The notes below the pieces were generated by a model that was given only the letters and a program-made list of their open reading frames with translations, searched no databases and was not told the origin of the DNA. A stretch of 64,000 nucleotides of DNA, from the NCBI RefSeq assembly GCF_000003815.2, contig NC_049997.1:4453456-4517455 (forward strand), given 5' to 3'. Below, in pieces: positions 1-64,000 of this stretch. This DNA comes from Branchiostoma floridae. Lineage: Eukaryota > Chordata > Leptocardii > Amphioxiformes > Branchiostomatidae. The position numbers and the translations under genes were made by a program. Within the stretch, counting starts at the first letter, position 1. Each line of letters opens with the position of its first letter.

Positions 1-24
1 AGGTAGGTAGGTAGGTAGGTAGGC
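1..24. repeat. (AGGT)n microsatellite
   Basis: Six perfect AGGT units open the window. Confidence 0.9.
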
Positions 25-309
25 ATAGAATATTTGGTTGACAAACTCTGCTTTTAAATGACATCTCCTTCACCAATCACACATCCTTGATAACAAGATA
101 CTATCTGGTATGTAGCTGAGATTTTTAAGTCTTGTTCGCATATTAACAGACTAAGAAAAAAATAATAATATACCATTTTGCTCGCACCTGAGGCGTCGCC
201 AAAAATGTCCCGTTTACGGGCCCTGTAACGTAGGCTAAAAAGCATGACCCGAGTTTCACCCCCTCGGTCTGATGATAGCTTTGTATTGTTCTCCGTCATG
301 CCTGACTGC

Positions 310-545
310 GCAATAGCAACATACTGTAGATTCAGAAATTTTCGCGATGGTTTCATGTTCGCGGTTTTCGCGTTGCGAAGTTTTTCTATGGCAGTACGAG
401 GCTACAGTGCGTGGTGCTACCGCGAACTTAAAGCCACCCCGAACAGGACCTATTCCGCTACAGCGAAATTAAATCCCCGCGAACTCAAATGCACAGGCAC
501 GCAAAGTGGGTCAAAGTTCTACTCGCATTTCACAGCAAGAGCACG
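310..545. repeat. CGCGAAC-family repeat, degraded
   Basis: Contains TTCGCGATGGTTTCATGTTC, GCGGTTTTCGCG and the complement CCGCGAACTTAAAGCCACCC. This is the same motif set as 8536-8739 and 23934-24175, but the ends are not clear. Confidence 0.5.
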
Positions 546-1222
546 CTTTTAAAAACCGACGGTACACTGTCAATAACCTTCGACCATTGATCGTCATAAG
601 GTCGCAAAATTTCTAAATTGCCAGAGGTTCGATTTTACTTTTCGCATGAATGTTTACACTACTATAATATACTAATGTGATGGGGCTCAGAGACCTGGTA
701 ACACAGGCGGACGACCATCCCCCACCTCCCGTTGACAGTGACCGAGACATATTGACCTGATTGTTTCCGAAAGAGGTTCTTCATAGTTCACAGACTAGGC
801 TGTTATTTACCAGTGCTGTAACACGGACATAGAATCTATACCAAATGCAAAGACAAAACAAGGACAACAATGATTTTTTAGTAAGTTTGGAGTCTCCAGA
901 AGATAATAGTCAGTGTGGCTTAATTTGACCTTGAAGTGTGGTGCGAGGCGAAAGTAAAATGTGACCTTGACTCTAGTAATGTCAGAATAATGGTCATCTG
1001 CACATAACGTCCTCGACCCAGAAATAGGGACAAGTAAACATATGCTTGTTTATCTAATACTTAAATATTAAAACCACGGACCCAGAAGGCTAGTGTTTTG
1101 TACAGAGAGACGGCTATGGCGGTTAAAAGATACAGATACTGACCAAGACAAACACACACGCACACATTCATATATATAATATTATACATAGGTACAGGGT
1201 ATACAAAATGTGTATGGCTCAC

Positions 1223-1588
1223 CTGACAATTGTCCCTCAACCACACGTAGGGAAACCTACTCACACCTCCACCTGACCACTCCACTTCCACCACCCTCGC
1301 AGCTTCGTTTAGACAAACTTTCTCCATCATAAATTCTCCTTCAAGCCTTTGGCGCTCTCTTAACACAGAGAAGCTCCTTGTAGCTCCAAGTTTCCAAGGG
1401 AAAACAACTTCTAGACGACGGCTTCCCTGTTGTAGGTGAGGTGTGCCTGCTCCTAGACATGTTATGCTCGACTTTGGTCGGATTGAATTCACCTTTAGAC
1501 GTTGCCCTGATAGGACAGAGATGTTACGTGGCCTTTGGCAGGCCAAGGATCGGTGTACCGGCCGCCATAGCACCAAAGGCATCGCCAT
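1223..1588 (-). CDS. Gamma-butyrobetaine dioxygenase-like, first coding exon (partial gene)
   Basis: The exon encodes 122 residues and ends at a good splice donor (CAG then GTGAGC, exon end 1223, phase 0). Its last third reads VEVEWSGGGVSRFPYVWLRD followed by NCQ. This matches the N-terminal domain of the 2-oxoglutarate/Fe(II) oxygenases of carnitine synthesis (BBOX1 and TMLHE), where a WLRDNC or WLRDHC motif ends the same block; the NC form favours BBOX1. Known family members convert gamma-butyrobetaine to carnitine or hydroxylate trimethyllysine. The first ~80 residues are rich in R, S and L with few acids, as in a mitochondrial presequence. I chose the ATG at 1588; another in-frame ATG lies at 1648. 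The catalytic His-Asp-His exons are not visible in bases 1-1060, so the gene must continue left of the window. Family call fairly sure; exact paralog open. Confidence 0.7.
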
Positions 1589-1964
1589 ATTTGTCCTTCT
1601 AGAGCCTCTGCTACGAACTGGTTGAGTGGCACAGCAGTTGGTATGCAAGAGTTTGTATGTGAAGGTTGCGTAAGCAAGTATTGACCTAACGTGACAAGTG
1701 AAGTGAGCAATGATGCGTGCTTGTGCTTTGACCTAAATACGTAAACCTTAGCATCTACAAGATCCTACATTTTCATGTACACCCACAAAAAACGTCGACA
1801 AACAAGCTTGAAAGTTCAATGTATTTCAACTACTAAGGTTGTAGAACAATTCTTAAAATTGGCAATTCACAAAAGTTTCAAAGGTCAGTTTGAACGCCAA
1901 CTAACTATTCACACACTCAGGTAGAAAGCTGTACATGGGTAAAATATTAACTCGTAGAGGAATT

Positions 1965-2357
1965 CAGCTTTCTCACGCGGCGGCCATGATAGATCGAAGA
2001 AGAGGTCAATGAGGCAAACAGACAAAACTTATTTCTAAAATCAGGTACCATTTAGTTTTCCCCCAAACCACACAAATTTTCATGATATAAGATAGAATAA
2101 TAAATATTACAAGAAGTGTTATGCACCGAAAGATGTAGCAATTTAGAGTAGTGTAGACTGACCCCATAGTCCCTTAAGAGATGCAAAATAAAAACATAAT
2201 AATGCAAATTTTTAACGAATTTGCAGCCATTCACTTATTGGTCGATTTCCTAATTGGCAGGCTACCATTGGTCGAACTGCTAATTATGATGGACAGCCTT
2301 TTGTTTGCCACATTGAACTCGTTTTAGATCTATCATGGCCGCCGCATGAGAAAGGTG
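1965..2357. mobile_element. TA-type MITE, copy 1
   Basis: A 393-bp element with ~25-bp terminal inverted repeats (CTTTCTCACGCGGCGGCCAT). It is about 85-90% like the 28196 copy along its whole length by eye. The left end is slightly diverged, so its TA duplication is no longer clean. No coding capacity. Confidence 0.8.
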
Positions 2358-5300
2358 TATTCACCTGTCTTTGCTTTATGCAATCTTGTTTCGTAAAATT
2401 TAATGGCTAAGAAAGTTATTTTGATCTAAAGCTACAAAAATTATTTCACTCATAAAAGATGACAGACAAAAAAATCGGCGTTACCAAAACTCACACCTAT
2501 TTTGTGATATACATGTACGTCCTTTCGGCTTTCCTCTAACTTGGTCAATTAACGCATACATAGCATTATATAAAAACCCGAATACGGTCAGTCCCCTTTA
2601 CATACACAGCTAGCAAACTACCTGTCAAATTGTCAAATCGACATCACCAAGTTACATATTGTGTGTTAGAACTTAGAACTAATGATAAAATTCTATGAAC
2701 TCTTAGTTCGACCACGTGCCATTGTAACTGGAATTAACTTTATTCGAACAAAGTACCATTAGACCACTACAAAATAAATCTGCGATCCTTAAATCTTAAG
2801 AAATGTGCACTATACATATCCAGGTGTTTGAGACATTCTTAAGAATGCTTTCTGAACCCTGTTTTGGGAAAGTTTTAGAGTACCAGGTTAAATTATTACT
2901 TTTACAACGTTAGCTACGAAAATGTATGTGCATTTACATGTTTCACCTCCATGTTTATATTCTTTATGGGGAGAAAATCCCCTTATTATGTTCACTTGAG
3001 TGATAAACAATTATTCATTTTCATATTCGGTCATGCGAACAGTTGTCTGTACTATTCAGCGACCGCAGAGCCCCTAGGGCAACGGATTTCTACTGTAAGT
3101 TACAAACAATCGTGCGTTCGCCAGTGCACACCCCTGTAGTGCCTAGTGGTAGCCTCCTTCGCAAACTTCTAACAGCGATAGCTGACTGATAAGTTTTAAC
3201 ATGGGATAAAGTTCTCTTATGTCGAGATGGGAGTTTCTACCACCACCTCTACCGGTATTATTTTAAAATGGAGAATCAAAATATGTTTTGGTGGCAGGGC
3301 GTAGTTCTAAAGGGAGATTTTGTTTGCCCTTTTTCTTCCTTGAACACTAGACCCAACGTTTACGTCCCATCGGAAAGACGGGTGCACCCCTAACCGAGAT
3401 GTTCGTCCAAGGATTGCACCGAGATTGCCCTGTTGGAACCAGAAGCTCAACGTTAACAGTTGATACGTTTGCTACAACTAGTAAAAGAAATGATGTATTG
3501 CAGTGGTTATTTCTATCTGTTCTATTTATGTAGTCATTGATAACAGATCGATATGTGCCAAGTTAAGATCTAGAATCTCTATTGAATATATTCATTCAAA
3601 CCCTTTGTCATCACGATCCATAACAAGAGTAGATTTTCTCGTTTGAAACCACGTACTACACACTGAAGCGCCACCTTTCAGTAAGAAGAAGAAGCACAAT
3701 ACTCAATCATGTCATGCTGGCATGGCCTTGGGAATGACTGGTTCAAAGTAGCGTGACAAATGTACAAGACAATGGGTATCTATCTCCTGAATAATTTGAC
3801 CATAGGATGTCAAAAAATTTAGATACAAAAATCGGGGTTTCCACTGCAGTACCCTAGAAAGTCGCCAAGGGACCAGTAATTGAAAATGTCGTGTTATTCT
3901 ACAAAGTCTATTCTCATACTGAATATCATAAAGAATAATTCATAACTTCTCGAGAACGCAAATAAAACGACAGCGTTAACATATTATCCTTCTTGGAAAA
4001 CATGATAAACTGCTAGGGGTAAGGAACCGAGGCCTACACCTTTTCTCTGACATGAGAGGCTGCTAATAGAAAAGCAAGGAGATTGCATGCCCGGGACAAA
4101 AGATTGAAAATAAACTTTGGCGTTCTACTTCAGTAACAAGGAATGTCGTCAGGAGGCCCAAAAGCAATATCGATCGCAATCTGGTCTTCAAAAATCTAGC
4201 TGCATAACAATGATCACGTAATTTTCTTACAAGTCCAAGAAAAGAACAAGAGCGAAGTAGAGGAGAGTCAATAGTCATTTTACCTAGTTTCTAGAGTCAA
4301 GCTTGGTATAAAACAGAAGCATAATGGTGTTGTTTACATGAAGATAGGATGATTACATGACTCCACCAAACAGAATCCTTTGTAGCAAGATGACCCGTTG
4401 TTTTGAGTATCCCCCAATTCGCTAGTTTTCAAAGATAATTAGGTCCAGGTTCAGGTCCCGACCTGGACCTGGATCGTACCTGTACCTGAATTTTCTGTAC
4501 CGGTACCCACCCCTAGTAATGACCAAAATTATACGTATTAAAAGAAAGTACACAGTGCAGACACACCAAAAACAATCTCTTTTATTTATGGAGGTAATAA
4601 TGGTTTCTTCCACTCCTGAATATTTCCGCCTTCGTTGACATGCACGCAAAAGAATTATCGATTGTTCTGATTTGACATTTTAATAGGGTTAATGAAAATG
4701 AAGAGGAAGAATATCACCTTTGACATTTCCCTGAATACAGGTGCACTACGAATGACAGGCACCATTCTTTATTTCAAACAGGAAGGTGATAAATCGTTAC
4801 ATTGTGTTCGCCATATAGAATCGTATTCGCTGTTTCTCAGCAAACCATATTCAGTATATTGATCACTTAAATATGGCTGAATGTGTAAGAAGCATATATA
4901 CACGTCTGACTAGTAAAATTAAACATTTAGACATCTAATTATTGGTTTTAAACATACAGTCAAGTGTAGCACTCGATATTGAATACATGTAACGTTAGGT
5001 CGTTTAATGGTATAGTAACACTTTTGTGTTTATGTATATGTCATTACGTACAATATAACAAAGCTAGAATTTTTGATGACGTGATTGGACGAACTCCCTC
5101 CTATTGAAATATTGCTGAAGTTTACTTCTGACCGTACATGGTATGAAAATACTCTAGAAAAAATACATTAAAGAACTCACACCTACACGAAGTATGTTTG
5201 GTTTTGTTAATTACTCGCTTAGAATTTCTCCTGCATTACTAACTGGCTGCCATAACGCGACAGGCAGGCATATAGCTAGAAATGGAAGACAGGAAAAGAG

Positions 5301-5584
5301 ATTACTTTGACTTTCTTGAACCTTTGACCTAACTTCCTGTAAGTTTCTCTTCCTTGTCCTTCCGTGATTACCGGCCATTTTGAACATAAATTTGACCTTC
5401 GTTTCCTGTTGATCTGCATAACACCGATATTTCTTGTAACTCTATTAAATTCGACACACAAGCAAGCAAACAAATAAACTGAGACACAACAAAACATTGG
5501 CACACTTGTGTGTATTCCGTCACAAGGTAAATCTATTATAATCAGCTGGTGTATTTTGCCAGCCAGTAGATACCCCAAGTATGA
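2358..5584. other. Intergenic, no gene seen
   Basis: AT-rich DNA without a supported exon. Near 4440-4515 is a short run of CAGGTCC/GGACCTGG motifs with GGTACCGGTAC-like sequence, related to 55620-55660. It is probably a transposon end. Confidence 0.5.
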
Positions 5585-5798
5585 GTAATGAGGCTGTTTA
5601 ACGTGGTCGAGGCACCTCCTCGAGCACGGGACCCCCGTTTTACGTCCCTCCGACGTAAGACGATTTCGTGGAAAACTTCGTGAGGCTACAGCAATCCGGA
5701 CGTCCTTGGTTGGTCCCCCATCCAAGCACTATCCGGACCGCGCGTTGCTTAACTTCCGAGATCGAGGGATCGGGTGTACCAACGCGCCACGCGGCCGT
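5585..5798 (-). repeat. 5S-rRNA-derived SINE
   Basis: Read on the minus strand, 5798 to ~5682 follows 5S rRNA: ACACCCGATC...CGATCTCGGAAGTTAAGCA, then CGG-TAGTGCTTGGATGGGGG followed by ACC. These are the A box, intermediate element and C box of the internal RNA polymerase III promoter. The 3' part beyond ~5682 is unrelated to 5S (ACGTCGGAGGGACGTAAAAC and so on to ~5585). This matches SINE elements with a 5S head (SINE3 type). Mismatches in the 5' and 3' stems argue against a working 5S gene. Confidence 0.7.
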
Positions 5799-6342
5799 TA
5801 TGCATGGCAAACAGCAATATATTTTGTTTTGCCCATGTTAGAATACTGACAACACTTTCTGAATGCATCTCTTCTTTGCGTGATGTTATCGTGATCTATT
5901 ATTCATATCCGGTCGCTAGGTGGAACAATATTCCGTTCAAACTAATTAGCACGGCTGCTTTTCTGTCACAGTTCCGTCACTAACCATTACGCTTCAAAGA
6001 CAGAGCTAAACGAAAAGGCTTGGGGAGATGAAAAGGCCTTTTTTGTGTGTAACAGTCAGTCAAACATTGTTTTAGTTGAATCTCTATCAGTGCTGTACTA
6101 TAGGAGGAAAACCACGTTCGAACGCTTGAGGTGTTGTAGCCAGCAGTTTTTTGAAGTTCGGTCTTTGGATACATTTGGACGCTATTGAACGATACCGGTG
6201 GAGCTATGAGGCGTTCTAATCCAACGTTAGGTTTTGAAACGTTTGTGAGCAGGACTTTAGGTGAGTTTTCAAGGATTTTGTTGTTATAAAGTTGCTGCAA
6301 CTTATACTGTTTCGCTGCAAGGCGAGAAAGTTGATCTACAAG

Positions 6343-7107
6343 ATGAAGAAACGACAAGCGCTACCCCTGAACATCATTGAAGTGTTCGAATTCCCAGAAA
6401 CATCGTCCATGGATCCTCCTCCTACCAAAGCTCTGGCCATAAACACATGGGCGGGAAACAAGATGGCTTGGAGCTCGTTTCCAACCCGTGGCCACAACCT
6501 GACGAAAGGGGAGAAGAACTTGATCGAAGGACAGTGTAGAAACATGCACCCGAAAATTCTGGAAGGTTTGGGAGAACAGAAATACTCCGCGAGGAATCTA
6601 CCGCTGGAGGTTGGCCGTAAAAACCCGGACAACAGCAACCATCACCGCGCGCTTTCTAGATCCCCTCGGTCTTCGGTTGAGGAGCGTCCTGACGAAAACG
6701 GGCTGGCGGTTCCGAAGACTCCCGAACTGTGGTCGAGAATGGCGACGGCTCGTTCCGAGGTGTCCGGTCGGTCGTCTTCGGCGGCGAGTTCCGTGTGGGA
6801 CTGGGATAGCGAGACTCCGACGCGTGGACGCAGTGGAAGGTTCTCCGCTATGCTTATCCCTGCGGACTACCCTTCGAGAAGGAACCGTCCCAAATCCGTA
6901 CACACTCCGTTGTGCCCGTGTGTGAAGTGCAGAGGAGAACGGAACCCGTCCCAGGCGTCGGTGTCGGATGTGGGCTCGGCGTTTGACGAGAGTTTGTCCG
7001 AGGAGCCGATCGGGAATGTACCGGGAATTAACGTCGTGCCAGAAATCAGCGTAGCGCCGGCTGCAATCCAACAAAACAACGAGAATGAAACGGACACAAA
7101 AGACTGA
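6343..7107 (+). CDS. Hypothetical 254-aa protein, single exon
   Basis: An uninterrupted frame of 254 residues from ATG 6343 (context ACAAGATGA, A at -3) to TGA 7105. Its base composition is far richer in G and C than the surrounding AT-rich DNA, especially in the second half, which supports real coding. I do not recognise the family. The N-terminal ~100 residues hold a W/F/P-rich segment (NTWAGNKMAWSSFPTRGHN). The middle is low-complexity and rich in Ser, Arg and Glu (SRSPRSSVEERP, SGRSSSAASSVWDWD). Near residue 205 is a short cysteine cluster, CPCVKC. The C-terminus is acidic and Asn/Glu-rich. No signal peptide or membrane segment is seen. A TATAAAG lies ~57 bases upstream of the ATG. The frame is also open a little upstream, but only from a TTG. 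It could be an intronless gene, the last exon of a longer gene, or a retrocopy. Confidence 0.6.
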   Translation: MKKRQALPLNIIEVFEFPETSSMDPPPTKALAINTWAGNKMAWSSFPTRGHNLTKGEKNLIEGQCRNMHPKILEGLGEQKYSARNLPLEVGRKNPDNSNHHRALSRSPRSSVEERPDENGLAVPKTPELWSRMATARSEVSGRSSSAASSVWDWDSETPTRGRSGRFSAMLIPADYPSRRNRPKSVHTPLCPCVKCRGERNPSQASVSDVGSAFDESLSEEPIGNVPGINVVPEISVAPAAIQQNNENETDTKD

Positions 7108-7163
7108 TCGAGCTAAATCTGTGTGTAAAGCTTTCAGGTATTTTAACGTATAAGTTCCTATTA

Positions 7164-7473
7164 AGCTAAGGGCACAGCCCGCCGTACGTGCAATTTGTCA
7201 GTACGTTTTTTGGGGAGGCCACGCCCGCCACGTATTTCTGAAAACGTTCAGGCTGTACAGGGCAGGCGCGTCGCCCGTACTGGCACGTACGGGGGGCGAA
7301 TCCGCAGCCCGATGGCACACAAAGTTTTGCCTGCACGTTAAGTTCTACGGCGTGTCTGCGTGCTCCAAAATCCGTCGGATTTCCTACGAGTTCGCACGGA
7401 GGCGGTAAGATTGCCCACGTTATGGCACGAAGACAGCACGTATTTGCACGTACGGTGGGTTGTGCCCTTAGCT
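7164..7473. mobile_element. TTA-flanked MITE (AGCTAAGGGCACA ends)
   Basis: A 310-bp element whose ends AGCTAAGGGCACAGCCCGCC and its near reverse complement define ~30-bp inverted repeats. TTA flanks both sides (7161-7163, 7474-7476), the TWA target site of PIF/Harbinger elements. It starts 57 bases after the 254-aa reading frame. Confidence 0.8.
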
Positions 7474-7483
7474 TTACACATAA

Positions 7484-7680
7484 CCCACCCGACCTTCTAC
7501 AGACCAGGTTGGGAGTTGGTCGTGAACAAGGTCATCTGTGGTTGAGAGGTGATCGGAGAAGTTGCCTAGTAGACGTACGTAACGTGGCCACCCGACCTTC
7601 TCCAGACCATGGTTGGGAGTTAGTCGCGAGCAAAGGCCTTAGTTGTTGAGAGTTGATCGGAGAGCTTGCCTACTAGTATT
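7484..7680. repeat. Two tandem ~103-bp units
   Basis: Each unit starts CCACCCGACCTTCT, continues GACCA-GGTTGGGAGTT and ends TTGAGAG-TGATCGGAGA-GTTGCCTA. Units begin at 7484 and 7587. A weak third relative lies near 7808-7860. Confidence 0.7.
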
Positions 7681-8535
7681 TAGATATCGTCTGCAGAATA
7701 TCAATTTTGACAGATCAAAGTCAGGAAGTATGTATTCTGCTTGGAAGAAGTCGGAGCTTCTAGCACCAAACTGGAGCTAGAATAGAATGATTTAGGCTAC
7801 TCAGGACCCAACACCGACCTTTGGTTGTGGAGCAGTCGTAACAAAGTCGTGGGGAGGTCGCGAATATGTGACAGGTGCTCTAGGAACATTTATACAGTAG
7901 CGGTGATTTCAAATACCTCGACCGTTACTGATAATAAGTTACGAATATTGGCACTTAAAAGAGTACAAACGTACATTGGGACCAAATCATCATTAGAAAC
8001 TTTATGAATCATGCAAATAAGAGAACTATGTTGTGGCACCATGTATATGATATCTGTTCAGATAGCACTTCAGTTATATTTCAGATTCTATGTGCTGTAC
8101 GTTGAAAATATTTGATAGAAATATTATGTATCAACACTTAGAATACTTAACACAAAGAATATATTATGACTAAATCGTCGTTGGCAACTTTATGAATCAT
8201 ACCTACAGAATAATGTTATAGCAATATGTGTATGATGTCCATTACACTTCAGTCATAGTTGACATAAAACATTTTATATGGGCGGAATGGTTGTTGATAT
8301 ATGTCCGGCAGGGTAAAAACTGCGATTTTGCATAATCGCCGATGCTTCTAGTAGATCTAAAAGTTATGATTGGAGTCTATCTAGAGATTTGACTTGATTT
8401 TATTTATTCGACTGTATGAAAGAAATACAACCAGGGCTACTCAACTAGCGTAACTATTATTACGGGCTAGCCCTGGTAATTGTACATTATAAATAAATAT
8501 ACACGATTACAATACACAGTGAATGCGTCTACAGA

Positions 8536-8739
8536 TACTGTAAATGCATTTAAGGATTTAATTTCGCGGTAGCGGGAAAAGGGACTTTTCGCGGTGGATT
8601 TAATTTCGCGGTAACACCTTAGACTGCACCTAATACCATAATAGAAAAATGTTCGCGGTGGATTTAAGTTCGTGGTGAAGTGGTCACCGCGAAAACAGCG
8701 AACATTAATCCACCGCGAACATTTCTGCATTTACAGTAC
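8536..8739. mobile_element. Foldback/MITE of the CGCGAAC family
   Basis: Ends TACTGTAAATGCA and TGCATTTACAGTA form an inverted pair. The body contains several GTTCGCGGTGGATTTAA motifs and their complements. Relatives lie at 310-500 and 23934-24175. Confidence 0.6.
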
Positions 8740-9379
8740 ATGTAGTTTTTTACGAACTAGGTTAAACAAATAATGCAAAACAGGGAATTTCTTTAGATAA
8801 GGAGACGATCTGTGTTTACTTACCACGTTAAACTTACCATGACATCTACTAGGGTACTGGGAATGTGTTAGAGTTTTCTCCGATTTATTAATTCTGAGTT
8901 TGAACACAAATAATTTTTTTTGTAAATATCAGCATAAAAGGAATACGTTTTAAATTATATGTTATATGGCAATCTCTACATTGACGCAACTATGGTGCAT
9001 AATCCTGCTTTATTACAAACGATAGTTTTTATTTCACTTTCTACAAAATATGAAGAGCTTTTGAGGGCTAATGTTAAGAATAAAAAAAAGTTAAAACGTG
9101 AAGTATCTGTGTGTGGTAATATCTGTTAATCCATGATTAATACATTTGAGAAACATCGGAAGGTGCCTTTCTTGTTCCTGAGTCTTTTATTCAGATTTCA
9201 CAAAGCGTCAAATCAAAACAAATCCTGTTCATATTTTGTTTACAAATTAAATAGGTAAAACTAAAACAGTTTTCAAACACAATATTCGTTACCATTACAA
9301 AAGACGTCCGTGCCTAGTATTATGATTGTATCTAGTGTAAATAACTGTATTAAATGTCTATTTTGTTTATCTATTTATT

Positions 9380-9503
9380 TTCTCCCGTGACACCTCCCCT
9401 CAACTGGTCCTTAACTGGTCCCCTAGGAAGAACGGCCTACATGTTGGCCGATAGGGCTTATCAGTATAAATAAAGGTGAACTGAACTGAACTGAACTGAA
9501 CTG
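9380..9503 (+). repeat. Retroelement 3' tail with (TGAAC)n end
   Basis: The segment ends GGCCGATAGGGCTTATCAGT, then ATAAATAAAGG followed by five GAACT units. A unique 3' UTR-like body plus a short tandem tail is typical of LINE ends in this genome type. No coding part remains. Confidence 0.4.
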
Positions 9504-10929
9504 CCTAGTCGACTGTGCCATGACGATATATTCGTCATCGTCAAATATTATTCGTTTTGTTGTTGCTGATGTTTTTGGTTCATCTTTGATTGATGGTACT
9601 ACGGTCCTTGTCCCTTAAGGGGTTTCTCAATGGTCTATGGTACGTTGGCTCAACCTCTGCGTTCTTAATTGAACTGGTGGAATTTATCATGGAAATGCCA
9701 TGCCAAACGTACAAGTATGACTAGAAAGGAGACACAAGACGTAAAATAATTGCTCTGTGACCGGAGGGTAACCTCCGGCGACAGAGTTTTATTTTTGTCA
9801 ATGTAACGCGCGTTCGCATCTCTATCTGTATGTTCCCGTTGTCGCTTTCGTATGTAGTTTGGCAGGTCTTCTGCACTGAGTTGGACAATGATACACTTTT
9901 TTTCGCGGTAGCTGTTTTTACAATCAATGTAATAATTTCAGAAATCACTCCTACAAAATGTACGTCTTTCGGTAGATTGGTCCAGGTCTGCGTTATCTAG
10001 ACCTTGTGGTAATTGGATACTGTCAAGCAGATGTTGCGTGATTTGCGTGTTTTGTGCACGTCGTGTTGTCAGCTGTTCACAGCTGTCCCTGTTGCGGCTG
10101 TTTATATGATGGTGTGGGTCTCGGATATGCATTGTGAAGCTGTGTGGCTGTTTTCATTTGGTGTCGTTCTTTTGAGAGGCTGATTTTTCGTTTTACAAAT
10201 TAAATTCGTTGCCCGGTCAAATCGCTCAACCTCGGGAACACTTCAATGAGACACCCCCTTAAGGATCTAACCTCTCTTAAGGCTACATCCCATGGGAGTG
10301 TTTAACGCTCTTTCCAAGAAATAATAAAGGTCACTCAATTGTTGAACTTAAGATCTTAGGTACCGACGTAAACATTGTACAAGCTCTAATGAAAATGCAA
10401 GGCACAAGCAGGATTTCCTGGTTGGCATGCTCGATTTTCGCAAACTAACGTTACCCGAGTCCACTTTCCACAGTACAAGGACCATGATTTATGCTAACAT
10501 TAACTTTATTAGTAGAATATGATTCAAGATGAAAAAAAAACAGCAATTACACATAACGGAAAGGAAATTCATCTCTGTGATTCGGTAGCGATCTGTCAAA
10601 TTTTTGGTCGCTCGGCAAGGTCGCAGTGCAGTCACGACCTCTAGCGGAAAAGGATGGTAATGCAGTATGCAACATTTGGTAAACAGTGCCAGAGCCGTGA
10701 TCAAGCAAGTGCAAGACGATTATAAATTTGTAGGTAGCTTCTTTCTCATTTTCAAACAAATTATTATAGGCTGCTTTTTCGCTAATGACGATGTAAGAAA
10801 AGTGCGTTATATTGTGTACATTGTCAAAAGGTACAGAATATTATGTATACCCCACCCCATGGGGCTTGAAAGTAATACTAAATTTATATACTTATTATAC
10901 ATCGTACCTTACATTTTGGATATATACCA

Positions 10930-11155
10930 CTTCATACAATGATGGTTGTGCTGCAGTACCAATGTCACACACCAGGGGGCCCAAAATTGACCTTGACCTT
11001 TGTCTTCCCAACACCTACCCACATACCAAATATCATTACAATCTATCCAGAGGCTCTAAAGTTATGCTGACCAGAAATATCATGACACAGACAGACACAC
11101 AGACAAACACACAGACACACCAAAAACTATACCTCCATTTTTCATGGAGGTGATA
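10930..11155 (+). repeat. Degraded interspersed repeat
   Basis: GACCTTGACCTTTG, then (ACAGACAGACAC)n and CTATACCTCCATTTTTCATG followed by GAGGT. I know this end from many marine animal repeats of retroelement type. A short inverted repeat CCTCCAT-TTTTC-ATGGAGG closes it. Confidence 0.4.
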
Positions 11156-12436
11156 ACCAGAGTTACGAATTTGTCCACAAAGAGGCCGCTATCTAATTAC
11201 CAGTTACAAAACGTTTACAGAACAAATCACCAGTTGTACTTTCACGCCGATGTAATGATAAAATCATAGAGTGACACAAGAATGAACCAAAGAGACATTT
11301 GTAAAAAAAAATGCAACGTTGATATTTCTTGACATGCGGTGAACGAGTAGATCGTATTGAAATATTTGGTCACACAACCACCATTAGTTGGCCGACTGGC
11401 TGAATAAAAGTTCAAAACTTGAACTATGCGGCTCCAGATGTCTTTCTGGGGGACGACTGCAGTGTGCAAGATGTCGGTAGTTTGAGGGATGAATCTACCC
11501 TACTATATGCACCATTAGATTGGTAGCAATGAAAATACAATCGAGTTGTAGCCTTTGATCGTTATGTTGGATTTAAAAAAACAACATTGAAGAACTGTCG
11601 AAGACAATTATTGACGGTAATGCCGTATCCGATACACTTGTAAACTGACAAGATCGGCCACGCCGAAATATTCCATTCAAAAGAAAACAAATTATGTTGT
11701 TGCTGTTTATCAGAAACAAATCGAGCACATAACGATACTGCCGGTCAGAGTTCAACAAAATACATTTTAAGTTCTATTATAGAAAAATTGCTAAACTTTA
11801 CTTCCAACACTGAATTAAACTAAATTTTCGGTCAATCTCCGTCGACCTTGTTCACAGAATGACCCTTTCTAACTCCAGCAGTGACGTCAGGAACACACCA
11901 CTTTCCTGAACTTCATTTTACAATTATCAAAACTTAGATCTTCCGTCAGTATGATACACATGGATTTACGGCAAATGTGAGCATACATTTAATCCATAAC
12001 CGGACCACCCAATGTAACTTTAATAAATAGAATCAAAATGGTGGCAGTGTAAATATGATGCTATTCTCACCCTTCGGCGTAACACACCAGCTTCGCAGGC
12101 AAGAGACCTTCACTCTGTGAAAAATCTAAATACAGTAATAAAGAAAAGAAATAAAGCGGCGCGACAGCAGCTGGTTATATTACACTGAACGGCCCGTCAC
12201 ACCTAACCTTAACACATATGACTGCTTTTGTTTTAATACATGTATATAGCGTGGATGCTCCTACTGTACTTGGAAGCAAAGAGTCAAACTCTACGATAGT
12301 TCTAGGAACGTAAGAATATTTGAACATAATTTGGCGTTTGAAGGCATGATTGTTCCATTTTCTGGTCTGAACTGGTATTAGATAATAGTACTCAGTAGTA
12401 GGCACATCAACCATGACATCAGCCATACTCTCATTG

Positions 12437-12500
<64 letters not shown>

Positions 12501-12640
12501 TGGTTTATTCCAAATAAAAACAAGACACTTGCAACCAGAGGCTGAATTACGGCCTTGCTGTACAGCACCACTGCGCTACAAATACAATAAAATCATAAAA
12601 AACGTTACATATATACAATCGATGATATACAATCAAATTG
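12437..12640 (-). repeat. (CAAT)n tract joined to a retroelement 3' end
   Basis: About 16 perfect CAAT units (12437-12499) are followed by TGGTTTATTCCAAATAAAAA and GC-richer sequence. Read on the minus strand this is a 3' UTR that ends in (ATTG)n, the tail form of several LINE and SINE families. Confidence 0.5.
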
Positions 12641-12997
12641 TTAACATTAATTTCCATTCTTATTGTTCAATAGGGATGCCATAAATGGAGTTGCACTTTT
12701 TTTGTAGCGTTCAGTTCTGGGTTTGACAGAGTCTAGTTGGTTGCTGGCCCTTGTAGTTCTCCCAGTGATAGCCCCCCCCCCCCGGGGTTTGTGGTAGCCA
12801 GTGACGGAAGTCACTTTAACAATGAGTTTAGTTTATTGCCATTTACTTTTGGCTTGTCATTAGCAAGCTACTTTTCCGTTGGGCGATAGGAGAACAACAA
12901 TACAATACACCAAAAATACAACGTGAATGCCCAATAAAACATTTAAATGATCAAAAATAGACATCAAAAAGGCATACAGATCTGCAAAAGTTCTTAG

Positions 12998-13073
12998 AGT
13001 TTAAAGCTATACTACGGAATAGTAGGAAAAGCTACATTTTGTTTTGTTCAAATATTCCGTAGTATACCTTTAA
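12998..13073. repeat. Short foldback element
   Basis: TTTAAAGCTATACTACGGAA at the left and TTCCGTAGTATACCTTTAA at the right form a ~20-bp inverted repeat around a ~35-base loop. It is probably a tiny MITE. Confidence 0.55.
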
Positions 13074-13254
13074 TTAACTTCTTTTACATAATGCCTCAAC
13101 AACATCCAGTTGGAGAATTGCTTTTTCTGTGAATTGTTTCCTGGTAACGAGAGTCCGATTAAGTTTTTTTTTTTCTGTTGTTGATGTTCTGACGTTTAAT
13201 GAATGTTAATGTCCGGTTGGAATGATGTCATTTATTAGACTATTAAAGACTATG

Positions 13255-13510
13255 CCCCTTTTGATGTGGCCAGCGCGTTCGTGTCAGGCTCAAGATGTCC
13301 TGAGGTCGAATCCCGCTGTGGCACCGTCTTATGCCCTTGGAAAGGCACTTTACAGGACTTCTGCTCACTTGACTCAGGTGTAAATGAGTATCTAGATGCG
13401 GCTAGTGGCAGTGGCAGGCCTTTGTGACTAAGGCAGGCCTTAGGGGCATGTTCGGGCATAACGCACTCGTTTACACGAGTCAGGGGTAGGAGGAACCCCT
13501 TACATCCTTG
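13255..13510 (+). repeat. tRNA-derived SINE
   Basis: The head holds a degenerate A box (TGGCCAGCGCGTT) and a perfect B box (GGTCGAATCCC) at tRNA-like spacing. A body with CTTGGAAAGGCACTTTACAG and GACTCAGGTGTAAATGAGTA follows, a central domain shared by many animal tRNA-SINEs. A related headless piece lies at 26435-26640. Polymerase III promoter layout and the domain support the SINE call. Confidence 0.6.
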
Positions 13511-13774
13511 GTCGGAAGTCCTCCTAGGAGACGAAAAACAAAGCTGCAGCTGCTGGAGCCGTCACACACGTGACATACAGTTCTGTCCCTGTGAGACTCA
13601 GTGCTCCAGTAGACGAGAGGGTAGAGAAGGAATTGCACACCCCTCCTTCACTATAACAAGTCATGTACAGGTCAGGCAAACAGGTTGTCGAACCCACCGG
13701 CAAATGTCTGTCTGCCTGCTCATCTGTCGAATCGACAGGAGAATCCAAAAATGCCTGTTACCTGTTTATATAAT

Positions 13775-16700
13775 TTAGTTGCCTGTGTTATATACCACTT
13801 GGCGTGGAAAGATGGTCACAGTGCCTTCCTGTTTACTGGTCACCAACAACTGTCCGTCACGTCCAATAGCAATGCCCCATGGGTCTTCTATGTTGACCAG
13901 GGTGCGGACAAATTTCCCGCGGCTTGTATACATGTCAACTCGCCCCGGTAGTCCGTTCGCCACAACGATGCGCCCCAAAGTATCCAAGCAGATTCCTCGG
14001 GAATGACAGGGGAACTGTCCTCGTCGGCATGTTCCAGCTGTGAATAACCTCACCCCGTGGCGATTATAGACCTGGATACTGTTCGGGATGACCGTGACAA
14101 GGATGTTTCCCTTGCTATCTGTCGTTACGCTTGATATGAGGGACCGCTGTGTCTCCCTGAATCTCAGATGTAACGATCCGTTAGGTTGGAACACCAATAT
14201 TTCATTCTTGTTGGTCACGATGATTTTGTGGTTGTCCACGTCCACTGCAATTTCAGGATACACTAAGACACCCGTGACGTCAAATTTGGACAAAGGCTGT
14301 CCATGGCGTCTGTACTGCACCACATGTACCTCCTCCTCCCTTACCCCCGCAACCCACAAATGCCCCTCTCCATCAATGGCGACACCGTTGGGTTGCATTT
14401 TCACCTTTTTACCCGGGACGACGGTTGGGAAGAGGCGGAGGTAGACCCCACTCATGTTGTGGACTTGGATTCGTCTGTTGTAGAAATCAGGCACGAAGAT
14501 CTCGTTGTCGTCAGACACTGCCACTCTGCAGGCTTGTTGAAACTTCCCTGGTTCTGTTCCCAACCCTCCAAAGACGATCTTCTCTGGTTTCTCATCTTCA
14601 CCATTAGGGGCTGCAGTAAAAGATCACAACTTCACATTCCTCCGGAAATCACAAGTGTTCAATGATTACTCCATGGGTCGTTCGTAAGTTTTAAGGAAAA
14701 GCGTGGAAAAACTTGGTCTGGTTTACATGTACAACACAAAATATAAGACAACTAGCGTTCCACGACCCATGCCTTCGGCAAATAACCATTACAACTTATT
14801 ACGTGTTCCTCATTGATCATAGTAATAAGGTCCTGTATCTATATCTGTATCTGTATCTATATAGCCGGTATAACCGCCGTTCGGCGTAACACACAAGCCT
14901 CGCAGGCACGTGGCGCGGCAGCAGCTGAGGCAGCTGGTCCTCATTTGAATGCCACACAGGCCTTTAAACTAGCCATAGTTTGACATAAATGCTTACCCCA
15001 TCCTCCCCGAGCATACATACTTATTCATAGACTAGGAAGTTGAAAACCTACCCTGAGAGGTTCTTGGGCTAGACGACAGGGTAGGTGTTGCTTCCCCCAA
15101 GGAGCCATTGGCTGTCGAGTTATGCTGGTACCGGTCTTCTACAAAAACACATATATATACATACAAAGGCTACCAATAACATTGCTTCCTTCCTTCCTGC
15201 ATCTTATGATACCATGTCTCCTGCAAGAGTTAGTTTTATGGAAGAAGGTGCAAAATACATTAAGAAATGTTTTAAGAAAGAAATGTTAACCATTGTACTA
15301 TATGATCATTGTGCTATATGATTATCCGCCTTTGTCATAAAGCCCCCTTTACAAATCCAGAATTTAGCTCAGCCGAGTTGTCAGCGAGCTCTAAATTACG
15401 AGAATGTATGACCCTGACGCCGACGAAGAAACACTGCCATTTGTTCGTAGGCATCAGGGTCATGCCTCCTTGTAATTTAGAGCTCGCTGACAACTCGGCC
15501 GAGCTAAATTCTTGATTTGTAAAGGGGGCTTAATGATGGCATAGGCATTCAAACGGTACAGTTTGACATAAGTGTCTACATCAACCTCCCCGGACATATA
15601 TATATAAACAGCTCCCTGTCCACGAGAGATTATGTACATGTTGCTCAATGAATGCAGTGGAAAATGAAACACATTTTATCAGTCAGTGTCCTCACTATGA
15701 ATCCGAAAGAAACACATTATTTCAAACAGTTGTCACAATTTCCAATTTCACCAAGCTTGCACCACCTAAAATATTACCAAAAGACTGTATTTCTACTTAA
15801 AGCACAAAATCCCACCATCATACAGAACGTGGAGTACTTCATTAACCACTGCCTTCAAAGAGGAAATCAAACCCGACAATAGTACTCACAGTATCATATA
15901 GTTTTATGTATCACACTAACTACCTCTCTTAGTCCTTGAGACTGTATATGCAATTAGCCTTTGGGCATGATTTTGCAAAATAAACAATTATATCCACATT
16001 CTTAGACTTGCAGATTGAAAACTTACCCAGAGAGGTTATTAAGATTGGCGACAACGTTGGTGTTGTTTCCCTCAAGTAGCCATTGGCTGTCGTTACCTGC
16101 AAAAGAATATCAATAAACTCAATTTTGTATAATAGCATTTTTATCAAAACTTGATAGAGAAATTGATCAGAAGGATCATCATACTGCGACCTTTAATCAT
16201 TTGTTTGTAAACGTGAAGCCAAACGTATCATGACACTTCATACATCTGTGATGATTATGATGCAAAAGTTCAAAGGGAACAACAATATCCTGATGGCCTT
16301 CGGTGTATAATGGTATGAGCGTTCTGTTACATTGTGTGCAAGGAAATGTTACAATCCGTGTGGGATTCTAACAAACCAATCGAAAACAGGTCATATGAGT
16401 AAAAAGCAAATAAAATTTTCTCTCCCACCTTCAACGTCGGACTAGTTATTGTCGTTGTTTCAGAACTACAGCATCCAGGGTGATCTGACGCATGGCTTAG
16501 TGTGGAGGTCAATATCTGTTGATAGGAAGTTATGTCTTTGATAAATGACAATGTTTTCATTTATGTAAAACAAAAAAATCATATATTTACCATATGACAA
16601 TTCCATGCAATGTCTTACATTCTCAATGTTAATGCGGAAATACGTTTTTGATTATTCAACTTCTTCATAACCATGTACATGTATTAAGGTTTTTCTGTGT

Positions 16701-19700
16701 TGAACAATTGATGCTTGATGCCATGTTTGATGCCATGACTGTGAAACGTAGCAAATATACACAAATCTACCGTTAACCTGACTTCAATCCCTCTGAAGCT
16801 AGGGAAGAATCACACATACACACAGACGTTGATGACAATGTGTATTGACATGAGTTAGCTTCTACCTGACTGCCCTCCCCAGCCCAAGTCCGCATGCGTG
16901 GACTGTTCCATTGGTGAGGGGGGAATAACCATTCTAACTAATCTAACATCTACCACAAGGTTCGAGAAGATAAACGGAAGCGTACCATTTGAGTATCCCG
17001 TGTTGTAGAAGAATGCCCATATTAAGCTTCCGACGATGGCCAATACCACCATGGGGATACACGTTAGGATAGCATCGCACTCGCAGCGATATCGACACCC
17101 TGGAAAAAATATTTTATATTACCTTAATCCTTGCCCTGCTGGTGATTGTTTGGCCAGTTTAACCTCCCAAATCGGATGGTTTCATCAGGTAAGTAAAACT
17201 TGACCTGTTCCATGATGAATACCCCAAACCCATAACAATACAGCTCAGCATGACAAGGGTTAAATATGTCCATCCCGTATATAAACGGGCTCGGTAGGAC
17301 AAGGGTTTAAAATCAGCAAAATGGAAAACCGAATCGAACGACAAGAAATGAAAGCAGTTGTAAAACGTAGTGGATGAAGCTCTAGATAAAGAGATTTACT
17401 TTGCCTAACAACTCTGCGTAATCAGCATGAATTGCTGATTACGTGATATATAGAAAATGTATTGCATGATATTTCCCTTATAAATTTAAAAATGATGCTT
17501 TCAAATCAGCGGTAGCCAACATTTATGATGCACATGCAAACTTTCGTCAACCTTGTCAGTCATTCTAACGGTCAACCAGCATGTAAGAAAAGGACAAAAT
17601 ACATTTTACATAAGACTGTCTTACCACAAATGTCCTGTTGGGGACCGTTTGGCATCGGTGCCTGATTTCTATCGTCACGCACACTCGATGCACTCTCGGT
17701 TGTGTTTCTTTCCGCTGGCACGACATCATCTTCCCCATATCTAACAGCATACGGTTCGATGTTGACATTGGCAAAACTGGCATCTTGTGTTTGTGCACTC
17801 TCGGTTGTGTTTCTCTCTGTTGGAACGTCGTCCTCTTCCCCACATCTAACAGCATACGGTTCAATGTTGCCATTGGCAGAGCTGACATCTTGCTTGTGTT
17901 CACTCTCGGTTGTGTTTCTCTCCGTTGGAACACCATAATCTTCCCCACATCTAACAGCATACGGTGCAATGCTGACATTGGCAGAGCTGACATCTTGCTT
18001 GTGTTCACTCTCGGTTGTGTTTCTCTCCGTTGGAACACCATCATCTTCACCATATCTGACAGCATACGGTTCAATGTTGACATTGGTAGAGCTGGCATCT
18101 TGCGTTTGTGCACTCTCGGATGTGTTTCTCTCCGTTGGAAAGTCACCATCTTCACCATATCTGACAGAATACGGTTCGATGTTGACATTGGTAGAGCTGG
18201 CATCTTGTGTTTGTGCACTCTCGGATGTGTTTCTCTCCGTTGGAAAGTCATCATCTTCACCATATCTAACGGCATACGGTTCGGTGTGGTCAATAATGCA
18301 ACAACTGGCATCTTGCGCTTCTCCGTTCCTTGTTTCCTTGCTCTTTGTAACCATGTCATCATCATCATGATCATCTGTTTGATATCTAACAGCATATGGT
18401 TTGATGCCACCAATGCCTGCTGGTCTGGAAGCTGTTTTCCCTGTTGTTGTCACCGGATTTGCTTGAGCCATACCGCCTGCGGTTACCAGGACTGTCGCAT
18501 CGGAGATGGGATCTTCATTCATCCTTTCAATACTTTCTGACTTAGTGCCAGCTTCTGGCGATATCATTTGATCCTTTCATAGAATCCGACAGATTACGTC
18601 TGTGCGAGATATTGTTCGACTTTCTTCACTTTTATAATTGCTGTTAAAACGTGCCCAATTGCTATTTCATTGCAATTCACACAATTCTCAATACAGCAGC
18701 TCTTTGTCCAATCTCTAAAAATATAAATTCCGAATAAAATGGATTATCAATAGCAAATAATCTGGCTAAAATGTGAGAAACGGCTTCGCTGGCCTAGTCT
18801 GTGCAGACAATATCAATAATCACTGTTTCTTTCTTGTTTTTGCATGTAATCCCAAGAGACGCACATTAGTCTGACTAGTTTGATTTGGACCAACCCATGC
18901 AAAATTGATTTTCTACAAACATATTTTTTTCGTGAAAAATATCCATAAACATTGCTAGATAGTGATATCGTAATATGTCTATCTTTAATTATTAGACATA
19001 TTAGTCTGACTAGTTTGATTTGGACGAACCCATGCATTGATGGCTTTCCTAATATTTTTTTCATTCAAAATATCCATAAACATTGCTAGATAGTGATATC
19101 GTAATATGTCTATCTTGAATTGTTAAACATAACATATAGTCTGACTAGTTTGATTTGGACCAACCCATATAATAATTGATTTTCTGAAAATGTTATTTTT
19201 TTCGTGAAAAATATTCATTACCATTGCTAGATAGTGATATCGTAATACGTCTATCTTGAATTGTGCAGAATTGCAACTAGGTAATACTTTGACTTTTGAG
19301 AGGTTACCTGCTTGATGAATAATCTTTTTTATGGATTTTTTGGCATCAAACCATTGGTAGGACAACGTAAAGGCATGATAAAATGTTTATATAAAATGTA
19401 AATATCTGACAGAAAACTTTTTAAACCGTAGCTTTGGTGTTTGCATGCACTTTAAGGATTTTGTTACTCTGAGCTATTATTTGGCCAAACCTCACAATTC
19501 TTTAAAGCATAATTTAATATTCTTTGACTTAGCACCCATTGCCTATGACATTCAAACCACATATTTACAAAATAAAACGAAGAACAATTTTTCAACAGTT
19601 TGAAGAACTGTTTTGGAGATAGAAGGGAATATCCGTGGTCTCAACAAGAAGTAAATGATCAATAACACATGAAATAACAATCAGGACATTTTGTACTCAC

Positions 19701-19733
19701 TGTAGATGCAGGCGGCAGATACTCAAAATCCAT
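13775..19733 (-). CDS. Type II membrane protein with tyrosine-repeat cytoplasmic tail and NHL-repeat ectodomain
   Basis: Five exons splice in frame to 672 residues: 19701-19733 (MDFEYLPPAST), 17625-18573, 16986-17099, 15052-15138 and 13775-14610, with intron phases 0,1,1,1 and GT/AG ends. Residues ~50-325 carry 35-residue tyrosine repeats. Residues ~337-359 form one membrane segment (TCIPMVVLAIVGSLIWAFFY) preceded by Cys and Arg. A short Ser/Thr stalk with Asn-glycosylation sites follows. Residues ~411-672 hold six NHL-type blades (for example VAVSDDNEIFVPDFYNRRIQ, GVAIDGEGHLWVAG), enough for a beta-propeller that usually binds protein or RNA. With no signal peptide, a type II orientation is inferred: repeats inside, propeller outside. 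The 19701-19733 exon and its acceptor at 18573 are weaker; translation could start at 18567 (659 aa). Two more stalk-like exons (16429-16515, 16027-16096) are alternative or lost. The ligand is unknown. Confidence 0.75.
15341..15530. mobile_element. Near-perfect palindromic MITE with TAA duplication
   Basis: A 190-bp element whose arms (~60 bp each) are almost exact reverse complements, starting AGCCCCCTTTACAAATC. TAA flanks both ends (15338-15340, 15531-15533). An inner ATGACCCTGACGCC/GGCATCAGGGTCAT pair extends the hairpin. The high arm identity suggests a young insertion. Confidence 0.85.
16027..16096 (-). CDS. Candidate duplicated stalk exon of the NHL-receptor gene
   Basis: A 70-base segment flanked by TTTTGCAG and GG/GTAAGT. 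In phase 0 it reads VTTANGYLRETTPTLSPILI and then TSLG. It is a clear duplicate of the used exon 15052-15138 (STANGSLGEATPTLSSSPRT). Nucleotide similarity continues through the donor site. It ends in phase 1, compatible with the next exon, but it needs a phase-0 donor upstream. It may be an alternative exon or a dead copy. Confidence 0.4.
16429..16515 (-). CDS. Candidate alternative stalk exon of the NHL-receptor gene
   Basis: Between an acceptor (CAACAG) and a donor (AAG then GTGGGA) lies an 87-base open segment reading ILTSTLSHASDHPGCCSSET and then TTITSPTLK. It is Ser/Thr-rich like a glycosylated stalk. It fits only a phase-0 upstream donor, whereas the membrane exon ends in phase 1. It therefore cannot join the main model without another donor; a GTG/GTAGAT inside the sequence after 16986 is one option. 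Real use is uncertain. Confidence 0.35.
17680..18410 (-). repeat. 105-bp coding tandem repeat (35-aa units) in the NHL-receptor gene
   Basis: Six close copies plus one degenerate copy of a 35-residue unit, each built as IEPYAVRYGEDD, then a variable pair, PTERNTTES, then about 12 variable residues ending NVN. Because the unit is 105 bp (divisible by three), unit gain or loss keeps the frame. Within units the tyrosines and the acidic GEDD patch are the most constant positions. The first copy (IKPYAVRYQTDDHDDDD) is diverged and the last is truncated. Confidence 0.9.
18866..19260. repeat. 135-bp tandem repeat, about 2.9 units
   Basis: Units beginning near 18866, 19001 and 19137 share TAGTCTGACTAGTTTGATTT, GGACCAACCCAT and CATTGCTAGATAGTGATATC. 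It lies in the first intron of the NHL-receptor gene. Confidence 0.85.
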
Positions 19734-20019
19734 GTTGAGTTCGGAATCAGCTACAGTTAGTAACACAATTAAACAATTATTAAAATGATTTTGAAACCAT
19801 ACGCCTTCTTTAAGGGTCCTCAATACTCTGAACGACCCTGTGCCTAGTTCGTTGATCTTTAATTGGCCGCCGATTTCATATTAGTCAGATATGAGTGAAT
19901 CTTTCGCCTAAAATTGTAGCCTTTCAAATTTCAAATGGTTCGGTGACCTATGAATATAAGCGGACCCTCTAGTCTAACGTCGCTCGATGATCGAGAGGAC
20001 ATGTACCATATGATGCTGT

Positions 20020-20150
20020 AAAAGATACTTTGTGAAGATACTGGCTGCTCGGCTGAAGAACTGCCCAAGGCTATGGAGGATGGGGAAGGATGGAGGAAGA
20101 GAGTCATGTCCATCCGAGCAACCAGCACGCCCGGATGATGATGATGATGT
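20020..20150 (+). pseudogene. LINE 3'-end fragment with (GAT)n tail
   Basis: The plus strand encodes EELPKAMEDGEGWRKRVMSI and RATSTPG before a stop. This is the usual closing segment (DG-WR-RV--IRA) of many animal LINE reverse transcriptases. It is followed by a short GATGATGATGATG tail. The insertion lies between the NHL-receptor gene and transporter copy A. Upstream frames are broken. Confidence 0.55.
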
Positions 20151-21059
20151 AAAAAGTGACCATTTAGAGCTCTCAGACTCAGAGGTGAGCTCTTGTCCTT
20201 CTGCGTGACGCCTTCTGTGCTGGACTCAGACGTATTTTGTACTTAAAGAAATCCTATATCGAGATGAGACCAATTCAAACCAATTATTCAGCACATGGCA
20301 CGTGCCATTTTATGAAGAGGGTGTAACCTGGGTGTTACAGAATCAATCGTAGAACACACGGCGTACTTATATGTATATGGCTGCTGGGATAGCGGCTATA
20401 CAGACACAGATAAAGAGCACAATGTTGACTAGCTACATATAGCGAGTGCAAATACTCTTGAAAACGAAGCATTCAACATCAGTATAATCTGGCAAAACGT
20501 TTCCTTCATTATCTGATTTAACTTTCTGGTAACATGTGGTTCCTAGACCTTCACAATTAGAATAGTTTTCACAACATTTATATACATGTATCGTATGTAA
20601 AAAGTTTGACGATTTGTATGTAGTATAATATCATATAACAAGGCGCCGCGGACCAATCAGAAGGCCCCGTCCCACGTTGGTTATGACGCCGTAACACATA
20701 GATTCCGGCCTGTGTATCGCTCCTTCTGATAGGTACAAAATAACATACGTATATACTCGTTTTGTGCCACCCTATGGGGATAGGCAATACGCGGGAGAAG
20801 AATACTATATAACCTGATGATACAATGATACGGGTATGCCCATAATAAAAAGATTTTTTTTCTGTATACATGTTGACAATTAAGAATAACATGCATGTAC
20901 TAGAATTGCAAAAGGGATTCTTAACTTCGTATTTCTATTATATCAATTAGCCCCCTCGCAATCGCAGAGACATTTTTGAGCCTAAAAGCTCTCACAAGCT
21001 ATCTATCATCAAGACTTCTCAGTACTTCTATAGATTTTGCATAATATTTTGGCAACGCC

Positions 21060-24000
21060 TCAAAGGCGCGTCATATTGACGTAACAGGGGACCACTTGGA
21101 AGCCTCTGGCGATCCCGTCAATACCGGAGTAGGTTGAGGCTATGCCGCCCACCACACCAATCAGGATGAACTCTATATGCCACGCCCACTCGTACGGCTG
21201 CACTTCGCTGTAAAAACGTAAGGGGGACAAAAAGGCCTCATGTTAAAATTTTGTTGTGTACAGTAGAACATTCCATTGAATATCCTAGTAGTTTAGCGAT
21301 GATCAAGAATACTCAACCTTGTATCCAAGTTTATTTTCATACCATCTCTTGTGTACCCTCTCTAACACTTTGAAAATCATGACATGCCCCCCCCCCCTAC
21401 CCCCCTACTCTTTTTCATGGAGTAGCCCTTATACTGTAATTGTAATACAACAATGTAAAAGTGTGGAAGCTTCTCTGTTTACCAAAGCTATCTCCATTTT
21501 TATTGGATTTTTCAAAATTCAATCGCAGAATGCTTACATTTCCGGCCAATCAGGACTCTTTTGTCTGGCGAGTTTCAAATAGAATAGGCAAGGGAAGATG
21601 AAGGTGAGGCAGGTGATGGTTGATCCTCCAACCAAAGACAAGATGGCGCCGAAATGAGGCAGACTCTCTCCGGTAAACAGTACCAGTCCCACCAAGCACG
21701 TCCGGAGTAAGATCCGGAATATACCGAACTCTGGCAGAAAATTTGACGTGAGAAGTTAATGAGACAGTTACACAATGTTTTGCTGACATGGCGCCAGAGG
21801 AAAATTGACCTCGACGTGACCAGTCACTCGAATGGATTACTAGAAGAGTGGTTTTGTCAGGCTAATAAAATAGTCAGACAATATTACACGAGAAAGTCAT
21901 TAAACAGACATCTGACCAATTCCTAGAGTCCGTATTCGTAAAATCTGATGTTTATAAACTTTACATGTCCAAATTTTGGGTCAATTAACCTGAAAAAGAC
22001 GGCTGACTTGTCATTTTAAACATTATAATAAGTCAGTTTGCGGTTTAAATTGCGCATGCATGGGCATCGTGGGTAAAGGTTCAAAGACATGAAGCCTATG
22101 AGACATACAATAAACGTCTGAACATGCATGAAGCATGGTGTACACAAGAATTGTTTACAAGTTAGGGGCTTCCATATTTGACATATTGCCCAGAATGCAC
22201 CTGGCTGCGCATGCGTGTCTTAAACATAGAACTGGCTTATTATAATCTGCTATCTATTAATCCATTATGGTGAATCATCTATAGACACATCCTATAGCTG
22301 CCATCATAAACCAATGATTGATTGATTAATTGATTGATTGATTTAACGAGACTTACTATTGGCTATCCTGAATCGTTCCTCCAGCTCATGACAGACGGGG
22401 GTGTTGAGTTGTTGACGATGATGAAAGCGAAGATGAGGTGTAAGGTGATAAGTCAACGATGCCTCCTGATTGGTTAGTTAATTGATAGATTGATTAAGCA
22501 AGACTTACTATTGGCTATCCTGAATCGTTCCTCCAGCTCATGACAGACGGGGTTGATGACGATGATGAATGCTGATTGGTTAGTTAATTGATTGATTGAT
22601 TAAACGAGACTTACTATTGGCTATCCTGAATCGTTCCTCCAGCTCCTGACAGACGGGGTTGATGACGATGATGAAGGCGAAGATGAGGTGTAACGTGATG
22701 AGGATGAGGGAGGCGTACTTCAGACCGCCCGCCGTCAGGGTAGACAGGATGTTGTTATCACACTCCGACTTGTAGACCAGAAAACCCGCAACGGACAGTG
22801 GAACATACATCAAGAGCAAAGCTGGAGGGGAGGGGGCATAACATTATATCTATGTCAATAATGTGTTAGTGCGTAAACTACCGCATGCAAATTGTATTCA
22901 ACACGTAATAGACTCCCCCCTCTGGTATATGCAAAGGTCAGTCCCACAGGGTGTTTCCAAAAACGAATTCCCCAATGAATTACATTGGAATGCATGCGGA
23001 AATGTTCTGAATATTTGGCAAGTTAATCGCAGTAAAATACTAACCGCTCCGCCCCTGAGGCGTCGCCATAAAATTTTATGTTTTAACATTTTATGCCTTT
23101 CAATACACACAAATGCACAACTTAATCGCACTTGGCTGTCATTACCTGCAAACGCCAGGACGACGGATCTGGAAAACTTTTCCGGTTCCTTCATATCTTG
23201 CTGAATTGTGGGAAATGTGCTCGCCCCTGAGTATGCGAACAGGATAGTTCCAAACGTCAGGAACAACGCCTGTAAAAAAACGAAAATCACCTTTGAAGAT
23301 GTTTCGGGGTCATCGCCATTAGTACTGCTCTGAGATTGAATTGCTAAAATTTAAAAAACTTGCATGCACTCATTCCCTAGAGATTTCGTTGTTGACAATG
23401 CTTTGTTTAGTTTAATATATTCAGTTGTCATGCATACATAAGAAATCGGTTATATTTTCAGGGATACCTGCAAAATATGAGAAAACACAACAATCTCGCG
23501 GACACCATTGCAAGCTGGAAGATGGGTAGAAAGCTCAGAGGACAAAACGATTATTTCATTGACAATACGCATGGGATACATACTTTTTAGGTCCTATTTT
23601 AACCATGATGGTGATGATTTTGCACTCCGCCAAAGGACTACCCATAATGCCTCAAGTCACCCAGCATGCCATGGGATCCTTAAAAAGTTTACTACTCTTC
23701 CAACTTTTTTCCTGTCTTATGATGTTTAAAAGCTGGTAATTAAACAAGGTAAAGAAACGTACTTTGATCTCCACTTCTCCGTCCTTTACATGTTGAAAGT
23801 TCGGGATGTCCACAAGAACACCAATCAACATCAGTAGACAGGCCAGGACTGTGGATGCGGAGGCTACAACTGCCACAGGCCTTGAGAAAAAAATTGTAAG
23901 ACAATTAAAAACAAAATTGTCCACAATTATACCAGTACAGAAACTGTTTGCGGTGGTTTAATGTTCGCGGTTTTCGTGTTGCAAATTTACCGCGAACTCA

Positions 24001-27000
24001 AAACCACCGCGAACATTTCAAAACTGTCCACAGTTATACCAGTACAGAAACTGTTTGCGGTGGTTTAATATTCGCGGTTTTCGTGTTGCAAATTTACCGC
24101 GAACTCAAAACCGCCGCGAACATTGTTTCCATGGCAGTAACAGACTACAGTGCATGGTGCTACCGCGAACTCCTTGTCAGCGGTTGGTTCTGTCACAGTC
24201 TGCTTTAGAATTCTAAATGAAAATCGTATAGCGACCTATGACGCTTGTGACTGCGACATAAGTATTCCTGTTCCACTAGTATCTTATGGGGTTCCCCAGG
24301 GCTACATATTTGGTCCTACACTGACATACTTCTCATGGAAGACCACATTATGACCGATCGTTTCTTTGACGTCCAATAGATCAGTATATAGTAAAAGAAA
24401 ATGTGTATTAGCTACTCACCAAAAATCTTTGGGTGACCCAAACCAAGTGAATGGTGTGAGCGCCCCTGCCAAGATGATGAGCCAGAAACAGAAGGAGAAG
24501 TTGCCTTTGTGAGGAGACAGGTCCTGCACCAGGGTCTGTAGGTTCTCCGCAGCCAACAACAGGAACACTGTGGCTCCGCTGAATAACGTCACGTTCACAC
24601 AAACACTAACCGCAACTCTGATTGTAAGAAAATGAAAGGCAGAAGAGTTTCATTAGGTTAGTATAAAGTCATAGAACAATAAGACTCTTTTTACACAATC
24701 TTTGTTTTATTCCACCGGCCGACGTTTCGGTGGCAATCTGTCATTCAGGGCAATTTTGACTGGTTTACATTGTACAACAGCAATAGGTGTCGCTGTTTGC
24801 AGATGCGGTTCCAAACACAAGGTTTTACACATACTAGTATTCAGTTTACATGATTGTTTTATTCGGTGTACGATTCTTTGCGTTTAGGACCACACCTGTA
24901 AGCAGCGACACCTATAGTTGCAGTACAATGTTAACCAGTCAGTTTTCACCGGACGAATATGACACGCGGTAACAGACTACAACTGCCACAGGCCTTAAAA
25001 GAATTTTTTTTTAGATTTAAGATAATTAAAAACAAAGCTGTCGGTGGAATTAAACAATGTTTGTTTGAAACGGTTGTCTCTTAATTCAGTGAGCTACCGA
25101 ACTGATGAAGACAAATGACAGTTCAATGTTTACAAAGATTTTACACTACAATTAACGTGCTGCAAAAGGTCAGGAGTGTAGACGTGTCTATAATTGCTAT
25201 ATACGTAACGGGTGTTCGTCAAGGTTAGATGATTGGACCATCTTTGATAGAATTTTTCTTGATAGCATTTTTCTTCTACGTTAACAATTACGTTGTAAAT
25301 CTTTCCCGATGCCTGTTTCACTTCTTGCTGCTTTCTTTCAACTCCCATACATTATACTGAATAGCCTTAAACTGCTGGGGTTCCTCAAGGGTACATTTTT
25401 GGCCCACCACTGGCGATAAGTTGTAGAATGATGGATCAGTATCAAGACGTTTTGATAGCATTTATTAGGTACAAAACTGACCACCAATGACAGCATAAAA
25501 GGTGTAACCTGTCTCCAAACTTTGTTAGGAAAATTAAATGTGCAAACAGTCCGTTTTGTGATTCACTTACTTTCCAACCTCCCCGAAAGCCCTCTCGCAA
25601 ATGGCTGGGTATCAATGCAACCCTCTGGGGGTTCCCCAGGGATACGTGTTTGGCCCACCAATGATACTTATTCAATAACCAACGAGCCATTTCTTACTGG
25701 CACGGAAATGGCTGGTGGTAAATTTTGCTTTGGCACTAGTGGCAATTATCTCCCTGGTGTATAAGTTCTTGTTACCACTCACTTCCCAACCTTCCCGAAA
25801 GCCCTCTCGCCGATGGCCGGGTAGGGGTCCCTGACGTGGTCCCTGTACTCCGGCCAGCGGAGCTGTAGGATGTTCCAACACCTGCCCAGCATGATGCCGT
25901 TATGTCCCGCCACCGCGCCACACAACACCAAGATAACCACGCCGTTCCAGCCTGGGAATGTAAAATATAGATATCACAACTTACTGCCAAACCCGGATAT
26001 ATCCGGCACACATATACATGTCCTGTGTGCCACACCCGGAAATATCCGGGATAGCGTATTCCCCCGAAGTAGCAGCTTTGCGGAAGTTAGGGATCGGACT
26101 TCGGCCTTGTTCGTTTTTGGGTTTGGAGGTCAGCGGCCAACCCTGGCACTGATAGCATTTTATAGGATTGAAACTCTGGCAGTTTAAGGGTTAACAACAT
26201 TCCGCAACTAAGTATGTGCAACCTCCTTGGTGTGTGTTTTTATCATCATCATTATCATCATCAGTCGGCTGCAGCGCAGGCGACTGCAAGCTTCCTCCAA
26301 TTCCGTGTGTTTTACACAATCTTGAAGGAGATGCTGCTCGTTTGTTAGACCTCTAAAGGCTTCTTCTTTGTTGGACCGAAAACATTTACTTTAGGCGATC
26401 AATTCGGATTTCATAACGAGAGAGAACCCTGACTAAAGCCATGCACTTTCACTCAGGTGAAAAATGACTACCTAGCATCGGCTAGGGCCGTCCCTCGAAT
26501 AGGACGTTAAATGGAGGCCCCTTATTTGAGGAGAGCCACACCTCAAGTACGTAAAAATCCCACAACACTTATGGAAGTGAGTGGTTCATAACCATAAAGT
26601 AGGACGCATCCAGGGCAATTGTCGTATTGAGGTCACCTGAGTAGCGCCAATTGGTAGCTCACTCCAGACCCTTGCTATTCAGCCATGTCGGGCGATAATA
26701 GCCCCCCTCAGTGCTGATAGACAGCGTCCTGGCAGACGCATCCTCCAACGCAGGGACATCTAACAGCCAAACTGCCTGTCTGGATGTGCCCTGCTCTTTC
26801 AACCATCACCCTTAGTTAACGTTCCTGTAGTGGACGTCCCCCCAAAACCATCTGTCAGCCAATTAGAGAATAGGCTTTCCGTTTTCAAAAGCTGTCTCGC
26901 ATGTATAAGGTAACCTCATTGATATTCATAAGCAGGGCGGTTAGGAACTAAAGGTTGAAAGACCAGGGCACATCCAGACAGACAGTTGGGAGGGTCTGCA

Positions 27001-29813
27001 TGCTCTTTTCCGTAAGACGTAGGCAGCCTATTTTATTTCCCGTAATTCGTAGGGAAAACCATCTTATCTACGTAATTCGTAGCGAGGCGACCAAATTTAG
27101 CGTAATTGCATTCCTTGATTTAGCGTAATACGTAGGAGGCTCTTCTGAATTCAGCGTAAATCGTTGTCGGGACCCCCCATGCAGACCCTCAGTTGGATGT
27201 CCCTGCGTAGGAGGATGGGCAGACGAAAATCTGTCCGCCCAGCTGCTAAGTTGAGGTCAGTGTAAACATAGAAAAAAAACCTTATTTTCAGTTGAGTGAA
27301 GTGAATTCGTCTTAAGTTAGCAAGGGCACAAGGTTGTATTTTTTCCAACAGATCCGAACCAGAACCTCTGGGGCAAACACCCTGCTGTTGTGCCACACGG
27401 CGCCACAAAGAGGTAATCACTTTATTTCCTAGCCTGTTCAAATAAACAGTTAACCAACCCGTGTTGACGACAGCTCTCGGCAGGGCCAGCACACCGCTTC
27501 CCGCCATCTCACCCACCAAGAACAGGGCAGCCGTAATCACCGTCAGGCCCTTCTTCTGCGCATGCCCAGTCTTCTTCTGCGCATGCTCAGTCCCCTTGTG
27601 TTGGATGGACCCAACTGCAAACGGCGACGTCTCATCTTCGGTTTTAACTGAAAAGGATGCGATGAAGACATTTTTTTTTCATTCTAAAAGAAGTCTATGT
27701 TTTGAGGCCGTTTCGGTTTGTGGTCAGCATTAATTGAGAAGTTGTCGATAGCTCCCTATGGTATTTTCTACGTTTGTAGCTGTTGGCAAGTAACGTAGAA
27801 AGCCACTAGAGGGTCGAAATCAAATCATTAAAAGTTACCTGGAAGCGTCATGGATTTGTTTTTCATAATCTTTTATAACTTGCACGACAGGTAGTAACGT
27901 TAGTTCACCATTAGTCAAGGGGGAACCTTTATCCGTTGTTCTAACATTTAGGGATACTAAGTCGACGGACGTTGCAAAATTTTGAAAATAGCTGCAATAT
28001 TTTGAAGATATTGCAATATTATTTGAGTCCACAGTCCCTTGACTTGATATCCCTTAAAACACATTTGTTAGAAGCAACGGATATTAATATAGGTTACTCC
28101 GCGGACAAAGGTGAATTGGAGTTACATGATTAGCTGACGACAAACCTTTCTCTGCTATGGCTATTTAGACCATCTAGGGTGATTCAAGCTTTATACACCT
28201 TTCTCACGCGGCGGCCATCATAGATTGAAGACGAGGTCAATGAGGCAAACAAACAAAACTTATTTCTAAAATCAGCTCCCATTTAGTATTTCCCCAGACC
28301 ACACAATTTTTTATAATATAAGATCAAATAATAAGTATTATAACAAGTGTTATGCACCGAAAGATGTAGCAATTTATAGTAGCGTAGACTGACCCCATTG
28401 TCCCTTAAGAAATGCAAAATAAAAACATGATAATGCAAATATTTGACGGACATGCAGCCAAATCTCTTATTGGTTGTTTGCCTAATTGGCAGGCTATCAT
28501 TGGCTGAACTACTAATTATGATGGGCAGTCTTTTGTTTGCCTCATTGAACTCGTTTTAGATCTATCATGGCCGCCGCGTGAGAAAGGTGTATTACCAAAG
28601 GTTCAATGTAACCAAACGTTTTATCGCACCGAAGCATGCCTCTATCACGTGCATTTCACGTGCCACTCAGCGTTGATTACATTGCGTCATGCAGGCGGTT
28701 GGGCAAACACATTGACCTTACTATGATTTGTTTGTACTCAAGCTGTAGACTATTTTGGAAATTATGTGCAGTTCTCTTCTGATCTGTGATTTGAGACTCT
28801 AAATAAGGAAAGCACTATAGAAGTAGAAAGACCGGCCTGAGTGTACAGTTTGTGCCCCTACATACGTACAACATGCAGCATCATGCCTTTTTCTCATGGA
28901 CCTTAGAAGTGTCGAAGAAACCTCAGTATATTTAGCGTTTCATGTCGGACTGACCATGAATTGTAGGTTTCAGAAGAGGTGATATATATTTTTCCATGAG
29001 TTATAAGTTTAGCTTTGTTCGTACGTTTTTTTTAATATCAAAGATAAATCACCTGAATAAATTGAGCAAACAATTGTACTGCTAGTTCACCCTTACCTTT
29101 ATCAATTTCAAGAAAACGGAGCATTTTGGGACATCAAGTCGATGTAATATTGTTTCAAGCTGCATTTTTTGTTGAATTGAGTTGAGTTGAATTCAGTATC
29201 CGTCGAAAGTCCCTGTTTTTAAGAATTGTTTCAACGGATATTAGTTACCCCACTTATAAACGTGAACCAACGTTACATGCACTTATGCCATGTCGCAACA
29301 CTGTCCAATACATCCATGCAGAAATGGAACCTAATGATAACGTAATATCATAAACATTGTCATAATAATGTATATACTACACATGAAGACCTTCACTGTG
29401 TCTCCTCCCAATATTGTTTATAATATATATCATAGAACCTGAATGTAGTATTTACTAGATTTATGTTATTAGCAAATAGTCTATTGCAACATTCTGGATT
29501 TGTTTCATCATTGCACTTTGATTTGTTTCATCACCGTGTTTCTTCTAATATTGCATAGCCATAAAACTATATCTATTGTCACTTTATTAGTTTAATTATA
29601 CTACATGGCTAGTTGTCTTATACAATATGATAAGTTTGTCTTACATTATACCCATTTTACAAATGGTGTGCAATAGACTTTGACTCCAGAATGACTTCGA
29701 ATTCAATGCAATTTCTGCCGCAACAGTTGTATCGTAACGAGAAAGCAAGTAAATAAGGGCTGAACAACTAGGTGTTTGACACTATGAATAAGTGAACTTG
29801 TACCTTGTGACAT
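21060..29813 (-). CDS. AAAP-family amino acid transporter, tandem copy A
   Basis: Nine coding exons splice without a break to 451 residues: 29804-29813, 27459-27647, 25783-25951, 24420-24617, 23763-23880, 23146-23269, 22615-22821, 21538-21730 and 21060-21207. Family marks are the first membrane helix ([20 protein letters not shown]), the block [20 protein letters not shown] with MKEP, and about ten or eleven hydrophobic segments ending at [16 protein letters not shown]. These place it in the amino acid/auxin permease superfamily (SLC32/36/38-like), which moves small amino acids with protons or sodium across plasma, vesicle or lysosomal membranes. The nearest subfamily and substrate are not decidable by eye. 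Length is normal. The start (MSQ, exon 1 only 10 coding bases) is supported by the same exon in copy B. The tail differs from copy B because a repeat supplies the last codons. A 21-bp duplication lengthens the N-terminus. Confidence 0.85.
22347..22450 (-). pseudogene. Stray fragment of transporter exon 7 (first extra copy)
   Basis: ACTTACTATTGGCTATCCTG, ATCGTTCCTCCAGCTCATGA and GATGAAAGCGAAGATGAGGT repeat the 3' half of exon 7 (22615-22821), donor included. An insertion (GTGTTGAGTT) breaks the frame. No acceptor is seen. Confidence 0.8.
22498..22570 (-). pseudogene. Stray fragment of transporter exon 7 (second extra copy)
   Basis: Repeats the donor and last ~60 bases of exon 7 (ACTTACTATTGGCTATCCTG through GGTTGATGACGATGATGAAT). 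It is flanked, like the other copies, by TGATTGATTGATTAA-type sequence. Confidence 0.8.
23934..24175. repeat. Two tandem copies of the CGCGAAC-family repeat
   Basis: Two nearly identical ~113-bp units begin GTACAGAAACTGTTTGCGGT at 23935 and 24048. Each holds GTTCGCGG and its complement as a hairpin. They lie in intron 4 of transporter copy A. Confidence 0.75.
24970..25042 (-). pseudogene. Stray fragment of the exon 5 start and its intron
   Basis: ACAACTGCCACAGGCCTT followed by AAAA-rich sequence and AATTAAAAACAAAGCTGTC matches 23862-23915, the acceptor end of exon 5 plus intron. Confidence 0.65.
25562..25610 (-). pseudogene. Stray fragment of the exon 3 end
   Basis: TTCACTTACTTTCCAACCTC, CCCGAAAGCCCTCTCGC and ATGGCTGGGTA copy the donor end of exon 3 (ERAFGKVGK). 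It lies ~175 bases downstream of the real exon. Confidence 0.75.
26268..26425 (+). repeat. Interspersed repeat shared with 32656-32805
   Basis: About 150 bases (CAGCGCAGGCGACTGCAAGC to GGATTTCATAACGAGAGA) match 32656-32805 with only a few differences. Both copies lie in transporter introns at non-corresponding places, so they are separate insertions or a local transfer. Confidence 0.7.
26435..26640 (+). repeat. SINE body fragment
   Basis: Shares the CACTTT-CACTCAGGTGaaaAATGA-TACCTAG-ATCGGCTAG core with the 13255-13510 SINE, but lacks the tRNA-like head. It lies in intron 2 of transporter copy A. Confidence 0.45.
26739..27217. mobile_element. hAT-type MITE with 8-bp duplication, interrupted
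   Basis: Long inverted ends begin CATCCTCCAACGCAGGGACA and are flanked by exact 8-bp duplications GGCAGACG (26731-26738, 27218-27225). The right arm is split by a second element at 26991-27189. A related uninterrupted copy is 33577-33858. It lies in intron 2 of transporter copy A. Confidence 0.85.
26991..27189. mobile_element. Nested 199-bp MITE with 8-bp duplication
   Basis: Ends AGGGTCTGCATG and CATGCAGACCCT. Flanks CAGTTGGG (26983-26990) and CAGTTGGA (27190-27197) form an 8-bp duplication with one mismatch. The body repeats CGTAATTCGTAG-like motifs. It inserted into the older element at 26739-27217. Confidence 0.85.
27894..28125. mobile_element. MITE of the GTAACGCTAGTTCACC family, degraded
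   Basis: Left GTAACGTTAGTTCACC and right GGTGAATTGGAGTTAC ends match the family seen at 48388, 57910 and 63587. Inside are the shared TTGAAAAT-GCTGCAATATTTTG and GATATCCCT motifs. It lies in intron 1 of copy A. Confidence 0.65.
28196..28589. mobile_element. TA-type MITE, copy 2
   Basis: A 394-bp element with terminal inverted repeats CACCTTTCTCACGCGGCGGC flanked by TA on both sides (28194-28195 and 28590-28591), as in Tc1/mariner-type insertions. It lies in intron 1 of transporter copy A. Confidence 0.85.
29081..29276. mobile_element. MITE of the GTAACGCTAGTTCACC family, degraded
   Basis: GCTAGTTCACC at the left and GTGAACCAACGTTAC at the right, with ACATCAAGTCGATG and AACGGATATTAGTTACCCCA inside, place it in the same family. 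It carries several small internal changes. Confidence 0.55.
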
Positions 29814-29849
29814 ATTACGTCTTCACAGACAAAACAGGACACACAAGTT

Positions 29850-30090
29850 CCTCAAAAACGTAAAATATCCTTCTCTGTGACAGTACTGTTCGTTGAAATG
29901 ATCATGCAAGATTTCAAAAAGGTTTCTCACTTTGTTGTGAGTTGGACCATGGACCTGAAGTTACATCATCACATGACGGCCATGTGTTGACACTGAAAGA
30001 TATAGTCGTATGCCGGGGTGTGGTGTCAATGCCCCCTTGTTGATTTTAGCCACGTGTTGAACTCTAGAAGGTCATATGTATTTGTTTGTA
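29850..30090 (-). promoter_or_regulatory. Putative promoter region of transporter copy A
   Basis: This stretch upstream of exon 1 shares scattered blocks with the DNA upstream of copy B: a rejoined TTGGACCAT...TCACATGAC...GCCA block and GGTGTCAATGCCCCCTTGTTGA followed by CACGTGTT, in the same order and spacing. Conservation outside the coding exons of two old duplicates suggests retained control sites. The ATCACATGAC resembles an E-box. No clear TATA box is seen. Confidence 0.35.
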
Positions 30091-30534
30091 CCTCGTTTAG
30101 TTAATGTGCAGTCACACGAATGTTCTCAGGCATATATTGATCAGGGAAAGCAGTGGAAGATGAACTACATTTCATTTGTGAATGTTCATATTACCGTTCC
30201 GAAAGAAAGAAACTGAAATTCCTTAAAATCTGCAAAACTTCCCCAAGCTTTATCACCTTAACGGCCACCTAATCAATCTTCTTGCTCAAGTCGTCCAACC
30301 CTTTTATATATGAAAATGATGGAGAATTCGTCTCCTATGGCATATGGAACAGAAGTCAAACCCATATCAAATAGCGTAATAACGTAGAAATAGATTTAGA
30401 TTAGTCGCTATTCCCTTTTGATTTATCTATGAGTATCATTTTCCTTCTTTGTTATGTATTATTATGTATACCACTACTGCTTTACATTGTATGCAATTAG
30501 CCCTCGGGCAGGAATCTGCAATAAAGATTCTATA

Positions 30535-30776
30535 AAGTCCGTACGAGGCCTGTATTGACATTTTCCATATGCAGCCGTATTCGTACGCATGAATTAAAAG
30601 CGAACCACGTTCGCATCTCAATCGTTGTGTGTCAGTTTGGGGTATGCAGGCATACGGACAGTACGGCCCGGTACACGTAACTGGAACTGGCACAAAACGC
30701 ATGAGGTGCGTATTGACTATTTCTGCGAACTTCTGCATTTGAAAAAAAAAATGTCAATACGGACCCCGTACGGACT
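30535..30776. mobile_element. MITE with AAGTCCGTACG ends
   Basis: AAGTCCGTACGAGGCCTGTA with TTGACATTTT at the left is mirrored at the right (AATACGGACCCCGTACGGAC). The arms are ~28 bp with a few mismatches. It lies between the two transporter genes. Confidence 0.65.
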
Positions 30777-31736
30777 TTTTAAACATTGTGACTGCAACTT
30801 AAGGCCCTGTATACAGTTGCATAAGACGAGCTGAAATGTAAAATAGATATTCTGTCTCGCAAACACGTTTATTGAAACAGTTTGCAACAACAATTACTAA
30901 AAGTACATTACAAGACAATGATTAGACAAAAAATATCAAAATAACAAAAATATATTAAAGCAGCTTTTTAAAAGAGAACGATCCGGTGAAACATAAGGAA
31001 AAGGATAATTTTTACGAATATTCTATATCAAGAACATCACATATCACCTTTGCATTTTGGTGCATATTGATATGATGCACCTTTGGCCGTAGCAGTTAAA
31101 AGAATCTTTTTCGCACATTTCTACCAACAAGAATAGAGTTCTAGAAATTGCACAATGTTTTTTTTTTTACATTCGCAGCTTAAAACCTTCTCTCGCAGTC
31201 ACTATACGTGTTCTTGATATCCGCATTCTTGCTTATGTTGGCTACATTTTCTGTAAAACCTTTTAGTTAACTACTAGTCAGAGTTTTTGATGGAAAATAG
31301 CCCAGTTTTATTAATGCGCTATACAATAGCCTACATCTATTATCGTTATATAGGTACTGTATAAGGCAAGAGGCATGAGAGTTTACAAAGAAAGAAGCTG
31401 GCAAGCCATGATAAATCAGATTTTACGCAAACCTTCTATACATTTTGGACAATATTTTTGGCGACACCTCAGAGGCGCGCCCTTTCTGTATTGCACAGGA
31501 ATCACGTATACGCCAATATCCCCCATAGGGGATCAGATTATCGGCGTCCCTTCAACGGATGGTATTTGGATAAACCAATATATTCCTTTAGTGCTTAAGG
31601 CCTGAAAGGAAGCCTTTTTGGCCAAGTTTATGGCTATATAAACAATATTGCATTTCTTAGTTTCTTACAATTATCAGGGAAAGTAGCCAATATGTGTGCG
31701 GCTCTTAATGTATAATCTACGCAATAATTATCAGAT

Positions 31737-34700
31737 CTACATGTCAGCAGCAGTCATGTTGACGTAACAGGGGACCACTTGGAAGCCGCCGGCGATCCCG
31801 TCAATAGCGGAGTAGGTGGAGGCTATGCCGCCCACTACACCAATCAGGATGAACTCTATGTGCCACGCCCACTCGTACGGCTGCACTTCTCTGTAAAAAC
31901 GCAAGAGGGACAAAAAAATCAGATGTGTACACGCGTACGTTTTCGCTGGACATTGGGCTTTAGAGCGCTTCAATGGAGGTAAATATTTGTTGGTTGTTAT
32001 TACCATTTCCATGTTTATTAAAAACAACTTTGGCATTCCCTCATATTTACGTATCACTCTGACCACCGTTTGTGTTTCTCATAGAACATACTTAATGATA
32101 TACCATAGAGATAACTATACCATAAAGATTTCTCTCTATTGTTAGCACTATTCTTCAAACTCATTCCTTATTGGACGTTTAATGATCAAATCGTAGAAAA
32201 CTCACATTTCTGGCCAATCAGGGCTCGTCTGTCTGGAGAGCTTCAGGTAGAACATGGAGGGGAAGACGAAAGTGAGGCAGGTGATGGTCGATCCTCCAAC
32301 CAAAGACAAGATGGCGCCGAAATGAGGCAGACTCTCTCCGGTAAACAGCACCAGTCCCACCAGGCACGTCCGGAGTAAGATCCGGAAAATACCGAACTCT
32401 GACAGAAACAAAAGACAGAAAGATTTGACGTGAGAAGTTACTGAGTATATAAGACAGTTACACAATATTTTGCTGACATGGCGCCAGAGGAAAATTGACC
32501 TCGACGTGACCATTTTACTTTGGCAGAAACAAAAGACAGAAAGATTTGACGTGAGAAGTTACTGAGTATATAAGACAGTTACACAATATTTTGCTGACAT
32601 GGCGCCAGAGGAAAATTGACCTCGACGTGACCATTTTACTTTTTTTTATTTTGCAGCGCAGACGACTGCAAGCTTCCTCCAGTTCCGTGTGTTTTACACA
32701 ATCTTGAAGGAGATGCTGCTCATTTGTTAGACCTCTAAAGGCTTCTTCTTTGTTGGACCGAAAACGCTTACTTTAGGCGATCAATTCGGATTTCATAACG
32801 AGAGACAACCCAGGCACGTCCGGAGTAGAATCCGGAAAATACCGAACTCTGACGGAAAGAAAAAAAGACGTTACAATCTCAATTAGATTTTGAGCCTCGA
32901 TATGAGGACTGTACAGGCTTTTATTGACCTTTGCTCAATTACAATACTGGAATCACGTGTTCGTAATGCCACGTGTTTATTGCGTCACGTGATCGCAAAG
33001 ACATACATGTATTTCCCTAGAGTCACGTGTTCTTAAAGTCACGTGCCCAAGTGCTGTGTCAGCTATTCTGAAGGCAATAGCCTTAACAGAAACATCGAGC
33101 AATTCATTTTTGAATATTGAAGCCAGATTATATTTTAAGGTGGGGTCACACATGCGTATATATTCACGTCCGTTTTAGGTGCGTATGAAGCTCTTAGTCT
33201 CTACCAGGCTCCACAGGTCACGGGGAAAATGGTACGAATTGGACAAATATAGATACATAACATGCCAGATGAGTTAGCTGACCGAGAAGTATGATTAGCG
33301 ACCAAGCTGACTCGTCTGACATGTTACCTTAAATATATACGCAGGTGTGACCCCACCTTTAAACTGTGCATGTGCAGCAAGACGCATTGTGAGTTATCTG
33401 TCAAAGTTCATGTCTCCTGAGACACAGACAAGTCCTGTTCGGACAAGCATAATCTGAACAAGGAAAATTTGAGGCTTTTACTTTTGATATATTATATACT
33501 AAGCATCTCCCTGCATATGCGTATTTCAAACCGTGAACCGTCTTAATCCAATCTGCTATCTACATGTATTGCGCATCATATCCTACGCGGGGACATCCAA
33601 CGGCGAAACTGCCTATCTGGATGTACCCTGCTTTCTCAACCGTCACTCTTAGTTCCCATGGGCGTCGCCACAAACCAGCTGTAAGCCAATCAGAGAATAG
33701 GCCTTTCAGTTTTCAAAAAGGATTTCGCATATATAAGGGTAAGCTCGTTAGTATTTTTAAGCAGACTCTGACGGTCAGGAACTAAGGGTGACGGTTGAGA
33801 AAGCAGCGTACATCCAGACAGGCGGTTTCGCCGTTGGGTGTCCCTGCGTAGGAAGATGTCTATTGCTGAGAATCAAGTGGACTTACTGTTGGCTATCCTG
33901 AGTCGTTCCTCCAGCTCCTGACAGACCGGGTTGATGACGATGATGAAGGCGAAGATGAGGTGTAACGTGATGAGGATGAGAGAAGCGTACTTCAGACCCC
34001 CCGCCGTCAGGGTAGACAGGATGTTGTTGTCACACTCCGACTTGTAGACCAGGAAACCCGCAATGGACACTGGGAGGTACATCAGCAGCAAAGCTGGGGG
34101 GGGGGGGGGGTAGTAGCATGTATGTCAGCATAAATGTGTATACTTGCCGTAATTTTCCCATTTAAATCAATCACAAATCTTTCAGTCAATCAAGTTAAAG
34201 TTACGTGTTTCTAAAGCCTAGAGTACGGGATCACTAAGTCAAGTGTTCGTAACGCCACGTAATTATGAAGTCACGTGTTCAAGTGGTGGATCATGTACAT
34301 TGACGTCGGCTAAAGGGTTGGGGAAAATTTTGGTGAGCCCACAATATTGGACGTTTTCTACTGCAAGCTAACATAAACACTGACAAAGAAACAGACAAAG
34401 AGACAATTAATTCGTTAACTGGATGAAATCACGATCATTTGAGGCCTATTCGCAAACACACCCAACTCGACATACAAACAGCAAGCTCTGCCCCTGGTAC
34501 GTTGCCAAAACCTTTACGCGAATACCCCCACGCAACAACAAATATACACATCCCTTCTAACATACCTGCAAACGCCAAGACGACTGATCTGTAGAATTTC
34601 TCTGGCTCTTTCATGTCGTGTTGAATTGTGGGAAATGTGGACGCTCCGCCGAACGCGAACAGAATAGTTCCGAACGTTAGGAATACCGCCTGGAAAAGAA

Positions 34701-37700
34701 GGATTAAAAAAACTGTTTGTTTGTTTGTTTGTTTGGAAACGTCTGTTGAATTGTAATACGTGTTAGCGTAAAGTATATCAGAAAACATAATTCCATTTAG
34801 ACCTTTTTACGAATGCAATAGCATGAACCATGGTGCTATGGGTATACCTAGTAGGTAGAAAACAACATCATCGCTATGGCAACGCGTGTTTTGTGCATGC
34901 GTACTGTGTATGGTCCTGTCCCATGATGTCATGGTAATGATACTGTCCCCCTCGCAATACCTATAGTGCAACACGTCTCCCAGTGTGCTGTGGGATCACG
35001 GTGTGATGGTCTATCATATTGCTCTTTCAACTTTCACCTCTCCTGTGGCTTTTAGAATTATCAGTGTACAAAGTGTACCTTAATGTCCTCTTGTTGGTCC
35101 TTTGCATGTTTGAAGTTTGGTATGTCCACAAGAACCCCAATAAACATCAGGACACAGGCCAAGACCGTGGCAACAGTGGCAGCAACAGCCGCTGGCCTAA
35201 AATAAAAAGTACGAAAATTCAAGTCAAAATTGGATACAATACACTGTTTGGTAATAACAACCTCTGCATATGATGGGGTTCCTCAAGGATACATATTTGG
35301 CCTACCACAGGTGTAAAACAGTGATTTCAAACGTAGTTCTAATAAAGCACCGTAAGCTATACTAATATCTTATGGGGTTCAGCAAGGCTACATATTTGGG
35401 CCTCCACTGACATATACTATAGTATGCTCTATATTGAAAAAAAACAAACTTTGTCACTGATCGCTCCTATAACATAAGGCGTGTTAGTATCAAGAACAAT
35501 ACTATCATTAGCTCACCAGAAATCTTTGGGTGACCCGAGCCAAGTGAATGGTGTGAGCGCCCCCGCGAGGATGATAAGCCAGAAACAGAAGGAGAATGTG
35601 CTATTGTGAGGAGACAGGTCCTGCACCAGGGTCTGTAGGTTCTCCGCTGCCAACAACAGGAACACTGTTGCCACGCCAAACAACGTTATGTTCACACAAA
35701 CGCTCACTGCAACCCTGTTGGAAGACAGAAAAGAAATGATTGAATACTGACGGAGATTTTAAATCGGAAAATCTTGTTAACTACGTCCCGAATCGTCTGG
35801 GTTGAGTAACAGTACAGTGTCTATTGTAAAACTATCTCTTCTTTTACCTCACATTTCTTATAATTCTACAGACGTAGAGTTCTTAAAGGCTGCATCCTTG
35901 GTCCACCTGCAACAACATTTGTGGTTTCTACCTTTTACATACTGTAAGGTGTCTTCTGCTGTTTCATCCTAAACCCCATACCCTATGTCATCAATGCAAC
36001 CTTCTAGGGTTCCTCAGGGTTACTTGCTTGGCCCACCAATGATAATATGATAATAAATGAGTCATGTGTTGCTGGCACGGAAAGGATAAGCTGGTAGTAT
36101 ATTTTGGTATGAAATCATGAAGTTGGTTGTTTTTTACGACTTGTGTTACTTTTTCTTGCTCTCTTTCAACCCCCATACATGTGTACATCATACTGAACAG
36201 CCTTCAACTGCTGGGCCGGGGTTCAGCAAGGTTACATTTTGGGCCCACCACTGACGATATGTTGCAGTCTGGCGGGTCAGCATCAATATCTCATGATACA
36301 ATTTATGGAGCGTTAAAGAAAGCATGACAGCATGTTTGTACAAGTAGTCTATAGATATGGAAAAAAGATAAAATGTCCTTTATGATCCACTTACTTTCCA
36401 ACCTTCCCGAAAGCCCTCTCGCCGATGGCCGGGTAGGGGTCCCTGACGTGGTCCCTGTACTCCGGCCAGCGGAGCTGTAGGATGTTCCAACACCTGCCCA
36501 GCATGATGCCGTTATGTCCCGCCACCGCGCAGCACAGTATCAGCATTACCACACCGTTCCAGCCTGCAGTATAGAATATCATAGAGATGTCAGAGTAATG
36601 ATACATGAAATAGTCATTACGGATGCGCAGACAGTATCACTGCAAAGGCAAAACCCCGTGGGGTGCATTTTGTTGCTTCTGATGCACTATTAGGCCATGC
36701 ATGGTCTCTATTTTTTGCCGGGTCCCGGATTGACTTTAAGTTCAAGTTTGAAAATATCCACACAAAAAAAGCTCGGCAGTCACAGCATGGCCCGCGGGGC
36801 AACGTAGGGGTCCCACCCAAAAGTGAAGAAGAAATAAACGGCCGTTACATTACACGAAGGGGCCCCTTTTTTCCGAATTTTATATAGCTTTGGTCACAAT
36901 ATTTTGAAAAAAATGGACCTGCCGTGCTGTTTACGTGTGTTTTTGTGGTCAGTTTCGCGTGTGAAGCCTAAATGGCCCCATGGGGCATCCTGCGTCTGCT
37001 GGAGTGTGATCGGGCCCCTGGCTTTCTTTTAACTTGTAGTTAAAATCAGCCCGGAACCAGGTCACATATTGACGCCATAGGCTCATCGTGAGGACACCGA
37101 GAGATTCTCCCGCGGCATTTAGCAGTCCACCGGGACACCTTTGAGGCTTCGATGCCCTGCTGTTGCCACATCCCTTACAGATCTGAACAAGTCCTACTTA
37201 CCCTTACTCCGCAAGGAGGCGTGGTGAGGGGGCAGAAGATCCACGCAAGTCTCGACCTACTTCTCACAACTCTCGCGAGAACTATGTTACTCCGCGAACA
37301 AGATGGACTCATAGCCATTTAAGATTTGGAGGTACCTTTGTTTGCCTTTAAAAAGTAGTCACTGCTTGAGGAAAATTCTATCAACTGTGTACATACGTGA
37401 CTAATGAACTCTTCAACGAAATCTGACCAAGGCATCAGTCGGCCTGGACATACCTGTATCCACGACAGCTCTCGGCAGGGCCAGCACTCCACTTCCTGCC
37501 ATTTCTCCCACCAGGAACAGGGCAGCCGTGATCACCGTCAGACCCTTCTTCTGCGCATGCCCAGTCCCCTTGTGTTGGACGGACCCAAACGGCATAGGTT
37601 CTGCATTCATTTCAACTGGAAGGATGCAAGCACAACATTTTTTTTAAATATTTGCTAAAAAAAGCACTATATTGTGTGACGTTTACTTGTGAGTGGGTGT

Positions 37701-38948
37701 TGTGTGGAGAGTATTCTTCCTGAGTGGCCTCCACCAGGACTTCATACCAGGGAAGTGTACTCTCCAAGCAGAGGTTAGGCCTCAATTATTTATCGATTAC
37801 AGAGAATGTTGCCTAACAAACGTTTTACACTATTTCCCCCTCTTTCTTTTCTATCTATTGTAATGTTCAATGTACCTTTTTCCTGTGCAAATAAAACAAA
37901 CAAACGTTCAAAAGGACATCAAGTGCTTTTATTGATGTTACTCTCCACAGGACGACCTATGAACAGTTTTATCTCAGTGAACATTTCCGTCATTTATGGT
38001 GACCCAGTCCTACCCTACGCCAGGCCTTCCTATGTAGGTACGGATAGAAGAATTCAACAAGAAAGAGAACATTTGGTCAGTAACATCAGGAAACTCAGTC
38101 CATAAATAGGAAGGGGATCATTTTAAAAGAAAAATCTAGCTATGGTCACTCAAGACCAACGTCAAATATTCTCTCCAGCGTACGTAGTTAGCCTAGTAGA
38201 GACTACTATAGGTATATGAAGTTGGGTTCAAATGTGTATTTTTGGCGATTGGCCAAAGTCCCGCGGGCGAATGCTGGTCAGGAAGTAAAGTAAGAGAGTG
38301 GGAAGTGAGAGTTTGCAGTCTTATTTCACTTTCATATGAAACTATAGCTTCCCTTTCGACACATTTTAGGAAATGTTACGAATGCACGTATGGTTTTTGA
38401 CCGTCGTTACGCTTTCTGGGGATCATAATATGTATTAAAACAAAGCTACAAACGATAAAATATGTGGGCATTTGGCCTCTTTGAAAGACCGTCCAACTAT
38501 ACGACAGTTTACCTCAGTAAATTATACAACTTACGACCTCGCGAGTTGAATCATTCTTCCGCATATATGTCACTTGTATCCACATACACAAGTTTCGTAT
38601 TTACACCAGATTGACTTCAATACAAATATGTTTACGCCACAGAGCTGTACTCTGATAACTAGCGGGGAGGTCAAATTTGTCGTGGGTCGTCGTATGGTTT
38701 GGATGCCGTATAATTTTCAAGCAGGCTGTGACAGGACCAACCACCGACAATGATCTATAAGACAACATTTCCATGTAACAAGAAAGGTGAATGTTACAAG
38801 ACTTATGTATGGCAATCTTAATAAGAATGCTATAGGTTTGCAATCGTGCTACAATCGTAGGGCGAATTTGACCGGGCCCCAAGCAAAATATGGTAGGAAA
38901 ACAAGTTAGTTCTTCACCTATAATAGTTGACCTCTTACCTTGTGACAT
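31737..38948 (-). CDS. AAAP-family amino acid transporter, tandem copy B
   Basis: Nine coding exons give 444 residues: 38939-38948, 37454-37615, 36395-36563, 35517-35714, 35079-35196, 34566-34689, 33887-34093, 32206-32398 and 31737-31890. All splice sites are GT/AG, and every intron phase and internal exon length from exon 3 to exon 8 equals copy A. The protein starts MSQVEMNAEPMPFGSVQHKG, then the first helix [19 protein letters not shown], and includes [20 protein letters not shown] with MKEP. It ends [15 protein letters not shown]. The motifs are typical of H+/Na+-coupled amino acid carriers of the AAAP superfamily. It lies ~1.9 kb upstream of copy A on the same strand, so the pair arose by tandem duplication. 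Both frames are intact, so both may work. Substrate and compartment are unknown. Confidence 0.87.
32403..32643. repeat. 121-bp tandem duplication next to exon 8 of transporter copy B
   Basis: Two nearly identical units from CAGAAACAAAAGACAGAAAG to GACGTGACCATTTTACTT, at 32403 and 32524. Copy A has a single unit (21735-21822), so this duplicated after the genes split. Confidence 0.85.
32656..32805 (+). repeat. Interspersed repeat shared with 26268-26425
   Basis: Same element as 26268-26425 (CAGCGCAGACGACTGCAAGC start). It lies between the 121-bp tandem duplication and a stray exon-8 fragment. Confidence 0.7.
32808..32852 (-). pseudogene. Stray fragment of the exon 8 start
   Basis: CCAGGCACGTCCGGAGTAGA followed by ATCCGGAAAATACCGAACTC repeats the acceptor side of exon 8 (32398) with one changed base pair. 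Confidence 0.75.
32954..33045. promoter_or_regulatory. Cluster of five CACGTG E-boxes in intron 7 of transporter copy B
   Basis: Perfect CACGTG palindromes lie at 32954, 32970, 32986, 33024 and 33040. Several are preceded by T, and one, GTCACGTGAT, is close to the CLEAR site bound by TFEB-type factors. Part of the pattern is a degenerate short repeat (CACGTGTTCxTAAxGxCACGTG), so it may come from local duplication. Regulatory use is inference. Confidence 0.3.
33138..33358. mobile_element. TTA-flanked MITE (AGGTGGGGTCACAC ends)
   Basis: A 221-bp element with inverted ends AGGTGGGGTCACAC...ATATAT and its complement. TTA lies at 33135-33137 and 33359-33361. It sits in intron 7 of transporter copy B next to the E-box cluster. 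The target site fits PIF/Harbinger. Confidence 0.8.
33577..33858. mobile_element. hAT-type MITE, uninterrupted relative
   Basis: Inverted ends of ~75 bp (TCCTACGCGGGGACATCCAA at the left) match the arms of 26739-27217. No matching 8-bp flanks remain. It lies 28 bases from exon 7 of transporter copy B. Confidence 0.75.
35275..36253 (+). repeat. Four reverse-transcriptase B-motif fragments in introns of copy B
   Basis: At 35275-35307, 35374-35409, 36006-36038 and 36218-36253 the plus strand reads [33 protein letters not shown] and GVQQGYILGPP. A weaker eighth relative is at 35880-35912. Three correspond in place to fragments in copy A. Confidence 0.6.
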
Positions 38949-38989
38949 ATCACGTTGGCGACAGAACTGAAACCCAAGTTCCTAAAAAA

Positions 38990-39230
38990 ATGAACGGAAT
39001 GTTCCGTTCTGTAACAACACTGTCCCTTCAAGAATGATGAAATTAAAGCAGGCGAGAAGTAGCTGGATTCTTAAAGGAGTGTAGAAGACTCCTTGCTTTG
39101 GACCATGCCCCCTTTCAGTCGCTGTCACATGACAGCCACGGGGTTAATTATTACACATAGTCAGCTTGTCAGGTAAACCTATGGTGTCAACGCCCCCTCG
39201 TTGACTTAGTCACATGGTTTACTTTACAAG
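38990..39230 (-). promoter_or_regulatory. Putative promoter region of transporter copy B
   Basis: Counterpart of the copy A upstream region. It shares TTTGGACCATG, GTCACATGACAGCCA and TGGTGTCAACGCCCCCTCGT followed by TGACTTAGTCACATG in the same order. The repeated TCACATG E-box-like sites are the clearest candidates. Function is inference from paralog conservation only. Confidence 0.35.
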
Positions 39231-42200
39231 CTCATACGTAGTATGGGACGAACGAACGAACGAACGTAGTATGTAGGTAGCATTGTTGTGCTTTCTGTTT
39301 TAGCTTCACTTCATGTAGGGCAAATTGCAGCTTTGCTGCTCTATTCTGAACTACTTGGGACCGTTTGATGTTTTTAGATGCTGCGTTTCCCTATGTGTGA
39401 CTCGATGTGCAATTGTCGTGTTCTGTTGCGTATTGATGTGTAAAACAATACGTGAAAAAAAAAAAAACTGCGACTAAATTATGAATGACCGGGAAGTGGA
39501 AATTTCGTCCCCATAAATGGCTTTAGGCCACACTGTCTTAATTTTATGGATGACATCCTACGGAGACCACAAAATTAATGCATGAGGGCGAAAAAAATAT
39601 AGAAAATCCGGCAAAAAGTCCATTCTTTTCAAGCCTTACTTATTTTTGTCGTATGTTTACCTCGAATAATATTGTAAAAGACAATCTTCGCCATTTCAAT
39701 TGTGTATATATTCGCTATTCTTGTTTAAATAGGGGAATAAGGGCACTGTAGCCCATGATGATGATAAAGCGACGATTATCCACGGATGGTCACAGTGAGT
39801 GGGACCGATCCTTTACATTTACACCCTCTGGCGGTATTACTAAAAACTGCAGAGCAACTTGTGGATCATAAAATGGCCATGAGGCATAATTGGCGCTCAC
39901 ATTCAGACGGTGCGGCACAATCTTTGGCGTCAGCTTTAATTAAGCAAAAAAAATCCTCCACAAGGTCTTCAAATGGAAAGTAGCTAATGATGGCACTTAA
40001 TACAGGAAAAGCATGTATTAAAGCAAATACTTCGATGCATGTTACTATAGATTTTGCATTTTAGATATTCGTTACAAAATCGGAACAAAATCACGGGAAT
40101 TTCAAAATTGCTTTTCAAACTATGTAAAGATTCAAAAAACGGTTTCCTTGAATCAAACAGTTTGATCAAGGAGGTTTGATAAAATCTTGATAAAACCTCC
40201 AAATTCAAACCTCTTTGATAAAATCTAGTTACAGCTTGATATGAAAATTTGTTGTTTAAAAAAAGAAACTATTGCTTGGAAGATGACAATTATTTATAAG
40301 GAGCTCTAGGGTTAATGCAGTCTGTCTAATTTGGTGATGTATACATAAGAGCGATATAGTTTTCTAACTATCTCCTAATTGCAAGTACAGGGCCCGAAAT
40401 ATGAAAATCGATTAATGAGTAACGGGTTCTGAATAATAATTGTCACCGTTTTAGCAATGCACGGACTGCCATGGTTCTATTTACCAAAATAGTATAGGAT
40501 AATTTATTGGTAAAATCGGTAACATTGTCGAGTTCACTCATCGTCTACATAGTGATACAGTAACATTTAGACATGTCTCCGATCCAATTCAATTTTTGGG
40601 TCACATGTCAACGTACATTTGAAAAAAAGTACCCGTTGACGTAGACAATAAAACATAAGTATACAGCGCATCCCTTACATTACAGCTAGTCATTTATCAT
40701 GTACAGCCTGATTGCCAATGACAATTATCTTCATTACATACCCATGCCCAGCATGGGCTAAATTCATACAGATTTTACTAGAAGTGTAGAGAGAAATGCC
40801 ATATTCTATACACTGCAGTCTCTTTCCTCTTCTGAAACACCGTCTATACAAAATCAAATTACAGTTTTTTCCACTACATCGTACAAAAGCTTTCTACATA
40901 ATTATTGTTACAGCAGATTAATATTTTGTCCTCTGGAGGAGTCTGTTTGTATCTACCAGCTTCAATTTGTAGTGGCATAGTAAAGTTAGACTGGTAGATT
41001 GGTGTAAAATCGTCACAGTAGGGTTTTGCCATCTTGTAGCATTTATTTGAGCATCCTTGCCCATCGACTTAGCCAGTGTTTCAACGTCGTGATGTGATCA
41101 GTCCCTTTATACCCCTGCCCCATTTGGCGAAAATTGATCGGACGACGACTCTGCGGCAATCGCCCGAGCCTCGCTTATATTGATAACTTTATCTCAAAAC
41201 GTTTACAATGTTTTCTCGCAAGGACATAAAAAAGGGGTTTTTCGAGGTGTTTTACGTTCGCTACTTGAACAATTCTATGACTTCTATATACCAAGGACGT
41301 TATATGATATACCAGACGCAATGCACTGAAAACGCATTTTTGCTGTGTCATCGTTTGTGGATGGGAAAATCATCGCTAAGAAATTAGTAAGATATACCAA
41401 CCCACAATTAAAACTTAATTAATTACAGTATTTTTTTTCAGATTGAAATAAAGTACAAAGGTATTTTTATTGCGATTACATATGAGGCAACCTAAATCAC
41501 AAGTTATTCGAGAAAATAAATGGAATATTTCAGTACAGCATATCTATTCATGGAGCAAATATAAATCTAGATGAATTAATTATGCTTTAATTTGATGCTC
41601 TGACATGAAAGGTCATAATTTTCTATTTAAGATGTAATTCGTTCCAAAAATATCAAAGGGCTCTTCCATAATTAGATAATATCAAGAGTTTCTTTCGAAC
41701 AATCTCGTATTGGTTCTACATGGTTTGCGTTTCCTGTTGTCTTCGTGTAGAAAATGAGATTGTCTTCGATTTTTCCTCGTTCCTTCAACCCTGATTTGAT
41801 TCCGGTCGGTACATGGGCACAGTGGTGGCGGCACTGTCTCTACTGTTAAAGCTATCGCCATTCAAGAAAGCACAATTCGTCGTGCCATTGCAATGGTCAG
41901 TGAGTTTATCTAGGTCTTGCCCATATATGATATTCCTCGCGCGATCGGCCTACGATCGCATAACCCTTGGGATAGAGTTGTGTATGTGTCGATCGTACAA
42001 AGATCAGTTGGATTTGTACCCCAAATGCTTGTATGTTCTATCAAAGCCTGTATGAAGTTCCTACGACTGTCGTGCGACACCAAGATCGTACGACTACCTA
42101 AGACGAATTAAGGCATGCAACGCTGCATGTAATCGCGCCGGGGTCGTGCAGAAGTTTGGCGTCGGGCGAGCGAGTGACTCAAGTTCTAACGGGTCCAACC

Positions 42201-42780
42201 AAGGACGTCCTTGGTCCAACTGACCGCACAGCTGGACGGATTGTCCTGGCGGGTGGCTCAAGTGGGCTTGACCGCTTGGTAAGTGTTTTTCCATTGCACT
42301 CCTTGAAACTGGACACTGCATTTGTTACCATGCTCTTGAAAGGCACGTTAACTTTGTCGACAGATTCCAGATGTTGCTCTATATAACTTCAACATGTGTT
42401 CAACTATAGTCGTGTCTCAATTTTAGCTCAGTCGAAAGAAAATACTGGCTTGGCTTACGACTAGTACTTTGTATATCAAAATGTAATAACTAATATCTTT
42501 CTACATGTATCTACATATACTTTGCGGACAAATATCAGTGTCTAATTCCATCATGTAGGCAGATATTGGGAGATCGCAACATTTTGAGGCTGCGCCGTTT
42601 TTCTCAGTGACAACTGTCGTGAGAAAATTGCGCATGTGAAAAAAATAAAGATCTTCTCATAACATCTGCTTGAAGCTAATAACAAAATGCACTGTGTGTA
42701 TGGCATAGAATAAAACGTATATTTTCGTTTAATAACTCGAATCTTGGTGTTTCGAAAAAGCTTGACCTATTATGTAATGC
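39231..42780. other. Intergenic between transporter copy B and the 43278 gene
   Basis: No supported exon. 41930-42290 is richer in G and C, with CGATCGTACGA-type motifs and the palindrome CCAAGGACGTCCTTGG (42199-42214). It looks like an unclassified repeat. Confidence 0.45.
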
Positions 42781-42834
42781 TCAAAACTGTGAGTGTCAAA
42801 AGATGTTCAGGATGTGACACAGTAACCACGCCCT

Positions 42835-43008
42835 ATTACCATGGCAACCAAATGCAGCCCCGCCCACATAACAAATGTTTTGTCCCTCGAAATGAATGAA
42901 GTATTAAACCACGTCCTTCTTGCATGTATTTTTGACGCATAAGACACTCTGAGTCTCTTTAAATGTTCAACATAACATAAATTAACCATATTCTTTTTCC
43001 ATGGTAAC
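42835..43008 (+). promoter_or_regulatory. Two RFX X-box-like sites upstream of the 43278 first exon
   Basis: ATTACCATGGCAAC (42835-42848) fits the RFX X-box pattern of two inverted half sites, and TTCCATGGTAAC (42997-43008) is a second, one-sided match. Both sit 270-440 bases before the ATG of the Gly/Pro-rich exon, among CCACGCCC boxes. RFX sites often mark ciliary genes; whether this applies is unknown. Confidence 0.3.
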
Positions 43009-43277
43009 AAAACACACCCCCACCTTTAACAACGTACCGTCCCGTGACCTTTAACCCAACCACGCCCTTTTGTTTGCATATTTCGGCCATATTGAAAACA
43101 TCAGAGAGGAAACAGACATCCGTCCTTATCGATCGTAGTACGCCCAAGATTTTTGTGTTTTTCTAGGGCGTTCTCCTCTGTACTTTGAACCTTGTTTGGC
43201 TGGGCGGTTGCCCAGTACGTTGAATGCAGTTTTACCCGTCTCTGCCGAATAGAATTAGTCCCGGAGAAGAAGAAGCG

Positions 43278-43426
43278 ATGGCGAGCGGATACGGTGGCGG
43301 AGCAGGTTACGTCGGGCCCGGGGACCCTAGCGCGGCGTACCCGCCTCCGATCGGCTTCGAGATGCAACCCACGGGAGGGCCAGCTTACCCCCCAGGAGGG
43401 GGCAGCGTACCCCCCTCAACCTCTAG
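43278..43426 (+). CDS. First coding exon of an unrecognised gene, Gly/Pro/Tyr-rich N-terminus
   Basis: ATG 43278 sits in a strong context (GAAGCGATGGCG) and opens a GC-rich 149-base exon that ends at TCTAG/GTAAGG in phase 2. It encodes MASGYGGGAGYVGPGDPSAA, then a Pro/Gly/Tyr-rich stretch ending PPGGGSVPPSTS. Such low-complexity leaders precede membrane domains in phospholipid scramblases, SCAMP-like and LITAF-like proteins, but nothing here decides between them. An in-frame upstream ATG (43224) exists. No second exon was found before the window ends or before the next first exon at 62129, so the first intron is long or the gene's exons are short. Base composition and the donor make a real exon likely; function unknown. 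Confidence 0.6.
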
Positions 43427-44846
43427 GTAAGGAATTCCCTCCCTTATACAATATTTACAAGCTACAAATACATTAGTATAAGACATGGTTTGTGTTAGCG
43501 TGGGGAGGGGGGCAAAGTGTGAACTTGATTCTGAAGTGTGAGAATTGTGTCCCGTGTTTACTTAAAACGACAAGCCTTTTTGGTTGTTTTGCTTATCAGT
43601 AGGGGTCTGTTTTAAGTAAGGTTTATCTGATTGACGCATGTATTTTGATGGTGTAGTCTTTTACAGCGACTTTTAGAAGGATTTCAGACATGTTGACATA
43701 ACAACAAGTGGTGTTGCTTGTAGCACTAGTAGAAGTAACTTGTGATCTGGTGTTTTGATGTTATGTTCAGAGTTTTGTACTCTGAATTTTATAGATGCCT
43801 GGATAATTTCTTGTTGACATATGAAGAATTAAGTCGTTTAGATGTTTGTTTACAATTACATTTTTCATATCAATGAATTATTCCAACAGTCATTGAGTCG
43901 AAAGAATAGTTGCCAAAAGCTGTTTTAAGAAATTGTTGTAAAATATTGTTTAAATAAAAAAACATAATTGTCGTATGATTTTTTTCAATCTCTTTTTATA
44001 AATATTAACTGATCCCAGTGATATGGCCTTCAGTTATTTTATGAAAAAAATTGATAAACCATTTTTTTCTAAAGGCAAAGAAACCTATATAGTTCTCCTT
44101 TCAAGTACAATGGATATTGAAATGTTTACTGTAACGTTAGCTTTAGCTTTTGCCCTGAGTGTGCATACCTGGCTAAATAAATAAATGAAATTAAATGAAA
44201 GTTTCGTAGTTTTTGTTAGATCATATCTCAATAGCAAATCTATGACACAAAATTTCCAATATGATGTTATAACTACTCTTCGAAATATTTTTCTAACCTC
44301 AACCTTCAAACACTTCCTCTTAATCTTACTAGTCTTAGTCCAACTTGAAATATTAAGTCAGCCAAAAATAAATGAATTTACAGTATTGACCAAACATGTG
44401 TGTGTAATTAGCAGAACTAAGTGCTGATTTATTATTTATCATAGCAAAATCGTAATAATTTATGATGTTCACAGTTGAATGTTGCTAAATGTGTTTGTGC
44501 TATTTGTGTGTTTAGAGTCTTTCAATGGATAATTGTTGTAGTAGGGGTATAAATGTTTAATCTGTTACTAGTCAGTAAATACATTTGACTTTGCGGGGAA
44601 TGTATTTTGATTTGCCGGAAAATGTAATTAGTTTTCTGTGGTATTGAGCATGCGGTATTGCCATACTAGTCACATACTGTCGTACTGGAGTGGGAAAATG
44701 CTTGTGGTGGTTTTCAGTTTGCCGGCATTTGTGTTCAAGATATCTTGTTGATAATTGAGCATTATGTCTCACCAATGTAGAATTCTTGTTGTTATTTATT
44801 CTAGGTATTTATTTATCCTGTTTGTGTATTTAAGTTAGAATGCTAG

Positions 44847-44946
44847 NNNNNNNNNNNNNNNNNNNNNNNNNNNNNNNNNNNNNNNNNNNNNNNNNNNNNN
44901 NNNNNNNNNNNNNNNNNNNNNNNNNNNNNNNNNNNNNNNNNNNNNN
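44847..44946. other. Assembly gap
   Basis: Exactly 100 N, the conventional size for a gap of unknown length. Confidence 0.99.
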
Positions 44947-45234
44947 TTTACCTTTTACATTATTCATAGAAATAAAACATGATTCCTAGAACTAATGAGT
45001 CTGTTTTGCAACGACCACTGGTAACAAATTAGCAGTGAAAGCAAGTACTACAGCTCTTACTGAGCTTTCTGGTACAATGCAGTTACTAATCAGCTTTTTT
45101 TTTAACCAAGAATTACTGGAGTGGTATTACTTAATGTTCATTTTGAAAAATGATTTTTCTTCTTAGTGACCTCTTGCAAAGAAGCCAACCATTTGTCTTG
45201 TAAGACTATTGAATCATCTCTGTTATATACTTGT

Positions 45235-45360
45235 CTGACTGTTGTCTGACCCTTGCCTCTTCCCTAATGACCTCAATGAAAAGTGGCCTGCAGGCCGATT
45301 TGAGCTTCCATGAATGAACAAAGGGTTCAACAAACAAACAAATAAACAAACAAAATCATC
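45235..45360 (+). repeat. Retroelement 3' tail
   Basis: GTGGCCTGCAGGCCGATTTG followed by AGCTTCCATGAATGAAC and (CAAA)n-rich sequence. The layout resembles the 9380-9503 tail. No coding sequence remains. Confidence 0.35.
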
Positions 45361-45566
45361 TATGTACTACAAAAGTTCAACCAAGGGCTGTCTCCAAGAC
45401 CTGTCTTTCCATCCCCAAAATCTGACCTTTAATGCATAAGATGGAAGAAAATGCATTTTTGTTTGTTTGTTTGAACAAACTTGTTAATTCAAGTAAGTTT
45501 ATAAATATAATGACAGATTTTACAAGGAAAATAAACAACATAATCTCTTAGACAATTAGTCTGTAT

Positions 45567-45653
45567 GCCAGACCCCAGCCCGATCTCAAAAATATCTATT
45601 GACGAGTATTGTGCAATTTGCAATAGATATTTTGGAGATCGGGCTGGGGTCTG
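45567..45653. repeat. Foldback sequence
   Basis: CAGACCCCAGCCCGATCTCA and AGATATT arms face their complements (AATAGATATTTTGGAGATCG with GGCTGGGGTCTG) around a ~20-base loop. It lies directly downstream of the LINE fragment's 3' tail. Confidence 0.6.
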
Positions 45654-45669
45654 CTATCCAGGCTATCAG

Positions 45670-46625
45670 ACAATGAATGAATGAAGACCTTTATTGTACA
45701 TTCATACCCACTGGGTTTAGTACAGGTCACAACAAATGATACAACATGATATAATGATACAATGAATCTACACTACTCAAGGATCGTATTCTACTGCGTA
45801 CATTCGGCTTCTTCTCGTTTCTTTGTGATATTGAAAATGTAAGAACAGATATGCTTTATAAGTAAAGGCTTGTCTAGATTCATAAGGAATATAAATTTGT
45901 CTATATTACTTAGTTGTATGAAGTGGGGGAACATGGATTCTATTAGTCTGTAGAGTTCAGCTCTCTCTTCCTTGTACAAACTACATTCTACTACAAAATG
46001 ATGTTCGTCTTCTAACTTATCTAGACTGCAGTATCAACATATTCGTTGTTCTAGAGGAGTGCGGTTATGTCTTCCGGTTTCGATGTGTAATTTGTGGCAA
46101 CTGACTCGTAGTTTTGTGACGGCCGTCCTGTGCCGAATATTGTCAATATCCAGGTATTGTTCCACATTATAAGTGGACTTGAACAGTCTGTAAGACCTCA
46201 ATTTGTTTTTAGCGGATCCACCTTTGTTGTCATTGTGTATCTCTCTTAGAAAAGTTTGAAAATAAATGTCTTTCAGACGCTGATTGATAGAATTGATAAT
46301 TTGAGACGAATTTGTACTGTGCTGTAGAGGACAATGCCATACATAACCATAGCCGCATTCCTCCAGTGACTGGCGAATTCCTGACGCCCAACACTTGGCT
46401 CCAGCCTTGTCTAAATCTATCTGGCAAGAAAGAGCGTCTGACTGGAAACTGTCTGCTGGTACTTTCTGGCGAAGTCTAATTAAGTGTTTAATAGCATTTA
46501 GGGAGGCTTCCAAATGAATGGGGAACCTCCCTAACTCGGCTCTAGCGGCGAGGCCACTTGTGGATCTTGGCACGTGTAGGGTTTGCTTACAGAATTTTAG
46601 ATGTATTGTTTCAATAGAGTTGGAG
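45670..46625 (-). pseudogene. 5'-truncated LINE, C-terminal part of ORF2
   Basis: The minus strand encodes VPRSTSGLAARAELGRFPI, then H-x-x-E-T-G-R-H-N-R-T-P-L-E-Q-R-I-C, then after an in-frame stop (near 46034) YCSLDKLEDEHHFVVECSLY and KEERAELY. The His/Cys knuckle and the CxLY..ER end are typical of the C-terminus of animal non-LTR reverse transcriptases. The 3' end carries a GAATGAATGAAGACCTTTAT tail region. The stop codon and truncation make it dead. Its 5' edge abuts the inverted-repeat element at 46779. Confidence 0.7.
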
Positions 46626-46778
46626 AGAGCCCTGGTAAACTGTGAAACCTTTTTTTTGTTCTCCGAGATTGAACCACAAGGAAAGAAAATTCATTCGCAG
46701 TACTTAACGAGAAACCATTACAGGGCATTGACATAATTCTGAATAATTTTCTCTTTAACATTGATACAATTACACTAA

Positions 46779-47219
46779 GGCCCCGTTCATGATGCAAAAA
46801 ATGAAACGGTTCTATCGGTTACTATCGGTTAGGCCAGCTGAAACGGATAAGTTTTGTCATCATGGACGGTCCGAAACGGATCTGAAGCGATAGGAAACGG
46901 TTTGTTCGGAACCTCCTCGCGAGGTAGTATTGAAACGGTTTCTTCCTTATCCGGAATTGCGAATTTGCATCATGAACGCAAAAGCGGCGCGATCCGTTTT
47001 ACATCCGGGCATGTGCGTTCATATTTGGTGTACAAGTTTGGGCAAGATCACAACATCCTTGGGGGTCAGAGGTCGCATTACCTTGCCTTTTCAAGGAACT
47101 GAAACGGTTTGCAAGTTTGCATCGTGAACGCAAAATGAAAACCGTTTCCTGTCGTTTGCTGTCGGATTTCCAGGCCTAACCGATAGAACCGTTTCATTTT
47201 TTGCATCATGAACGGGGCC
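46779..47219. mobile_element. MITE with GGCCCCGTTCATGATGC ends
   Basis: A 441-bp element. The left GGCCCCGTTCATGATGCAAA continues to ACCGATAG-like sequence and is mirrored at the right; arms are ~43 bp. Flanks are TAA at the left and AAA at the right, a probable decayed TWA duplication. It directly abuts the truncated LINE. Confidence 0.75.
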
Positions 47220-47613
47220 AAAGACTTACTTGATTGGTAACTCTTTCCAGTGAAAACCCTCATCGTGGCTAGCTCTGCTTGTCTTTGAGTGAGTTTGACT
47301 TCGGCTCTTCAACTCTCCAGTTTTATACAGTTTCTCCCTGTAGACAGACAAATGCCTTTGATCTTTTGAAGCCAGAATTTGAATAACATGTAAACAACTA
47401 TAGTATTAATTGTCTTGAAAATGTTCGTTATTGTCTTGGAAAGTATTAGTGGCAGACTTGTTCAACTGGTAATTTCTGTAATTGGTCTTGCATTTATTAT
47501 CATGTACATGTACATGTGCTTTGTAATTTACAAAACATGTTAACGAATGCATTGTTCGTGTTGGTGCCTTAGTCCTATTCTTTCGTTGCAAACTCCTTTT
47601 TTTATTTTGCTAA

Positions 47614-48056
47614 GGCCACACCAATTCAATTTCTTGGTTCACGGATTTTTTCATAAAAAAATATGGAGCGAAAGGGCGAAATAAAAATAAAAATAAAAAT
47701 TGTAAAATGGTTGGGTCAAAGGTAAGGGCTAATCCAAAATATTAAGAATAAAAAGTTTTCAGCTTGAAAAAAGTACAAAACCACTATTACTGTACAGTAA
47801 CAGCATCTGTTTGTTGAAAATTACAAAAAGTAGTGTCAGTTTTTATGTTTGTCCCTGAATGAAAAATATAACTGCAATAATAATACCCACACTTTAAGGA
47901 GCTTATGATATAGAGGCCAATTTGCTACACCAGAAAGTTGATGAATGGTTTCATTAATGTTGAAAATTTGCTGAATGGTAATTTTTATTTTTATTTTTTT
48001 TCCAAAAAAATTGGAGCGAGCGAATCCATGAACCAAGAAATTAAATTGGTGTGGCC
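47614..48056. mobile_element. MITE with GGCCACACCAATT ends, TAA duplication
   Basis: A 443-bp element. Ends GGCCACACCAATTCAATTTC and GAAATTAAATTGGTGTGGCC are flanked by TAA on both sides (47611-47613, 48057-48059). The inner body is AT-rich with (AAAAT)n. Consistent with PIF/Harbinger-type target choice. Confidence 0.85.
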
Positions 48057-48387
48057 TAAGGGTGCCCAAACCTAGTACAATTCCAATGTATTGTACATCT
48101 CTTTTTTCAAGGAATTTCTGTAAGAAAATTTGTTGTTGTTATTTTGCTCCAAATCTATACCCTAACACCTAGTCGGTTTGTTCAGGTAGACATTTTCTTG
48201 CAGTTTGACATTAGGTTAAGTTAATTCCTAATGATTGAACACTAATTTGATTTAGTCTACACAACAGGTTTTTCAAGTACTGTAAACCATAGAATGTTTG
48301 GAATGTTATTGCTCTTGCAGTTCTTGCTTCTCTAGTCTGTGCAGTTTTATTTCTCTGTGACGCAGAGTGTGCTCATGCATTTCCAGT

Positions 48388-48621
48388 GTAACGCTAATTC
48401 ACCTTTATCCGCAGGGTAACCTATATCTTTTTTTTGTCAAAACAAGTTATTTAGGCACATTAGTTCTACGGGTGGTACTACCGTGGTAGTTTTAAACTGC
48501 AATATCCTGAAAATAATGTTGCAATTTGAAAGCAACTTCCGCCGACATGATATCCCAAATACCCTGTTTTTAAAAGTAACGAATATTGTTTACCCCATGG
48601 ATAAAGGTGAACTAGCATTAC
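48388..48621. mobile_element. MITE of the GTAACGCTAGTTCACC family
   Basis: A 234-bp element with ends GTAACGCTAATTCACCTTTA and TAAAGGTGAACTAGCATTAC. The arms include AGTTTTAAACTGCAATATCC and the GACATGATATCC core. It is closest to the 63587 copy. Confidence 0.8.
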
Positions 48622-50142
48622 ACTTACTTGTATAATTACTGCAACAGAATTTTTTGTCAAACATTAGGGGTTACAACGTTCAATATAGGTGTTACGAACA
48701 GGGTGATAACTTGGGTTATCATGTTGGGTTCTACTGTTATCACAAGGGCGTCCATAGTATAATTCGAGCACACTTGTGTAGTGCGTAGAGAGTGTTGTTG
48801 TTGATAATTCAAATATTGAACTTTGACATTGGAATTACTGTTTTTACAGTTTTTTATTTGAGGACGCCAAATTTTCTCAGCTTCTGTCAGATATCACGTT
48901 GCAATTTAGTTTTCTTGTTTGGGTAAGATATAAAAACAACAACAATGAATAACGTTAACAAGGTGTATTTCACATCACTTTTGGGCCCAGCCCTCCCGCA
49001 AGTCGGATCACCCTCCGACCCTGTGCGATCCTTCTGTTTAATAATGTGTCAAGTCCCCCCAAAAAATTGGATTAGACTTTCCAATGTACAAACTACAGTA
49101 TCTGTATTTTGTGTCCAAAACACAACAATTACTTGGAAACTAGGAAGTAATCCCCAGGGCCACAATGTATAATGTAATATACTGGCAATAAAATGCTTGC
49201 ATGGCTTGTGAGTTCAATGACATTTCAAGGTAAGGGTTGTTCCACTTTGTCCAGGCGGAGTATCTTTCTTCTTTTCTGTGTAATTCAGGGTTCAAATCTT
49301 CCAAGGAGGTCCTTGAATCTTCTATGTACTGTAATGCAAAAACAGAAGAGTATCAGAAGTGCAATAAAATGTCACAAAGTATGTTAAATGATTTATCAGA
49401 ATTTGTGAGTTTTCAATTGAAGTATATCATCAAAATAAAGCTGTGCTTGAGTGTATAGTTTAGTTATTCAAGTGTGAAAGTACTCCACCCTATACCCTGA
49501 AGGTTTAAGCCACTGCGATCCAACCTAATGTGTGTGAGACAATTTTCTTTGTTACATGGATAATGATTTATCCCTGACCCATTGCTAACAGGGCTAAGCT
49601 TTTGTTACCAATAGGTTTACAAAATCCATTCAACAAAATCTATAACATGTAACTGCAAGTTACTCCAGAGTAAAGTTACTCTGGAGTCAAGACAACATTT
49701 CGGTTACACAAAATTGTGTAGCAGAAGTAACTGTAAGATTCAGATTGACAGCAGTATAAATTGTGTTAGTAAGTTCTCTTGGGAGTTGACCTCACTTGGA
49801 ACATGTATGCCTTAGGTTAGAGCAAAAATAACCTTGTGTTTTGTTGAGAATTGAGGAAGGCACTCAAGGTATAATTATACACTAGTACAGCATATTCTTT
49901 ACATTTAATCAAATTTAATGGTACTTCAGAAAAAAAAATGATAAAACCTCTTTTGAAGGTAGCTATATACTCAAGGAACTGTGAGTGTTATACACTAGAG
50001 TTAATTACAGTGAATTCTTTAGTTACATTCATCAGAAAAAAATGATAAAACCTCTGTTATAATATTGATATTAAAGTTTAAAGTTGCATGGTTTGTTAGA
50101 AGTTTGAAGTAAGCTATAGACTAATGTACTGTTATAGTTTTA

Positions 50143-50189
<47 letters not shown>

Positions 50190-51116
50190 TACTGGTGAGT
50201 AGTATACCTCACATAAAAATATTAGAAAAAATGATACATCCTTTTTTTGTATTGCTTGAAATTTTTAACATCAGCTGATTATGATAATAGACATAAGTAC
50301 TATTGTACATTGAGTAGTATATTTACGTGTTTAAAAAGAATGAATTCCAATCTCTCCTACTAGTAGCTGAATTCCAAATTCTTAGATTCCAATGTCTACA
50401 TAGTTACAGTACATACATGTCTCACTGTACATAACTCTTAAGAACCTTTGTCAGTTACCTTTTTGTTTATTTAGAACACTGCTTAGAATACCTCTGTAGT
50501 TACCTACCATGTTTACTTTAGAACACCTTAGCCGTTACCTTTTTTGTTTATTTAGAACGTAAGAAGTATTTCTTATTCCGCAGAGTTGTAAACTTTTATT
50601 TTCATTTCACTGAAGAAGAACGACGGATGTCGTTTGAAACGTCTGAATTAAATTTGATTTATCCAGAAGAAGAGATTCAACTTTCATCTATTCATTATAT
50701 TCCTGGATGTATAATCTTCACAAACGTATAACTTTTAACTGTTTAACCAAAATGTTTACAGTAGATTCATTGTCACATTTTTTTGTGATCTGTTGCGGTA
50801 AATCATGATGCCACAAAATGTTTTTATTATGTTTTCCAACTGAATAATTGTATCATGAAGTTTTTATATGCTATTGAACATGTCTTGTAACTATGTAAGT
50901 GGTTCAGTACATAGGGTAGTGAGGTGTGACCAAGAGTGTGTGTGTAAATAAAATTACATGCATTTATTTAGCATGAAAGTGTTGCCAGATTATTGGTCTG
51001 TTGAAGAATTGGTTTGAACATTTTTATGTAAGACAAAGAGAGGGTGTTGTTCTATCGAATCTCATTCCCTTTGTGTTGAAAGAATTCTTTCCAAATGTAA
51101 ATATCAAATTCTTGTA
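48622..51116. other. Intron or intergenic, no exon seen
   Basis: AT-rich DNA with the AT microsatellite. Two loosely similar blocks (49860-49960 and 49965-50065) share TATACACTAG and AAAAATGATAAAACCTCT. Confidence 0.45.
50141..50186. repeat. (AT)n microsatellite
   Basis: About 20 AT units with one interruption. Confidence 0.9.
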
Positions 51117-51480
51117 ATGAATGAATGAACTTTATTGTGCGACATTTGTACACGGTACAATTGTAAGGCAACAGTAATAAGTCAATTAATACAATGGTAC
51201 TCGTCTAAGGTCTATAACTACATACATGTATAGTACAGGAATGTAGACATACATGTAAATGGCGTATTGACATAGTGTAATATGCAAGTTAAACAAGTCG
51301 GTCTGTTACTGTACAATACATTGTAGATTCTCTCTTTTTTAGAGCATTACATATATATTGGCCTAAATACGAAAATATGTAGTCTGGAGTGGACATGACA
51401 TAAGTAGATTGAAAGTACATGTGTTTGTCATTCTTTGGTAAAGGTGTGCTAGATTTACATGTGATGATATCCATTGATTT
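51117..51480 (-). pseudogene. LINE 3'-end fragment
   Basis: The minus strand reads ...STPDYIFSYLGQYICNALKK RE, resembling the last residues before the stop in amphioxus-type LINE ORF2 proteins (compare FIFLMNLDKPLLIKHICSYI in the 45670-46625 element). The AATGAATGAACTTTATTG end matches the 3' tail of that element. Only the extreme 3' end remains. Confidence 0.5.
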
Positions 51481-51843
51481 TTGTCTATCTATGCTATACT
51501 GTAGGGCATGTCATTAAAAAAATGATAACTCATCTTCAACACCATCTTTACATGAAGGTTGTTGTTATGACCTTTACTGCACCTATGAGGTTAAAGGGGT
51601 TTATTTGACAAGAGGGCGAAAGGTGGTCAGTAGTTGTTTGTGTTGTAGGCAGGTCACTTTAACTTAAGGCCAAGGAAAATTATTGTGGTGTTTTGGGATG
51701 CAGTCCTGAAAAAGTTAGGGTTGCTTGGTAGGGATTCAATAATTTCAATAATTTTTCATAATGATTGAAGAATGTAGAACTGAAATTTATCAGGACACTG
51801 GTATTTTCAACATAATAGATTATTGTAACCATACTGGACATAC

Positions 51844-53072
51844 CAGGGCTCCTGACTGCGACCAAGTTGGTCGCATATGCGAGTAGAATTCCCCTGGTGC
51901 GACCAGATCTGTAACCACAGTCGCACAGTGCGACCTCTTACAATTAATCATCATTTATCATCCAGCCAAGTAGAATTTTTGCAGGGAAAGGCTGTCCCTG
52001 CCAGGTATCAGTTTCTTCCCCTGACAGGGATGGTCAGCAGGGGTTGTCACACCTCATTAAGGCCTGCCATGTGTCTGTACTGTCTTCAATTACATGAACC
52101 AAGGAGGTTTAAAAAATGTTTTTCCACTGGACCTTTATTTACTGTATTCCCTTTGTGAGTTTGTCCAAACAGATAGGGAAATTTGAGAGTATACATGATA
52201 TATATAATATATATTGGTTTGGCCAAGGAGGTTGAAGAAAGAGCCTTGGTTTGGCCAAGGAGATTTCATGTATAGGAAATAACCTCCTTGATATAGTATG
52301 GTATGGTATGATATGCTATGACAGCATGATAAGTGGAGGTCCAGTAGGCAGTAACAAAACTTTTGTAACATGACTTTTTAGACAACAATGTTGCAGCCCC
52401 TGAGACAGTGAACAAGTAGGCCTTTATAAAAAAAATGGTAGGGTGGAAAAAAAACATTCTTGAGATACGATCTTGGTGTTGGAGAGCGGCCTGCACTATT
52501 TCCATTTTCAGTTCAATTTCACCCATTTTGTCAGACACTTGTACTTTTATACTTATTTGTGGTTTATTTTTTTTTCAATCTAAATGGTAATTTGGGATTA
52601 ATCAGTTATTTTTCATTGTTCTTACAATAAGAAGGCATAATTACTTTTTTGTCTGTGTAACTTGGTTTCAGTATTGAATACATTTTGATAATCCTTATGC
52701 TGCAAGTTTGATTAATTCATTTTTTGGACATTAAAAACTTGTTCGTCAACAGTCATGCCTGACAAGGCTGGAGGTACAAGAATCGAGTCTGAATAAAGCA
52801 GCCGGCCATAGCAAAAAAACTTTTGTCCTCCTATCCCCAAGAACCACCACATCAATGTATTTACCACATTCACCGTATTTAAAGCAAGATTGTTTTTTCT
52901 TTCATATTACTGTATTAAAATATGCTATTCCAGGTGATCAACAATGATTCTTAGATTTTTTGCTTTTACTACCAATTTTTACAGTGGTGCTCCTAAATTT
53001 TTGCTGGTGCTCCTAAGTTTTTAGAGTTAGGAGCGCAGTGCTCCTAGGCCAAAAAGTTAGTCTGGAGCCCTG
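51844..53072. mobile_element. 1.2-kb CAGGGCTCC-ended transposon, 5-bp duplication
   Basis: Ends CAGGGCTCC and GGAGCCCTG. CATAC occurs on both flanks (51839-51843, 53073-53077). Subterminal palindromes include GCGACCAAGTTGGTCGC at the left and GTGCTCCTAAGTTTTTAG variants at the right. The CAGGG ends suggest a hAT relative, although 5 bp is short for that group. No transposase frame. Confidence 0.75.
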
Positions 53073-54789
53073 CATACAGATATACATTTCACAAATACAA
53101 GACATTATATCAACAAACTGAACAAAGAATTACAATCTTTATTACACATTCTTGCATACATGGACTGTTCAAAACGTTGAGTTGTTACCAGTGTGAAATG
53201 AAAAATTGCAAGAATAAGATTGTCTTGTGAATCAATGCAAGATTGAAAATCTTATGTCCCTAATACTGTACCTGCAATCGACCCCACAAAACAACATTAA
53301 GGTTCACAGATTTTGCTAGGGTCATTCCAGTATTTAACCAGAATTACAAGTTGTAATACTGTACAACATTTTCTTTCAACTGGCCCTAACTTAAGTTACT
53401 AGCCATGCTGGTATTTTGTGATGTCAGTTGACTGTACACGCCCACACATTGTCAAGACCCAAGTCAGTGTACATAAGGTAGATTCATTGTCTTTCAGCCG
53501 TACAGTGTGCAAACATGTACAAACCTAAGGTGTGTGTGTGTGTGAGTCACTTAGGAGTAGGAGTAGGAAATTTCCACTGCAAGTTGTGCCAATTCTGTCT
53601 TGACTAGGGCATGCTTGAGGGTTACTTCATTAATCATGTTACAAAGGTTTAAAAATGACAACAGCTTTTTATTGTTGGGTTAGTCCGTTAAGTATCTTTA
53701 TTGGGGAAGAGAAATGAGGTCTTAATCATGGGTGATTTTGTTTTGCATTTACAAAATGTAAATATTCAAATATAAATGTACATAGATACATATATGCATA
53801 CATATACATGTACATGTACAAAGAGAATGTGTTTGTCTGTTACTACATGTATCGTAGGTTCCTATTGCACAATTCTAATTTAGGTGTTGTGCCATGCTAT
53901 GTAGTTTTTTTCCTCAGGGTTTTGAGAGGATCAGTAACTGCCACTTTTAACAATATCACTACCGTAGATATTGAAATATTTGGGTTAGTTTTATTTAAAT
54001 TTGTGATTTTCACAACTTGGCAACTGAAAATGAACTTTCCATTGTACAAAAATGTATTACAACAATACATTATCTACAAGTGTACTAAAAAACAACAACA
54101 TAAGAGTCCTTCCTCCTGGCTTCTACCACATAATTTTCACTGTGAAAATAAAAAGACTTACAGTAAAGGGGACAACACCCTGGGCAGGCTATAACTGCTT
54201 ATCAGCAAAAGAATTCCAGCTGTTTAGAATGTTTAGCATACTGCTTTTCCCTGGTGAGGTTTCTATGCTGGTACATTTGTACCATTGAACCCAATGTGTT
54301 AAGCAGTCATACAACCTTGAAGTTAAAAGTATATTTTATAATCAATAGTACTATGAAAAATATTGATATAATGAACTACAATCAGTTGATATACTGCTCA
54401 AGTTTTTCAGATCTGGTTAGTTTCTTATATGTACACACGGTAATGTACATGTACAGCTCCAAATAAAAGAGAAAAAAATAACGGAAAGCAATTATCTATG
54501 GAGCCCATCTTTTTAAAATCACACAGGTAAACCTGTACTAATTACAAGTTTCTCACTGCTACAATTAGCAAATTACTGTAAATTCATTTATTTTTGGTAG
54601 GACTCAATTTCATGGAAAGAAGGGAAAAGAGATTTTGCATATCAATGTTGAAACAGTTGGTGTATAAATTTGAAGTACCAGTGTCATATTTTTTTTTTGT
54701 TCTTTGTTTGTGCTTTATTAATTATGTGGGCGAAGCCACACATATAGTTTTCTTACAAGTATTTCACCGGAAATCAGAAACAAATGGAA

Positions 54790-55080
54790 GCCTCCATGTA
54801 CTCCATGTTTCAAGCTTTTTGATTGGCCTAAAGTCGCACTTTCTCGGTTGTACGTCAGAGGTGAACCTATCAACGCGCAGGACACAATCGGCATCCATTT
54901 TGATAATAGCCAATCAAAACTCAGAAAAATGGAAGCTGTTAGCAAATACTCCGCGTTCCCAGCTTTTTGATTGGCCTAAATTCAGACTGTCTCGGGTGTA
55001 CGTCAGAGCTGGACCTATCAACGCAGAGAACACAAAATGTCATTCGGCATCCAGTTTTATAATAGCAGCTGAGACGCGGC
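54790..55080. repeat. Two tandem ~148-bp units with CCAAT boxes
   Basis: CTTTTTGATTGGCCTAAA, then CTCGG-TGTACGTCAGAG, ACCTATCAACGC and CGGCATCCA-TTTTATAATAG recur at 54814 and 54962. Each unit holds ATTGG and TGACG-like sites. Confidence 0.7.
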
Positions 55081-55092
55081 AGTAAATCGGCC

Positions 55093-55221
55093 ATGCATTC
55101 GACCAAACAGGCGCTCAAGGAAGAAGTTGCCCGCCACGGAATGAACAAGATTGATAAATTTGCACAGAAAAACATTATCTTCAGAAAATGGGACCTTGGA
55201 ATCTTGCAAATTAAACAGTGA
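55093..55221 (+). CDS. Small 42-aa open frame after a CCAAT-rich repeat
   Basis: ATG 55093 to TGA 55219 encodes MHSTKQALKEEVARHGMNKI, then DKFAQKNIIFRKWDLGILQI and KQ. The frame is basic, without low-complexity bias, and lies directly downstream of two ~148-bp units containing CCAAT boxes and TGACG-like sites. It may be a small gene, a first exon, or chance. No splice donor of good quality is obvious near its end. Not recognised. Confidence 0.25.
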   Translation: MHSTKQALKEEVARHGMNKIDKFAQKNIIFRKWDLGILQIKQ

Positions 55222-55294
55222 ACGGACGTGTTCAAGCTACGCATTGCATTTGTATAGATGTACCTGTTAAAATGCCGGCAATGACGTTACGGCA

Positions 55295-55378
55295 AGCTTG
55301 GCCGAATGGCTAAAGCACCAGCTACATTTGCGCTTTTTTCGCTAGGTCAACCCTGGTTCGATTCCGGGCGGGAACAAC
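55295..55378 (+). tRNA. tRNA-like sequence, probably a pseudogene or SINE head
   Basis: TGGCCGAATGGCTAAAGC resembles the D arm and A box of a long-variable-arm (Leu/Ser-type) tRNA. CCTGGTTCGATTCCGGG forms a full T arm with a perfect B box. The 3' CGGGAAC does not pair with the bases before the D arm, and no clean anticodon stem forms. A working tRNA is therefore unlikely. Confidence 0.4.
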
Positions 55379-56972
55379 TTTCTTTTAGTTGTCCTTTTTT
55401 TTTCTTTTTTGATATTTACAACAATTTTATCTTGCAAACAGAGCATCGTTCAGTTTACACGCCTTTTTATTTATTTTTTAACTGCCCTCAAAAGACGGCG
55501 TTTAAACGGTCGGACGGTCCATGTGGGGAGGGGGGCTCGTCAACACCTCGGACCATACCGGCAGCCAAATACTGTATCGTCGATGTCTGTCGCCTGCGGC
55601 GTTAAGTCAAATTTGGAATGGAGGCTACGGTACGGTACCGGACCTGAACCTGATCATGAATTTCAGCTTTATAATTGCTACACAGCACAACCCGTGACGT
55701 CAGGTAAAGGCCGAGAATAGGGGTGAACCGAGAATACGGGGCACCTAATGGCAATTATTATTGTGTGTAAGATAGTTTGACTTAAACTTCAAAAAAGGCC
55801 ACGGGAAAGACTTGCTGCATTTTCGCGAAAATGTTGTCATTCTAGTTGTTCCTTTTCTTGCGATTTTTCCTTTCTTTTCCCTTCGCCCACATCCTGCATT
55901 TTTTTCAAAAATGTTGCCTTTCTAGTTTTTTTATTTATTAGTGCTGGAGAGATTATTGTGAAAACTGGAAAAAAAAAAACTCATCAAATATTTACAGATT
56001 TACAGTAAGAAAACAACAACATCAATTGTCATTTTCCAACCCATATAATACAATGTATCCCTGAGTGTCCTTTTACTAAATGTTGGTTCATATGACAAAA
56101 TGTCAACAATTTATGAATAAAACTCATTTGTGTTTGTAAGAAATGCTTTTAGGTAATGGCTTGCTTTTTCAAATGATTTGGTACATAGATTTCATTATTT
56201 TGTATATATTGCTGTCAACATCATAAACAGGAAGGAACATTGCTAAAAGTAAACCATCTTTTGCCACTGTTTTTGTCTGCAATCAAATCAAAGGTGGTGG
56301 AAGTGCCGCTGAAATTTGATTAAAGAGGCTTTATTGAGAGGTTGGAGAAGCTTTCACCCTGATTGTTGTGGTCCAATTAGAAGCCTGCTTTCTTAATTAG
56401 ATTAATTCATTACCTAAAGGGACCTTTGCATTTCCTGTTAACCTAGTTTTTTTTGGGTCGATGAAAATGAAATTTACAGCTTCAACAGGGAGTTAGGTAC
56501 ACAATATGGCTTTTGTTATTTTTTTAAAGTCCACTTTGGAGTATTATGTCAATATGAATAGGAACAGTTTATTTTCAAGGAGTTTTGAAACACAATCATC
56601 ATCTTTAAATGTTCTTGTTCCTCATTGCATTGGGTAAGCTCATTTGTTGTTTTTCGAAAATCTTACTGGCCATATTTTATTGTTGTATGAAGTGGTAATT
56701 TTGGTGCAAATGTTAATGCCCAGTATGTACCTGCAGTTCCTCTAATCATTACTAGGGGGCACTGCTTGCTGGAGACTGTACCTACCAGAAGAGATCACAA
56801 ACTTTCCAATCTGAATATTTTGTTAAGGGTCTACTTGCTTTTTTTCCGCAAAGTTAGGTAATTTAAAAACTTCAGTTTTACCATTAATTGTAGTCTGCTT
56901 GCTCTTATTCAACTTTAAGCATTTTCCCTTAAATAAGTAATAAAACGTTATCGGCCACTTTTAATGCTATGT

Positions 56973-57702
56973 CAGGGCTCGAAATACACTTTTCAGTCAA
57001 CTTGCACCAGTGCAAGTTAAGCCAAAGGTAACTTGCACCAAAAGAAACTTACTTGCACAACCCAAAATAGTGAACTGTTAACCCTTTATTCTTCTTCTGA
57101 AAATTTGCAAATATATGGGGATACATAAAGACCACATGTTTGGATATTTGTCTTCCAAAGCGTATTTTATTTTGGATTTCAAATTGTACAACAAATGTGA
57201 ATTTAGGCTTAATTTAAGACAATTCAATGTCTACAACTTGATAAGATCAATAGATTTCTTCTGGACTCTTCGAGTGACTTCCATCACTATTCTTAACCAT
57301 CGCTAGAACAACTCAATACAAACACATATAACTGGAAAATCCAGTTGATCATATCAAAGTCACTAAATTGTATGCAAAATGTATTTACTCATATGCAAAT
57401 CAAGGTAAGACAACACCATAGGAATTATTAGCATTATAGAGATGGAATTGTCTTCAAATTTTGTTTACCTGGATGTCTAACCAAGTTTAGAAATAACAAA
57501 TTTAGGCTATTTTTTTATTCAGTGTTGTTTTCTTTTACCTTTCAATGGCAGACAATATTCTTGGTGTGTGTAAGCTTTTTCTAAAGTCAGGTATTAGTGG
57601 ATAAAAGTAACTTGCACTGGTGCAAGTTTGGTCCAGACTTACTTGCACCACACCAATTTTACATGCACAAACTTGCATATGCATGTGGTATTTCGAGCCC
57701 TG
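56973..57702. mobile_element. 730-bp CAGGGCTCG-ended transposon, 5-bp duplication
   Basis: Ends CAGGGCTCGAAATACAC and GTGGTATTTCGAGCCCTG. TATGT lies on both flanks (56968-56972, 57703-57707). Subterminal AACTTGCACCAGTGCAAGTT and its exact reverse complement near the other end extend the inverted structure. Same superfamily as 51844-53072. Confidence 0.8.
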
Positions 57703-57909
57703 TATGTAGTTATCTATAATTCATTGTTAAGCTTTATATAGACAAATCTTTCCTACAGTCCAGATTGCCGGAAAGTCACAACAGAGCATTTACAGTGTAG
57801 TTATGTTCAAAGTTCATCTATTAGTCAGTCCCTGAGTACAATGGAACAATCCAATGAAATTGTTCCCAAAACTTTTTCCAAGGACAAGTCAGTTTAACGT
57901 CCCTGAATT

Positions 57910-59547
57910 TAACGCTACTTCACCTTTATCCAAAGACTAACCTATATCCGTTTGTTTAGAAATAAAACAGCATACGGATATCAAGTCGAGGGATGGTTTT
58001 ATACTGCAGTATTTTGAAAATATCACAATATGAAACCACCGTCCGCCGTTGGATATCCCTAAAAAGAAACGTTTTTGAAAACAACAGATATAGGTTAGCC
58101 CACTTATAAAGATGAACTACTCTCATGTCCCTAATAAACGTACCGGGACGTTTATTTTTTTCCCAGGAAAATTCCACCCGGTACGTTCTTATTTGGGACG
58201 GTACGTTTATTATTTTTTTGAAAATTGGGGCTTTGCTAACCAGGGACAACCGCATAATAAAAAGTTTGAGGTTTTCTGTCCATATGTCCGCGGTATTTTT
58301 GCTCAAAATTCACTATTTTTGGCCGAAGCGGCTCGGATTTCCCCTCCACTGTGACCCAAACACCCTAGCGATTATGTAAAATATCGGTCGATTTCGCTAT
58401 GAATGTACAAAATAAATGTTATTATTGGGAAAATAAGCCGCCACACTGACGTTTTGAAGCACAATTTTTTATATAAACAACTTTTACAGTCTCTATTTAC
58501 ATCGTAAATGAACACACTGATCACATAATTTTAGCATGTACAGGTACAGTTTATTTCCGACCATGTGGTTCCATGCGCTATCGGCAGCGTCAACGGGGCG
58601 GACGAATAATTCCTTCACATAAGAAACAACAATTAGAACCTTCTTTCCCTTGTAATGTGAGTTTTGGGGCCGCAAATTCTCCAAAAACAGCAGAAATCCG
58701 TCGGTAAAAATAGCTTTAAACTTGAAGAAAAAGACCGAAACTAGCACCCTGTTGCGCGGCAGATTCGAATCACTAAAATGAGGCCGTAAACGGGTGAAAA
58801 TGATTTTATTTCGGTGTAATGATGGGCACAAAATGTCATATATATTTTCAGAGTGTTGAATTTCAGAAATAATCATAAAATTTTCTAATTTTAGCGGTTT
58901 CTAGTGTCAAAATATAATCTGTAACATATTTAGTATTTGTGGCCTGAATGCTGGGCTACTTCACAGACGAGCTCTCACAAAAACTTTGTGAACAGTTTGT
59001 GTCCATTTTGGGAGTGTTGATGTGTGTTTTAATTGATGGTTATGTCTAAAACATATATGGTTGCGTACTTGGAGCTATATTTATAATGATTTTATTGATA
59101 TGCCAGTAATTTTAAGTAATGTACAAAAATATTTATTGATTACTTGCTTCAAGTTCTGAGTAGAAAATTCATGTATCATGTAAATTTTCACTTGTTGAAT
59201 TTGAAAGCACTGTTGGCCCCCGGTTAGGAGTCTGTATACCTTTCATTAGAAAATGGAGAAAATATTATAATTTGAATAAGATATCTATAGTTATTCAATA
59301 TTCATTATTCATACAGCTATATTTAACTGATTTGGTGATCAGGTATAAGTAAATAAAAATAACCTACCTGCTTATTATCTTCTTTCCCTTGAACAGAAGT
59401 ATAATGGACACAGTCTACATGTCAATTTGGTCATTTTCCGGGGGGTATGTTTATTCCGGGGGTATGTTTATTAGATTTTGAAGATTTGTCCGGGGGGTAT
59501 GTTTATTCCGGAAGGTATGTTTATTAGGGACATGAGAGTAGCGTTAC
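57910..59547. mobile_element. MITE of the GTAACGCTAGTTCACC family, split by a 1.4-kb insertion
   Basis: The left ~210 bases (TAACGCTACTTCACCTTTAT to GATGAACTA, 58119) and the final TAGCGTTAC (59539-59547) are one element. The second arm is cut inside GAACTAGCGTTAC, where the 58120-59538 element sits. Confidence 0.8.
58120..59538. mobile_element. 1.4-kb non-autonomous DNA transposon, TA duplication
   Basis: Inverted ends CTCTCATGTCCCTAATAAAC and GTTTATTAGGGACATGAGAG enclose 1419 bp. TA at 58118-58119 and 59539-59540 is the target duplication, confirmed because removing the insert restores the host repeat's end. Subterminal GTACGTTTATT/GGTATGTTTATTCCGG motifs repeat several times. A weak minus-strand frame (58493-58876) has no recognisable transposase. 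Confidence 0.85.
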
Positions 59548-61999
59548 CGTTAAGCATTGCTGGTCCCCTATAGTTTACCGTTAAGTGTTACCAGGATCCC
59601 ACCATGTGGATACGCCCTGGAAAGTTTCCAATGCAAACATTTAGGTGGGGGGTTACAATGTATGTCAGCTTGCTACTGTAGCTCCATTTGTGTTCCTGTT
59701 TACTCATTAACCAAGGAACCAACTATAACACAGGTGAAAATACAAAGTCTAGTACAACTTGACGTGTGTGTACATTGTTGTTGGGGATTTTTTTTCCTTC
59801 CTTCTACAGTGCTATTCAAATTTGTTCACTGAAAAGTATTACCTTGGTTTCATTCCTGTATTACTCTTAGTGTTGAGAAATTGTGGTCTAACAGGGCCCC
59901 AAAAAGGATGTACAAGGGACAATTCTCCTTCGTCAACCCAACCTTATATCAAAATGATTTAGGATGAAAGCTTGTTTATTTAGCTTGACAGGATTGGGTA
60001 GCAAATTTCGGCATCGGAGGGATAGGTTAGATTTTTTTGTCCTGAATACCATGGTCAGGTGCTAGGGCCTCTTCTGGATTGGGATAAGTAGTTCTAAGTA
60101 CAGTTATAAATGCCATCTCCGGACCCCCAGAAAAACTGTGTGCTAATTGGATATGCGGCCAGAAAAGGTGGGTATTATCTCATTCAAGCTAAGTGTTTAA
60201 GTCTGAAATATATGTTTGAGAACTTACAAGTAGAAACTCTGGATCAAACTGGTTGAAACTATTGATTGAATTTCAGTTCTAGAAAATCATCTAACTGAAA
60301 TGAAATCTAAGTGGAGTGAAATATAAAATTGAAAGCCTACAATATTGTACTCTGTTAATATATACTATATGCCAAAGTCATTGGAGAAGTTCTCACTTGT
60401 TTGACATATATATATTATCATTATATGCCATACAGGGTATATAGTTCAATGCTCTCCTGCTTTTGAAACTTGCATGTACCAATGTATAATGATCTGGCTG
60501 ACTTTCCCGAGGATGGATTTGGGGCAATGTTTATTTTTGAACAGACAGGTGAAGTCTTTTTTTATAACAAAGACGCAAATTTCTGTCTTAGAACAGATGG
60601 ATAAGTTATGGAGGTAGTCAGCTATACCTGAACAACAAAAAATCCAGTCTGCACGATTCAAGCTGTGCATGTTGCAGATCACATTTTTTGAGCCCTTAAA
60701 CTTAAAGCTGTGCAGTTTAAATTTGCAGATCAGATATTTTGAGCCTTGAGTCTCTGTGGATTTCAGCCCTATTGTCCCATATAGACATTACCTAATCATT
60801 TTCTACGTAACTGTCTACAAACCCAAGTGGTATTTGGGGAAAAACCGTCTACATTGTTCTGGAAAAATTTCACATTGATTTCATTTTCAAATTTTTCCAT
60901 ATTTTAGAGCTTATGAGTAACATTCTTTATTGCTATACATGTATGTGTGAACATTTCATCAGTTATGAATTAATGTAGTAATTGCACTATAAAAAAGACT
61001 GTATACCAGAAGTAAAACAGATTATCTATGAATATGATGATGCAATTTATAGATAGATTCTATAAGCGGTACTTTGCCGGACTATTGTTTTGTAATAGAT
61101 TCTGAATGAATCAAATATGTAGGAAAGTCTGATATTAGGTGAATATTTTGTTATATTCATGATAATTGAAAAAATTATGATATATTATAGATGAAAATCT
61201 TCCATGATGAAAGTGAATATGATGTACCGAACGTGTCATTCATACTAAAGAAACCTTTTGACGTATGTACACAGTTCCTCATAATACATTTTATATTATA
61301 CATGTTATCTAAAATTTAAACATGAAATGGCAATAAATTACAGAAAACCTTTAACTTCAAGGAGATTCATTTAAACTTACAATATTGTGATTCAAAGAAA
61401 ATACAAGCCTGTTGGCTTTAACCAAATATTGAAAGAAATATAATATAATTTTGGGCCCTTAGAAAACATTGAATTTCTTATTAATATTTGCAAAAAGTTG
61501 CTTGTTATAAAGACATATGAACCTGCAAAAGTCCAGCCCCCCCCCCCCCCCCCCAACTCCCATCATACACTTCATTAACAGTTGATAGAAATTGACAGAC
61601 ACATCTGCAGATGGCCCCCCTCCCTCAGGAGCCTCCTGTTACCGTAGCAACCCACCACATGCATCCATTTTCATTGGCCGGGATATAATTTCATTTTCCT
61701 CTGCTCCTCAGTCCATTCACAGATGGCGTAATGGAATTTTCCCCAAGGAAAAAAAATTACAAATCAAGTATTACCATTCGTGAGGTATTATATAGGATCT
61801 AAACGTTGGCTTGTGTTATTTTTTCTCCTTGCTGTGGTTAGAGTTTGCATACATGCGCATGCCATTGGCATTGCAAATTTCCTCAATTAGCCATCAGCGG
61901 CCATTTTTTATGCAGACGGCAGGGCCCATCATTTTTGCATGCAGGTCGGGTCGTCTGCCGCAATAACAGGCCCCCACATTTCAACACGGCAGCGCGTGA
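59548..61999. other. Intron or intergenic, no exon seen
   Basis: AT-rich DNA without a convincing exon or a delimited element. Only the poly-C run stands out. Confidence 0.45.
61537..61554. repeat. Poly-C run
   Basis: Eighteen consecutive C. Its length is likely polymorphic or uncertain in assembly. Confidence 0.9.
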
Positions 62000-62128
62000 C
62001 GTACCAATGAGATCACTCGGGCTGATGACGAGTTCGTTACAACGCGCAGCCAAGATGGAGGACGGAATCTAGATGCGGGGGACCCCTCCCCACCCGATTT
62101 TTTCCCGGACAAAAACAGGGCGTGTTCC
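62000..62128 (+). promoter_or_regulatory. CpG-rich promoter-like block before the 62129 exon
   Basis: A short block with several CG dinucleotides (GCAGCGCGTGACG, CAACGCGCAGCC) in otherwise AT-rich DNA. It also has a YY1-like CCAAGATGGAGG and ACCAAT. It ends just before a candidate start codon. Confidence 0.35.
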
Positions 62129-62243
62129 ATGGCGGACTATAGCATGTATATACATTTCTACAAGCAGGAACAGTGTGTCACGGTCGCGAAAAGTGGGCAA
62201 CGCTTTGCCGACGGAGTCATGCAAAATGGGGACTATTGCGTTG
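62129..62243 (+). CDS. First coding exon of an unrecognised gene
   Basis: ATG 62129 (context TTCCATGGCG) begins 115 bases reading MADYSMYIHFYKQEQCVTVA, then KSGQRFADGVMQNGDYCV, and ends at a strong donor (GTTG/GTAAGAAG) in phase 1. The preceding ~130 bases are CpG-rich, unlike the AT-rich surroundings, and include a YY1-like CCAAGATGGAGG and an ATTGG/CCAAT pair, as expected of a promoter. I do not recognise the peptide. The exon at 43278 ends in phase 2, so the two cannot be interchangeable first exons of one gene without a frame change. The rest would lie right of 64000. Confidence 0.5.
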
Positions 62244-63586
62244 GTAAGAAGTACACTCCCTATAGCTTTGTCCTGACTCATAACATAGCGTTTATCTCCA
62301 GATACTAGATTAATGCAATCCACGTCAATTATTGCACCAAATGTGCTACGTTAATTCATTAAAATCTGCAATATTTTAGAGCGTTAGCACCTAGATGTGA
62401 CAGAATATGTCCCAATTGTTACGCAGAGAATTTGGCATAATGGATTTTCAGGCGTTCCAGGTTTTATCATGTTTCGAGACGGTCCCCTGAGATTGGTTAA
62501 TTACGTGTTGACCTGCATTTGAATTTTTGGGGTGATGTTTATGCACGTCTTTTGAAGTGTTGGCTGTATTCGCACAATATGGGTTGTGAGATACAGGGGT
62601 GTCAATGTCATTCATTTTTATTCATAACATGTAACGTGCATTTTCCTTTGTGCAGTGGGGAGGGGGGCAACAATTTGTTATTGTTTAACACTGTCAGGGA
62701 ATATAAACTGTGATTTGAACAATAATACATTATATATATACTGTGATAATAATTCCATTTACATTTAACTGTTTTATTTTTATAAAGATCATATAGCTTT
62801 TTTTGCTATTGTGATTTCTGTAATGCTATTTTAGTAATAATATTGTAAATTGTAAATGTATAAAAAATAAAAAAGACAAATCTATATGCTTATTGAAAAG
62901 ATTTGATACATTATTTCACCTAACACCTAAAACTGTATTGTTATCATGTACCTTAATATTCAGATATTGTGATACCAAAATATACAGTAACTATATATCA
63001 AGTTGAACACTTCATAACATAGAATATTCTAGAAATCCATATTTCATATTGGTATATACAAGCATAACATGATGGTCATATTGCTAAAATATCTCATGTC
63101 AAGATATTATATGTAAACTGTAACCATAACCAAAAGCATTATTACTCCAGAATGATGTCTTTAATGTTATTCTCGGCTATAACAAGGTTTTTATGTTGTC
63201 TGGCTGGGCGGATAATTTGATAAGTGCTATTTGACAAGTTGTTATCAAGACCCAGGGTTTCTGGTACGTAAATTAGGTTCAGGATTTGCTATGTTATTAT
63301 TATGGATGATTTGTAAATTATGCAGGTGTTTGAAGACTTAAAAAGACATACATTTTGTTTAGCAGTCTTTTTTTAGAAAAAAAAAAATGCTTATGATAAT
63401 GAATTATTGCAACAGCCAAATGTTTTTATTGCAAATTTTTCTCAAAAGTACACTGTATTGTGCAAAATTATGCTTGGCTTCTTTTAGTCAGATTGGATGT
63501 TCAGATTTTAGTTTGTTTTTTTTTTCAAGTAAGATTTAGAAAATGCAGACCCTCAGCATTTTTGCTCATGATGCATAATCAACATC
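62244..63586 (+). other. Start of the intron after the 62129 exon
   Basis: AT-rich, with no second exon found before the next MITE at 63587. Confidence 0.4.
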
Positions 63587-63805
63587 TAACGCTAGTTCAC
63601 CTTTATCCATTGGATAACCTAATCGGATCCGTTGTTTTTCAAAACACCTTAGGCACATCAAGTCTACGGGTGGTAGTTTGAAACTGCATTATACTGAAAA
63701 CATGCACTTTGAAACCAACGTCTGTCGACATGATATCCTCACAGACCCTGTTTTTAAAAGCAACGAATATTTGATACCCAATGGATAAAGGTGAACTAGC
63801 GTTAC
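63587..63805. mobile_element. MITE of the GTAACGCTAGTTCACC family
   Basis: A 219-bp element with ends TAACGCTAGTTCACCTTTAT and ATAAAGGTGAACTAGCGTTA, the best-preserved inverted repeats of the family in this window. Confidence 0.85.
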
Positions 63806-64000
63806 CTTTTATTAGTTTTAAGTAGTCAATTGTCAAAGATTGTAATTCCAAATTTTGTCCACAAAGTCACAAAAATTATGCAGCAAAATTCCATCCGTTT
63901 GAGTTGTTCATTAACTAGTTGCAATTATTAATTCTATTGACCTTGTACTGTTCGTGCTAGCGTCCAATTATATTGACTTTGAGTGACTCCTGATCAGTGC

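Follow-up and report, generated by a model that had tools for sequence, protein, structure and literature searches.

Stand-alone copies of a reverse-transcriptase B-box motif in amphioxus introns: a candidate DNA element, little known and possibly functional

Stand-alone copies of the reverse transcriptase (RT) B box form a dispersed family in the amphioxus genome and occur beyond the 64-kb stretch of DNA analysed here (the window), where such cores lie in the introns of two transporter genes. The copies look like a little-known and possibly functional DNA element. If they are functional, they would link a strongly constrained retroelement enzyme motif to host cis-regulation and offer a concrete, testable case of escape-proof transposon recognition; if they are not, tiny RT-coding pieces have spread in a form that would be missed by transposon annotation directed at long elements.

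Cores in the introns of two transporter genes

The initial annotation had placed seven fragments encoding an RT B motif on the plus strand of the window, and all seven were found exactly where it had put them, each reading in one single frame as (G/R)V(P/Q)QGY(I/V/L)(F/L)G(P/L). It had seen none elsewhere in the window; at least nine are present, decayed copies at 25211 and 35876 having been overlooked. Its description of the cores as lying antisense inside introns of two neighbouring paralogous transporter genes was borne out by Pfam, which was run on nine stretches; seven of these were transporter exons on the minus strand, and all seven matched Aa_trans (E 2.6e-11 to 5.7e-4, with three exceeding the curated cut-off). 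When the exon-4 protein was compared with the whole genome, only the two window genes matched at E 0.001. The cores and neighbouring host features are as follows.

24288..24323, + strand: core copy c, gene 1 intron B (weight matrix; paralog 35374)
24420..24617, - strand: host exon 4, gene 1, Aa_trans (Pfam; borders by eye)
25211..25246, + strand: decayed core GVRQG*MIGPSL, gene 1 intron A (25.5 bits)
25377..25412, + strand: core copy a, gene 1 intron A (weight matrix; paralog 36218)
25555..25611, - strand: partial duplicate of the exon-3 end with a donor-like site, gene 1 (89.5% to 36379-36435)
25628..25663, + strand: core copy b, gene 1 intron A (weight matrix; paralog 36006)
25783..25954, - strand: host exon 3, gene 1, Aa_trans (Pfam; donor by eye, far end by BLAST)
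35275..35310, + strand: core copy d, gene 2 intron B (weight matrix; gene 1 partner not found)
35374..35409, + strand: core copy c', gene 2 intron B (weight matrix; paralog 24288)
35517..35714, - strand: host exon 4, gene 2, Aa_trans (Pfam; borders by eye)
35876..35911, + strand: decayed core RVLKGCILGPPA, gene 2 intron A (16.7 bits)
36006..36041, + strand: core copy b' RVPQGYLLGPPM, gene 2 intron A (weight matrix; paralog 25628)
36218..36253, + strand: core copy a' GVQQGYILGPPL, gene 2 intron A (weight matrix; paralog 25377)
36395..36566, - strand: host exon 3, gene 2 (donor by eye, far end by BLAST)

Common flanks joined three pairs (24288/35374, 25377/36218 and 25628/36006), in line with the proposed pairing between paralogs, and revealed that two of them stand in swapped order (25377 then 25628 versus 36006 then 36218), which had been missed; for 35275, comparison of the flanks of the two genes yielded no gene 1 partner. 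Intron A of gene 1 holds 25628, 25377 and 25211, and its counterpart in gene 2 holds 36218, 36006 and 35876; intron B holds 24288 in gene 1 and 35374 and 35275 in gene 2. Since gene 1 carries a partial exon-3 duplicate, the inner part of which (25564-25611) is 87.5% identical to 25776-25823, tandem duplication with loss may have occurred and would explain the swapped order. In each of the four introns the core nearest the donor lay, by eye, ~95-140 nt beyond the 5' splice site, and within each gene these donor-proximal cores had their first 14 bases in common between the two introns (GGGGTTCCCCAGGG in gene 1, GGGGTTCAGCAAGG in gene 2).

The seven cores far exceed random expectation. Their weight-matrix scores were 48.8-55.6 bits, which are high because the matrix was built from those same seven, whereas simulated sequences of the same length as the window (40 first-order Markov sequences, one strand of each) reached 14.0 bits at best. 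A degenerate pattern with ≤3 mismatches matched exactly 7 sites on both strands of the 64 kb and none in 100 shuffles. Variation among the seven cores fell mostly at third codon positions (4.24 vs 1.86 and 1.05; permutation P = 0.026).

Stand-alone cores in the genome and their relation to LINEs

Pattern searches covered a 513-Mb assembly of 431 contigs. The Y-type core with ≤2 mismatches gave 6 matches, all at the window locus (36006 exceeds the mismatch limit). A wider RT-coding pattern with ≤1 mismatch gave 338 matches, about 100 of them listed, and 0 in the control; 18 of the 19 one-mismatch matches that were fetched (L020-L038) read by eye as LINEs, and the exception, L031, was dropped as a chance or coding match with a 694-codon open frame opposite. 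A codon-degenerate Y/F pattern with ≤2 mismatches gave 15 matches, 6 of them in the window, and 0 in the reversed control. The nine outside the window comprised a LINE (L044), a homeobox exon (L009/L045) and seven sites without RT flanks, apart from a weak longer match at L047. L045/L009, which falls within an OAR-homeobox exon of the opposite strand, was likewise dropped. The parent LINE with a window-type core that the initial annotation had proposed to look for did not appear in three genome pattern searches; the only two LINE copies seen with Y at residue 6, L013 and L011, read GVPQGYVLGP and GVPQGYILGP.

The pattern GGGGTNCCNCARGGNNNNNTNYTNGGNCC without mismatch gave 102 genome matches and 0 in each of two controls. 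Twelve singletons were sampled (nine with residue 6 other than S, three with S), and all 12 lacked RT flanks within ~300 bp; two of them, L060 and L066, each had another core in the same orientation. Around sampled singletons, some of which may sit in exons of other genes, open frames running opposite reached 120 codons. Of four other matches fetched, L053, L055 and L056 stood alone and L054 was a LINE; L013, L011, L044 and L054 were set aside as true LINEs. Stand-alone cores had the general form GVPQG-X-[hydrophobic]-[LF]-GP, most fixed positions being imposed by the search patterns except in the window copies and the extra copies found by matrix.

Those extra copies came from a second matrix, which combined ten copies from outside loci with the seven window cores and was used to scan eight ten-kb loci. 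Five of the eight contained extra copies (L046, 3 copies in total; L048, 2; L050, 5; L051, 3; L052, 2), every one on the strand of the first core, and L045, L047 and L049 were single. Chance expectation is ~0.004 matches per 10 kb at ≥21 bits; the weakest L050 unit scored merely 16.7 bits. Copies in L050, L046 (the first two) and L052 are local tandem duplicates. Between loci, flank comparison of 24 sites (300 bp each side, E 0.01) yielded short matches only, which by our reading are unmasked neighbouring cores. Viral contigs gave 0 matches. Among the titles listed for a literature search on RT fragments, introns and amphioxus, none dealt with such elements, and literature searches for the motif itself gave no match.

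The view that the cores are not ordinary truncated LINEs stood up to an RT profile built from 18 LINE RT segments of this genome (171 positions), which matched the cores around the B box only. The profile aligned nearly throughout in L013, L034, L026 and L011, all of them training sequences, and among LINEs outside the training set it spanned positions 2-170 in L054, 88-169 in L027 and 87-145 in L044 (the B-to-3' part). Positive-scoring matches in the stand-alones were confined to 71-117 (68-112 in a six-frame scan), and no match outside 71-117 was found within 300 codons either side of those tested, L047 excepted. At L047, one of the seven sites otherwise free of RT flanks, there was a weak longer RT match (positions 21/22-108, 17 bits). 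In L057-L068, no profile match beyond the B box was seen within about 300 bp, and the stand-alones tested lacked RT motifs in frame on both sides of the B box, with the weak L047 match as the exception. Across 144 kb in six frames, 20 profile rows were obtained (two from the one L047 site), all at core sites and including the B box, compared to 0 in the reversed DNA; 80 kb of this lay outside the window and had been fetched because of its cores, so that the scan is uninformative for the genome at large. Four of the seven window cores passed the profile threshold.

Coding character, residue 6 and change between copies

As the initial annotation had proposed, the core has the coding character of an RT B box, with a ten-codon motif and CAR at Gln. 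A permuted-codon pattern had no match in the genome. The CAY version of the Y/F pattern had eight matches, all of them CAR sites counted as a mismatch; five belong to the window and one to the homeobox exon. In 19 stand-alone copies outside the window, four-fold sites showed all four bases, whereas the purine at Gln in that list was imposed by the search pattern. Coding ancestry accounts for a purine-only Gln position more simply than DNA recognition does.

Residue 6 behaves differently. Among the 100 listed matches to the 102-match pattern, 71 fell into groups identical or one base apart and 29 were singletons; repetition was the ground for treating the groups as LINE families, with flanks fetched for a minority. 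Residue 6 in the grouped matches was S in 57, T in 11 and F, Y and I in 1 each, and the F, Y and I matches are local duplicates of stand-alones. In the singletons it was S in 9, Y in 7, T in 3, R and M in 2 each, and G, I, V, C, E and L in 1 each; it was Y in all window copies. Residue 6 is free in the stand-alones, which do not keep to the S/T of this genome's LINEs, unlike the LINE-like groups. With so many variants, the stand-alones are not a relic of one parent LINE. Freedom as great as this is what the mixture of S and T codons would require of a factor that reads LINEs.

Eight local copy pairs, which had no indels, differed at 9/144 sites of codon positions 1+2, 15/72 of position 3, 6/24 of residue 6 and 254/707 of the flanks. 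Positions 1+2 differed from position 3 (P = 0.002) and from the flanks (P = 9e-15), and position 3 differed from the flanks (P = 0.009), third positions thus also changing less than flanks. The flank rate is inflated by poor alignment in some pairs, with differences at over half of the positions in pairs c and L052. The third-position changes suggest selection after arrival, beyond coding ancestry. Selection in place would thus be supported by these sequence comparisons, albeit biased by ascertainment: pairs were picked because both copies are still recognisable, and L050 units were reused in several. Two window copies have decayed, an observation that counts against selection.

Interpretation and alternative explanations

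We propose that the cores belong to a family of dispersed, stand-alone, untranslated and oriented elements of ~29-36 bp. Their degenerate consensus (GGGGTNCCNCARGGNNNNNTNYTNGGNCC) equals the RT B box of this genome's LINEs, and local tandem duplication accounts for part of their spread. The core could be a long recognition site read as DNA by a putative host factor, and the triplet periodicity suggests a C2H2 zinc-finger array as its reader. Such a factor would recognise LINE B boxes irrespective of the codons used, and host-gene introns may have retained the sites for their own regulation, as with the LINE-borne RE1 sites that REST uses in host regulation. We infer a LINE-sensing DNA-binding factor behind the cores. 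As a whole, the reading of an untranslated, oriented element family under selection that is a candidate recognition site of such a factor is a tentative one, with a real but limited chance of being correct; the specific version, in which the factor reads the B box through codon degeneracy, escape breaks the LINE enzyme and stand-alone sites were recruited into introns, is unlikely.

Known systems resemble the cores in part. RT motif B of non-LTR retrotransposons (CR1/L2/Jockey-like) is GVPQGSVLGP, and the cores share its ten codons, CAR at Gln and hydrophobic residues 7 and 8, but have no other RT motif nearby, a varied residue 6 and an untranslated context. The sites of REST (RE1), CTCF and PRDM9 are long C2H2 zinc-finger sites that were partly spread by transposons; like them, the cores are long, oriented, clustered, dispersed without common flanks and apparently periodic in triplets, although the core sequence differs, the factor is putative and the consensus equals a coding motif. 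Dispersed copies with a short conserved core are likewise a feature of SINE families that have a conserved central domain, but the cores described here have no common flanks between loci and no tRNA was found in the window.

The main rival to a recognition site is capture without function, in which short RT-coding pieces from diverse retroelements were inserted many times by templated or RNA-mediated events and then duplicated locally; we regard it as possible but somewhat doubtful. The synonymous share between core types in the window was 75% for the gene-1-based set of four and 48% for the gene-2 set, compared to a neutral 27-28%, which favours capture together with the purine at the Gln third position in 8/8 CAY-search matches, and the three paralog pairs alone, with 6 synonymous and 7 nonsynonymous changes, lie nearer neutral. 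Capture accounts poorly for a box and borders that are the same every time, for the contrast at residue 6 between grouped LINE-like matches (68/71 S or T) and varied singletons, and for the third-position bias of local pairs. That the cores are a DNA element resembling the B box by chance would fit the free residue 6 and the end of homology at both core borders, but is quite unlikely given that the RT motif extends over ten codons, that no CAY site was seen (n = 8 matches) and that Val and Pro codons absent from the window turned up in copies predicted by the codon-degenerate RT patterns. Remnants of very old LINE insertions, to which the identity of the B box and the L047 match would point, are the most improbable source and already largely refuted for the loci tested, since other tested stand-alones and L057-L068 had no such RT match and decay would not spare a single 30-bp box.

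Translation and RNA-level action were weighed in the same way. Micro-exons or tiny peptides containing GVPQGxxxGP would agree with the codon-like pattern and the lack of indels, but cryptic coding is highly improbable: an in-frame ATG without an intervening stop was present in 2/7 window cores and lacking in 5/7, stops lie nearby (at 25377 an upstream in-frame stop leaves just two codons, with no ATG), and no consistent splice sites were seen by eye. Very unlikely, too, is an antisense RNA trap, in which intronic antisense copies yield host RNA complementary to LINE mRNA, pairing where the latter can change least. Core length is close to that of piRNAs, and antisense cores are found at two of the three loci of known host strand, the window and L052 (where they lie between CUB exons), but those of L050 share the strand of a RAWUL exon, and many copies mismatch LINEs at residue 6. 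Host orientation is thus not fixed. The upstream exon that would make the L050 site intronic is our reading, and Pfam did not match it. Local hairpins were rejected for both strands (fold z -1.05 to 1.52 vs shuffles, seven cores), and Rfam gave no gathering-level match in the 20-40 kb part of the window. In RNA-RNA docking of the cores to host pre-mRNA, six of the seven failed to beat the strongest of 15 shuffles, which were scanned at a coarser step than the real cores; the core at 24288 docked slightly better (-35.9 vs -34.1), and its paralog at 35374 did not.

Donor-proximal cores and a partial exon duplicate

In each of the two paralogous transporter genes, the core (stand-alone copy resembling the reverse-transcriptase B box) nearest the 5' splice site of intron A is identical over its first 14 bases to the corresponding core of intron B (24288/25628 in gene 1; 35374/36218 in gene 2). 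These 14 bases differ between the genes, and their identity within a gene runs counter to the pairing of cores by flanks. Intron A of gene 1 also contains a partial copy of the end of exon 3 (window 25555-25611), in which a donor-like site is present.

Tandem repeats in the window

A weak mir-3479 match (window 23945-24015; 30.1 bits against a gathering threshold of 79) falls within a 107-bp tandem repeat. Window 17689-18282 is a tandem repeat of 5.7 copies of a 105-bp unit.

Surroundings of cores elsewhere in the genome

At L050, a locus with a core cluster, a zf-RVT LINE piece (3807-4286) lies ~490 bp from the cluster, on the opposite strand to the cores. The core at another locus, L059, is surrounded by short internal repeats, with M[VI]LGP encoded several times.
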